Origin: a virus
Virus record (IMG/VR): IMGVR_UViG_3300046616_000193
Span: 1-41,136 of that record
Direction: 5' to 3' (one strand)
Length of the DNA stretch: 41,136 nt
Part shown: one piece after another, positions 1 to 41,136 of the stretch
How positions within the stretch are numbered: the stretch's first letter is position 1
How the letters are laid out: each line of letters begins with the position of its first letter
The notes under the pieces: model-generated
Database searches by the model: none
Seen by the model: the letters and a program-made list of their open reading frames with translations, nothing else
What the model was told of the DNA's origin: nothing
Made by a program: the position numbers and the translations under genes

Positions 1-126
1 CTCCGCCCGCCTCCCGGGAGGTGGCAGAGCCTTGGCTCGGTTCACTGGCTGTTCAGTGGATTGAGGCCGGCGGCGGTTGTTCGCGCAATCGCCGCCGGCA
101 CCCTGTCTTTTACTCCGCCTCGGCGT
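1..126. repeat. Terminal direct repeat, left copy (contig circularises)
   Basis: These 126 bases are identical to 41011-41136. The simplest reading is a circular contig with an assembly overlap, giving about 41,010 unique bases. A genuine short physical terminal redundancy cannot be excluded from sequence alone. The repeat holds the start of the Rz gene's 3' end and a cluster of hairpins. Confidence 0.97.
10..99. other. Cluster of four perfect inverted repeats between lysis genes and methyltransferase
   Basis: Four perfect hairpins follow each other: CCTCCCGGGAGG at 10-21, GAGCC/GGCTC at 27-38, CACTG/CAGTG at 43-58, and a 10-bp stem GCCGGCGGCG/CGCCGCCGGC at 66-75 and 90-99 with a 14-nt loop. 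The cluster lies just past the end of Rz in the direction of late transcription and before the methyltransferase gene across the junction. No long T tract follows on the minus strand, so a simple intrinsic terminator is not shown. A structured RNA or a weak or processed 3' end is possible. Confidence 0.7.
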
Positions 127-715
127 CGTCCGGCGGATCGGCCGAAGTGCGCGCGCTCGTGCACTTGGCCAGCAGTCGGTTGTAGCGGTCGACTACTTGG
201 CCGTGCTTGCGGATGGCGTCGTCGCCACGCTGGAGGAGGTTGACCAAGAACTCCGAAGCGTCTGGACTAAGTTCGGCGTATCCTTCCCCGCCAGCTCCGC
301 CGGCAGCGGGTCCACCTGCATCGGACGCCGCTGGACAAACCTGACGGACGGGGACCCGCAAGCGCTCAGTGCCAGCGCGCAGGCGAGCGATAAGGCGGTC
401 TTTTTCAGCGTGAGCATCGGTGTTCTCCTTGCGGTATGTCTCGAAATCGGCCAAGTCGGCCTTGTGCAGCGCTCGTTCATCGGCCAACACTAAGGCGTCG
501 GCTTTGGCCTGTTCGGCCACTGCCGCAGCGGTGCGCTGTACCTCGGCCAGCCGGGCTTCGTGCGTCACATACCGGCTCACGTAATGTCCGGTGGTGGCCG
601 CAACCGTGAGCGTGTACAGCACCACCGCCAGCCAGAAGCGCGGGTCCATCAGCAACGCCAGCGGCCCGGCGATCGCACGCCCGGCATCCTTGGCGATATC
701 GGTCAGGTCTTCCAT
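110..715 (-). CDS. Rz-like i-spanin (inner-membrane spanin subunit)
   Basis: This 201-residue protein has one N-terminal membrane segment (about residues 25-42, FWLAVVLYTLTVAATTG) followed by a long charged helical stretch rich in Ala, Glu, Lys and Arg (about 50-115). That is the layout of class II Rz spanins, which span the periplasm and fuse the two membranes at the last step of lysis. The call rests on topology, on its place after the endolysin, and on the lipoprotein gene embedded in another frame. The start at 715 overlaps the preceding gene as TGATG and follows a GGAGAGG ribosome site; a GTG three bases earlier is an alternative. The C-terminus is Pro/Asp/Glu-rich. Confidence 0.85.
   Translation of the reverse strand: MEDLTDIAKDAGRAIAGPLALLMDPRFWLAVVLYTLTVAATTGHYVSRYVTHEARLAEVQRTAAAVAEQAKADALVLADERALHKADLADFETYRKENTDAHAEKDRLIARLRAGTERLRVPVRQVCPAASDAGGPAAGGAGGEGYAELSPDASEFLVNLLQRGDDAIRKHGQVVDRYNRLLAKCTSARTSADPPDDAEAE
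193..417 (-). CDS. Rz1-like o-spanin lipoprotein, embedded in Rz
   Basis: This 74-residue lipoprotein lies wholly inside the Rz gene in a different frame, as in lambda Rz/Rz1. It begins MLTLKKTALSLACALALSAC, a short basic signal followed by a lipobox (L-S-A-C, Cys20), so it should be lipidated and sorted to the outer membrane. The mature part is short and contains several prolines, as usual for Rz1. It would pair with the i-spanin across the periplasm. An upstream in-frame extension exists, but the signal peptide fixes the start at 417. Confidence 0.85.
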   Translation of the reverse strand: MLTLKKTALSLACALALSACGSPSVRFVQRRPMQVDPLPAELAGKDTPNLVQTLRSSWSTSSSVATTPSASTAK

Positions 716-855
716 CACCTCTCCCCAAACGAATGCAACAGCGCCAGCGCGAGCAGTGCGAGCGGGATCGCGGCGATGCTGCCGATCAGCCAGGCGCCGC
801 GTGGCAGTTCATCGCAGCACGGCACCGGGTCCAGATAATCGAGTTCGCCATCCAT
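715..855 (-). CDS. Small single-pass membrane protein in the lysis cassette
   Basis: This 46-residue ORF starts MDGELDYLDPVPCCDELPRG and then has one hydrophobic segment (about residues 21-41, with IAAIPLALLALALL) and a short C-terminus HSFGER. It sits between the endolysin stop (859) and Rz, three bases after the former and overlapping the latter as TGATG, so it is translated as part of the lysis block. The acidic N-terminus and single membrane segment would fit a small accessory holin or antiholin, but there is no sequence signature and the role is inference. A second ATG at 851 is in another frame. Confidence 0.65.
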   Translation of the reverse strand: MDGELDYLDPVPCCDELPRGAWLIGSIAAIPLALLALALLHSFGER

Positions 856-858
856 GAC

Positions 859-1386
859 TCAGGCGCCCTGCAGGCATAGGTCACGTTCGGCGGCGCGGCG
901 CTTGGTAAGACCCGGCAGCGAGACCATCACGCCGGCCACGTTGGCCTTGTCCCAGCGCGGCAGCTGGTTGCACGCGGCCGCCAGCAGCGGCTTGCCGCTG
1001 GCCGCATCCTTGTACGCCACCATGCTGTACTGGTGCAGGTAGCGCGCGGCCGTGCTGTTTGCGGTGTCGCAGGCAATCCTGCTGCCCATGTTGAAAGCGG
1101 CATCGCCGAACGCGGCTAGCACCTCGGGCGGCAGGTTGGGTGCGCAGCGGTCGACCTGCTCGATCGCCCTCTTCATGTCAGCCGTCATCCAGGCGTCGCA
1201 CTGAGCCAGCGAGTAGGTAACGTTCTTCTGCACGTCGGCGCCAGTGTGGCCCCGGCAAACCGTCAGGATCCCGGGCGGGTCGTAATAGGCCACCTGGCGC
1301 AGGCCCTCCGCTGGCAGTGCCAGCGCGGTGGCCAGCGCGGCGGCGATCGCCAGGCGCTGCGGGCGCTGCTTGTTCGTCTCAGCCAT
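859..1386 (-). CDS. SAR endolysin, T4/R21-type lysozyme (GH24)
   Basis: This 175-residue muramidase carries the glycoside hydrolase 24 catalytic triad with canonical spacing: Glu27, Asp36 and Thr42 (E-x8-D-x5-T) in AEGLRQVAYYDPPGILTV. It cuts the glycan strands of peptidoglycan. The N-terminus (about residues 10-25) is a weakly hydrophobic Ala/Leu-rich segment directly before the catalytic Glu. This is the hallmark of a signal-anchor-release endolysin, which is exported by Sec and activated when it leaves the membrane, so no large-hole holin is strictly needed. Several cysteines could form disulfides. The start overlaps the 3' end of the preceding holin-like gene by 8 bases. Confidence 0.9.
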   Translation of the reverse strand: MAETNKQRPQRLAIAAALATALALPAEGLRQVAYYDPPGILTVCRGHTGADVQKNVTYSLAQCDAWMTADMKRAIEQVDRCAPNLPPEVLAAFGDAAFNMGSRIACDTANSTAARYLHQYSMVAYKDAASGKPLLAAACNQLPRWDKANVAGVMVSLPGLTKRRAAERDLCLQGA

Positions 1387-1648
1387 GGGGCGCTTCGTCC
1401 GAGCGCAGCGGGATGTTGGCTAACAGCGCGCGCAGCTGCTGCAAGCAACGCCACGCCTGCAGGGCAAACTTGGCCACCACGATCGCCAGCCCCATGTAGC
1501 GAAACGCGTTGGCGCCCAACACCGGCTGCAGCACCGGCAACTGGACCTCGGCCATGGCCAGGATCTGGTCGGCAAACGGGTACAGGGCCAGCAGCACGGC
1601 CCACACGTACTTCTCCATCAAATGCAGCGGCTTCTTGATCCGGTCCAT
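1379..1648 (-). CDS. Holin-like membrane protein
   Basis: The product is 89 residues with two hydrophobic segments (about 14-30, YVWAVLLALYPFADQI, and about 50-65, MGLAIVVAKFALQAW) and charged ends. Position directly before the endolysin and overlap with it suggest a holin or pinholin that triggers endolysin release. The ATG at 1648 follows a GGAGG site at 5-nt spacing and overlaps the upstream stop region as TAGTGATG; the GTG at 1651 is less well placed. No family signature is recognised, so the call rests on topology and context. Confidence 0.7.
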   Translation of the reverse strand: MDRIKKPLHLMEKYVWAVLLALYPFADQILAMAEVQLPVLQPVLGANAFRYMGLAIVVAKFALQAWRCLQQLRALLANIPLRSDEAPHG

Positions 1649-1650
1649 CA

Positions 1651-1920
1651 CTACCTCCCCATACGCTGTGTCTGCGGTGCCCCGGCCACCAGCAATAGCC
1701 GGTCCAGCTTCGAATTGATCTCTTTGAAGTCTTCGCGGTTGGTGCGCTTCATTTCGCTGCGTTCGTCGTCCTGCCGGCGGTCCACGGCTGCCTGCGCGAA
1801 GCGCTGCTCTTCCAGTACGACCACCCGCTTGTCCAGCGCGCTGTAGGCGCCGAAGCCGGCGACGATGAAGCCTGCGAACGTCAGGACGTGGCCCAGGTTG
1901 ATAGTCGGATCAAAACGCAT
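1651..1920 (-). CDS. Small membrane protein with coiled coil, first gene of the lysis cassette
   Basis: This 89-residue protein has one membrane segment near the N-terminus (about residues 8-25, GHVLTFAGFIVAGFGAYSA) followed by a charged heptad-like helix (about 30-75, with RRQDDERSEMKRTNREDFKEINSKLDRLL broken up by Arg and Asp). Small phage proteins with this layout are usually annotated as hypothetical or holin-associated. The ATG at 1920 is chosen because AGGTG lies 9 nt upstream; in-frame starts at 1926 and 1932 are crowded against that site. A roughly 100-bp gap with two hairpins separates it from the upstream amidase. Confidence 0.7.
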   Translation of the reverse strand: MRFDPTINLGHVLTFAGFIVAGFGAYSALDKRVVVLEEQRFAQAAVDRRQDDERSEMKRTNREDFKEINSKLDRLLLVAGAPQTQRMGR

Positions 1921-1992
1921 GAGCATTTGCACCTAGCATGGATGGCCTTTTCGCTGTGCCGGACATCGCGTCCAGTGTTCAACAATGAAGCC

Positions 1993-2010
1993 CCAGTTTG
2001 TTAAAACTGG
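1993..2010. repeat. Short hairpin next to IR copy 1
   Basis: CCAGTTT at 1993-1999 and AAACTGG at 2004-2010 form a perfect 7-bp stem with a 4-nt loop, one base from the 26-bp inverted repeat at 2012. On the late mRNA the two hairpins are consecutive. There is no T tract. Confidence 0.75.
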
Positions 2011-2011
2011 C

Positions 2012-2037
2012 GTCCACTTTCTAGGGAGAAAGTGGAC
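2012..2037. repeat. 26-bp inverted repeat, copy 1 of 3
   Basis: The arms GTCCACTTTCT and AGAAAGTGGAC surround AGGG (plus strand). The copy is identical to those at 15639-15664 and 17573-17598 and in the same orientation. It contains the TAG stop codon of the amidase gene (2021-2023) and lies at the boundary between that gene and the lysis cassette. Confidence 0.95.
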
Positions 2038-2506
2038 TATTTGCCGCGGCCGCCATATCGGGATCGACGACGGCCGCATCACTACCAGCGAGGAAGAACA
2101 GGGCTGAATACAGCGTCGCGGGGTCGTAACGCCATGCCTGATCCATGCCCAGTGCGGCCGCCACCGACTCCGAGCAGAACCACTTTTCCTTGTCGTCGCC
2201 GACGCCGCCAATGACGAAGTGCAGGTTGCCGAGCAGGTCGTAGGCTTGCCCCTTGTGCTTTACGAACCAGGCGCGGGCGCGTTGCTCGAGCGCGGCCGGC
2301 AGCGGCACGAAGTCCCACAGCATCGGATCGAAGTCGATCGCCTTGAAGCGCACGCCGCCATCCATGTAAGACGCCGAAGCGGCCTGGCCGTCGCCGAACA
2401 CCAGCTCGACGTGCGAGTAGGCGCTGCGGCACCACCAGCGCACCAGCCGGTTGTAGACACCCGGCAGCCCCGCGTGCGCGCCCTTGTAGAAGGCAGCGCG
2501 CAGCAT
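2021..2506 (-). CDS. Permuted NlpC/P60 (YiiX-like) cysteine amidase
   Basis: This 161-residue protein has the two motifs of circularly permuted NlpC/P60 papain-fold hydrolases: a His motif YSHVELVFGDG near residue 30 and a later Cys motif WFCSESVAAAL near residue 110. Members cleave amide bonds in peptidoglycan or related substrates. Between the fibre genes and the lysis cassette it may be a tail-tip enzyme assisting DNA entry or an accessory lysin; sequence does not decide. The ATG at 2506 overlaps the previous stop as TAATG, so the longer frame starting upstream is not needed. The stop codon falls inside IR copy 1. Confidence 0.8.
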   Translation of the reverse strand: MLRAAFYKGAHAGLPGVYNRLVRWWCRSAYSHVELVFGDGQAASASYMDGGVRFKAIDFDPMLWDFVPLPAALEQRARAWFVKHKGQAYDLLGNLHFVIGGVGDDKEKWFCSESVAAALGMDQAWRYDPATLYSALFFLAGSDAAVVDPDMAAAANSPLSP

Positions 2507-3144
2507 TACAGCTCCAGCGCGGCGCGCAGGCCGGCAATGAAGCCCGCCCACTGCGCGATCGCCTGCTCAAGCTCATCCGCGGTAGCCGCGGCACGCATCG
2601 CGGCCTGGCATTCGAAGCGCTTGCTGCGCATGGCCTTCTGTGCGGTCCGGAACGCGTCCGCCCGCGCGATGATCTCGTCGGCCGCCCACTGATTGGTCTG
2701 GGCTTCCAGCGTCGGATTGTTCAGGGCATAGTCCGACACGTATTCGGACGCCGCGCCGGCGTAACCTGCTGCCGCATAATCGCGCGCCGCCTGTTCCGCC
2801 TCCTGGTATTCGGTCGCCCGGTTACCCACCGCGTCCGCGTAGACCCGATCGACATCGGCATACGTCTGGCTGAGCGCGGCGGTTTTGAGCGCCGCCAGGT
2901 CAACCAACGGCGTGATGGGGGGCAGGAGCTCCACGCCATCGCGCGCCGCGTTGGCGCGGTACGCGGTCCAGTTGTCACGGGTGGCCTCGTCGACGCCGAT
3001 CCAGCGCCCCGCGTGTGCGGCCGGCGGCACCTGGAAGCACGATTCGACAAGCGCGCCGTTCTCGTCGAACACGACGTAACCGAACGGTTGAGGCGCCGCC
3101 GTCAGCGCCGGAGTGCCTTGAGTATCTTCGATATCAAGCATCAT
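2506..3144 (-). CDS. Tail fibre assembly/accessory-like protein
   Basis: The product has 212 residues and no motif I can name with certainty. The N-terminal part (1-75) has a GYVVFDENGALVES stretch and a WIGVDEATRDNW segment, a pattern often seen in phage fibre chaperones. The C-terminal part (about 90-210) is Ala/Glu/Asp/Arg-rich and helical, including many YA/AA repeats. The gene overlaps the fibre gene upstream as ATGA, so it is translationally coupled to it, which fits a chaperone or fibre-associated role. Function is inference from position. Confidence 0.6.
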   Translation of the reverse strand: MMLDIEDTQGTPALTAAPQPFGYVVFDENGALVESCFQVPPAAHAGRWIGVDEATRDNWTAYRANAARDGVELLPPITPLVDLAALKTAALSQTYADVDRVYADAVGNRATEYQEAEQAARDYAAAGYAGAASEYVSDYALNNPTLEAQTNQWAADEIIARADAFRTAQKAMRSKRFECQAAMRAAATADELEQAIAQWAGFIAGLRAALEL

Positions 3145-4151
3145 GCGACCTTTTCAAAGATGATTTCGGAATAGACCTCGACTTGGCCAGTGTTAGCAGG
3201 CTGGCCTATATTCGTCCCGTTCGTACCGTTGGCGATCCAATGGCGCAGCTCAAATACCTTAGGCGCAGCCAAGATGATCTCTCCCGCCAGGTCACTGTCG
3301 GAGCTCATCGGCGTCGTCGTCGGGCCTGAGTAGCTGGTCGACCCAACCATGGCGAAGCCGCCGTCGGTTACGTTATAAAGAGCGGCTTGGTGCGCGTTAG
3401 CGTCGAAGGCAGGAGCACGGCCGCGGAAGCGGTAAGTACCTGCCGGCAGGGTAATTTGATTGCCAGCGACGCTCGCGCCCGTAATGCTGTTCTTCTTAAC
3501 CGTGTTGAGTGTGCGCGCCGTCCAAGTGCTCGCGACGATGGCCCCGCCGGAGGTTCCGGACGTTTTCTCATCGCGTGCGTGCAGCATCGGAAACGCTGTA
3601 ACGACGCCGGGATCGCCCTTATCGCCCGTGCGCTGGAACTTAAGGACCAGCGCATCACCGTTGGCAAACGGATTAGCCGATGAAATGCCCACGTAACTCA
3701 CGGCGACGTTCCTGTACCCCGCCGGCGCTGCACGGCCGGTTACGTTGAACGCAATGAACTTGGTCGGGTCGGCTGCCTTTTCGATACGGATTGCGCCTTT
3801 TACAATGCTCGTCGATGCATCGAAGCTGTCAACCAGCGTGGTGTAGTCGATACCATTGGACCCAAGCAAATCCAAGCGCAGCGTCGTGGTGCCGCTCTGC
3901 GTCGCGTTATCGAACCGAATCTTCCCCGCGCCCGGATCGGCGTCGGCTGTAGCCGCGTCGAACGTATACGGGATCGAGTACGCCGTGCCCGCCGAGTAAG
4001 CATTCATCGTGGCGGCCACCAGGTTCATTTGCGCGCCCAGCGTCGGGAGGTTTGCGGCGAGGTTCGCCATGTTGTTATCGAATACGGTCTGGTCCTGCGT
4101 GCGCGCCGGCATCTGCGTCGGATCGAGGAGGACGGTAATCTGGTTCGCCAT
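3141..4151 (-). CDS. Tail fibre protein with collagen-like turn and C-terminal jelly-roll-like head
   Basis: The protein has 336 residues. Residues 1-60 are helical and would form a trimeric coiled coil, followed by a beta-rich body and one short collagen-like element (RTGDKGDPGVV, about residue 180). The C-terminal 150 residues (TLPAGTYRFRGRAPAF, then ILAAPKVFELRHWIANG) have the strand pattern of C1q/TNF-like fibre heads that bind receptors. It is therefore a likely receptor-binding protein. The start overlaps the upstream stop as TAATG. Codon use is somewhat less G+C-rich than in neighbouring genes, as is common for exchanged fibre genes. Confidence 0.75.
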   Translation of the reverse strand: MANQITVLLDPTQMPARTQDQTVFDNNMANLAANLPTLGAQMNLVAATMNAYSAGTAYSIPYTFDAATADADPGAGKIRFDNATQSGTTTLRLDLLGSNGIDYTTLVDSFDASTSIVKGAIRIEKAADPTKFIAFNVTGRAAPAGYRNVAVSYVGISSANPFANGDALVLKFQRTGDKGDPGVVTAFPMLHARDEKTSGTSGGAIVASTWTARTLNTVKKNSITGASVAGNQITLPAGTYRFRGRAPAFDANAHQAALYNVTDGGFAMVGSTSYSGPTTTPMSSDSDLAGEIILAAPKVFELRHWIANGTNGTNIGQPANTGQVEVYSEIIFEKVA

Positions 4152-5740
4152 TAAACGGTTCCTTCAATTTGCAAGTTCATTAGGGAAAACGGCACATTCT
4201 TGATCACGTTCTTGAAGCTGGAGTAGCGTCCGAACACGCAGGCCGACCCGAATTCCTTGGCGCCGATCCACGCCACCGGCCTTTGGCGGTAGGCCTCCAG
4301 GTTCTCCGTGACGCTGTCGATCACGTCGTTCTCGATCTGCACGTCGACATCCATGCGCTTGGCGTAGTTGCGGATCTGCTGGTTGCTGGTCCCATCGAAG
4401 TTGAAGTTGATGGTCGAGAAGTCACGGATCTCGCGCGATAGGCCGTACTGCGACAGGCCGACGTCTACCAGCGGCCCGACGGCGCACACGCCGCACTTTG
4501 CGATGCCTCCCGGCTTCCTGATCGCGATCGTGATCAAGGCGTTGGCGTACGGCGGCAGCCCCACCGACACCAGGTAGGACTTGCGGCGGATGCGCTTGAA
4601 ACACCAGTTGTAGAATGACGACTTCGAGTCCGGCACCACCAGACTCTGTGTCTCGCGGTAGACCAGTCCTTCGCTCAGGTCGACCACGGAGATACGCACC
4701 TCGGTCGCATCGACGTTGCCGAGGTAAACACCCTGACTGATCGCCTGCGGGCTGAGGACCACCATGATCTCTTCGGCATTGGCAGTCTGCGTGTTGTTGT
4801 AACTGTCGAACATCTGCCAGCGGTTGACGGGCCTGTTCATCGGGGTCCACGCCGTCGTGTCAGTCAGCGCCTTGCCGGTGTTGGCGTTGGCCAGCGACTG
4901 ATACATCAGGTAAGTGGCCGGGTCGTAGACCTGGGCGTCCTTGGCATAGGTCGCCGCGACGCTGTAGGCCGTTTCGGTGATCGCGACATTGGAGTAGACC
5001 AGGCCAGCGCCGGCAGCGATGGTGTCGGCCGCGCGCGTAACGACGGCACCGGCGGTCGAAATGTAGGTGCCGACTTCCCCGAGCTGCGCATGCGCGCCCC
5101 AAAACTTTGCGTTTTCCGCCTTGTTGTTCGTGCTCGGGTACACCAGCAAGTTAAGTGCGGCGTTAGCCTGCGTGTTGACGAGCCCTTTTAGCCGGTAAAC
5201 GCCGCCCGTGCCCAGCTCGATAGTCGGCATTTTCGTCCACGCCCCCGATGTGGCAACGATGCTCGGAACGCCATTCGTCCATTGGAAGATGACGCCCGCC
5301 ATCTCGACGCTCAGGCCGCTGTTAAATACGCGAATCCAACTGCTATCGGACGTGTCCTTGCTAAAAAATATCGAGACTCCCCAATCGGCCTGCGGGGTAA
5401 CCGCGAAGGTCTGTTGCACGTAGCACGTAACTGCAGCTACGCCGTTTAGTGTGTCCATGCTCACCGTCCCATCGGGCGCGATGCCTGTGTTTGGCGTAAC
5501 GGTCAGGCCGATTTGTGCCCATACCGCCATATCGGCGAGGTTTTCAGACGACCTGATAACGTTCGTCGCGGACGGCTCGATCACTGGGTACGGCGCTTTT
5601 TTGAGGTCGCTCGGGTCGTAGGTGATCGCGACCTGGTTAGCCGGCACCGTCACCAGCGTGCCGGCCTTGTCGTACACATTTTTAGAGGATGGCCGGGTGG
5701 ACGCGACGTCCCCCAGCGCCACCGGATCAATGATCATCAT
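4151..5740 (-). CDS. Distal tail/tail-tip protein with inserted spike-fibre-like beta domain
   Basis: This 529-residue protein lies directly after the tape measure, where a distal tail or baseplate hub protein is expected. Residues about 1-60 and 290-529 look like one conserved structural protein (IMVVLSPQAISQGVYLGN; IAIRKPGGIAKCGVCAVG). The stretch about 60-240 reads like the carbohydrate-binding-type domain seen in phage spike fibres (TPNTGIAPDGTVSMDTLNG; GGVYRLKGLV), apparently inserted. The recombined region is also less G+C-rich. The start follows AGGAA and lies 2 bases past the tape-measure stop. The exact tail role is inferred from order. Confidence 0.65.
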   Translation of the reverse strand: MMIIDPVALGDVASTRPSSKNVYDKAGTLVTVPANQVAITYDPSDLKKAPYPVIEPSATNVIRSSENLADMAVWAQIGLTVTPNTGIAPDGTVSMDTLNGVAAVTCYVQQTFAVTPQADWGVSIFFSKDTSDSSWIRVFNSGLSVEMAGVIFQWTNGVPSIVATSGAWTKMPTIELGTGGVYRLKGLVNTQANAALNLLVYPSTNNKAENAKFWGAHAQLGEVGTYISTAGAVVTRAADTIAAGAGLVYSNVAITETAYSVAATYAKDAQVYDPATYLMYQSLANANTGKALTDTTAWTPMNRPVNRWQMFDSYNNTQTANAEEIMVVLSPQAISQGVYLGNVDATEVRISVVDLSEGLVYRETQSLVVPDSKSSFYNWCFKRIRRKSYLVSVGLPPYANALITIAIRKPGGIAKCGVCAVGPLVDVGLSQYGLSREIRDFSTINFNFDGTSNQQIRNYAKRMDVDVQIENDVIDSVTENLEAYRQRPVAWIGAKEFGSACVFGRYSSFKNVIKNVPFSLMNLQIEGTV

Positions 5741-5742
5741 GT

Positions 5743-8700
5743 TTAGGTTCCTGCCTTGGTCAAGAGCGGGCGCGCACCGCTCACGGCATCATCCAGGGCA
5801 TTCGCGGCGTTCATCGAATGCTTGGCGATCGAGAGGTTCTCGGCGCTGTTGTCGCGCCGGAGCAGGGCCACTTCGGTGCGCAGGCTCTTGATCTCCTGCA
5901 GCAGCGCCGCATTGTTGTCCGCCGGGCTCGCCAGTCGTGACAGGATCCCGGCGGTCTGCGATGCGTTGAAGATCCGCGCCGGGCCAGTCGCCTCGAGCTC
6001 GGGGCCGTTCTCGCCACCTTTCGCATAGCCCGGAATCCCGGCGCGGCGCTTGGCCTCATCGCTGCCGGCCAGCTCATCGCTGATCGAGGCCAGCGACACG
6101 CCGTTGCCCACCTGGTTCATCCAGAAGTTCATGCCGGCCGCGTCCGGATCGCGGTGAAGCATCGTCTGGTACATGCCGCGGATGGTGGCCTCGGGCGAAT
6201 TGCCGATCGCGCCGATGATGTCGCTGATCGGGGTGCCGCTCGCGGCCTGCTGCTGCCAGTACGCCAAACCCGCCGCATCCGGCGTGCGGCCGAGCGCCGA
6301 CTGGTAAGCCTGATTGACGGCCTGCCCGGCGGCGACGACCGGGTTGGCTTGCGCCGCCAGGATCGCGCTCTGAATCCCGGCGAGCGCCTGCAGGATCGAT
6401 AGCTGCGTGGTCGACTGTCCCTTCAGCTCTTCGATCTGTGCCTGCTCGCTGGCCAGCATGGCATCGTACTGCTTGACCTGCTGATTCAGCGCGTCGAGCG
6501 TCTTCTGCTCCACCGACAGCGAATCGTCGGTGATCCCGGCCAGCTCGGCGATGTCGTTCTTGGTCGAGTAGAAGTCATTCAGGTAGTCGGCGTAGGTTGC
6601 GAACTGGCCGCTCGCGTCCTGCTGCAAGGCCGACAGTGCGCCCTTGAGCGAGTCGGCCGCAGGCAACGGGCCGCCCGCCTTGGCGATCGCGAGCGCAGCC
6701 TTGACCTGCCCCTGCGCCACCAGGCGGTCGTACGCGGCCTGGTCCGGCCCCTTCAGGGCGTCGAGCGTCCCGTGCAGCGCCTGCGACAGTGATTGCAGCT
6801 TGCCGATCGCCGCGGCCTCGGCATCGATGCGCACCTGCAGCGCCGCCTTCTCGCGGTCGACCACCTTCTGCAATACGGCGAACTTGCTGTCGACCTCGCC
6901 CAGCGCGGCGCTGGCGGCATCCTTCATCGCCTGCAGCGCGTCGGTCGTTGACTGGATCGCCGGGTGCACCTGGGCGAACGCATCAGCCAGGTTCATCAGC
7001 GACGCAAATTCCTTGGCGCCGGCCTCGGTGGTCAGGTCGAGGCCGGCGACGATGGCCTTAAACTGGGCCCGGGTCTGGACCGCTGCCAGCCCGAGGCTGG
7101 CCATGGCCGCGTCGACCGCCTCGCGCACCGGCTGGAGGCGCTCGGCATCGCTCAGGAAGTTCTGCGCGTAACTGCCGGCCAGCTGGGTCAGCGACTGCGC
7201 GCCGCCGAACAGGTCGACCAGCCGCTCGCGCGCGGCCGCCGATGCCATGCCCAGCGAACCGAACACGGCGCTGGCCGACTTGCCCAGCAGCTGCGCCATC
7301 TGGTTGGTCGCCTGGAAGTCGCCCGCGAGCCGCTGCAGCGTGGCAGACGCGCTTTCGCCGGACGTGGTGAAATCGGCCAGGTTCGGTACCAGCTTGTTGG
7401 CGATCTCGTCGCCGATGCCGGTCAGCAGGTCGGCAAACACCTGCTGGTCCTTGGCGGCGTCGCCGGTCAGCACCAGGTCAAAGGTTTTCGCATAGCCCTG
7501 CAGCGCGTCGGCCGAGGCGCCGACCGCGCTGGCAAACCCGGCCGAGGCGCCCTTGATCGCGGCCAGCCCCTGCATGAGTTGCGCGGACAGCTCGGCGCTG
7601 GCCGGGGTGGTGCTCTCCCAATCCTTGTCGCTTCGGAACCAGCCGCCGTTCTGGTGCAGCTTCTGGTAGTTGGCGGCGCTCAGCCCGGCATCGGACAAGG
7701 TGCCGCGCAAACCCTGCGCCTGCACCTGGGTCGAGCCCATGCCGAACGCGTGGTTGATCAGGCCGCCGATGGCGCCACCGATCACCCCGCCGATCGGGCC
7801 GCCGAGAACCGAGCCGACCACGGCGGCGATGTTGGTGACCGCCTGGCCATGGTTGACGCTGTAGTCGCCGGCGATCGCGTTGCCGATGAAGTGGCCACCC
7901 AGCAGGCCGGCGCCATAGCTGGCGGCTGTGCCGGCCATGCTGGCCAGCGGTGTCAGCGCCTGACCCGATGCCGTTGCCAACCCCTGCGATGCGAGCGGCG
8001 TATAGCCTGCCGCCGACATCGCCGTCTGCACGCCGCCCGCCACCGCATCCGCAAGCCCATCGAAGCCGACACTGACCGCTTTATAGAGCGCCGATGCCGC
8101 CGATGCGGCAGAGATTAGCGGATTGCCGCTGCTCGCACCGGAGGTGCCGGCGGCGGATCCTAATGCGTCGGAGCCAGTGCCGAGGATGGCAGACCCGCCC
8201 GAGCTGAAGGCTGCGCGGACATCCAGGTAAATCGGCTTCGCGGCAAGTTGCCACAGCCATTCGAACAGGCCGTTCTTGAGCGCTTCCTTGGCCCGGTCAC
8301 CGGCGGACTTGGCGCCATTCTCGATGCTCAGGAAGGTGTCGTGCGCGGCGTTCTCGATCCCGTCCCACAGCTGCCTTTCCTGCTCCTGGCGCGGCTTGAT
8401 CGACTGGTTGGCGTACCACTGGTCGAACTGCTCCTGCAGGCGGATCTGCGCCAGCGTGCCGTCGCCGGCGAGCTGGATGCGCTGTCGCCAGGTGTCGGCA
8501 TCGATTTCCAGCAGGGCGCGGGCGCGCTGCTTCTCGTCGACGATGGACTCCGCCGCAAAGCGCCGGTTCTCCTGCGCCAGCGAGTTGGCGTAGCCGAGGG
8601 CCTTGGTCTGCGCCAGTGTGGCCTGCTCGACCGCTGTCCGGGTGTCCTTCTCCGCGCGCAGCTGGGCCAGCTGCGCGCCGCTAATCGCAATTCCTTTCTT

Positions 8701-10305
8701 GCGCTCCTCGAGCAGGAATTTCTCCAGCTCGGTCTCATTCTTGACCGCCACCATCGCGATCTCGCGCGCGTCGGCCGTCTTGCCGTACAGCGCGTACTCG
8801 ACCGACAGGGTGTCGCTCGATGCGCTGCGCGCCTGCGCGCTTTCGCGCAGCCAGGCGGCGACGTCCTTTTCGCCCTTCTGCGCCTTGACCAGCTGCTCGG
8901 TGGCGTCCAGCTCGTCCAGCGCCGCGTGCACGACCAGCAGGTGCGCTTCCGACAGCTTGAGCTTACCGGACGCCAGCTCCTGCTCGACCTTGATGCGCAG
9001 CTTCTGGCCTTCGGTCGCCGTCTCGGCCGTCGCCAGCTCGAGCTTGTCCTCGTCGCGCTTGGTGCGGATCGTCGCGATCAACCCGGCGAACGCCTCGGCC
9101 TCCTTCTTCGCCGCCGCGGCCGCATTGGCGTCACCGCTGGCGTCGAAGTCCAGCGCGCTCTTCGCCTCCTTGGCGGCCGCACCCATGTTGCGGATCTCGT
9201 CCATCCGGTCGCGGATCTTCGATCCGAACGACTGCTCGCTGAACGTCGCCGTCAGGTCGGCCATCAGGTCCTTGCCGATGGCCGCCGCACCGCTCCCGGT
9301 GGCCTTGATCGTGGTCCAGGCGGCCGCGAAATCGCCGTGCACGAACTGCGACATGGCGTGGGCGACGCCGCCGACCCCCTCGATGGTGCCGGCCCACATG
9401 GCGGCGAGCGTGATCCCGATCGCCTTGACGACCCGGTACGTGCCTTCGGCCGCATCGGCCAGGTAGGTCACCCCGGTGATGGCAGCCCGGGTCCAGTTGG
9501 CGAAGGTGCCATCTTGGGCCAGTTGGGTGACGTGGTCCTTGAAGCCGCCCGCCTGGTTCGTCACCTCGTAGAACGCACCGCTCAGCTCATAGAGCGCCGG
9601 CAGCATGCCCATCGAGACGTCCTTCTTCCAGCTCTCCCCGGATTTCTTGATTTTGGTGAGGTTGTCGCTGAAATCGTCGGCCATCGCGGCCTGGGCGGCC
9701 TTCATCTGCACCTGCTGGTCGGTAAGCTTGGCGCGCACCGCCTCCGATTCGTCGGCCAGGTCGGCCAGGAACGGCAACATCTTCGCGCCTTCCTTGCCGA
9801 ACAGCGTCATGGCGACGGCCGACTTGCCGGCGCCATCCTGGAACTTGTCCAGTGCGTCCGCCACGTCCAGCATCTGCTGGTCCGGTTTCTCGTTCTTCAG
9901 GGCGGCGAAATCCAGACCGAGCGCGCGCACCGCCGCGCCCACCCCGGCACTTTCCTCGTTGGCCACCGACATGCCCTTGGCCATCTTGTTCATCGCCGCG
10001 CCGATGCCGTCGAGCGTGGTTTCCGAGGTCGAGGCCACCGACTTGAACGCCATCAGCGACGCTACCGAGGCACCGGTCTGGATCGACAGGTCATGCATGC
10101 CGGCGGCGGCCTCGATCGAGCTGTTGACGACACCGGTCAGCGCCGCCACCGACAGCCCGACGCCGACCGTCGCGAGCAGCCCTTTCAGCTTGCCGCCGGC
10201 GTCGGCCACCTTGCCCAGCGACCCGGTGGCCTCGGCGCGGAAGCGGTCAAACGCCCGGACCGCCTGCGCCTCGTCGGCTGTGATGATTACCTTGGATCCG
10301 CTCAT
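5743..10305 (-). CDS. Tail tape measure protein
   Basis: At 1520 residues this is the longest gene in the window. It has the alternating helical and hydrophobic segments of siphovirus tape measures, with a Gly/Ala-rich membrane-active region around 740-860 (AVVGSVLGGPIGGVIGGAIG). The product sets tail length (about 1.5 angstrom per residue in known phages, here roughly 220 nm) and is ejected before DNA. Near the C-terminus (about 1325-1415) are two tandem DUF4214-like repeats (YQSALGRTPDAAGLAYW and MYQTMLHRDPDAAGMNFW), an unusual addition, followed by a coiled coil. The start overlaps the GT stop as ATGA. Confidence 0.93.
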   Translation of the reverse strand: MSGSKVIITADEAQAVRAFDRFRAEATGSLGKVADAGGKLKGLLATVGVGLSVAALTGVVNSSIEAAAGMHDLSIQTGASVASLMAFKSVASTSETTLDGIGAAMNKMAKGMSVANEESAGVGAAVRALGLDFAALKNEKPDQQMLDVADALDKFQDGAGKSAVAMTLFGKEGAKMLPFLADLADESEAVRAKLTDQQVQMKAAQAAMADDFSDNLTKIKKSGESWKKDVSMGMLPALYELSGAFYEVTNQAGGFKDHVTQLAQDGTFANWTRAAITGVTYLADAAEGTYRVVKAIGITLAAMWAGTIEGVGGVAHAMSQFVHGDFAAAWTTIKATGSGAAAIGKDLMADLTATFSEQSFGSKIRDRMDEIRNMGAAAKEAKSALDFDASGDANAAAAAKKEAEAFAGLIATIRTKRDEDKLELATAETATEGQKLRIKVEQELASGKLKLSEAHLLVVHAALDELDATEQLVKAQKGEKDVAAWLRESAQARSASSDTLSVEYALYGKTADAREIAMVAVKNETELEKFLLEERKKGIAISGAQLAQLRAEKDTRTAVEQATLAQTKALGYANSLAQENRRFAAESIVDEKQRARALLEIDADTWRQRIQLAGDGTLAQIRLQEQFDQWYANQSIKPRQEQERQLWDGIENAAHDTFLSIENGAKSAGDRAKEALKNGLFEWLWQLAAKPIYLDVRAAFSSGGSAILGTGSDALGSAAGTSGASSGNPLISAASAASALYKAVSVGFDGLADAVAGGVQTAMSAAGYTPLASQGLATASGQALTPLASMAGTAASYGAGLLGGHFIGNAIAGDYSVNHGQAVTNIAAVVGSVLGGPIGGVIGGAIGGLINHAFGMGSTQVQAQGLRGTLSDAGLSAANYQKLHQNGGWFRSDKDWESTTPASAELSAQLMQGLAAIKGASAGFASAVGASADALQGYAKTFDLVLTGDAAKDQQVFADLLTGIGDEIANKLVPNLADFTTSGESASATLQRLAGDFQATNQMAQLLGKSASAVFGSLGMASAAARERLVDLFGGAQSLTQLAGSYAQNFLSDAERLQPVREAVDAAMASLGLAAVQTRAQFKAIVAGLDLTTEAGAKEFASLMNLADAFAQVHPAIQSTTDALQAMKDAASAALGEVDSKFAVLQKVVDREKAALQVRIDAEAAAIGKLQSLSQALHGTLDALKGPDQAAYDRLVAQGQVKAALAIAKAGGPLPAADSLKGALSALQQDASGQFATYADYLNDFYSTKNDIAELAGITDDSLSVEQKTLDALNQQVKQYDAMLASEQAQIEELKGQSTTQLSILQALAGIQSAILAAQANPVVAAGQAVNQAYQSALGRTPDAAGLAYWQQQAASGTPISDIIGAIGNSPEATIRGMYQTMLHRDPDAAGMNFWMNQVGNGVSLASISDELAGSDEAKRRAGIPGYAKGGENGPELEATGPARIFNASQTAGILSRLASPADNNAALLQEIKSLRTEVALLRRDNSAENLSIAKHSMNAANALDDAVSGARPLLTKAGT

Positions 10306-10661
10306 TTTCTCCGCTCACTCCACGCTTGCAAGGTCGCGCGCTCCATCACCTGAACGTCGGCAAACAGCCGCTGTTCGTCCTTTCCCTTGATGCGCCACTT
10401 GCGCATCACCACTTCCACACCCGGGTAACTCAACCCCACCGCCCCCGCCGGCCCCATCAGCCACTGCGTCGACACAGCCCGGAACAGATTCCAGCTCGGG
10501 ATGTTCTCGGGCCACAGGTAAAGCGGGTCGAGCTGCTCGGCGGTGCGGATTGCGACCAGCCCGAAGGCGGCCAGCGCTTCGTCAACGACCTGGTCGTCTT
10601 GCTCGCGCTCGCCCTGCCACTCGACTTCCCCGAGCGCATCGGCGCGCGCGAGCTCTTCTAG
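10302..10661 (-). CDS. Tail assembly chaperone GT extension, made by -1 frameshift
   Basis: This 119-residue reading frame has no start codon of its own. It begins exactly where a -1 slip on the A AAA AAC heptamer at 10667-10661 would continue gpG, and it runs to a stop overlapping the tape-measure ATG (ATGA). The translated sequence is convincing (LEELARADALGEVEWQGERE; WPENIPSWNLFRAVSTQW; SYPGVEVVMRKWRIKGKDEQ) and resembles the DUF1799-type partner found at this position in related phages. The fused product would be about 235 residues. By analogy with lambda gpG/gpGT, it coats the tape measure while the tail tube polymerises. Confidence 0.85.
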   Translation of the reverse strand, partial: LEELARADALGEVEWQGEREQDDQVVDEALAAFGLVAIRTAEQLDPLYLWPENIPSWNLFRAVSTQWLMGPAGAVGLSYPGVEVVMRKWRIKGKDEQRLFADVQVMERATLQAWSERRK

Positions 10662-11008
10662 TTTTTTGCAGTGACGCCCGCAGCCTTGCCGAACGCGTTA
10701 AAGCAAAACATGGCCATGCCGGAAACGTCGAGTAGCGCGTCGAACGACTCTTCGCAGAACTCGGCGGGGGTCTGGCCGTCTTCTTCCATCACCAGGCGCT
10801 GTCCCTTCCAGCCGGTGGTGACGCCCTTCATGAAGTCCTGTGCGCTGAAGGTCGCCGCGTCCAGCGCCTCCCGGATCTCGGTGGCGCTGCGGCGGCGGCA
10901 GGTCAGCGAGAACTTGAACGGCTTCGCGGTGCCGTTTTCATCATTGAGCTTGCCTTCGATCGGCACCTGCACCATGTCGCTGACCACCACCACGTATTTC
11001 TTGCTCAT
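10658..11008 (-). CDS. Tail assembly chaperone, gpG-like
   Basis: This 116-residue protein lies between the tail tube and tape measure genes, the standard place for the G chaperone. It begins MSKKYVVVVSDMVQVPIEGK, has a beta-rich N-terminal half (KPFKFSLTCRRRSATEIREAL) and ends VTAKN just before the TAG. The last two codons, AAA AAC, are part of the slippery heptamer that produces the longer GT form. A ribosome site AAGGA lies 6 nt before the ATG. It is separated from the tail tube gene by a 55-bp gap with a very stable hairpin. Confidence 0.88.
   Translation of the reverse strand: MSKKYVVVVSDMVQVPIEGKLNDENGTAKPFKFSLTCRRRSATEIREALDAATFSAQDFMKGVTTGWKGQRLVMEEDGQTPAEFCEESFDALLDVSGMAMFCFNAFGKAAGVTAKN
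10661..10667 (-). promoter_or_regulatory. Programmed -1 frameshift site (A AAA AAC)
   Basis: On the minus strand the gpG frame reads GCA AAA AAC TAG. This gives the classical X XXY YYZ heptamer A AAA AAC immediately before the stop codon. Slipping back one base opens the 119-codon GT frame. Lambda-like phages use an analogous slip in G/GT. Confidence 0.9.
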
Positions 11009-11039
11009 GTTTGTTCCTTGTTATTGAGAGTGAGAGGGT

Positions 11040-11059
11040 GGCGGGGCCGGAGCCCCGCC
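11040..11059 (-). other. Very stable cUNCGg-type hairpin after tail tube gene
   Basis: GGCGGGGC and GCCCCGCC form a perfect 8-bp stem. On the late mRNA the loop reads UCCG closed by C-G, an exceptionally stable UNCG tetraloop. It follows the tail tube stop (11064) and precedes the gpG ribosome site. There is no T tract, so it more likely stabilises the upstream mRNA or lowers read-through than terminates fully. Confidence 0.8.
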
Positions 11060-11063
11060 GGGG

Positions 11064-12038
11064 TTAGAAGCTGGTGACGAGGCGGAACTCGTCGTTGCCG
11101 GCCAGCGGCAGCATGCGCAGCTTGTAACCGCACAGGCGCTCGCCGTTCAGCTCTTCCTTGGTCGGCTCCTTCAGCTGCACGTTGGGCATGAAGGCCAGCA
11201 CCTTGTCGCCCACCACCGTGCCGTGCTGCAGGCCGAGGCTGCTCTTGGTAGCGCTCTTGACGTTCCCCATGAACGTGACCTCCTGCGCTGCGGTCAGCTT
11301 CAGCTTGGCGGAACCGGTGACTTCGCGTTCGGTCACCGCAACCGACTGCTCGCCGAGCATCTTCTGGAACTGGGCCTTGATGCCGAGATCCACCTGCAGG
11401 CCCAGGCTCGGGTAGATGGTGCCGCCCGTGAGCACCGGCGCCGTGGCCGTGGCGTGGGTGGCGCCGAACGTGAGGTCGCCCGAGTTCTGGTCGATCACGA
11501 TCTGCGGCACGCGGAACGTGGTCAGCGTGGTGCTCACCACCGGCGTGGCGGTGATGCCGCCGTCGACGCAGATGAACTTGAACGAGATCACCGGCTTCTG
11601 GCCGACACTCATGTCCAGCATGGCGGTGCCACGAGCGCCCAGGCCCTTGTGCAGCACGCCGTCGTCGTACCAGTAGATCGTGGCCGACTCGAAGGCGGCC
11701 GAGATCGGCGTATAGTCGACCCGGGTCGCGGCAGTGATCACTTCGGCAAAGCCGATGGCGCGCATTAGCGGGCCCCACGCCGGCGCGGTGCCAGCCGTGC
11801 CCGAACCGACCAGCTCGATATCGAAGCCCATCTCGAGGTAGCAGGCGCCCGGCAGTTCCTCCGAGCCACCCAGGTAGTCGCGGATGATGCCGCGCGCAAT
11901 CCACTCGGCGTTCAGCGGGTTGATCGTCAGGTTGCTGACCAACATCGCGTTGGCGGCACCGCTCGGGGTGGCGTCCACACAATAGGTGGCTTCGAGCGCC
12001 GCTAGGATGGCGGTCTTGCGAATGAGGCGTTGTGCCAT
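11064..12038 (-). CDS. Major tail tube protein
   Basis: The product has 324 residues, is beta-rich, and forms the hexameric rings of the non-contractile tail. It has the recurring pattern of the phage tail tube family found in prophages: RLIRKTAILAALEATYCVDA at the start, then SNLTINPLNAEWIARGIIRD, and a long run of beta strands (GQKPVISFKFICVDGGITATP; TAAQEVTFMGNVKSATKSS). Position between the tail-completion genes and the G/GT chaperones supports this. The ATG follows AGGAG at good spacing. Expression is expected to be high; the hairpin just downstream resembles the one after the capsid gene. Confidence 0.85.
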   Translation of the reverse strand: MAQRLIRKTAILAALEATYCVDATPSGAANAMLVSNLTINPLNAEWIARGIIRDYLGGSEELPGACYLEMGFDIELVGSGTAGTAPAWGPLMRAIGFAEVITAATRVDYTPISAAFESATIYWYDDGVLHKGLGARGTAMLDMSVGQKPVISFKFICVDGGITATPVVSTTLTTFRVPQIVIDQNSGDLTFGATHATATAPVLTGGTIYPSLGLQVDLGIKAQFQKMLGEQSVAVTEREVTGSAKLKLTAAQEVTFMGNVKSATKSSLGLQHGTVVGDKVLAFMPNVQLKEPTKEELNGERLCGYKLRMLPLAGNDEFRLVTSF

Positions 12039-12042
12039 CTTG

Positions 12043-12300
12043 TTACTCCTCGTCGATCAGATGCACGGCGCCCAGCTGCGCGGCCCCGCGATCCGTGGTT
12101 GTCACGTCGGCGGCCGGCGACAGCTCGGTACCGGGAATGTCGTCGGCGTCCTGTTGCGGCGCGCTGCGCTTGCCCTCGCGCTCGACCGGATCGAGTCCGG
12201 TACGCTCGGTCAGAACCAGCTCGCCGCTGCCAGGGTCGCGCGTGTAACTGCCGCCATGCGACGGCTCCGGGAGCGCCGCCTTGGGATCTTGAACGTTCAT
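12043..12300 (-). CDS. Small hypothetical protein in the tail-completion block
   Basis: This 85-residue acidic protein (GSYTRDPGSGELVLTERTGL; VEREGKRSAPQQDADDIPG) has no motif I recognise. It begins MNVQDPKAAL at 12300, overlapping the previous stop as ATGA, and ends four bases before the tail tube gene. The Pro/Gly/Asp-rich sequence looks largely disordered. Genes at this place are often small tail accessory proteins. The longer upstream frame is a shadow of the preceding gene. Confidence 0.65.
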   Translation of the reverse strand: MNVQDPKAALPEPSHGGSYTRDPGSGELVLTERTGLDPVEREGKRSAPQQDADDIPGTELSPAADVTTTDRGAAQLGAVHLIDEE

Positions 12301-12749
12301 AAGGTCAGGGTCCTTCCTGTGGTTTGGTGTTTCATCACGAAGCGTGCAGTGATGCACGCCATGGTTCTGTCCAGCTCGTCGTAGTCCCACGCCAGCGTGT
12401 CGCCCGCGAGCGGCTCGATATCGCCGAAGCCGTCGCACAAGCTGGGTGCCTGGTCGAGGGTCGCGAAGACCTTCTCGACCATCGCATCGGCGGTCGACCC
12501 CGGCACCGCGCCTTCATCGTCCCGGCCGTAGCACTCGACCGCGATCAGCGTGCTCCAGCTGGTGCGCCCGCCCAGCACCGCGCTTTCCTGCGACGCGCTG
12601 CGCCCGAGCCGCACGACGATCGAGCGCCGCACGGAGGTGCTGAGGGTACGGGTCCGGGCGATGTGCACCTGGCCGGGATCAGCCAGGTCCGGCACTGCCC
12701 GGAGCAGATCCGCGAGCGCCTCGAGCGCGGCCTGGTGCTGGCTGCTCAT
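12297..12749 (-). CDS. Tail terminator/completion-like protein (gpU position)
   Basis: The protein has 150 residues. The N-terminal helix (HQAALEALADLLRAVPDLAD) is followed by a beta-rich core (RSIVVRLGRSASQESAVLGG; STLIAVECYGRDDEG) and a C-terminal strand pair (TMACITARFVMKHQTTGRTL). This order and the position between the head-tail joining protein and the tail tube fit the lambda U/Z completion proteins that cap the tail tube. The family call is by context and pattern, not by a diagnostic motif. The start overlaps the upstream stop as ATGA. Confidence 0.65.
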   Translation of the reverse strand: MSSQHQAALEALADLLRAVPDLADPGQVHIARTRTLSTSVRRSIVVRLGRSASQESAVLGGRTSWSTLIAVECYGRDDEGAVPGSTADAMVEKVFATLDQAPSLCDGFGDIEPLAGDTLAWDYDELDRTMACITARFVMKHQTTGRTLTL

Positions 12750-13051
12750 GCCTTCTCCAGGATGACAAGGCTCAGGCCGGACGGCAGCTCGCTGTCGGGC
12801 TGGGCATCCGCCACGCACCAGGCGGCGCCGTTGATCTCGATGCGCTGGCCGACGAAATCGGCCGGCATGCGGTCATTGGCGATCACCATCTGCGGCGCAG
12901 CGGCGCCCATCCCGACCCCGATCGTGCCGGCGCGGTACTCGGCGTCGAAGATCACCGGCACCGGCTCGGCCACGCCGACGATGACAGCGGTGGCGTTGGC
13001 CAGCCGCTCCATCGCCAGCCGGTTGGTCCGGGCCTCGAGCTTGTCGAACAT
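12746..13051 (-). CDS. Head-tail joining protein, lambda FII-like
   Basis: This 101-residue protein begins MFDKLEARTNRLAMERLANA and continues with a beta barrel-like sequence (VPVIFDAEYRAGTIGVGMG; VGQRIEINGAAWCVADAQPD; GLSLVILEKA). This is the pattern of the small attachment proteins related to lambda FII that close the portal side of the neck and accept the tail. It starts two bases after the decoration gene stop and overlaps the next gene as ATGA, so head completion and tail completion proteins are coupled. Confidence 0.75.
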   Translation of the reverse strand: MFDKLEARTNRLAMERLANATAVIVGVAEPVPVIFDAEYRAGTIGVGMGAAAPQMVIANDRMPADFVGQRIEINGAAWCVADAQPDSELPSGLSLVILEKA

Positions 13052-13053
13052 GG

Positions 13054-13383
13054 TCAGAGGTTGATGACCAGGTCGGCGGTGGTGACGCCGGCGCCCGCGG
13101 CCGCAGCAGCATAGCCGGCGCGGGCGTTGGCGCCGGCCGTGGTGGTCAGCTCGTGCGCGGCGGCATCCCAGTACAGGTCGTCGCCCATGCCGACCACGTC
13201 GGCAGCATGTTTCGGCAGCGTCCACACGCCGTCCACCGAGACCGCGCCCACGCTGTTGGCCGGAATATCGGCCAGCACCACACCGACGCGCTTGCCGAAC
13301 ACGACGACCGCGCCGGAAGCGACCGCAGCGTTGCCGTTCGCGTAGTTCAGTACGTCACCTTCACCCACATAATTGCGTGCCAT
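13054..13383 (-). CDS. Capsid decoration/cement protein (DUF2190-like)
   Basis: This 109-residue protein consists of small beta-strand repeats with many Gly, Ala and Val (MARNYVGEGDVLNYANGNAA; GAVVVFGKRVGVVLADIPAN; GVWTLPKHAADVVGMGDDLY). That matches the DUF2190 family of trimeric capsid cement proteins, usually encoded next to the major capsid gene. It would bind the outside of the expanded capsid and stabilise it. A strong AGGAG site lies 6 nt before the ATG, and a stable hairpin separates it from the capsid stop. Confidence 0.85.
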   Translation of the reverse strand: MARNYVGEGDVLNYANGNAAVASGAVVVFGKRVGVVLADIPANSVGAVSVDGVWTLPKHAADVVGMGDDLYWDAAAHELTTTAGANARAGYAAAAAGAGVTTADLVINL

Positions 13384-13412
13384 TTTTGGCTCCTTCTATC
13401 GGAAATTCGTTT

Positions 13413-13430
13413 GCGCCGCCGGAGCGGCGC
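13413..13430 (-). other. Very stable cUNCGg-type hairpin after capsid gene
   Basis: GCGCCGC and GCGGCGC form a perfect 7-bp stem; on the late mRNA the loop is UCCG closed by C-G. It lies between the capsid stop (13463) and the decoration gene. The same loop and closing pair occur after the tail tube gene, so the two most highly needed structural messages end with the same kind of hairpin. Confidence 0.8.
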
Positions 13431-13462
13431 ACCTTGTGATCGGCCTGTCCGCCTGACGCGGA

Positions 13463-15577
13463 TTAGGCGCCGATGTTCTTCGCCAGCGTGCGGTAGTCCA
13501 GCGCCTTGACGCCGGCATCGATGCGCACCTTGAACTCGACGCCGTCGACGTTCCAGCCGTTCTGCTGCTCCAGCGTCGGGGTCTCAATGCCGTCCAGGTA
13601 CTGCACTTCCACGGTGTCGTACTTGCCCGAATCGGCCACACCGTGCCACGAGGTCGGCGAAGCGCGGTCGAGGCGCGCGTCGGCGATCACGTCGAAGTTG
13701 CCCTTGACGATGTTCGGGATGGTCGCGTTGTTGGCGCCGCCGACCGCGTACTGGCTGTCGCGCACCGTGATCGCCAGGCCTTCCAGTGCCAGCGGCACGA
13801 TCAGGTTGGCCAGGCGGATGTTCAGTGCCGACGCGTTGCCGTCGCTCTGCTTGCCCATCGCCACGCGCATCGCGTCGACCGATGCGGTGCTGATCGTCGC
13901 GGCGTTCGCGGCGTCCAGGAGGTTCTTGTGGTTGGCGTGGAACAGGGCGACGCCATCGGACATCTTCGGGTTCGTGGTCAGAATTGCGTACACGAGGTCG
14001 CCGATCGTGCGGATCGCGGCGCGGCCCATGCTGCGCGGGATCTTGGTGAACGCGCCCAGGTCATCGTTGATAATGGTCTGGCGGTTCAGCGAGAACAGCT
14101 TGCCGAAGGTCGCCAGCACCACGCTTTCGCCACGATCACTAACATCGGCGTAGTGGTACTCGGCGCCTTCGGCGATCTGGTCCAACGACGGGAAGGTATT
14201 CAGGCCGACACGGCGCGCGACCTTAAAGTCGCTCAGAGTGCCCTTCGAAGTCCACTTCTGGAAGGTCTCGTCGGCTTCTTCGTAGCCCCTGAGCATGGCC
14301 TTCTCGGCGATGTTCGACAGCAGCGACGGGAAGTCCGACGACGTATGGGTGAAGGCGGCCGACACCATCCCCATCTTGTCCATGCCGCGCGTGTTGACGC
14401 CGGCGTGGGCCAGGCACTCGCGTGCCAGCTCCATCATCGTGAAGCCGCGGTAGTTGTTGGCGCGGTCGTCCTTCTCCATGCCAGCGCGGGCCAGCACGGC
14501 TTTCTCGGCACCGGCGCGGAACTTGTCGCGCGAGTCTTCCAGCGTGACGATGTAGCTGCCGGCGACCGGGGTCGCGTCCTTGCCCAGGTGGGCCAGCAGC
14601 TTGGTGTTGGCCTGCTCGACCGAGCAGTTCACGTCATCGCAGCAGGTCGTCTGCAGCTCGGCCACCCCGGCACGGGCTGCGAAGGCGGCAAAGGCGAGCT
14701 GGATGCCCTTGCGGCGTTCGCCGTCTGCGGCCAGCGCCTGCAGGCGGATGGTTTCTTCGTTGTTGCCAGCGGGTTGCGACGCTGCCGCCGGCTGTTGGGT
14801 TGCTGCACCAGGCATGGTGTTCTCCTGTGGTTGAGTTGCGGCGGCTGCCGCGGTTGTGGAACTGGTGTATGCCGGAGTCGCTGGCGCCGTACCGGTCTGG
14901 CCGAACGACGCATAGCGCGCCTTGACGGATTCCTTCAGCTGCGCGCTGGCAGCAACCGGCAGGCCGGGGATGACGGTATCGATCAGCTTGGCCTCCAGCG
15001 CCTGCTCGGCGGTGTACCAGTGATCCTTGCCATCGGTGAGCAACGCCAGAAACTCGGCCTTGTCGGTCCCGGTCTTGGAAGCGTAGGTGGTCGACATCGC
15101 GTCAGCCCAGCTGTCGAGCATGTCCGCGTACTCGCGCATGTCGGCGCTGTTGCCGACCTGGTAGCCCCACGGCGCATGGATCATGATCTGCGCGTTCTCG
15201 GCCATCTCGACGGTGTCGCCGGCCATCGCGATCAGGCTCGCGATCGAGGCGGCGATGCCGTCGATCACGGTCGTGACCTGGGCGCTGTGGCGCTTGAGCG
15301 CGTTGTGGATCGCGATGCCGTCCGTGACCGAGCCGCCGTAGCTGTTGATGCGCACCGTCAGGTGCTCGACGTCGAGCGCCGCGACATCGCGCACGAAGTC
15401 CTTGGCCGCGATCGTGTCGCCGTACCAGCTTTCGCCGATGTCGCCGTAGATCAGGATCTCGGCGGCGGAGGCCTGCACGCCGTTGTCCGCGCCCGCGGCG
15501 GTGGCGCGCGCGTTGGTGCGGATCGTGTACCACTTGGCGGGCTGCTGGCCCTGCGGATTCTGGTTTGCTGTTGGCAT
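13463..15577 (-). CDS. ClpP-like prohead protease / major capsid protein fusion
   Basis: This 704-residue protein joins two functions. Residues about 15-205 form a ClpP-type serine protease with nucleophile Ser111 in GIAASIASL and probable catalytic His134 in IMIHAPW. A linker rich in Ala, Thr, Gln and Pro (about 228-275) leads to a Mu-like major capsid domain (about 300-704; GYEEADETFQKWTSKGTLSD; TFGKLFSLNRQTIINDDLGA; LFHANHKNLLDAANAATIS). The protease would cut the linker during prohead maturation. An internal ATG at codon 255 with a strong ribosome site suggests capsid is also made alone. The main start follows AAGGAA. Confidence 0.92.
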   Translation of the reverse strand: MPTANQNPQGQQPAKWYTIRTNARATAAGADNGVQASAAEILIYGDIGESWYGDTIAAKDFVRDVAALDVEHLTVRINSYGGSVTDGIAIHNALKRHSAQVTTVIDGIAASIASLIAMAGDTVEMAENAQIMIHAPWGYQVGNSADMREYADMLDSWADAMSTTYASKTGTDKAEFLALLTDGKDHWYTAEQALEAKLIDTVIPGLPVAASAQLKESVKARYASFGQTGTAPATPAYTSSTTAAAAATQPQENTMPGAATQQPAAASQPAGNNEETIRLQALAADGERRKGIQLAFAAFAARAGVAELQTTCCDDVNCSVEQANTKLLAHLGKDATPVAGSYIVTLEDSRDKFRAGAEKAVLARAGMEKDDRANNYRGFTMMELARECLAHAGVNTRGMDKMGMVSAAFTHTSSDFPSLLSNIAEKAMLRGYEEADETFQKWTSKGTLSDFKVARRVGLNTFPSLDQIAEGAEYHYADVSDRGESVVLATFGKLFSLNRQTIINDDLGAFTKIPRSMGRAAIRTIGDLVYAILTTNPKMSDGVALFHANHKNLLDAANAATISTASVDAMRVAMGKQSDGNASALNIRLANLIVPLALEGLAITVRDSQYAVGGANNATIPNIVKGNFDVIADARLDRASPTSWHGVADSGKYDTVEVQYLDGIETPTLEQQNGWNVDGVEFKVRIDAGVKALDYRTLAKNIGA
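14813..14826 (-). promoter_or_regulatory. Internal ribosome site and in-frame start for a capsid-only product
   Basis: On the minus strand AGGAGA (14826-14821) lies 5 nt before an in-frame ATG (14815-14813), codon 255 of the protease-capsid fusion, exactly in the linker between the two domains. Starting here gives a 450-residue scaffold/capsid protein without protease. Nested starts that solve the protease:capsid ratio are known in lambda C/Nu3 and Mu I/Z. Confidence 0.75.
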
Positions 15578-15638
15578 CGTGCGTTCCTTTTTTTTGGAGA
15601 CGTTGTCGTTTCAGTTCGCACAGTTTCGATTTCTCGTC

Positions 15639-15664
15639 GTCCACTTTCTAGGGAGAAAGTGGAC
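15639..15664. repeat. 26-bp inverted repeat, copy 2 of 3
   Basis: Identical to the copies at 2012 and 17573 (11-bp perfect arms, 4-nt centre AGGG on the plus strand). It lies between the terminator that follows the portal gene and the start of the protease-capsid gene, so here it is at the head of a transcription unit. Confidence 0.95.
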
Positions 15665-15683
15665 AATTTTTCTGCGCGGTGCG

Positions 15684-15710
15684 AAAAAAAGGGCCGCCCG
15701 AAGACGGCCC
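15684..15710 (-). terminator. Rho-independent terminator after portal gene
   Basis: Read on the minus strand, an 8-bp G+C-rich stem (GGGCCGTC with GGCGGCCC, one U-G pair) is closed by a TTCG loop and followed at once by seven T. It lies 18 bases after the portal stop. This is a textbook intrinsic terminator and means the capsid gene may need its own promoter or antitermination. Confidence 0.9.
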
Positions 15711-15727
15711 AAACACGCCCCCCATCA

Positions 15728-17293
15728 CTACTCGGTTGAATCGTTCTGCTTTGCCTGCTTCGCGGCTTGGCCTTCCGGGCCAACCTTCATGTGGTTGGCG
15801 AAGTCGGAACCGAACACCAGGCCCTTCTCCTTGGCCGTCGTGCGGAACGTGGATATCTGCTCGATCGTGTCGTTCGGATTAACGCCGCGCTTGCGCTGCA
15901 CTTCGACTTCGCTGGCAAAGCCGTTCTGTACCAGCGACTCCCACGCCAGCGCTTCCTTGAGCGGGTCAATCCACGGCATCGACTGGCCGACGAACAGGCA
16001 GTCGTCGGCCTTGTCCGGATCCACATCTGGCGGCATTTTCACCACCCCGGACAGGTGGGCGACCAGCACGAAGTCTTCCCACACCGGCTGCACGAATTGC
16101 CCGACGAATTCGTCGGTCAGCACGGCATAGTTGACCCACTGCTCGACCAGTTCCTGACGCTGCGCGGAGTAGGTGCCGCTGTAGTCGCGCGAGGTGCTGG
16201 AATACGAGGTGCCGATGCCCGCGGCGACCGCGCGCAGCTGGCCCTGCCGGAACGTGACTAGGTTCGGGTTCGGCCGGTTGGAGTCGATAAGGCCGATTTC
16301 CTCACCCGCCTGCAGGTCGTCGATGATCATGCCCGGCGAGAACTGGATCTCGCGCGCGCCGGGCTTGGTCCCATCGCCGCCCTCCGGGTTGCCGTAGGAC
16401 TGGCCGTCGCCCTTCTTGATGTAGGCCGTCAGCGATGCGGCCACCTTCGCGGCGATGCGTTCGGATTCTTCATAGTCCTTGATGTCCTCAAGGCGCGTAA
16501 CGACGCTGGCGAACTCCGAGACGCCGCGCAGCTGGCCGATGCGGTCGACCGCTTTCACGTGCAGCATCTGCGCTGCCTGGATCGGCTTCATCTCGTACGT
16601 GCCGCGGGTCCAGCGGTCGCCGATCGGGAACGCCTTGTAGACCCAGTACGCCGTCGGCTTGCCCCAGGTGTTGCGCTGGATGCCCTGCTGGATGCCGCGC
16701 GACTCGTCGTAGTAGTCCATCGGCACCATGTCCGGCTCGAGCAGCTCGAGCGAATACGGCACCCGCGTCCCGTGATCAAGCGCCGGCACATTGCCCATCA
16801 GGCGCTGCGAAAACACTTCGCCGTCGCGGAACCAGGTGCGCGCCACCAGGCGCTGGGCCCGACTCCAGCGGTGCTGCTGCGTCACCTCGGGCTTCTTCTG
16901 CCAGTCACGGTACGCCTCGCGCAACGACTTCGCGTAGTCCTCATGGATCGTGCCGTCGCGCCGGCGTGGCTGCGGCTCGATGCCGATGCCGGCCGGACCG
17001 ACCACGTTGTTGACCAGGATGCGCAGCGCGCCACGGGCAATGTCGTGGTTCTGTTCCAGGTTGCGCGCCAACGCCCGCAGCGCGACTGCGCCCTGCGTCA
17101 CCTGGGTGTCGGGCGCGCGGTGATCCAGCGTTCCCTTGCGCAGGCGTGAAGGCTTTGCTGCTTCGTATTGATTGAGGATCCGCCGCGCGGCAAGGCGGCG
17201 AAGGCCGGCGACAGGCGAGAAGAAATTGATGAGCCGATCAACAGGGTTGAGGCGGATCGTTGGCGCCTGGCGCCCTTGCTGCTGGGCGCTCAC
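15728..17293 (-). CDS. Portal protein, lambda gpB family
   Basis: The product has 521 residues and forms the dodecameric ring through which DNA is packed and ejected. Conserved lambda-portal features are visible: LNPVDRLINFFSPVAGLRRL near the N-terminus, NNVVGPAGIGIEPQPRR, RLVARTWFRDGEVFSQRL, and SYSSTSRDYSGTYSAQRQEL in the C-terminal half. It starts at a GTG (17293) that overlaps the gpW stop as GTGA; the longer frame reading into gpW is not used. Its gene ends just before a strong terminator. The C-terminal tail is Lys/Gln-rich. Confidence 0.93.
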   Translation of the reverse strand: MSAQQQGRQAPTIRLNPVDRLINFFSPVAGLRRLAARRILNQYEAAKPSRLRKGTLDHRAPDTQVTQGAVALRALARNLEQNHDIARGALRILVNNVVGPAGIGIEPQPRRRDGTIHEDYAKSLREAYRDWQKKPEVTQQHRWSRAQRLVARTWFRDGEVFSQRLMGNVPALDHGTRVPYSLELLEPDMVPMDYYDESRGIQQGIQRNTWGKPTAYWVYKAFPIGDRWTRGTYEMKPIQAAQMLHVKAVDRIGQLRGVSEFASVVTRLEDIKDYEESERIAAKVAASLTAYIKKGDGQSYGNPEGGDGTKPGAREIQFSPGMIIDDLQAGEEIGLIDSNRPNPNLVTFRQGQLRAVAAGIGTSYSSTSRDYSGTYSAQRQELVEQWVNYAVLTDEFVGQFVQPVWEDFVLVAHLSGVVKMPPDVDPDKADDCLFVGQSMPWIDPLKEALAWESLVQNGFASEVEVQRKRGVNPNDTIEQISTFRTTAKEKGLVFGSDFANHMKVGPEGQAAKQAKQNDSTE

Positions 17294-17529
17294 GAGTCGC
17301 CCCCGAAGCGCGCCACCGAGAACGTACGGCCGCCGAAAGTCGGCTGGCCACTGCTCACCCGCGACCCGCGCGCGACACGCTGCTCCCACTCCTGGCGCCC
17401 GAGGCGGATCTTGTCGAGGTCTTCCATGCCCATGGTGCGGCCCTGGAAGCTGACGTTTTTGCCATCGAGGATCGCCAGTTCGGCCTCGATGTACTTGTCA
17501 AGCATGTCTTGTGCGGTTGGCGCTGGCAT
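17290..17529 (-). CDS. gpW-like head-tail joining protein
   Basis: This 79-residue protein (AQDMLDKYIEAELAILDGKN; VSFQGRTMGMEDLDKIRLGR; QEWEQRV) has the helix-strand-helix sequence of the gpW family, which plugs the portal after packaging and prepares it for the tail. Lambda W is 68 residues. The ATG at 17529 lies 5 nt after GGGGG; an in-frame ATG at 17541 would add four residues and has no clear ribosome site. It overlaps the portal start as GTGA, the usual W-B coupling. Confidence 0.88.
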   Translation of the reverse strand: MPAPTAQDMLDKYIEAELAILDGKNVSFQGRTMGMEDLDKIRLGRQEWEQRVARGSRVSSGQPTFGGRTFSVARFGGDS

Positions 17530-17572
17530 TGGAACCCCCATCGTTATGAGGCCCAACACTAACAACCGCGGC

Positions 17573-17598
17573 GTCCACTTTCTAGGGAGAAAGTGGAC
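17573..17598. repeat. 26-bp inverted repeat, copy 3 of 3
   Basis: Identical in sequence and orientation to the copies at 2012 and 15639. It begins three bases after the stop of the Mor-like activator gene and about 45 bases before the gpW start, so it is an intergenic element of the late region. Confidence 0.95.
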
Positions 17599-17601
17599 AG
17601 C

Positions 17602-17895
17602 TTACTGACCCTTGATGATCTTGTAGAACTGGGTGCGACCGATCCCGTACTCGGCCATCAGCTCGCGCCGATTCCTGCCGTTGTAGCGCGCACGGATGTC
17701 CTGGTCGCGCGCGAGCCCACCTTCGCTCCCCCTCCAGACGTAGGCGTCGCCTTTCTTGACGTAGACCTCCTGCCCGCCCCAGACATGCCGGATTTTCTCC
17801 TCGATCGCGGTGCGCTTCTCCGGCGCCAGCCGCGCCCCGAGCTCGGCCTCGACCGTGACGAGAACGTCGGCGACGATATCTCCCATGTGGTTCAT
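17602..17895 (-). CDS. Mor-type transcription activator-like protein
   Basis: This 97-residue protein ends with a helix-turn-helix typical of the Mor/C activators of Mu-like phages (DIRARYNGRNRRELMAEYGI followed by GRTQFYKIIKGQ). The N-terminal part (DIVADVLVTVEAELGARLAP) would be the dimerisation region. Mu Mor and C bind dyad sites and switch on middle and late promoters. The gene overlaps the terminase stop as ATGA and is followed directly by an inverted repeat that occurs three times in the late region; a regulator-target link is possible but unproven. The upstream longer frame is a terminase shadow. Confidence 0.82.
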   Translation of the reverse strand: MNHMGDIVADVLVTVEAELGARLAPEKRTAIEEKIRHVWGGQEVYVKKGDAYVWRGSEGGLARDQDIRARYNGRNRRELMAEYGIGRTQFYKIIKGQ

Positions 17896-19979
17896 CCTAT
17901 TCCCCTGCTCAGCCAGGCATCCGATGCGAACCGGCTGCCTGATCTCTTTTGGACCGGCGCCGGCGGCGCTGCGCGTGCCGGTACCGTGGTTGTTGAATTT
18001 TGTTGTTCTGTTTCCGGCTCGCCGTCCGGCTGGCGCTCCACCACCGGCGCGGCGAACAGATCGCCGATCGCCGGCTGCACTTCCGCTTCGAGCGCATCCC
18101 ACCACTTCTCCGGCTTCTTGGTCAGCTCGTAGTGAGTCTCGAGCCAGACCGTGTAGACGGTGCAGTCCCAGGCCTCGACCCGCTTACGGATCGGCGACCA
18201 GCGCGACTCGGTACCGCTGGCGGTGGCCCGCTCGGCGCGGATCTCGCCCGCCATCTGCTTGTAGTACTCGTCGCTGGCATCCTTCGAGAAATGCATGTAG
18301 CCCGGGCCCGGGCGCGTGATCTGCAGCCGGCCGTAGATCAGGTCCTTCGCCAGGTTGGTACCGACCTGCCACAGAATCAGGCCGCGGCGCCGGGTCTTGC
18401 CGCGCCAGTCGAGGTCGACCTTCGACGCGCCGTCCTTGATGTGCTTTTCGCGCCCCGAGCGGCCCTTGACCGCGAAGATGCGGCGACCGAGCGCGGCGTG
18501 GGTGTGCACGAAGTTGTAGACGGCCTGCGTGTTGTGGCCGCCGGTGTCGATAGCCGACGCGTAGATGGTGAGTGAGCGGCCGCTGGCGTGCTTGAACTCG
18601 GCTTCGAACAGGTACTCGGCCACGTCCTGCCATACCTGGTCTTCGTTCGGGTTGCCGTAGAAGATGCGGTGGTCGATGTGCCACTTCTGGCAGCCGCGGC
18701 CGTAGCCCCACACCGTGACCTCGATCCGGTTGTCCTGCGTATCGCAGCCGGCCAGCAGGCGCAGGCAGCCCATCGGTACTGTGCCGAACTTGTACGGCTC
18801 GGAGCGTTGCTTGAGCTGGTCGCTGTCGGTCTTCTCGACGTCCTGCTCCCACGCTTCGCCCAGCGTGGTGTTGACGAACGCCTTCATCTTCGACATGTCG
18901 CCTTCCTGCGCTTTCGCGTGGGCGGCCATGAACTCGCGCACGAGATTTGCCCAGGTGGCGAGCGGGCTGTAGGCGGTCCAAACGTGAAATGCAACGTGCC
19001 GAGGCGGCTCGATGATCGCACCACTGGCGTTGCGGAAAACGCCAGCATGGTCGACCGTGACGCTGCCGTCTTCGTTCTGCCATCGACCATGCTCAGCCGC
19101 AGCGAGATATTGACCTTGGTCGATCAGCGCGCCGCAATCGGGATGCGGGCAAAGGTGGCGCACGGTGTCCGGATCGCCGTTCACCCACTTGAACCCTGTC
19201 GTATGGTCTTTACCACCCCATGCAAGCGGGTGGTACCTCCCGCAGTCCGGGCAGGGGATTGCATACTGCAGTCTGATATCGGCCAACATGTGCCTCGCAT
19301 CGATCAGCGAAAACCCCTTGAGTTTTGCGGTCGATCCCACCACCAGCTTGGGGAAGGTCGCACCCTCGACGCGCTTGGCGGCCAGCGTGACCGGGTCACC
19401 CTCCTTCTCGACGTCAGGGTCGAACGCATCGAGCTCGTCGAGCAGCGCGTTGTCGACCGAGATCCGGCGGTAGCTGCGCGCCGCCTTGCCGCCGCGCGTG
19501 TGCAGCACGCAGCCGAGGAACTTCTTCTGCTGCAGCGTATTGTCCTTGTGGCGCGCCATGTGCGCCGGGAACGCGCGCCGCATTGCCTTCACGTCGCGCA
19601 GCATCGGCTCGAGCTCGGTCTTGACGAATTCGTCGCTGTCGCCGTCGGTCGGCTGCCAGATCGCCTGGTTGCGGCGCTTGTGTTCGATGAAGTAGCCAAT
19701 CGCGGCCAGCAGAATCTTGGTGTACCCGACCCGCGCCGACTTCTTGAAGTCGATCTCAAAGATATCGTCGTTGCTGATGCACGCCATGATGGCGCGCTGG
19801 AACGGCCACGCCTCCCAGGCCTGCTCGACGTACGACGATTCCTTCGACAGGTAGAAGTGCTCGCGCGCCCACTGCTCCAGCGACATCGGCTCGGGCACAC
19901 CGAAGGCACCGAGCCCGCGCGATAGGCAGGCCGCGACCTCGGGCGACCTCCAGCCGAGCACTTCGGACAGGTCGCTCAT
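17892..19979 (-). CDS. Terminase large subunit, GpA family
   Basis: This 695-residue protein is the ATPase-nuclease motor that packages DNA into the prohead and cuts it at cos. The N-terminal ATPase has a variant Walker A of the GpA type (SARVGYTK, residues 81-88) and a Walker B-like DNALLDELDAFDPD. A Cys-rich zinc-binding element follows (CPDCGRYHPL and CPHPDCGALI). The C-terminal nuclease has acidic motifs such as AGCDTQDNRIEV and ASAIDTGGHNT. The last 50 residues are Pro/Gln/Ala-rich and vary in the family. It overlaps the small subunit and the Mor-like gene by ATGA. Confidence 0.95.
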   Translation of the reverse strand: MSDLSEVLGWRSPEVAACLSRGLGAFGVPEPMSLEQWAREHFYLSKESSYVEQAWEAWPFQRAIMACISNDDIFEIDFKKSARVGYTKILLAAIGYFIEHKRRNQAIWQPTDGDSDEFVKTELEPMLRDVKAMRRAFPAHMARHKDNTLQQKKFLGCVLHTRGGKAARSYRRISVDNALLDELDAFDPDVEKEGDPVTLAAKRVEGATFPKLVVGSTAKLKGFSLIDARHMLADIRLQYAIPCPDCGRYHPLAWGGKDHTTGFKWVNGDPDTVRHLCPHPDCGALIDQGQYLAAAEHGRWQNEDGSVTVDHAGVFRNASGAIIEPPRHVAFHVWTAYSPLATWANLVREFMAAHAKAQEGDMSKMKAFVNTTLGEAWEQDVEKTDSDQLKQRSEPYKFGTVPMGCLRLLAGCDTQDNRIEVTVWGYGRGCQKWHIDHRIFYGNPNEDQVWQDVAEYLFEAEFKHASGRSLTIYASAIDTGGHNTQAVYNFVHTHAALGRRIFAVKGRSGREKHIKDGASKVDLDWRGKTRRRGLILWQVGTNLAKDLIYGRLQITRPGPGYMHFSKDASDEYYKQMAGEIRAERATASGTESRWSPIRKRVEAWDCTVYTVWLETHYELTKKPEKWWDALEAEVQPAIGDLFAAPVVERQPDGEPETEQQNSTTTVPARAAPPAPVQKRSGSRFASDAWLSRGIG

Positions 19980-20503
19980 CTGAGCACCTCGTCGTCCGGC
20001 GAGTACTCCTGCGTGGGCCCGGCGTCCTCTTCCTCGTCGTCGCGCAGGTCCGCGAGCGACATCGCTGCCACGACGTTTCGCGCCTTGGCGATCTCTTTCT
20101 CGATGTTGCCGATTTCTTCCGACGACAGGCTGGGCACCCGGCGGCGCACCGCGCCAGGGATCGCATCGAAGATGCCACCGATGCGCGCGCCTGCCTTCGA
20201 CAGCACCTCTTCGATCAGCACCACCGGGGCCAACTCGCCACGCGTCACCGCGTTCTGCATTTCGATGCGCTCGCGCTGGGCCTTCGCGAGCATGGCGCGC
20301 TCCGCGACCAGGTCGAGGTCACCGCCAGCGGAGCGGCCGGCGGCGGTCTCGCGCAGGTGCGAGCAGTAGGCGTGAAGCACGGCCTGCGCTGGCATGGCCA
20401 TGTCGAGGATGCCGCGACCAACGAGGTTGCCGATGGCCTGCTGGCTCACCCCAACGAGAGCGCCGAACTGCGCCTGGGTCATCGGTTTGCTCAGGTCAGA
20501 CAA
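19976..20503 (-). CDS. Terminase small subunit, Nu1-like
   Basis: The product has 175 residues. An N-terminal winged-helix/HTH segment (MTQAQFGALVGVSQQAIGNL, residues 8-27) would bind the cos region. It is followed by a helical oligomerisation domain (LVAERAMLAKAQRERIEMQN; VLIEEVLSKAGARIGGIFDA) typical of Nu1-type proteins that pair with GpA. A TTG at 20503 is used because AAGGGGG lies 5 nt upstream; the first ATG is at codon 8 and would cut into the HTH. The acidic C-terminus likely contacts the large subunit. Confidence 0.88.
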   Translation of the reverse strand: MSDLSKPMTQAQFGALVGVSQQAIGNLVGRGILDMAMPAQAVLHAYCSHLRETAAGRSAGGDLDLVAERAMLAKAQRERIEMQNAVTRGELAPVVLIEEVLSKAGARIGGIFDAIPGAVRRRVPSLSSEEIGNIEKEIAKARNVVAAMSLADLRDDEEEDAGPTQEYSPDDEVLR

Positions 20504-20538
20504 TACAACCCCCTTGCATTCGCCCTGTGACTAGCGAA

Positions 20539-20555
20539 AATTCGGGGTTCGAATT
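20539..20555. repeat. Hairpin upstream of terminase small subunit (candidate cos area)
   Basis: AATTCG and CGAATT form a perfect 6-bp stem with a 5-nt G-rich loop, in the 96-bp gap upstream of the small terminase gene (20504-20599). In lambda-type phages the cos site lies just upstream of this gene, so the gap is the first place to look for cos. The assignment is positional only. Confidence 0.5.
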
Positions 20556-20599
20556 ACCCTTGAGCGGCCCCTTGCCGGAGTACCTTGGCCCCTGCCCGC

Positions 20600-21358
20600 T
20601 CATCGCGCAGCCGCCTCCGCCTCGGCCAGTGCCCGCTGGAATTCCTCCGGGAAGGCCGCGTCGACCGTGATCCTGGCCACGAAGTCAAAGTCGAAGATGG
20701 CCTCGTACATGGCGGACGACACGAAGATCAAGATCGGCTTGATTGCGGTCCCGCGAGCGAAGTACACGCGCTGGTAGATGCCGAGCGGGAGGCGGTCGCC
20801 CGGGCGGCCGATGAAGTATGCGTAACCCTGCTGGGTCTTGCTACCGCGCGCTAGCGCAGCCTTCCGCTTGTCCGTCATGTTCGCCTTGTAACCAGCCTCC
20901 GGGAAGGCACGGAAGTACGACAGGATCTGGACGATCTGTCCACGGTCCATGTTGCCGTATGCGTCCACCTTCGCCCCGGCACCCGGGATCGCCCGATAGC
21001 CAGGCGGCAGCGCTCCGAGCGACTGCAGCGCGCGCTCGAACCGTTTTGGTCGACGAGTGCCGCCCTGCAGCTGCGCGGCCAGGTACTTAGCCGCTGGCGT
21101 GCCCTTGCCGGCGAAATCCTTCAGCTTCACCTCGGCCGACAGGTTGCTGACAGTCGCCGGCCGGACGAAGGTGCCCGACAGGGTGAACGGCGTCGGTCGA
21201 TCGAACACGTCTTTCATCTCGTGCAGCTCGGCCGCCTCGACACGCTTGGCGGTTCGCGTGAGTGCTACCGCCGTGACGAAGTCGACCTCCCTGCGCTTCT
21301 TGCGCATTTCCTCGGTCACGTAGTCCACCGCTGCCTTCACGTCAACGTCGAACGTCAT
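20600..21358 (-). CDS. Conserved phage protein, weakly like minor tail protein Z
   Basis: This 252-residue basic protein has a helical N-terminus (KAAVDYVTEEMRKKRREVDF; VALTRTAKRVEAAELHEMKD) and a C-terminal block QRVYFARGTAIKPILIFVSS followed by FVARITVDAAFPEEFQRALA. The order of an N-terminal Ala/Arg helix, a central variable region and a late KPILIFV-type strand recalls lambda Z, which completes the tail tip, but similarity is faint and the gene lies upstream of terminase rather than among the tail genes. It overlaps the replication gene's 3' end by 17 bases. Function is uncertain. Confidence 0.7.
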   Translation of the reverse strand: MTFDVDVKAAVDYVTEEMRKKRREVDFVTAVALTRTAKRVEAAELHEMKDVFDRPTPFTLSGTFVRPATVSNLSAEVKLKDFAGKGTPAAKYLAAQLQGGTRRPKRFERALQSLGALPPGYRAIPGAGAKVDAYGNMDRGQIVQILSYFRAFPEAGYKANMTDKRKAALARGSKTQQGYAYFIGRPGDRLPLGIYQRVYFARGTAIKPILIFVSSAMYEAIFDFDFVARITVDAAFPEEFQRALAEAEAAAR

Positions 21359-22283
21359 CGCTATGCCCTCTGCGTTGCGGCACGTCCTTGCGTACCAGGT
21401 CTTTCAGGATGAGGCCATCCGGCTTGCCTGACCGGGCGGGCGGCTCCGAATCCGCCAATTCCAGCTTCGGTTGCCGGCCGGTCTCCTGCTTGTCGCCGTG
21501 GCCTCGTTCGATGAGCCCCTGGATGCGCACCCGGAACTGCTGCATTGACTCGCCGCGGATCGGCTCGATACCGAGCTCCTTCCCTTTTGCCAACGTCGCG
21601 GCGTCGTCGCGCCACCACTTGGCTTCAGTCGATCCTTTGCTCGACCGTTGCATCTTGCGGGCCGCGTTGCGCACCCAGTTGCGCCATGGCCCGTCCCATT
21701 CGGTCCTTCTGCCGCGCGGCCCATCGTCGAGCGTGGTCCAGTAATCGCGAAAGCCGTCTGCCAGTTCGGCAATGTCTGCCTCGGTGAACACTCCCGGATA
21801 GGTATCGATAGCCCAGGTCTTCCATTCTTCCGGCAGGCTCCAATCTTTGGGCAGGCGCGCAGCGCGTGCTGGTGAAGATTTCCGTGATGGTTTACCTGAT
21901 GGTTCAGTGGTGGATATGGGTGCAGCTGCTGCGGGGGTGGGGTGCGGATTCTGCGGGGGCACCCCCGCAGGTTTTGCGGGGGTGGGGTGCGGATTCTGCG
22001 GGGGTGCGGATTCTGCGGGGGACATAGGGAATGCCGCTGAATTGATGAAGTAGAACGTGCTGCGACCGGTGCGCATGACGCGCCGAATGATCCCCAGTTC
22101 TTCCATGTCGGCAAGGTGGCCCTGGACGGTGCGTTCGCCCATGCTGCACTTGACCGCCAGCGTCGGCACAGAGGGATAGCACTCGCCCTGCTCGTTCGCC
22201 CAGTCGCACAGTGCGAGCAGGACCATCTTGCGGCCCGTCGCAAGTTCCGACTTCCACGCGAGGGACATTAACGTGATGCTCAT
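21342..22283 (-). CDS. Winged-helix replication protein (phage O-like)
   Basis: This 313-residue protein has an N-terminal winged helix (about 1-75; GRKMVLLALCDWANEQGECY, PSVPTLAVKCSMGERTVQGH, MEELGIIRRVMRTGRSTFYF) as in phage replication initiators and plasmid-type HTH_36 proteins. A Pro/Ala/Asn repeat linker follows (about 85-120; PPQNPHPTPA repeats). The C-terminal half contains LPKDWSLPEEWKTWAIDTYP and WRNWVRNAARKMQRSSKGS, typical of such proteins. The DNA encoding the linker contains iteron-like direct repeats, as in lambda O with its internal origin. The ATG at 22283 is preferred to a GTG 12 bases upstream. Confidence 0.82.
   Translation of the reverse strand: MSITLMSLAWKSELATGRKMVLLALCDWANEQGECYPSVPTLAVKCSMGERTVQGHLADMEELGIIRRVMRTGRSTFYFINSAAFPMSPAESAPPQNPHPTPAKPAGVPPQNPHPTPAAAAPISTTEPSGKPSRKSSPARAARLPKDWSLPEEWKTWAIDTYPGVFTEADIAELADGFRDYWTTLDDGPRGRRTEWDGPWRNWVRNAARKMQRSSKGSTEAKWWRDDAATLAKGKELGIEPIRGESMQQFRVRIQGLIERGHGDKQETGRQPKLELADSEPPARSGKPDGLILKDLVRKDVPQRRGHSDDVRR
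21930..22021. repeat. Iteron-like direct repeats inside the replication gene (candidate origin)
   Basis: The 17-bp unit TGCGGATTCTGCGGGGG occurs at 21943-21959, 21988-22004 and 22005-22021, the last two abutting. A longer 30-bp unit containing it occurs at 21930-21959 and 21975-22004. Between them CTGCGGGGG and CCCCCGCAG (about 21951-21970) form an inverted repeat. They encode the Pro-rich linker but are also placed like the lambda origin iterons within O. Confidence 0.7.
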
Positions 22284-22435
22284 TTGCCCACGCACCCTTC
22301 TGGCGCGCCGACGGTGATCATTTGCCGTTGTTCGAGCGTATCGTGTGGACTAGGGATAAAAGTTGTCATAATCTGTGGCGGGGCGGTGTCAGGCGCGCGC
22401 CAAGCTAAACGTGGTCGTGGGCACTGGGGTCTGAT

Positions 22436-22879
22436 TTACTTCTCAGCCATCTGGCCCAGGCGCGCCACGATCTCCTCCAGCGCCCGCTCGGTGCGCCGTA
22501 CGGCGTCCCTGACCCGCTCGACCTCTTCCTTGGTAACGCGCCCGTCCTCCAGCGACCGGTGCAGCTCCTTTCCGACTTCGCCGTTGGCAGTCCAGATATG
22601 CGTCGCCATCTCTAGCACGGCCAGGTCCGACACCACCACGTCGGAAGGCATGCTCACGCACACGTAGCCGTGGTTCGCGGCCAGCGCGTGAAGGATCCGG
22701 TGGTCTCCGGTGATGCCCATGATCCGGTCGGTCTCGCCCAACGACGGAGTGTTCGATGCCGCGTTCGGATTGGCCTTGTTGCGCAAGACCGCCGCCGACA
22801 TTGCCATGCGGGTGGCCAGCGCCTCGACCCCGCCCGGGGCCTCGTGCACCGTGTTGTAAAACGCGTCCTGAACGTTCAT
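22436..22879 (-). CDS. Phage regulatory protein CII (CP76 family)
   Basis: The product has 147 residues. The N-terminal HTH region (NVQDAFYNTVHEAPGGVEAL; LATRMAMSAAVLRNKANPNA) and the following GETDRIMGITGDHRILHALA are characteristic of the CP76/CII family of P2-like and related phages. It is thought to act as a DNA-binding regulator of early transcription. The C-terminus is a charged coiled coil (VTKEEVERVRDAVRRTERAL). ATG at 22879 lies 9 nt after GAGGG; a TTG further upstream is not needed. It follows the Cro-like gene in the leftward early transcript. The 22296-22435 stretch after it holds no gene that I can support. Confidence 0.85.
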   Translation of the reverse strand: MNVQDAFYNTVHEAPGGVEALATRMAMSAAVLRNKANPNAASNTPSLGETDRIMGITGDHRILHALAANHGYVCVSMPSDVVVSDLAVLEMATHIWTANGEVGKELHRSLEDGRVTKEEVERVRDAVRRTERALEEIVARLGQMAEK

Positions 22880-22968
22880 ACGAAATGCCCTCAAAAAAAT
22901 GATGTAAACGGCTACTAAAAGAAACAGAATGCGCTCATGAAACTATTTCCAAACTTCATTGAGCTACA

Positions 22969-23229
22969 TCAAAAGAGTCGCATCGCCATTTCGGCACTCT
23001 GGTCGCAGGCAACCCGCAACTCAGGCCAGATCCTGTGCCAGTCGTCCGGCCGCAGCTCCTGGCGTGTGACCAACCCTTCGGTCTGCTCCCAGATCGCAAC
23101 GCAACGCTCCGGCGAAATGGGCGCGGTGCCGCTGGCCATCTGCGACAGGTAGGAGGGGGAAACGTTGAGCGCGCGCGCGAGCCGGGACGCGCGACCGCGG
23201 TCCCCACTGATGTAAGCCTTGAGGTCCAT
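22969..23229 (-). CDS. Cro/YdaS-like helix-turn-helix repressor
   Basis: This 86-residue protein begins MDLKAYISGDRGRASRLARA, with the HTH continuing LNVSPSYLSQMASGTAPISP. That is the pattern of Cro/YdaS-type proteins, which compete with the prophage repressor for operators and commit to lytic growth. It is divergent from the CI-like gene and its promoter (23238-23266) overlaps both operators. The start is 9 bases from the -10 element, so its mRNA leader is very short. Confidence 0.85.
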   Translation of the reverse strand: MDLKAYISGDRGRASRLARALNVSPSYLSQMASGTAPISPERCVAIWEQTEGLVTRQELRPDDWHRIWPELRVACDQSAEMAMRLF

Positions 23230-23237
23230 GACGGCCG

Positions 23238-23266
23238 AGTGTAGTGATTACTAAACACCGCGTCAA
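23238..23266 (-). promoter_or_regulatory. Leftward promoter of the Cro-like gene
   Basis: On the minus strand TTGACG (23266-23261) and TACACT (23243-23238) are separated by exactly 17 bases. The two operators cover the -10 and the -35, so bound repressor would block it. Confidence 0.8.
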
Positions 23267-23279
23267 GTGATTACTAATT
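23239..23279. promoter_or_regulatory. Two repressor operators in the divergent cI/cro region
   Basis: Site O1 at 23239-23256 has one perfect half GTTTAGTA (minus strand) and a 6/8 second half; site O2 at 23262-23279 is more degenerate. Both contain AGTGATTACTAA, and the centres are 23 bp apart. The same 18-bp site with the same 23-bp pairing is found at 24969-25009. Confidence 0.75.
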
Positions 23280-23289
23280 TAGAAAAAGC

Positions 23290-23303
23290 TAAACTTTAGC
23301 CCA
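23290..23303 (+). promoter_or_regulatory. Repressor promoter -10 element; leaderless start likely
   Basis: TAAACT (23290-23295) lies 7 bases before the repressor ATG (23303), so transcription would begin at or one base from the start codon. There is no Shine-Dalgarno sequence and the -35 area is poor and overlaps O2, as in lambda PRM, which is repressor-activated and gives a leaderless cI mRNA. Confidence 0.6.
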
Positions 23304-23683
23304 TGGAATCAGACATTTACTCGATCCGTCGCGAGAACCTGAAGGCTTGGGTGGCCCGTCACGGCGTGCCGCCGAAGGAACGCAGCTACTTCTCCCAGTT
23401 GATGCTGGGCACGACATCCATTGGCGAACGTGCCGCCAGGCGGATCGAGGTCAGCTACAAGATGGGAGTCGGGTACCTCGACAACCCAGCCATTCCGGAC
23501 CTGTCAGGCCGTAAGTTGCCCGAACTGCCCGGCGGCAGTACGTTGGTGCGGGTGGACGCGGCCGAGCTTTATCTACTGGGCTTGTTTCGCGAATGCGATG
23601 AGCGTGGACAGGAATCGATGCTCGATGCTGGCGAGGTCAGCGAGAAGCGCTCACTTACCGGCATCCGATACAACAAGACGTAG
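23303..23683 (+). CDS. Prophage repressor, C2/CI-like without peptidase domain
   Basis: This 126-residue protein has an N-terminal DNA-binding domain (SIRRENLKAWVARHGVPPKE; YFSQLMLGTTSIGERAARRI; GVGYLDNP) like those of C2-type phage repressors. There is no LexA-type Ser-Lys peptidase domain after it, only about 50 residues (ELPGGSTLVRVDAAELYLLG), so RecA-triggered self-cleavage is not expected and induction must work differently. It should bind the 18-bp operators at 23.2, 25.0 and 36.3 kb. Its 3' end overlaps a small convergent gene by 33 bases. Confidence 0.85.
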   Translation: MESDIYSIRRENLKAWVARHGVPPKERSYFSQLMLGTTSIGERAARRIEVSYKMGVGYLDNPAIPDLSGRKLPELPGGSTLVRVDAAELYLLGLFRECDERGQESMLDAGEVSEKRSLTGIRYNKT

Positions 23684-23809
23684 CACAGGGGCATTCTGTG
23701 GCCGCAGCGGCCACTTCGCTGCCCGGCGCTCTGCCTGAGCGATGGTTTCCTGGCGCGCACGGTGGTCCATGCGCTTGTACGCGGCAATGAGGAGGTGTAG
23801 GTTTTCCAT
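23651..23809 (-). CDS. Small conserved-looking protein convergent with the repressor
   Basis: This 52-residue ORF reads MENLHLLIAAYKRMDHRARQ, then ETIAQAERRAAKWPLRPQNA and PVLRLVVSDAGK. It looks like a genuine helical phage protein, not a shadow, and the 17-base-spaced promoter TTGTAG/TATAGT lies just upstream. It ends inside the 3' end of the repressor gene in the opposite direction, so the two could affect each other by antisense transcription. No function is known to me. Confidence 0.55.
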   Translation of the reverse strand: MENLHLLIAAYKRMDHRARQETIAQAERRAAKWPLRPQNAPVLRLVVSDAGK

Positions 23810-23843
23810 TTCCAAGGTGCAAAAATAAGTTCGCTTGGGAAAA

Positions 23844-23872
23844 ACTATACGTCTGTCGGTGTAGTCCTACAA
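23844..23872 (-). promoter_or_regulatory. Predicted leftward promoter for the small convergent gene
   Basis: On the minus strand TTGTAG (23872-23867) and TATAGT (23849-23844) are 17 bases apart, ending about 35 bases before the ATG at 23809. The -10 is good and the -35 modest. The remainder of the 23810-24068 gap shows no other supported feature. Confidence 0.5.
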
Positions 23873-24068
23873 ACGCCGAATACGCCGGGTTTACGGCCCC
23901 ATTTGTCAAACGAAAAGTAACAAATTCTCCGCGCCGACGGGAGTTCATAGGAAAACGACGGTCGCGCAAACTCACGTTCCACCGCTGGGCGGACCTGTCG
24001 GGTACGCGTTAGTATGAAACCCAAGCCAAAAAAGCCACGGAAGGATAAAAACGCGCAAGAATCGCGCG

Positions 24069-24320
24069 ATGAAAAAAGATGAGACGCAGACATCAGTCGT
24101 CACCACCATCCGGCTGCCGCGCGAGCTGCACCACGAAATAAAGGAAGCAGCGCGCGTGGCGGGGCACCCGATGAACGATGAAATGATTGCTAGGCTGTGG
24201 GCTAGTCCGCGCGGGACCAGCCTGGCCGACCTGGCGCGCCAGAACGAGAAAACGCAGCAGATGGTCCAGATGATTATTGACGCGATCCGGCCCGCCCGCC
24301 GGAAGCCCACCGACGAATAA
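24069..24320 (+). CDS. Arc-like ribbon-helix-helix DNA-binding protein
   Basis: This 83-residue protein has the short strand and two helices of Arc/Mnt repressors: TSVVTTIRLPRELHHEIKEA, ARVAGHPMNDEMIARLWASP. The alternate residues of TTIRL would lie in the DNA major groove. The C-terminus (about 50-83) is a helical tail (LARQNEKTQQMVQMIIDAIR) that could form a tetramer, as Mnt does. It sits between the repressor and the zinc-ribbon membrane gene, in the region that would be expressed in a lysogen. Confidence 0.85.
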   Translation: MKKDETQTSVVTTIRLPRELHHEIKEAARVAGHPMNDEMIARLWASPRGTSLADLARQNEKTQQMVQMIIDAIRPARRKPTDE

Positions 24321-24336
24321 TGGAAAAGGAGGGGCG

Positions 24337-24828
24337 ATGGCCCTGATCAAGTGCGACGAGTGCGCGCGGGAGGTAAGCGATACCGCCCCGCACTGCCCCG
24401 GCTGCGGCGCCAAAGTGCGCAAGCCCACGAGCCGGCTGACCCTGATCATCGGTGGATTCATCCTCGTGGCGATCGGCAGCAGTGTCTTCTCGTCCAACAG
24501 CAATAGCGCCAAGCCGGCTCCACAGAAAACGCCGCAGCAGCTGGCGGCCGAGGCAAAGAAGGAAGCCGCCTTCCAGCGCACCGCCGATATCACCCGACAA
24601 CTGAAGGCCGCGCTGCGCGATCCTGAATCCGTGCAGTGGGAATCCATCCGCGCCAACGATGACGCCAGCCTGGTGTGCCTCCAATACCGGGCCCGCAACG
24701 GCTTTGGGGGCATGAACCGCGAGGTCGCCATCGTCCAGGGCAACAAGGTCTCGCAGCGAGCCGCCGACTGGAACAAGCACTGCACCCAGCCGCTCACCGA
24801 CATGCACCACGTCCGCCTCGCCCTCTAG
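24337..24828 (+). CDS. Zinc-ribbon membrane protein with exported domain (possible superinfection exclusion)
   Basis: The product has 163 residues. It begins with a four-cysteine zinc ribbon (Cys6, Cys9, Cys20, Cys23: CDEC and CPGC), has one membrane helix (about 34-51, LTLIIGGFILVAIGSSVF), a Gln/Ala/Lys linker, and a C-terminal domain (ITRQLKAALRDPESVQWESI; SLVCLQYRARNGFGGMNREV) with two cysteines, probably outside the cytoplasm. AAGGAGGGG gives a very strong ribosome site. Position beside the repressor and the terminator right after it suggest a lysogeny gene, such as superinfection exclusion; that role is inference. Confidence 0.8.
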   Translation: MALIKCDECAREVSDTAPHCPGCGAKVRKPTSRLTLIIGGFILVAIGSSVFSSNSNSAKPAPQKTPQQLAAEAKKEAAFQRTADITRQLKAALRDPESVQWESIRANDDASLVCLQYRARNGFGGMNREVAIVQGNKVSQRAADWNKHCTQPLTDMHHVRLAL

Positions 24829-24852
24829 GCACTCCACCGCGCCACCCGCCAG

Positions 24853-24875
24853 CCCCGCACAGCGGGGTTTTTTTT
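24853..24875 (+). terminator. Rho-independent terminator closing the immunity region
   Basis: CCCCGC and GCGGGG form a 6-bp stem with an ACA loop followed by eight T, 25 bases after the zinc-ribbon gene. It isolates the lysogenic genes from the early promoter 110 bases on. Confidence 0.93.
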
Positions 24876-24968
24876 CGTCAATACCCGGAGTCACCCGACT
24901 TGCCAAATCGGCCAAGTTGCCAATTTGCGACGATGAGCGCGCACATTCTCCCCAACTCAGCAAAAATA

Positions 24969-25010
24969 ATTTAGTAGTTACTTGACGACGTGTTTAGTAA
25001 CTACTAAACT
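24969..25010 (+). promoter_or_regulatory. Rightward early promoter with two repressor operators
   Basis: TTGACG (24982-24987) and TAAACT (25005-25010) are 17 bases apart. A perfect palindrome GTTTAGTAACTACTAAAC (24992-25009) fills the spacer and the -10, and a second, imperfect site (24969-24986) covers the -35; their centres are 23 bp apart, as at the cro promoter. It should drive the PRTRC/replication operon and be shut in a lysogen. Confidence 0.85.
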
Positions 25011-25051
25011 CCGTTCCGTTAGTCAACAGAAGCCCTTCCCCGGAGGTTTCA

Positions 25052-25216
25052 ATGCGGAACAGAAAGACCCAGCCGTTCCTCGTCACCGTACGCACCGCCG
25101 ACCAGTGCACCCGCTACACCGACGAGCTGTCGACGTCGAGCGCCGAAGCCGCGCTTAAGGCGGCCCAGCTGTGCGGCGACACGCCGTGCGGCGTCACCGT
25201 CACCGTGCAAGGTTAA
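25052..25216 (+). CDS. Small early protein
   Basis: This 54-residue protein (MRNRKTQPFLVTVRTADQCT; YTDELSTSSAEAALKAAQLC) is the first gene after the early promoter and has a strong CGGAGG site 5 nt before the ATG. The strand-helix pattern, with AEAALKAAQLCGDTPCGVTV, suggests a small alpha/beta protein. Similar short proteins occur in phage and plasmid early regions without known function. It ends four bases before the next gene. Confidence 0.75.
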   Translation: MRNRKTQPFLVTVRTADQCTRYTDELSTSSAEAALKAAQLCGDTPCGVTVTVQG

Positions 25217-25220
25217 GGCC

Positions 25221-25646
25221 ATGCTGGTCACCGCGCCGGTCTCCATTGTCGACAGCTTAATGGACGCCGCCTTTCACGAGGCGCGCCAGGCGCGCAGCGC
25301 CGAATACAAGGAAGGCGCCCGGGCCGCGCTTGAGGCCAAGGTCAGCGGCGCCCGCGTGCACAGCCCCTACCGCTCCGGCACCGCACAGTGCGACGCCTTC
25401 TATTCAGGCGTCAACGAAGGCAACCAACTGTGGCGCGCGCACCTCGCGGCCGAAGACCGGCGCCTGGCGATCTCGGACCGCGCGGCGCTGGAGATCGGCC
25501 ACCGCCAGCTGTGCACCACCACCTCGCTCGACGACATGCTCAAGAACCCCGCCCTGAGCAAGGTCGTGCAGACGATGGCGCGCAAGCACCTGCAGCGGCG
25601 CGGCGGGTTCGATCCGAAGAAGCTGCAGGCCAACGATAACGATTAA
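25221..25646 (+). CDS. Hypothetical early protein
   Basis: This 141-residue, mostly helical protein (SLMDAAFHEARQARSAEYKE; YRSGTAQCDAFYSGVNEGNQ; LWRAHLAAEDRRLAISDRAA) has no motif I recognise. It lies between the small early gene and the PRTRC block and shares their codon use. A conserved-looking GTAQCDAFYSGVNEG segment might be a binding site. The operon context points to replication or host takeover, but nothing in the sequence decides. Confidence 0.7.
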   Translation: MLVTAPVSIVDSLMDAAFHEARQARSAEYKEGARAALEAKVSGARVHSPYRSGTAQCDAFYSGVNEGNQLWRAHLAAEDRRLAISDRAALEIGHRQLCTTTSLDDMLKNPALSKVVQTMARKHLQRRGGFDPKKLQANDND

Positions 25647-25688
25647 ACCGCCCGTCCGGGCACCCACCACCCCAAGAGGACCAGAGCT

Positions 25689-26336
25689 ATGACGATGTTC
25701 ACTACCCTCCATCCGCTCGCCAAGGCGGCGCAGCTGATGATCACGATCACGGCCGAAGGCGACGAGCAGCTGCGCGTCAACGTGACGCCGATCCCGGCCG
25801 ACACCAAGGCCAAGGCGCAGCTGCCGCAGCCGCTGTCGCTGCTCGCTACCCCGACCGAGTTCGACACCGACTTCGCGGCGGCGATCGCGACCTGGCACGC
25901 GCCCAAGCGCTCGCTGATCCAGCAGGCGCAGGAAGCGGCGAAAGAGAGCGCCGCCCCGGCACCGGCAAGCGCGGGCAAGCCGGTCGCGAAGACCGAGAAG
26001 ACGCCGAAGCGCCCCACCCCAGCGAAGAAGGACGCGGCCGACGCGAAGGCCGGCGGCCAGCCGGCGGCCGAGCAACCGGCTGCAGCGGGCGAAGCAAACC
26101 AGCAGGGTGATGTCGGCGCGGGCCAGCCGGGCAGCACGACCGTGGATGACGCAACGGCCACGACGAACGAGCAGGAAGTCGCGGCCACCGGCGAGCGCAC
26201 TGGCCACGAAGCGGCGCTGGGCGCAGAAGTGCAGCTCGAGGGCGCAACTGGCACCGAACCGGCCGAGCTGACCGCCGCGCTGGCCAGCGCCGACGCTGCC
26301 GCCCCGGCCGACACGCAGACCCTGAACCTGTTCTAA
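25689..26336 (+). CDS. PRTRC system protein E
   Basis: The product has 215 residues. Residues 1-80 (MTMFTTLHPLAKAAQLMITI; LRVNVTPIPADTKAKAQLPQ; PLSLLATPTEFDTDFAAAIA) match the pattern of PRTRC protein E, a component of the ParB-related, ThiF-related cassette otherwise known mainly from plasmids. The rest is a long low-complexity tail of Ala, Pro, Lys and Glu ending DTQTLNLF, which might be a peptide contacting the sliding clamp encoded downstream (QTLNLF resembles a beta-clamp binding motif). The molecular role of E is unknown. A second in-frame ATG is at 25695. Confidence 0.85.
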   Translation: MTMFTTLHPLAKAAQLMITITAEGDEQLRVNVTPIPADTKAKAQLPQPLSLLATPTEFDTDFAAAIATWHAPKRSLIQQAQEAAKESAAPAPASAGKPVAKTEKTPKRPTPAKKDAADAKAGGQPAAEQPAAAGEANQQGDVGAGQPGSTTVDDATATTNEQEVAATGERTGHEAALGAEVQLEGATGTEPAELTAALASADAAAPADTQTLNLF

Positions 26337-26347
26337 GCGAGGCAAGC

Positions 26348-26842
26348 ATGGATATCCAGAACCTCATCCGCGAATTCCGCTACAACGGCGTCACCCTCGC
26401 CGACCCGAGCGCGGCTATGTCGCTGCCGCAAGTGCGCGACTTCTACGCCAACGTCTACCCGGAAATCACCAGCGCCGATATCGAGGGCCCGGAGCAGGTC
26501 GGCGCGAAGGTCATCTACACGTTCCGGCGCGCGGTCGGCACCAAAGGCTGCGAACAGATCCGGGTGCGCACCGAGCTGCGCCTGACCGCCGGCGTCGACG
26601 CCGCGACTGTGGGCCAGCTGATCAACAGCCTCGGGCACACCGAGCAGGCCAACCTGATCGACGGGCTGGCGGACCTGTTGCCGACGAACGTGCTCAACGA
26701 CGCCGACAGCACCCTGGTCAAAGAAGCCCAGCTGCTGGTGCATACCTGTCGGCTGGCCGAGCTGCCCGAACGTGACCTGGGGCGCCTGGGCGTGCTGAGC
26801 TACGAGCACGGGGTGTTCGCGCTGGAGCTCGTGGCATGCTGA
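26348..26842 (+). CDS. PRTRC system protein C, ubiquitin-like, with unusual C-terminal extension
   Basis: The protein has 164 residues. Residues about 6-67 (REFRYNGVTLADPSAAMSLP; VRDFYANVYPEITSADIEGP; VIYTFRRAVGTKG) are PRTRC protein C, proposed to have a ubiquitin-like fold and normally about 70 residues, ending near the GTKG. Here about 97 extra residues continue in frame (RTELRLTAGVDAATVGQLIN; LIDGLADLLPTNVLNDADST) with no break in codon use. If the GTKG end is used for conjugation, the tail would have to be removed, perhaps by the JAMM peptidase encoded nearby. I do not recognise the extension. Confidence 0.85.
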   Translation: MDIQNLIREFRYNGVTLADPSAAMSLPQVRDFYANVYPEITSADIEGPEQVGAKVIYTFRRAVGTKGCEQIRVRTELRLTAGVDAATVGQLINSLGHTEQANLIDGLADLLPTNVLNDADSTLVKEAQLLVHTCRLAELPERDLGRLGVLSYEHGVFALELVAC

Positions 26843-27036
26843 ACCGCGTCGTGGCGATCGAGCGCCTGCGTACGTGCGGCCGGCTGTCGGCCGCGCCGCG
26901 GCCGCAACACGTGATCACCGCCGAGCAGCTCGACGCGCGGGTGGCCTGCGACGTCAAGCGCCTGCTCGACCAGCACGCCCGCCTGACGGGCCCGCGCTGC
27001 CTGGCGCCATCGGTCAACCATGCGGTGCTGCCGTGA
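26836..27036 (+). CDS. Small protein between PRTRC C and F
   Basis: This 66-residue basic protein (MLNRVVAIERLRTCGRLSAA; ITAEQLDARVACDVKRLLDQ) overlaps the end of protein C (ATG at 26836 before its TGA) and is itself overlapped by the GTG start of F (GTGA). The tight coupling on both sides supports a real gene. No motif is recognised. It might be a phage-specific insertion into the cassette or a small partner of C or F. Confidence 0.65.
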   Translation: MLNRVVAIERLRTCGRLSAAPRPQHVITAEQLDARVACDVKRLLDQHARLTGPRCLAPSVNHAVLP

Positions 27037-28082
27037 GCCTGCCCGCCACCGCCGCAACGCTGGCCCTACCCCGGCTCGCCCCGACGATCCCGGTGCAGTA
27101 CACGGTACCGGGCGTCGACGCGCTGACAGTGCCGCTGACCGTGGCGCTACTGGAGGCCGGCGTCATCACGGATGCCATGCTGCGCACGCCGCGCAACGCA
27201 CTCACCGACCCGATCGAGGGCGAGAGCGAACGCGCACTGTCGGCACGCGCGCTGTCGCACTGGTGGACCCGGCTGATCCGCACCACGCCCTGCAAGTTCT
27301 TCCGCTGGAGCCTGCACGTGCAGCAACTGGCCGTCGATGCGCCGGTACCGGCAAACACGGCCTGGTTCTGTTTCAACCGGATGCAGGGCGAGATCCCGCG
27401 CTTCGCGCTGGCGGCAGGCGTCGAGCGCCTCGAGCGCGCGCAGACCGGGCTCGGCCAGACGGTGCTGGCGGTGCTGCGCGACGCCATGCTGCTGCTGCCC
27501 GACTCGCTCAACCCGTGGCTGGCCATCGACTGGGTGAACTGGGCCTGGTGGCAAGACACCGAGAACGATGCCGAACTGCTGGAGATCAAGCGCATTGAAC
27601 ACGGCTACAAGTCAGTGCCGGAGCTGCTCGAGAACGAACGAGTCATCACGCGCGCGATGTTCTACGAGCGCATGCCGGAATGGGTCTGCAAGCCGGTCCG
27701 CGTGCTGTCGCGCGAGGAGATCGGCTCCGGCCGCGGCGAGTTTGCCCAGCGCGTGGTGGCAGTGTGCGACATGCTCCACCACCTGGTCAGCCGCCCCGAC
27801 TTCGTCCTGCGCCCGGAACACTCGGGCTCTTACCGGTGCGGCTACGAGACCGTCGACGGCACGGTCGTGCTGCTGTGGAAGCAGTTCGACGTGATCGGCG
27901 AAGCAATCGACGAGTACCTGAACCACCTCGGGGACACCGGCGACTACTGCGAATTTATCGACGCCAACCCGGTCCCGATGACGGCCGAGGGCATCCGCGA
28001 GTTCCAGACCCTGACCAAGCAAAAGATCGAGGTCGCGGTGCTGGTCGAGAAACTCATTCTTCTACTGGGAGAAAAATATTGA
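27033..28082 (+). CDS. PRTRC system protein F
   Basis: This 349-residue protein is close to the usual PRTRC F length. Segments RALSHWWTRLIRTTPCKFFR, WLAIDWVNWAWWQDTENDAE and ITRAMFYERMPEWVCKPVRV are rich in conserved-looking Trp and Arg. Its place between C and B is the normal order E-C-F-B-A-ThiF. The GTG start at 27033 overlaps the preceding stop as GTGA. No enzymatic motif is visible and its function is unknown. Confidence 0.8.
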   Translation: MSLPATAATLALPRLAPTIPVQYTVPGVDALTVPLTVALLEAGVITDAMLRTPRNALTDPIEGESERALSARALSHWWTRLIRTTPCKFFRWSLHVQQLAVDAPVPANTAWFCFNRMQGEIPRFALAAGVERLERAQTGLGQTVLAVLRDAMLLLPDSLNPWLAIDWVNWAWWQDTENDAELLEIKRIEHGYKSVPELLENERVITRAMFYERMPEWVCKPVRVLSREEIGSGRGEFAQRVVAVCDMLHHLVSRPDFVLRPEHSGSYRCGYETVDGTVVLLWKQFDVIGEAIDEYLNHLGDTGDYCEFIDANPVPMTAEGIREFQTLTKQKIEVAVLVEKLILLLGEKY

Positions 28083-28822
28083 GCCTGCACACCGTAGAAA
28101 TTCTCGGTGCCGGCGCCACCGAGCTCAACTTGGTCGGCGCGCTGCTGATGTACCAGTCCAACCGCGGCGACGTGTATGCCACCTCGCACCCGATCGATAT
28201 CGACGCCAGCAACCCGGGGCAGCGGATCATCGGGGCCGGCGTGCCGCTGTCGAAGGGCATGCTGACGCAGTTCGCCGACGCCGTCGGGAAGGCGACCGCG
28301 TTCTCCGGCTTCGTGCCGGACAACCTCCTGTATAGCTCGCCCAACCTGATCGCCTGGTGGACACCCGCCGCAATCCGCACCACCTGGTTCAAGCCGGCCG
28401 GCACGGGCAAGCTCGCCGGCCAGGGCCCGGCCGCGCACCCGGCGCTGGTATTCGTCGCCACCCCGGACGAATGGCACGTGTTCGCCCTGCGCGACGACCG
28501 CCGCCCGGGCCCGGCCACGCGCCTGTGCCACGCACCCCACTTCAACGTGTGGGACGGCGGCACGATCTGCACCGGCAATGTCGAGCTGCCGCCGGTACCG
28601 GGCGCCGACGCGATCGCCCAGTACGAGCGCGCGTTCTTCCGCAGCCACTTCACGCACCCGAACCGCAGCAAGGCCGTCAGGTACAAGGGCGGCATGGAGC
28701 AGCTCTGGCGTGACCAGCTCCGCAACCCCGACCCGGAGGCGATGCGCGCTGCACTGCTCGACTCCGGCGAAACCCTGCAGGCGGCGATCAAGCGCATTGC
28801 CGCCACCACGACTTCACGATAA
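28079..28822 (+). CDS. PRTRC system protein B (proposed E2-like)
   Basis: This 247-residue protein has features of PRTRC protein B: NRGDVYATSHPIDIDASNPG, FVPDNLLYSSPNLIAWWTPA, VWDGGTICTGNVELPP, and FFRSHFTHPNRSK. The family has been placed with prokaryotic E2-fold proteins; Cys164 in GGTICTGN is the natural candidate for an active-site cysteine. It starts at a TTG (28079) overlapping the F stop as TTGA, preceded by GGGAG. With C, A and ThiF it completes a ubiquitin-like conjugation set. Confidence 0.85.
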   Translation: MSLHTVEILGAGATELNLVGALLMYQSNRGDVYATSHPIDIDASNPGQRIIGAGVPLSKGMLTQFADAVGKATAFSGFVPDNLLYSSPNLIAWWTPAAIRTTWFKPAGTGKLAGQGPAAHPALVFVATPDEWHVFALRDDRRPGPATRLCHAPHFNVWDGGTICTGNVELPPVPGADAIAQYERAFFRSHFTHPNRSKAVRYKGGMEQLWRDQLRNPDPEAMRAALLDSGETLQAAIKRIAATTTSR

Positions 28823-28837
28823 CAACGAGGCCCACCC

Positions 28838-29611
28838 ATGCACACCCAAGAAATCAACGCCAAGTTCGACGAGCTGCTATCCCTCACCCGCCAGAACTTC
28901 GAGCTCTTCACCCGCACCGCCGCCGAAGCCTTGAAGCTGCAACGCCCGCTGCCGCTGGCCGTCGATGAGGACACCGCGCAGCCCGAGCAGCTGCAGCTCG
29001 ACATGGCGCTGCTCGCCGCGGCGCCGTTCGCCGCCGTGCCGCGCCACGCGCCGTTCCACCCGCTGCAGGACAACGGCCACCGCTTCCTGCTGGCCACCGA
29101 CGGCCTGTACCTCGAAGTGCGCCGGCCGTGGCTCCACCTGGTCCACCCGCTGGCGCCGCAGACCGCGGTCACCGTGCCGTATGGCGCACTCCAGAGTCAG
29201 TGCTCGCTCGACTTCGGCAAGATCAGCACCGCGCTGCCGCAGCTGAAGGAGTTCGCGGCAACCGCAGCGGCGACGGCGCCGATCGAGGCCGCCGCCAGCC
29301 TGCTATGGAACCACAAGGAGCGCACTTGGCGACTGGCGACGCCCGAGACCATCGGCGAGGCCAGCGAAAGCCGGATCCAGTACCGGCAGGTCGAGTGCGG
29401 GCCCGACGAATCGCTCGTGATCGACCTGCACAGCCATGGCCACGGCCCGGCCTACTTTAGCGCGACCGACAACGAGGACGACCGGGGCAGCGTGAAGATC
29501 GCCGGCGTCTTCGGCGACCTCGACAAGGCCAACCCGACGGTCGCGTTCAGACTGTGCATGCTCGGCCTGTATATCCCGATCAACGTCCCGGCCGAGCTGA
29601 TCTTCGGGTAA
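28838..29611 (+). CDS. PRTRC system protein A, JAMM/JAB metallopeptidase-like
   Basis: The product has 257 residues. The C-terminal domain contains a complete JAMM motif, His198-x-His200-x7-Ser208-x2-Asp211 (IDLHSHGHGPAYFSATDNED), which binds catalytic zinc in deubiquitinase-type peptidases; Glu150 (PIEAAASLLW) is a possible fourth catalytic residue. The N-terminal 110 residues are variable and lead into LLATDGLYLEVRRPWLHLVH. The likely role is processing or removing the ubiquitin-like protein C. Spacing to B is 15 bases and to ThiF 3, so all are one operon. Confidence 0.87.
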   Translation: MHTQEINAKFDELLSLTRQNFELFTRTAAEALKLQRPLPLAVDEDTAQPEQLQLDMALLAAAPFAAVPRHAPFHPLQDNGHRFLLATDGLYLEVRRPWLHLVHPLAPQTAVTVPYGALQSQCSLDFGKISTALPQLKEFAATAAATAPIEAAASLLWNHKERTWRLATPETIGEASESRIQYRQVECGPDESLVIDLHSHGHGPAYFSATDNEDDRGSVKIAGVFGDLDKANPTVAFRLCMLGLYIPINVPAELIFG

Positions 29612-29614
29612 GCC

Positions 29615-30388
29615 ATGCCGCACATCACCCCACCCGCCCTGCTGCAGCGCCCGGTCCGGATCGCCCTGATCGGCTGCGGCGGTAACGGCTCGCAGATGCT
29701 CACTGGTCTGGCGCGCCTGAACCACGCGATCACGGCGCTGGGCCACCCGGGCCTGATCGTGCGCGCCTACGATCCGGACACCGTCAGCGAAGCCAACATA
29801 GGGCGCCAGCTGTTCGGCAGCTTCGACGTCGGCGCCAGTAAGGCCCACGTGCTGGTCCAGCGGATCAATGCGTTCTTTGGCCTGAACTGGCAGGCGCACT
29901 TCGGCCGCTACGAAAACGATGGCCACGGCTGCCAGATCGCGATCGCCTGCGTCGACAGCGCCCGCGCGCGCCACGAGGTCCACGCCAAGCTGAAACGGCA
30001 GCCGGCCCTGTACTACCTGATGGACCTCGGCAACCGTGCCGCCGACGGCCAGGTGCTGTTCGGCGAACTGTCGCGGGGCCCCGGGATGACAGGCAGCACG
30101 CCCCTGCCCAGCCCGTACACCGTGCTGCCGGAGCTCGTCGACCGCAGCGCCAAGGAAGACGACACGCCGAGCTGCGGGCTGGCCGAGGCGCTTGAGCGCC
30201 AGGAGCTGTTTGTCAACCAGTCCGTCGTCACGCCGGCGCTGTCGATCCTGTGGGAGTTCTTCAGGCACGGCAAGCTGACCTGGCACGGCGCCTTCGTCAA
30301 CCTGCGCACGGGCAGCATGCGGCCGTTGACCGTGCGCGAGCCCGAGCCGCAAGCCGCCACCGATACCAACAAGGGAGACCCGAAGTGA
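29615..30388 (+). CDS. PRTRC system ThiF family protein (E1-like adenylyltransferase)
   Basis: This 257-residue protein has the E1/ThiF/MoeB fold: a nucleotide-binding loop IGCGGNGS (19-26), the strand-end acidic group YDPDTVSEANIGRQLF (52-67; Asp53, Arg64, Gln65) and Lys76 in GASKAHVL, all typical of enzymes that adenylate the C-terminus of a ubiquitin-like protein. ACVDSARARHE (111-121) corresponds to the second conserved strand. No CxxC zinc pair is seen. It would activate protein C. Its stop overlaps the GTG of the clamp-like gene. Confidence 0.92.
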   Translation: MPHITPPALLQRPVRIALIGCGGNGSQMLTGLARLNHAITALGHPGLIVRAYDPDTVSEANIGRQLFGSFDVGASKAHVLVQRINAFFGLNWQAHFGRYENDGHGCQIAIACVDSARARHEVHAKLKRQPALYYLMDLGNRAADGQVLFGELSRGPGMTGSTPLPSPYTVLPELVDRSAKEDDTPSCGLAEALERQELFVNQSVVTPALSILWEFFRHGKLTWHGAFVNLRTGSMRPLTVREPEPQAATDTNKGDPK

Positions 30389-31101
30389 TCCAGTTCAACG
30401 CATCTTTTCTCGCGGCCCTGATGCCGTTTCGCGCCATGAACGACGTGCGCTACTACCTGGGCGGCATCCACGTCACGCCCCACCCGGACGGCGGCGCCCT
30501 GCTGATCGCCACCAACGGGCACATCATGATGTGCGTGTACGACACCAGCGCCACCTGCTCGGAAGCGGTCACGTTCGCACTCGGCGCCGACGCGGTCAAG
30601 CACTGCGGCGCGCGCGTCGGGCAGCCCCCGTCGGTCGTGACGATCAATCCGATCACCCAGCGCCTGACCATCAGCAGCGGCGTTGGGCAGGAACTGTATC
30701 TCCAGCCCGGCAAGTGCCTGCTCGACTACGCCGAGAAGCCGGACGGCGCCGTGCGCACGAGTGCCTTCCCCGACTGGCGCCGCATCGTGCCGAAAGTGGC
30801 TGACCTCAAGCCTGGCTATGCCGGCTGCGTGCAGGCCAAGTACATCGAACAGGCGGCGCGCTCGCATCCGCTGCGCGGCAAGCGTCATATGACGCCAGCC
30901 ATACGCTTTTGGCAGGTCAATGAAACGGGCATCGTCGCTGTCGAGTATGAGGGCGCCCCGGAATACATGGGACTCATCATGCCCATGCGCCTTGAGCGAC
31001 TTAACGCCAGCTACGACGCACCGAGCGCCGCTTCACTTTGGCAGAAGGCATTCGCACCGACCGAACCGGCCACGGATCCCGCTGAAAAGCTGGCGGCCTG
31101 A
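30385..31101 (+). CDS. Shortened DnaN-like sliding clamp
   Basis: The product has 238 residues. Sequence signatures of the bacterial beta clamp are present: DVRYYLGGIHV and GGALLIATNGHIMM (domain 1 type), SAFPDWRRIVPK (domain 2 type), and the very characteristic C-terminal MGLIMPMRL. A normal clamp has three domains and about 366 residues; this has room for about two, so one domain is missing and the ring may be built differently (for example as a trimer). The GTG start has AAGGGAG upstream and overlaps the ThiF stop as GTGA, tying the clamp to the PRTRC genes. Confidence 0.82.
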   Translation: MIQFNASFLAALMPFRAMNDVRYYLGGIHVTPHPDGGALLIATNGHIMMCVYDTSATCSEAVTFALGADAVKHCGARVGQPPSVVTINPITQRLTISSGVGQELYLQPGKCLLDYAEKPDGAVRTSAFPDWRRIVPKVADLKPGYAGCVQAKYIEQAARSHPLRGKRHMTPAIRFWQVNETGIVAVEYEGAPEYMGLIMPMRLERLNASYDAPSAASLWQKAFAPTEPATDPAEKLAA

Positions 31102-31128
31102 TAACAACGAGACCTGGGGAGACTTCCT

Positions 31129-32184
31129 GTGACCATCCGACCGCTCCGCGCCATCCGGCGCACGCTGGCCGCGCTGGCGGCGCGCCTAACCAGTCGCGCC
31201 CACCACCAGCCGCTCGACCACTGCAACATCATGACCCTGCTGCGTCACCTGTGCGACTTCAACGACGAAAAGGCGCTGTACGTGCTGCGCTGGCTGGCCT
31301 ACCCGCTGCGCCACCCCGGCGCAAAGATGGACATCGCACTGGTGGTCAACGGCGAGCGCGGCACCGGCAAGCGCCTGTTCTTCCAGCAGGTGGTGGCGGC
31401 GCTGTACGGCAAGGCCGCGTATGTGCGCCCGGCCGTGCGGCCACTCGCGACCTATTCCAACTGGCCGGCCGGGGTGCGCCTGGTGGTGCTGCGCGGCGTG
31501 TTCTCGAAGTGGAATGCCACGCGCCTGAAGGAGCTCGCGGCGGCCAAGGCGCTGCTGACCAACGACGAGGGCATCATCTACCCGCAGGTCAACCGACTCA
31601 ACATCGTGTTCCTGTCCGACTCGCCGGAGTTCCTGCCGGTGCTGGACAGCGACCCACGCCTGTTCGTGCTCGAGGTACCGCCCCCGATGCCGGGCTGCTG
31701 GTACGCAGCGATCGCTGACGAGATCAAGCACGGCGGCATCGACGCCTTCCGCCACTTCCTGCTGCACGACCTCGACATGGGCGACTTCAACGAACACACG
31801 CGCCCGCCGGGCAGCCCCCTGCACCGCGCGATCGGCGACATCGCCAGCCGCGCCACCAAGGCCTACCACGGACAGGCGACAGCGATCACGCAGGGGCAGC
31901 CGATCCAACCGCCCGCCCCGCCGCCCGCACGGGTGGTATGCGATTCGTGCGGAGTACTTCCACCATCAGGAGAGCACAAGGGCTGGCTGTGCCGCCTAGC
32001 CATGCTGCTTCGGCAATTATCACCACAGACAAACCCAGCCGCCGGAGGGCGTGATGACGAAGGTGAAGCAACCGACACCGCAGCAGGTGCGCGAGTACCT
32101 GGCGCGGCGCGCGCAGGAGCACACGCCACCGCCGGCGCCGGACGAGGTACGGCGGCAGCTCGGCTGGGAGCTGATCAAGGTTGA
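31129..32184 (+). CDS. DUF5906-type phage helicase (primase-helicase family, helicase part)
   Basis: This ORF codes for 351 residues. Residues about 30-245 match the P-loop helicase domain of DUF5906/D5-like proteins: WLAYPLRHPGAKMDIALVVN, Walker A-like GERGTGKR (Arg follows the Lys where Ser or Thr is usual), RLNIVFLSDSPEFLPVLDSD, HFLLHDLDMGDFNEHTRPP. The primase part usually present before it is absent. A CDSC...C element follows near 260. The last 50 or so residues overlap the next small gene in another frame and are Ala/Gly-rich, so the functional end may be earlier. GTG start with GGGGAG upstream. Confidence 0.8.
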   Translation: MTIRPLRAIRRTLAALAARLTSRAHHQPLDHCNIMTLLRHLCDFNDEKALYVLRWLAYPLRHPGAKMDIALVVNGERGTGKRLFFQQVVAALYGKAAYVRPAVRPLATYSNWPAGVRLVVLRGVFSKWNATRLKELAAAKALLTNDEGIIYPQVNRLNIVFLSDSPEFLPVLDSDPRLFVLEVPPPMPGCWYAAIADEIKHGGIDAFRHFLLHDLDMGDFNEHTRPPGSPLHRAIGDIASRATKAYHGQATAITQGQPIQPPAPPPARVVCDSCGVLPPSGEHKGWLCRLAMLLRQLSPQTNPAAGGRDDEGEATDTAAGARVPGAARAGAHATAGAGRGTAAARLGADQG

Positions 32185-32224
32185 GCGAGAAAACACCACG
32201 AAGCATCACTTCGATAAAGGATAG
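32054..32224 (+). CDS. Small conserved-looking protein overlapping the helicase gene
   Basis: This 56-residue protein (MTKVKQPTPQQVREYLARRA; QEHTPPPAPDEVRRQLGWEL; IKVERENTTKHHFDKG) has a strong GGAGGG site 5 nt before its ATG and natural-looking sequence. It overlaps the 3' part of the helicase frame by 131 bases in a different frame, where the helicase translation looks like low-complexity shadow. Proteins of this kind are common in phage early regions; function unknown. Confidence 0.75.
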   Translation: MTKVKQPTPQQVREYLARRAQEHTPPPAPDEVRRQLGWELIKVERENTTKHHFDKG

Positions 32225-32239
32225 GAAAGGCCAGCACTC

Positions 32240-32800
32240 ATGAAAGACTTCTCCCCAACCAAAGAAACGATCAGCCTGCACGGCCTGGGCTTCATTCAGG
32301 TCCTGCTGGGCGGTAACCAACGGCTCCACGTGTGGCACCCGGACTTGCCGCGCCGCGCGTGCTACGAGCATTCGGCGATCCACAATCACCGCTTCGCATT
32401 TACCTCGCGTGTGCTGAAGGGCGTACAGGTGAACCAGCGTTGCGATCTTGAGATCGTGAAGCCCGGAACCGGATCGCACGTCCTGATTAGTCACAACGGC
32501 CCCCGCAGCGAGAGGGGTGGACGCCTTAGCTATCCGGTAGCCGACGTCAACGTGCTCCCCCGCGAGATCGAACGCTACGAGGCCGGCAAGGAATACTTCA
32601 TGCCGGCGGGCGAGTATCACCACACGCCATGCGAAGGCATCGTTATCACGGTCATCACAAAGCACACTGAATCAGCCGTGCACGCCAACAGCGTGTGCAG
32701 GCAAGGAGTGTGCTTCGATTACGACTTCGACCGCTTCCAGCTTTCGCCTTATCAGCTGCTTAACTATGTGGGCGACGCTTTGCTTGGAGGCGCCAAGTGA
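32240..32800 (+). CDS. Cupin-like phage protein
   Basis: The product has 186 residues and is His-rich and beta-rich: LGGNQRLHVWHPDLPRRACY, EHSAIHNHRFAFTSRVLKGV, YFMPAGEYHHTPCEGIVITV. The spacing of HNHRF and the later EYHHT resembles the two metal-binding motifs of cupin-fold proteins, so a small metal-dependent enzyme or binding protein is possible. Related genes occur in phage accessory regions without known function. The following gene starts by GTGA overlap. Confidence 0.7.
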   Translation: MKDFSPTKETISLHGLGFIQVLLGGNQRLHVWHPDLPRRACYEHSAIHNHRFAFTSRVLKGVQVNQRCDLEIVKPGTGSHVLISHNGPRSERGGRLSYPVADVNVLPREIERYEAGKEYFMPAGEYHHTPCEGIVITVITKHTESAVHANSVCRQGVCFDYDFDRFQLSPYQLLNYVGDALLGGAK

Positions 32801-34941
32801 GCACCGGACAGAACCCAGCGCCCATCAAGGATCACTCCATCACGGAGGCCGTCAACCAGCTGCGCGACATCGCCATCGAGTTCGGCGAATCGGCCCAGCT
32901 GCGCGAGCGCATCGCGGCCGTGGTGGTGCCACTGCTGCAGGCGCCGCCCATCGACATGATCCTGCACTGTCCGAACTGCAGGCTGCCGCATGTCGACGAG
33001 CCGGATCAGCGCACGCCCGACTGGAAAAACCCGCCACACCGCTCGCACCTGTGCCACGGCTGCCGACATGTGTGGCGCCCTGCTGACGTGCCGACCAACG
33101 GCGTGAAGGCAATCCAGACGCGCGGCAGCAACGACTCACCAATCGTGGAGCGCGCCCCAGCCAGCGCACAGGAAGGGCAAGGGCTGACGGATGTAGCGCG
33201 GCTACTGGAAGACCTCGCCAAATTCGACGGCAGCGGCGGCATGCAGGCTGTCAACGAACTAGTCGGGCGAGCGAAGTTTATCCTCCGCCAGCCAGCAACC
33301 ACTATGGGCAGCGTAGCGCAGGGTGATGAAGCCACTCGACTCGGCGCATTGCACGAAGCGGCAGCAGCGTGCCTGCGCTCCACACCAGTCGGCACTGATC
33401 CCGCACCTTACGCCACTTGCGCGCAGGCCGTTCTTGGTTTGGCCGCGACACCCCAGCCCCCAGCAGATAGTGCGCGCTTCGGGGAGAGCGTTGGTGATGA
33501 CGCGAAGTGCAAGCGTTGCAGCGGCGAGGCGATGATCTACGTCGAGGACACGATGCAACCGTGCCCGGATTGCCAAGACCTGAGCGACTATCACAACGAT
33601 GTCGGGGAGAGCGTGGGCGAGGATGAGCCGTTGCTGCCGGAAATGGATTCACTGGCCGACATCGACTACGCGCAGACCACTCCGGATGATTGGGACGCCG
33701 ACTACCGATCCACATGGCAGAAGTTACAGGTCGCAGAGCGCAACAAGATGCAATGGCGGACATACGCTCTCAAGCTCCGCACCTACCACGCCCACATGAT
33801 GCGCCAGGCAGAGGAAAAAGGCGCGACGTCATCCAGCGCGGAAAACGCCCACGAAACCGCCGAAACCCGCATGGATACTGACTTTGGGCGTGACGTCAAC
33901 ATGATGAGCAAGCTGGGCGGGGCTGAGAGCGATGATGAGCCGCCGCTGTGTGAACGGCTGGCCCTAGCTGACTGCGCAGCCCCGCAAAACTTTGATATTG
34001 CAATCAAAATCAATGACTTACGTGGCGAACACAGCAAAGTTCAATGCCCGAACGGGTGCACTGACCCAGCGAATGGCGGAGCAGGCTGTATGGCTGTTAC
34101 GGGTAACTGCGCGATGGACAACATTCTCTGCAAGATGGGCGGGGAGACGATTGAATCGCGCGAATTCATCGGCTTGCTAGTCGAATTCCTTACGGCCTCA
34201 CCAGTGAGCACTGAGACTCAGGAAAGCGAGCAAGCGGCATCGAAGCGCGCCCTCATCGCCCACATCGACGCCTTCGTGCTCGCCAAGCTGGCACAGGCAC
34301 GCGCTGCTGATGGCAGGTTCGATCCGATGGAGCAGGATGATTGGGACAAGCTGGCCGAACTTCGGGACCGCCTGCAAATCGTAACGAGGCTCCCGTACAC
34401 GGTGTTCCAGTTCGCCATCGACCGCATCAACAGGCTGTACAAAGAACGCGACGATGCGCGCGCAGCAGGCGGCAGCGTGGAAGGCATCGACCTCGATAAG
34501 CTGGAAACGCTGGCGCAAGCCGCAACGCGCGGGCCGTGGATGCGCCTGTTCGGCGACCGCACCGTTTATGATCGAATGAAAGACGGATGCCGAGGAATCC
34601 CGATAGTTCGCGCGTCTAAGCGCACTTACCCGCTCGATATCCAGAACGTTGGCGAGGACACGTACACGCTGATGTCGAAGGGCCACCACGACCCCGACGA
34701 GTTCATGCGCCATGTGCGTGCTGATGGCTACGACTGGCCGCTCGGCATGCCCAAGCACATTTGGCTGCGCTGCATCCCGCCACCTCCTGGCTACGTGTCT
34801 TGGTACATCGAGGCGAAGGAAGGCTCACGCGGCGCGTTCCCCGCGACTCAATGCTGGGAAGCCTACGGCGACGAAACCTACGAGGCGATCATCGCGAAAA
34901 GACATAGCGCCGACGAAGAGGCGCAGAAAGGACAGCAATGA
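32797..34941 (+). CDS. Large modular Ea22/Ead-like accessory protein
   Basis: The protein has 714 residues. Modules read in order: a zinc-ribbon region (MILHCPNCRLPHVDEPDQRT; HLCHGCRHVWRP, about 50-100), a helical region, a second Cys pair region (KCKRCSGEAM and PCPDCQDLS, about 235-265), several helical and Cys-containing stretches, and a C-terminal part LETLAQAATRGPWMRLFGD typical of Ead/Ea22-type phage proteins. These are mosaic, fast-changing early proteins, possibly acting on host functions. The mixture of repeated ALHEAAAACLR and AELRDRL-type units and lower G+C suggests assembly from several sources. GTG start. Confidence 0.75.
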   Translation: MSTGQNPAPIKDHSITEAVNQLRDIAIEFGESAQLRERIAAVVVPLLQAPPIDMILHCPNCRLPHVDEPDQRTPDWKNPPHRSHLCHGCRHVWRPADVPTNGVKAIQTRGSNDSPIVERAPASAQEGQGLTDVARLLEDLAKFDGSGGMQAVNELVGRAKFILRQPATTMGSVAQGDEATRLGALHEAAAACLRSTPVGTDPAPYATCAQAVLGLAATPQPPADSARFGESVGDDAKCKRCSGEAMIYVEDTMQPCPDCQDLSDYHNDVGESVGEDEPLLPEMDSLADIDYAQTTPDDWDADYRSTWQKLQVAERNKMQWRTYALKLRTYHAHMMRQAEEKGATSSSAENAHETAETRMDTDFGRDVNMMSKLGGAESDDEPPLCERLALADCAAPQNFDIAIKINDLRGEHSKVQCPNGCTDPANGGAGCMAVTGNCAMDNILCKMGGETIESREFIGLLVEFLTASPVSTETQESEQAASKRALIAHIDAFVLAKLAQARAADGRFDPMEQDDWDKLAELRDRLQIVTRLPYTVFQFAIDRINRLYKERDDARAAGGSVEGIDLDKLETLAQAATRGPWMRLFGDRTVYDRMKDGCRGIPIVRASKRTYPLDIQNVGEDTYTLMSKGHHDPDEFMRHVRADGYDWPLGMPKHIWLRCIPPPPGYVSWYIEAKEGSRGAFPATQCWEAYGDETYEAIIAKRHSADEEAQKGQQ

Positions 34942-35288
34942 ATAGCGTCAAACTTATCCAGCCCCTACCCGTCGAGCGCGATGCGCAGGGCTTCTGGTCA
35001 CACCCTGGCATCCCAAACCTCGATGAGGACTATGAGGCGTATCGAAAGTGGCTCGATGCACAGGGCCTGGAAACCACGTACGCGCTACTGGAAAGCGAAC
35101 CGGACGATCATCCTGTCTACCTCGCGTACCTCGAGAACGAAGAGCCCTCGTTCGCGGCATGGGAACCCCAAGCGCCTGATGGCGACGGCTGGTTCACCCT
35201 CTCGGTCCACGACACCAACGATGGACCCATTTGGGTCTGGGCTCGGCGCACCCAAGCAGGCGAGGCTTTGCTGGGAGGTGCCGTATGA
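34938..35288 (+). CDS. Hypothetical accessory protein
   Basis: This 116-residue acidic protein (IQPLPVERDAQGFWSHPGIP; LDEDYEAYRKWLDAQGLETT; WFTLSVHDTNDGPIWVWARR) matches the type of small phage accessory protein often found beside Ea22-like genes. It overlaps both neighbours by four bases and shares their operon. No catalytic motif is visible. Trp and Asp are abundant. Confidence 0.7.
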   Translation: MNSVKLIQPLPVERDAQGFWSHPGIPNLDEDYEAYRKWLDAQGLETTYALLESEPDDHPVYLAYLENEEPSFAAWEPQAPDGDGWFTLSVHDTNDGPIWVWARRTQAGEALLGGAV

Positions 35289-35539
35289 AGGCCCTGGCAC
35301 TGATCGCGCTGGTAACGCTAGCGGGCTGCCAAAACGACCAAAGTGAAGATTGGGGCCAGGCTGCCGGTCGCTATCAATGCACGGATGCGCAGATGCAGAA
35401 GGTGGCCGGCGAGACGCTATTTTGCAAAAAGGAAGCCGAGTATAGCTCCACCTATTGCTACAGCACGGCCATCATGCGCAACTGTGTTCCGAAGCGCCGA
35501 GAATCCGTGCAGGCAGCCGCTTCGCAGGAGGGCACCTAA
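35285..35539 (+). CDS. Small lipoprotein
   Basis: This 84-residue protein begins MKALALIALVTLAGCQNDQS, a short signal peptide and a clear lipobox with Cys15. The mature part has four more cysteines (RYQCTDAQMQKVAGETLFCK; STYCYSTAIMRNC) that could form two disulfides in the periplasm. It overlaps the preceding stop as ATGA. A surface or periplasmic role such as exclusion of other phages is conceivable but not shown. Confidence 0.75.
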   Translation: MKALALIALVTLAGCQNDQSEDWGQAAGRYQCTDAQMQKVAGETLFCKKEAEYSSTYCYSTAIMRNCVPKRRESVQAAASQEGT

Positions 35540-35938
35540 ATGGGCTGGGCTATCGGCGAGAGCCAAGGACGCGATGTCGGATACGGCGTTCCGGCATACT
35601 GTGACCACCCTGGCTGCAGGGCGGAGATCGACCGCGGACTCGGCTATATCTGTGGCGGCGAACCAGGTGGCGGAGAACGCGGCTGCGGCCTGTTCTTCTG
35701 CGGTCAGCACCTTGGCGGCATGCACTGCCGCTGCACGCGGTGCACGCAGGGCGAGGCGCCGTTCACGCCGACACCAGATCATCCCAACTGGATCCGCTGG
35801 AAACTGACCAACGAAAGCTGGCGGCAATGGCGCGATCAAAACCCGGGCGACGTCGCAAAGTTGCAGCACGCGCTGCTCGCCAGTAGCGACGCCTCTGGAG
35901 CAGCTCCCGGTGCAGCCGCCAGCGGCTCCGCTCGGTGA
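35540..35938 (+). CDS. Cysteine-rich protein, probable zinc binder
   Basis: This 132-residue protein has eight to ten cysteines and several histidines in its first 75 residues (YCDHPGCRAEIDRGLGYICG; GCGLFFCGQHLGGMHCRCTR), the pattern of a binuclear zinc finger. The middle has a Trp-rich element (NWIRWKLTNESWRQWRDQNP) and the C-terminus is Ala/Ser/Gly-rich. It follows the lipoprotein directly. The zinc-binding role is inferred from the residue pattern. Confidence 0.7.
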   Translation: MGWAIGESQGRDVGYGVPAYCDHPGCRAEIDRGLGYICGGEPGGGERGCGLFFCGQHLGGMHCRCTRCTQGEAPFTPTPDHPNWIRWKLTNESWRQWRDQNPGDVAKLQHALLASSDASGAAPGAAASGSAR

Positions 35939-36222
35939 TCCGAGCGAAGTATGGGGCCGCATGGTTCATCGCGGTCCCGGCCAATCAGCGCGTCGACTAT
36001 TACGGCGACGACGAGATCGACCCCACCGACGAGTGCAAGGGCTGCCTCTTCGCCAAGGAACGACCGAGCGTTTGCCGAGCGGCCGGCGAAGCGGCGATCG
36101 CGGCAGGCCTGCCCGACTGCGAGAGTCGGCCCGAGCAGTACAAGCCCGGCTATATCTACGTGTCCGATCCCAGCCAAGGCCGGCAGCTCGACCTCTTGGC
36201 GTCGCCTGATGCCGCGACTTGA
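35935..36222 (+). CDS. Hypothetical protein with Cys cluster, last gene of early operon
   Basis: The product has 95 residues. CKGCLFAKERPSVCRAAG (about residues 34-51) and a later Cys form a small cluster, typical of phage proteins often annotated as hypothetical. It starts at a GTG (35935) overlapping the previous stop as GTGA. No terminator with a T tract follows; the next promoter begins about 40 bases on. Confidence 0.7.
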   Translation: MIRAKYGAAWFIAVPANQRVDYYGDDEIDPTDECKGCLFAKERPSVCRAAGEAAIAAGLPDCESRPEQYKPGYIYVSDPSQGRQLDLLASPDAAT

Positions 36223-36247
36223 AAAGGCGCAACACCAGACGCTCTTT

Positions 36248-36299
36248 GTTTAGCAGTTACTTGACCACGCTAGTAAATTAAGTTTAGTATCTACTAAAC
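36248..36299 (+). promoter_or_regulatory. Repressor-controlled promoter before the AlpA-like gene
   Basis: TTGACC (36261-36266) is followed by TTAGTA or TAGTAT at 17-18 bases. A perfect palindrome GTTTAGTATCTACTAAAC (36282-36299) covers the -10, and a second site GTTTAGCAGTTACTTGAC (36248-36265) covers the -35. The two centres are 34 bp apart, one helical turn more than the 23 bp seen at the other two promoters. No gene lies in 36223-36354. Confidence 0.8.
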
Positions 36300-36354
36300 A
36301 GCCGTTAATGCGGCGGCTGATGTTCTTGGATCTTCATGCTAGGGAGGTTGCGTT

Positions 36355-36606
36355 ATGGTCCCGGAGGACTTGGCTGCTCAGTTTAGGGAACGCGTTGGCA
36401 AGGTCGGCGCTGGTGGTGTTGTTGTGTTGTTCGATGGTGTTTGTTGCAGTTGGGTTAACTGCCTTCGCAATCCCGAGCATTGGCGCATCGGTGCCCTAGC
36501 TGTAGCCGAAGATGGCCGTAAATGGAAAGCCGTTGGGCGTGTTCGCGCCAATGGCGATGACGCTGCGTCTGTTTGGTCTGAGTTGATGCCGGAATCTAGA
36601 AAATGA
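36355..36606 (+). CDS. Hypothetical protein before AlpA
   Basis: This 83-residue alpha/beta protein (MVPEDLAAQFRERVGKVGAG; GVVVLFDGVCCSWVNCLRNP; WRIGALAVAEDGRKWKAVGR) has a GGGAGG site 7 nt before the ATG and overlaps the AlpA-like gene by four bases. It is the first gene after the third repressor-controlled promoter, so it should be made when the prophage is induced. No function is recognised. Confidence 0.7.
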   Translation: MVPEDLAAQFRERVGKVGAGGVVVLFDGVCCSWVNCLRNPEHWRIGALAVAEDGRKWKAVGRVRANGDDAASVWSELMPESRK

Positions 36607-36818
36607 ACCACCGCGTTTTACGCCTGCCAGAGGTCAAGTCCAAGACTGGGCTGGGCCGCACAACGATCTACCGCATGGAGTCGAGCGGCGCATTCCCGCG
36701 GTCCATCCCCTTGGGGGGCAAGGCGGTCGGCTGGATCGAAGCCGAAATCGACGGCTGGATCGAGGCGCGCATGGCCGAGCGTCAAGGTGCGCCGGCAGCC
36801 TCGAGCGCATCGATGTAG
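36603..36818 (+). CDS. AlpA family regulator (excisionase-like)
   Basis: This 71-residue protein is a compact winged helix of the AlpA family (VLRLPEVKSKTGLGRTTIYR; MESSGAFPRSIPLGGKAVGW; IEAEIDGWIEARMAERQ). AlpA of P4-like elements activates or performs excision together with the integrase. It faces the integrase gene and the two overlap by 37 bases at their 3' ends, so high AlpA transcription would interfere with integrase mRNA. Its promoter carries repressor operators. Confidence 0.9.
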   Translation: MNHRVLRLPEVKSKTGLGRTTIYRMESSGAFPRSIPLGGKAVGWIEAEIDGWIEARMAERQGAPAASSASM

Positions 36819-37975
36819 TCAGACCAGTCCTGCATCATGCGGGTACGCTCTTTGAGCCACTTCGCACGGTCGTAGGCCTGGTCGGTTTTGTCTTCCTTCA
36901 CGTGCGCCAGTTGCAGGTCCACGAGCTTGAAATCGTACCCCAGCTCCTGGGTGATCGCGGACATGGCCAAGGTGCGGAAGCCGTGGCCGGTCATCCTTCC
37001 CTTGTAGCCCATGCGGCTGAGCGCACGCAGGATCGTGTTGTTATCCATGTGCTCCTTGCCTTTTGACCGGTGCGGGAAAACGAAGTGCCGGCCGCCGGTG
37101 ATCGGCTCCATCTGGCGAAACAGGGCGACGGCCTGGCGCGACAGCGGGACGACGTGATCGCGCTTCATTTTCATGCGTTCGGCGGGGATGATCCAGATGG
37201 CCCGGTCCAGATCGATCTCAGCCCACGGCGCCCCGATCAGTTCCTCGGTGCGAACGAACGTGTGAAGCACCAGCCGTGTCGCCACCCGGGTCTTCACCTC
37301 GACTTCCAGTTCGGCCTTGGCCAGGTCCGTCAGGAACCGCGGTAACTCCTCCACCTCGATCGCCGCGAAGTGCCCGGCCTTATGCCCCTTCAGCGCTTCC
37401 TTGACCGGTGCACCGGGATTGTCCTTGCGCAGGCCCGAGGCAATCGCGAAATTGAAGATGCGCGCAACCAGTCGCTGTACCCGCTTAGTCATGTCCATCG
37501 ATCCGCGCGCTTCGATGCGCCTCAATGACGCGAGCACCATCGGCGGATCGATCGACGCGATGGGTAGCGCGCCCAGGTCGGGGAAAATATTCATGCGGAC
37601 GCGATGCAGGGCGTCGTCACCGGTTTGGGAAACCACGGGGTACTTGGTCGCCCGCCATTCGATGGCCACCGCCTCGAATGTCTTGTCGCTGGCGACCGCT
37701 GCCCGCAGCTTGTCGACGCGCCGCTCCACGGTCGGATCCCGTCCTTCCTCGAGCAGCGCCTTGGCAGCGCGCCACGCGTCCCGGGCTTCCTGCAGCCCCT
37801 TGTCCGGGTATGCTCCGATACTGTAGGTCTTCTGCTTGCCGTTGAAGCGGTACGCGCCGCGCCAGATCTTGGAACCGCTCGGCAGCAGGTGCAGCTGCAG
37901 GCCGCCACCATCGGATAGCTTGACCAGTTTTTCGCCGGTCTTCGCCTGGCGGCACTTAACATCGGTGAGTGACAT
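36782..37975 (-). CDS. Tyrosine integrase, P4 type
   Basis: The product has 397 residues. The N-terminal DUF4102-type arm-binding domain (LTDVKCRQAKTGEKLVKLSD; GGGLQLHLLPSGSKIWRGAY), the core-binding domain and the catalytic domain are all present. Catalytic residues are visible as Arg in HTFVRTEELIGAPW, HGFRT (His-x-x-Arg), a His in LQLAHVKEDKTD, and the nucleophile Tyr in DQAYDRAKW. P4-type integrases usually use tRNA genes. ATG at 37975 is chosen by family length, although no Shine-Dalgarno is seen; the frame stays open upstream. Its promoter overlaps arm-type repeats. Confidence 0.93.
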   Translation of the reverse strand: MSLTDVKCRQAKTGEKLVKLSDGGGLQLHLLPSGSKIWRGAYRFNGKQKTYSIGAYPDKGLQEARDAWRAAKALLEEGRDPTVERRVDKLRAAVASDKTFEAVAIEWRATKYPVVSQTGDDALHRVRMNIFPDLGALPIASIDPPMVLASLRRIEARGSMDMTKRVQRLVARIFNFAIASGLRKDNPGAPVKEALKGHKAGHFAAIEVEELPRFLTDLAKAELEVEVKTRVATRLVLHTFVRTEELIGAPWAEIDLDRAIWIIPAERMKMKRDHVVPLSRQAVALFRQMEPITGGRHFVFPHRSKGKEHMDNNTILRALSRMGYKGRMTGHGFRTLAMSAITQELGYDFKLVDLQLAHVKEDKTDQAYDRAKWLKERTRMMQDWSDYIDALEAAGAP

Positions 37976-37976
37976 A

Positions 37977-38267
37977 GTTGGTATGGGCACAGGCCGGATG
38001 CTCGTGTTGGTACGGGGCGGCGCTGGCAGAAAAGTGGTACCAACACTTATACCAACAATTTTGTGGGATGGCAACGAGCGTTGCGGGACGGTGCGGTACT
38101 TCAAACCATGTGAGGAATGGTGAAGGACCATCGAAACTGGAACGGTCTGGAACAACCAGAAACACAACAGTGGCGGAAGCGGTGAACTTCTCTTCTGAGT
38201 GCTAACCACTTGATTTCATTGACCTTCATAAAATCAATACTCCATCGATACCAACGTCCATACCACC
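37977..38267. promoter_or_regulatory. Predicted attP: arm sites, tRNA-Ser-like core and IHF site
   Basis: RTACCAAC-type repeats occur at 37977-37984 and 38006-38013 (inverted), 38037-38044, 38049-38056 and 38248-38255, with a degenerate copy at 38260-38267; within two pairs the spacing is 12 bp. Between the clusters lies TGGCGGAAGCGGTGAA (38171-38186), whose complement has the form of a tRNA 3' end: T-arm TCAC, acceptor CGCTTCC, discriminator G and CCA, as in tRNA-Ser. TAACCACTTGATT at 38203-38215 is a perfect IHF consensus. The whole 37976-38487 stretch otherwise holds no gene. Confidence 0.7.
38046..38074 (-). promoter_or_regulatory. Integrase promoter
   Basis: On the minus strand TTGCCA (38074-38069) and TATAAG (38051-38046) are 17 bases apart and each matches the consensus at five of six positions. 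The -10 overlaps the arm-type repeat at 38049-38056, so integrase could repress its own gene. Confidence 0.75.
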
Positions 38268-38390
38268 AATTTTTCGCGCTGCGTGGCTAACAGGCACCGC
38301 AACCTCGGCAGCTGGTCCACTACAATCATGATGCCGCCGAGTTAGAAGCCAGCTCGCCGATCTTTTTGTACAGAAAAAATGCACCGTGCC

Positions 38391-38399
38391 TGTGGATAA
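38391..38399. promoter_or_regulatory. Perfect DnaA box
   Basis: TGTGGATAA is the complement of TTATCCACA, the strongest DnaA binding sequence. It is a single copy with short inverted repeats around it (TGCACC and GGTGCA about 38379-38406). One box is weak evidence of an origin and may be a regulatory site or chance. Confidence 0.45.
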
Positions 38400-38487
38400 G
38401 TGGTGCAGGCAGGCATTACAATGCGGGCACCGAGGGGCTAATCCACGCTGTGGCGCAGTGCTCTCGGGCCAACTTCATGGAGGCTGT

Positions 38488-38625
38488 ATGGCAACGCGAA
38501 AGATTGGACGTGATGCAGGCAATGGGCAGTTCATCCCGGTGAAACAAGCCCAGCAACAAAAGCGGACGGCGGTCGTTGAGACTATCAAGGTGCCAGCGAA
38601 ACCGTCCGCGAAGAAGGGCAAGTAA
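38488..38625 (+). CDS. Small conserved basic protein
   Basis: This 45-residue protein (MATRKIGRDAGNGQFIPVKQ; AQQQKRTAVVETIKVPAKPS) belongs to a widespread type of very short protein with the pattern GRD-GNGxFI-A-TxVET-KV, common on proteobacterial chromosomes and sometimes misnamed as a transporter. GGAGG lies 4 nt before the ATG at 38488; an upstream in-frame extension is unlikely. Its role is unknown. The 134 bases after it show only G+C-rich sequence with no clear terminator. Confidence 0.75.
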   Translation: MATRKIGRDAGNGQFIPVKQAQQQKRTAVVETIKVPAKPSAKKGK

Positions 38626-38759
38626 TCCTTGCTGGGGGCGGCGCCGGTTCTGGCCCGCCCACCGCCACCTTAGCACAAGCCGATGATGCATCAGCTACGC
38701 TATGAAGCCGAGGCGCAGAATCAGGAACCTACGCCAAAAGCTACGCCGGCATCAACATC

Positions 38760-39053
38760 ATGAGCACCTTCAAACCTCCCTTGACAAAGGACGACCTGGC
38801 GCGGATCCAGCAGCGAAATCCTCGCACACGCGGCGACCAATATTCGGACGACCTGTACTCGGCCCTGTGGGAAATAAAGCGGCTGCGCGCCCTCGTGCTG
38901 CGCGCCGATCAGCTGCAGTCGGTCCTCGGCGCGCCAGGTGGTGGCGTGGGCCTGATCCTGTCGGCACTGAGAAGCGATCTCGCCAAGGAACCATGCGTGC
39001 TCGAACAAACCAGGCTGCCCGAGCTGCGTCGACCCGACCCTGACGGCAGCTGA
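38760..39053 (+). CDS. Hypothetical protein
   Basis: This 97-residue helical protein (LTKDDLARIQQRNPRTRGDQ; YSDDLYSALWEIKRLRALVL; RADQLQSVLGAPGGG) has no motif I recognise. The sequence YSALWEIKRLRALVLRADQL is typical of small phage coiled-coil proteins. No clear ribosome site precedes the ATG, so the start is less certain. It is in the cargo region between attP and the amidase pair. Confidence 0.6.
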   Translation: MSTFKPPLTKDDLARIQQRNPRTRGDQYSDDLYSALWEIKRLRALVLRADQLQSVLGAPGGGVGLILSALRSDLAKEPCVLEQTRLPELRRPDPDGS

Positions 39054-39105
39054 CCGCTTGAGAACGCTCAACGCAATCTGAGCACATAGTGCCTATCGTG
39101 CGCGG

Positions 39106-39303
39106 ATGACTCCACGCACTGACCAGCGCACCGCCGCTTTGATTTCCCTCGCCCTGTTCTACCGGCACATGCTCGGCCTGCCAGCGGCCGCCGCGCTGCT
39201 CGCGCGCCACTGCGTGCCACTGCGGATGGCGCGACGCGTGCTAACAACCACCAGGTCGCGCCGGGCGCCGCCGCTCATCGATGACGAACCAGCCTTCTCT
39301 TGA
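39106..39303 (+). CDS. Hypothetical small basic protein
   Basis: This 65-residue Ala/Leu/Arg-rich protein (MTPRTDQRTAALISLALFYR; HMLGLPAAAALLARHCVPLR; MARRVLTTTRSRRAPPLIDD) has an amphipathic or weakly hydrophobic middle. Similar small proteins occur in Burkholderiales prophages near accessory genes. The start has no strong ribosome site. Evidence is limited to composition, length and frame. Confidence 0.5.
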   Translation: MTPRTDQRTAALISLALFYRHMLGLPAAAALLARHCVPLRMARRVLTTTRSRRAPPLIDDEPAFS

Positions 39304-39361
39304 CCTGACGCCGGCGCCGAATTGACCCACACCAATTGCCTGCTCCACCAACTCGGCGAGC

Positions 39362-39385
39362 ATGTTCTCTCAGCGAGGAGAACAT
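39362..39385 (+). promoter_or_regulatory. 24-bp dyad/hairpin covering the amidase ribosome site
   Basis: ATGTTCTC (39362-39369) and GAGAACAT (39378-39385) are perfect complements with an 8-nt loop. The second arm ends at the base before the ATG at 39386 and includes part of the GGAG ribosome site. As RNA it could hide the site and restrain translation; as DNA it could be an operator. Confidence 0.65.
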
Positions 39386-39790
39386 ATGCCCCACGTTTAC
39401 CGAGACCCGCGCTCTCTCGAGAAGCAGCCGCTCGCGGGAGGCGGCAACTGCGTCGACCTGATCAAAACCGTGGTACCCGGCCTGCAGGGGGTCCCGACCT
39501 CGGCATGGCGCCAGGGCGCCCGGGTGCTTGACACCTCGGCCCTGCTGCCGGGCACGGCGATCGCCACCTTTGAGCGCGGCCGCTACCCCAACCGGCCGCA
39601 CGGCAACCATGCCGCGATCTTCGTCGGCTACGCCGGCGCGGCTATCTGGGTGATGGATCAATGGAAGGGCGACGCGCGGCGGCCATGGATCGGGCTACGG
39701 CTAATCTACCCTGGCAAGACCTACCGCGATGGCACCTACGCCGACCCCAGCAACTCCGCTGGCGCGTTCTACGTGATCGAGCTGCACTGA
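39386..39790 (+). CDS. BPSL0067 family amidase-like protein (probable effector)
   Basis: This 134-residue protein has the cysteine-peptidase arrangement of the NlpC/P60-like BPSL0067 family: Cys22 in GGGNCVDLIK, His75 in PHGNHAAIFVGY and Asp91 in AIWVMDQWKG. Family members resemble peptidoglycan amidase effectors. It has no signal peptide, so it would need export by another route or act after lysis. The gene is followed directly (TGATG) by an exported STY0301-type protein, the usual partner. It is not part of the late lysis block and looks like lysogenic cargo. Confidence 0.82.
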   Translation: MPHVYRDPRSLEKQPLAGGGNCVDLIKTVVPGLQGVPTSAWRQGARVLDTSALLPGTAIATFERGRYPNRPHGNHAAIFVGYAGAAIWVMDQWKGDARRPWIGLRLIYPGKTYRDGTYADPSNSAGAFYVIELH

Positions 39791-40194
39791 TGCGCGCCGC
39801 GATCGCCCTCCTGCTGGCCAGCGCGACGCTGCAGGTACAAGCCCAGCCCACCACCTGTCCGCCGATGCTGGCGAAGGCAGCCGTCGCAGTCAAGGCGCCG
39901 GCCGGCTGGCAGGGTTATTCCTCGAGCCTCATGCGCCTGACCGGGTTCGGGATGATGGCCGGGCCGCCCGAATCGATGACCTACCTGGTGCCAGCGAACA
40001 GCAAGAAGCGCAAGGACGGCAGCGTCACCATCTGGCAATTCGCCGGCGGCGGCGAAAAGTGGCTGTACTGTACCTACGACGGCTCGGCGGCGATCCAGAT
40101 CTCGCGCCGCCTGGACGACACCAGCACCCGGTGCGAAGTGTCGGCCAAGACGGCGGGCGGCGTGGTCCAGGCCGCCGAGGCCGTCTGCCGCTAG
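39790..40194 (+). CDS. STY0301 family exported protein (probable periplasmic immunity)
   Basis: The product has 134 residues. A typical signal peptide (MRAAIALLLASATLQVQA, cleavage after AQA-like VQA) leads to a small beta-rich mature protein (SMTYLVPANSKKRKDGSVTI; WQFAGGGEKWLYCTYDGSAA; STRCEVSAKTA) with four cysteines. Genes of this family are commonly found next to BPSL0067-type amidases, and a periplasmic location is where an amidase inhibitor would protect the cell wall. Its stop shares a CTAG with the convergent methyltransferase stop. Confidence 0.8.
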   Translation: MRAAIALLLASATLQVQAQPTTCPPMLAKAAVAVKAPAGWQGYSSSLMRLTGFGMMAGPPESMTYLVPANSKKRKDGSVTIWQFAGGGEKWLYCTYDGSAAIQISRRLDDTSTRCEVSAKTAGGVVQAAEAVCR

Positions 40195-40979
40195 AACAAC
40201 CCGGCCGGATCCGCGGCGCGGTCCCAACTGTAGATGATCACCTCGGAGCGCTCCGCGGTCCTGCCGGCGCCGCCCACGATGTAGTTGATAGGAACGGTGT
40301 CCATCTGGAACGCCGCGAAGATGCGCCGGATCTCCGGGTGATCGTTCAGGCTGACGATCGCCTTGCCCTTGATGCGCGCGAGCAGCTCGGCCATCTTCTC
40401 GTACTCGGCGATCCCGAAGTCCACGCCATAGCCCTCGGTCTCCCAATATGGCGGATCCAGGTAGAACAGCGTGTGCGGTCGGTCGTACCGCTCGATCAGC
40501 TTGTACCAGTCCATGTTCTCGATGTACGTGCCCGCCAGGCGCAGGTGCGCGGCCGACAGGTTCTCTTCGATCCGCAGCAGGTTGACCGGCGGCGCCGTGG
40601 TGGCCGTGCCCCAGTTCTGCCCTTCGACCTTGCCGCCGAAGGCCTGCTGCTGCAGGTAGAAGAAGCGCACCGCGCGCTGGATGTCGGTGAGCGTGTCCGG
40701 CGGCGTGACCTGGTGCCACTTGAACACCTCCCGGCTAGAGAGCGCGAACTTGAAGTGGCGGACAAATTCCTCGAGGTGGTTCTGCACCACCCGGTACAGC
40801 CGGACCAGCTCGCCATTGATGTCGTTGATCACCTCGACCTCGGCCGGCGGCCGCAGGAAGTACAGCGCAGCGCCGCCGGCGAATACCTCGACGTAGCACT
40901 TGTGCGGCGGGGACTGCGGAATCAGGTAGTCGGCCAGACGGCGCTTGCCGCCCATCCACGGGATAATTGGAACAGCCAT
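40191..40979 (-). CDS. DNA adenine methyltransferase, D12 class (Dam-like)
   Basis: This 262-residue protein has the D12-class signatures: PWMGGKRRL at 7-15, motif I VFAGGAALYF (32-41) binding S-adenosylmethionine, and the catalytic DPPY at 175-178 (LFYLDPPYWETEG). It transfers a methyl group to N6 of adenine in a short recognition sequence that cannot be read from the protein. It would mark phage DNA against host restriction or alter regulation. It lies downstream of the lysis genes across the circular junction but has its own AAAAGG ribosome site. Confidence 0.93.
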   Translation of the reverse strand: MAVPIIPWMGGKRRLADYLIPQSPPHKCYVEVFAGGAALYFLRPPAEVEVINDINGELVRLYRVVQNHLEEFVRHFKFALSSREVFKWHQVTPPDTLTDIQRAVRFFYLQQQAFGGKVEGQNWGTATTAPPVNLLRIEENLSAAHLRLAGTYIENMDWYKLIERYDRPHTLFYLDPPYWETEGYGVDFGIAEYEKMAELLARIKGKAIVSLNDHPEIRRIFAAFQMDTVPINYIVGGAGRTAERSEVIIYSWDRAADPAGLF

Positions 40980-40980
40980 T

Positions 40981-40998
40981 GTTTAACCTTTTCTAAAC
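40981..40998. promoter_or_regulatory. Degenerate repressor-operator-like sequence at methyltransferase start
   Basis: GTTTAACCTTTTCTAAAC shares the 18-base length and outer bases GTTTA...CTAAAC with the three-promoter operator but not its centre. It covers the ribosome site of the methyltransferase gene. It is a weak candidate for an additional operator. Confidence 0.3.
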
Positions 40999-41010
40999 TT
41001 ATATGCTAGA

Positions 41011-41136
41011 CTCCGCCCGCCTCCCGGGAGGTGGCAGAGCCTTGGCTCGGTTCACTGGCTGTTCAGTGGATTGAGGCCGGCGGCGGTTGTTCGCGCAATC
41101 GCCGCCGGCACCCTGTCTTTTACTCCGCCTCGGCGT
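41011..41136. repeat. Terminal direct repeat, right copy
   Basis: These 126 bases are identical to 1-126; the contig therefore closes on itself. Everything in the copy, including the hairpin cluster, is described at the left end. Confidence 0.97.

Follow-up and report, generated by a model that had tools for sequence, protein, structure and literature searches.

A ParB-less PRTRC cassette with ubiquitin-like pathway genes in a lineage of temperate phages, and a proposed seventh component

The cassette and its genomic setting

The window analysed here, 41136 bases long, is the entire IMG/VR virus record IMGVR_UViG_3300046616_000193, which has no end repeats, and represents a temperate phage, as the first-pass annotation had recognized. 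It combines an integrase, an AlpA/Xis-type protein, a repressor, and Cro-like and CII-like regulators with virion genes. The latter lie on the minus strand and encode a terminase, a portal, a ClpP-like protease joined to the major head protein, a tape measure, a tail fibre and an endolysin. In the regulatory centre, a phage repressor-like regulator on the plus strand (23303-23683; PHROG 5736 transcriptional regulator, E 2e-7) is found together with minus-strand genes of Cro-like, CII-like and O-like type. The predicted early operon starts on the plus strand at about position 24982, with the integrase and the AlpA/Xis-like gene near its end.

Within this operon lie six PRTRC genes and a small additional gene, all on the plus strand. 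Protein E (25689-26336; TIGR03741, 69.4 bits against a cut-off of 37.95, 2e-19) is followed by protein C (26348-26842; TIGR03738, 96.6 bits, 7e-28, residues 3-67 only; Pfam Prok_Ub) and by a 66-residue protein ending in ...CLAPSVNHAVLP, here named X (26836-27036). Next come the helical protein F, with a GTG start (27033-28082; TIGR03742, 67.6 bits against a cut-off of 58.4, 9e-19; weakly Pfam alpha-hel2), the E2-like protein B, with a TTG start (28079-28822; TIGR03737, 197.5 bits, 2e-58; Prok-E2_D, 132 bits), protein A, a JAMM metalloprotease with a DUF2016 domain (28838-29611; TIGR03735, 210.6 bits, 2e-62; Pfam DUF2016 and Prok-JAB), and the E1-like ThiF (29615-30388; TIGR03736, 310.9 bits, 5e-93; Pfam ThiF). 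The order E-C-F-B-A-ThiF is that of PRTRC. Family calls were based on the curated NCBIfam PRTRC cut-offs, which all six proteins exceed, and were backed by Pfam, with Ub, E2, JAB and ThiF domains on C, B, A and ThiF; the PRTRC identity given in the first-pass annotation therefore stands, and chance similarity is ruled out. The cassette had also been described as six consecutive overlapping genes. With X there are seven; overlaps do occur at C/X, X/F, F/B and between ThiF and the next gene, and gaps of 3-15 nt separate E/C, B/A and A/ThiF. PHROGs offers no family that fits E, C, F, B or A, and those matched by ThiF are marginal. A sequence search with ThiF, A, B and C against solved structures gave no match.

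Two small plus-strand genes precede E, a leader ORF of 54 aa (25052-25216; tblastn 42-52% in several viral loci), which is kept in near relatives, and an ORF of 141 aa (25221-25646; tblastn 38-64%), which is partly conserved among relatives. Downstream of ThiF, the next plus-strand gene (30385-31101) possibly encodes a processivity-clamp-like protein. The sliding clamp proposed earlier for this operon corresponds to a match with the PHROG 947 processivity factor at E 3e-4, yet the best match, PHROG 3007 at E 5e-25, is labelled RusA-like. The proposed helicase likewise has weak support, its matches being primase-type PHROGs (E 1e-13 to 6e-13).

A consensus scan placed a sigma-70-like promoter of the cassette operon, TTGACG-17-TAAACT, at 24982-25010 on the plus strand, and paired operator half-sites, TTTAGTAGTTACT ... 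AGTAACTACTAAA (24970-25008, 0 mismatches at both), flank it on both sides. A terminator-like site (24851-24869) lies just 5' of this promoter. The operator pattern AGTAACTACTAA has eight matches in the window, where 0.22 are expected, in a scan that allowed up to two mismatches and counted a palindromic site on both strands. The matches fall into three groups. Half-site matches and the promoter scan placed the second group between the repressor and the Cro-like gene (23240-23278) and the third at the promoter before the AlpA/Xis-like (excisionase) gene (36249-36298). There are five promoter-like sites in the region, and each group brackets one of them, namely the Cro-side, the cassette and the AlpA-like promoter. 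Similar sites occur in L011, L089 and L085, relatives whose repressor or Cro is related, both close to cro/cI and ahead of the cassette; two other relatives (L019 and L043) have different dyads repeated at comparable places. In many relatives, including the isolated phage BgVeeders33, Cro-, CII- or O-like genes lie upstream of the cassette on the opposite strand.

These observations agree with the earlier proposal of an operator-controlled cassette promoter, and we infer that the cassette is part of a repressor-controlled early (PL-like) operon, repressed in the lysogen and expressed early upon induction. The cassette could instead serve as a prophage-borne defence or superinfection exclusion system that protects the lysogen, as CBASS Cap2/Cap3 and Bil would suggest. 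Related pathways are indeed antiphage (PMC10097602, PMC13373217). With its promoter flanked by operators and a terminator-like site upstream, however, the prophage repressor should silence the cassette in the lysogen, and in many relatives the cassette sits in the early operon beside cro/cII. We thus regard lysogen protection as improbable. The early-operon placement favours a role in takeover, perhaps directed at host defence or replication proteins.

A phage lineage of the cassette and the additional gene X

A scan of IMG/VR returned 64 loci with a ThiF at 45-83% identity to that of the window, and some 60 Burkholderiales phages and prophages in IMG/VR share its gene order. As judged by automatic ORF order, 59 of the 62 viral records keep E-C-F-B-A-ThiF on one strand; of the other three, L051 and L054 show the usual order when the positions of the matches are considered. 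The survey of phage genomes suggested in the first-pass annotation thus found a recurrent arrangement. It also recurs in BgVeeders33, a phage of Burkholderia gladioli isolated from sewage, with a complete record and Mu-like tail genes, in which the cassette genes are labelled as encoding hypothetical proteins and a 'dinucleotide-utilizing enzyme'. A paper that mentions BgVeeders33 treats its packaging genes. By title, none of the PRTRC papers in our search, which covered no preprints, is about phages. Phage-type copies were further found in genomes of Massilia, Duganella, Janthinobacterium, Paraburkholderia, Caballeronia, Burkholderia, Cupriavidus and Trinickia. Because BgVeeders33 is isolated and copies occur in cultured Burkholderiales (Duganella, Janthinobacterium, Paraburkholderia, Burkholderia and Cupriavidus), the function of the cassette is directly testable. 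The isolated phage, gene X and the precursor architecture of C described below had all escaped the first-pass annotation.

In the ThiF tree, a single clade (SH-aLRT 99) unites 66 phage-type sequences and contains no plasmid members, and three further phage-type sequences form a second group. The closest plasmid ThiF is 47% identical to that of the window. One deep phage clade apart from plasmid PRTRC indicates that the cassette has been a long-term property of phages. The ParB member (TIGR03734) is absent from the window, as had been noticed before, and from 48 of the 50 related viral records searched, the exceptions being the divergent L057 and L059. The cassette is therefore filed as a ParB-less variant and not as a typical PRTRC member.

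Since PRTRC has been found mainly on plasmids that also carry ParB, one might see here a plasmid maintenance or partition cassette, newly captured and unused by the phage. The deep phage clade without plasmid members, the purifying selection on the cassette genes and the widespread lack of ParB make this very improbable. A recent plasmid insertion, named beforehand as an outcome that would overturn the phage assignment, is contradicted by the 66-member clade and ruled out as such by the tree.

Between C and F, phage, plasmid and Bacteroidota cassettes carry X, a mostly unannotated gene for a protein of 54-83 aa ending in ...LPMVF or ...MPVLP. A single X domain, about 57-94 aa long and with ...VLP, VLA, LLP or PLP as last residues, was present in each of the viral cassettes examined. 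Mostly, X has its own ORF immediately next to that of C; in about 25 cassettes it follows GTKG directly, as part of a C-X fusion. At this position, most plasmid cassettes carry an ORF of about 69-72 aa that ends in ...LPDIDLPMVF and similar and that several records leave unannotated, and the ORFs at the X position of Bacteroidota cassettes have 57-61 aa and end in ...LPMVF. The C-terminal pattern was matched at 105 of 124 distinct loci versus 1.1% of random windows; it was derived from the same loci, so that only the background rate is independent. Profile-profile comparison linked phage with plasmid X (E 4e-4) and Bacteroidota with plasmid X (1.5e-4, C-terminal motif only), and gave no match between Bacteroidota and phage X. 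Homology across phyla is thus suggested by position and C-terminal motif. X matched no Pfam or NCBIfam model, and its assignment to a known family was rejected. We propose X as a putative seventh PRTRC component, worth considering for PRTRC annotation.

Protein C, its tails and a proposed pathway

Protein C of the window consists of a 67-residue ubiquitin-like domain, ending in RAVGTKG, and a 97-residue helical C-terminal domain. An AlphaFold2 model places a beta-grasp fold at residues 7-60, disorder at 63-81 and helices at 85-153. The model of a C-X fusion is similar, with lower confidence overall and a drop in confidence at the junction; both models come from shallow alignments (mean pLDDT 66 and 74). 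Fold searches with the C of the window and the C-X fusion gave no significant match, with ubiquitin-fold chains among the weak ones for C-X. In some phages C stops at GTKG, in most it continues by 1-100 residues, and the RAVGTKG end of the core is invariant in phages whatever comes after it. The tails comprise at least the X-type, two helical types and singletons, for example one with four Cys in L058. The C core, ThiF and A are under purifying selection, as are the tails where close pairs were compared. In close pairs, dN/dS was 0.12-0.35 for tails, 0.14-0.7 for X and 0-0.32 for the core; between the window and its relative L046 the tail is too divergent to be informative.

Of 121 distinct cassettes, 92 have A, and 75 of these have a tailed C; none of the 29 A-less cassettes does (Fisher 2e-16). 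This restriction suggests that A, the JAMM protein, matures a C precursor. The association is phylogenetically weak, with few independent losses: with only about five switches between presence and absence of A along the tree, the independent-pairs test was not significant and could not have become so. With 36% of the tree length being A-less, random placement gave p ~0.005 for all 12 of 12 tail changes falling in A-bearing parts, and p 0.17 for the four inferred gains alone. The 17 A-bearing cassettes that lack a tail imply a further role for A.

The catalytic residues, scored over about 100-140 cassettes per gene, include those named in the first-pass annotation, and its reading of them holds. 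The JAMM set of A (His198/His200/Ser208/Asp211, HxH...S..D) is invariant across the collected cassettes that carry A, as is Cys164 of B in those with B, where the downstream His193 is nearly always kept. In ThiF, the GxGGxG nucleotide loop, the Asp, Asn61, Arg64, Gln65 and Lys76 are invariant or nearly so. Cys187 of ThiF, absent from the residues first listed, is a Cys in 138 of 138 alignment rows with a residue at that position.

We consider it probable, from the genes and their conservation, that the cassette encodes a ParB-less conjugation pathway of the PRTRC or Iyer type 6d kind, which would be expressed early and in which C would be matured by A. Loss of repression would lead to transcription of the operon, and C would be translated as a precursor with a ubiquitin-like domain, a flexible linker and a second domain. 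A would then cut C after Gly67 and might also undo conjugation at a later stage. ThiF would adenylate the exposed Gly67 and hand C via Cys187 to B, which would attach it through Cys164 to target proteins, with F, E and X presumably assisting. For a pathway in an early operon, the best guess at its targets would be host defence or replication proteins. A JAMM enzyme with such a maturation role is already known, as BilC cuts BilA to free the Gly of BilA (PMC11354881).

Alternatively, the tails may stay on, C-tail and C-X proteins acting intact, with the ubiquitin-like domain as a docking module and the second domain as a built-in effector or preferred substrate. Selection on the tails fits this reading, and X as both a fusion to C and a free neighbour would be expected of interacting partners too. 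A core that ends invariably in RAVGTKG whatever follows, the C proteins that stop exactly at GTKG, the retained catalytic Cys of ThiF, the lack of tails in A-less cassettes and the predicted disorder at the core-tail junction speak against it, and we find this reading rather unlikely. A sulfur-carrier or cofactor pathway of the ThiS/ThiF kind is suggested by the family membership of the E1-like protein. We know of no place in thiamine or molybdopterin synthesis for an E2-like protein with an invariant Cys or for a JAMM peptidase, and such a pathway seems barely credible.

Returning to maturation by A, a broader and more tentative idea, to which we lean somewhat less than not, is that conjugation could be a core early phage function, in which the modifier would be a cleavable fusion with exchangeable partners, including the near-universal X with its characteristic C-terminal motif. 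The JAMM enzyme would free both halves, and C would modify host or replication proteins in lytic takeover. X and the C fusions offer concrete hypotheses on modifier maturation.

Relation to known ubiquitin-like systems

To our knowledge, PRTRC has no established function. Pathways of this kind have been described before, under the name PRTRC and as operon type 6d in Iyer et al. 2006 (PMC1779556). In the literature searched, which lay mostly outside subscription journals and included no preprints, we found no description of the ParB-less phage branch, its repressor control, X or the C fusions. Plasmid PRTRC (NCBIfam TIGR03734-TIGR03742) has the same E, C, F, B, A and ThiF in the same order, each exceeding its curated cut-off. 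The phage cassette differs from it by the lack of ParB, the early operon with a repressor operator, the long second domain that C usually has, and the separate ThiF clade.

With type 6d, as described in the accessible part of PMC1779556, the cassette shares a ubiquitin-like protein with a conserved Gly, a JAB domain with an N-terminal alpha+beta domain, an E1-like protein, an E2-like protein with a His downstream of the Cys, and a helical protein. In the window, B is E2-like with the conserved Cys164 and downstream His193, and A has a JAB domain with an intact catalytic set and an N-terminal alpha+beta domain (DUF2016 and Prok-JAB). The type 6d ubiquitin-like protein ends in the conserved Gly, whereas Gly67 of C is conserved and followed by 97 further residues. 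Type 6d was described, in that part of the source, as bacterial and with a small standalone ubiquitin-like protein; there is no mention there of X, of C fusions or of carriage by phages. Bil (BilABCD) likewise combines E1 and E2 with a ubiquitin-like protein and a JAMM enzyme for its maturation (PMC11354881). It differs in being a host antiphage pathway with tandem ubiquitin-like domains and without PRTRC E, F or X, while the cassette described here is carried by phages.

Against CBASS-related models, only the E1 domain of the cassette matched, weakly, a related 6A-MBL model. CBASS Cap2/Cap3 combines E1-E2 conjugation with JAB deconjugation, as the cassette is predicted to do, and differs by its fused E1-E2 and its role in host defence. 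In the eukaryotic UBA52 and RPS27A, a ubiquitin domain ending in Gly is followed by an unrelated protein. The resemblance to C and its tails is an analogy and not a homologous arrangement, and the cleavage of C is a prediction. Bacterial ubiquitin-like pathways have mainly been known as host systems, several of them antiphage; in this case the pathway belongs to a lineage of phages, which seems to turn it on for its own growth.

Cassettes without the protease and variants of C

Many PRTRC cassettes (L096-L100, L110, L113-L115, L136-L154), namely those of most Bacteroidota, Pelobacter, Pseudomonas and Deinococcus, lack the JAMM metalloprotease A, but retain the ubiquitin-like C, the E2-like B and the E1-like ThiF. 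The terminal Gly of C is the exact end of the protein in these cassettes, and in Pelobacter the last residue is Ala, not Gly. In the phage locus L058 (L058:7061-7435), C continues into a fused tail whose four Cys are spaced in the manner of a zinc ribbon (CAGC...CREC).

Six plasmid records (L071, L105, L106, L107, L109 and L116) give no annotation for the conserved small ORF that lies between C and F. The Parabacteroides copy of this ORF (L115) overlaps with the gene annotated after it.

Excision and other genes of the window

The third operator group (36249-36298) precedes an AlpA/Xis-like gene (36603-36818), which suggests that excision, too, is under the control of the same phage repressor. 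Elsewhere in the window, a single ORF of 704 aa (13463-15577) combines a ClpP-like head maturation protease with the major head protein, and a D12-class adenine DNA methyltransferase is encoded on the minus strand (40191-40979), close to the record end.

A plasmid cassette and viral contigs with ParB

The Azonexus hydrophilus plasmid NZ_CP151407.1 (L072) carries a PRTRC cassette with no adjacent ParB annotated and a C tail of 57 residues. The cassette lies close to NinX-like and Lar-like genes as well as an integrase gene, and the region may derive from a phage. ParB-type genes were present in two viral-classified contigs with divergent PRTRC, L057 and L059. Because the one in L059 lies above the PRTRC ParB cut-off, this contig may be a plasmid or a phage-plasmid.
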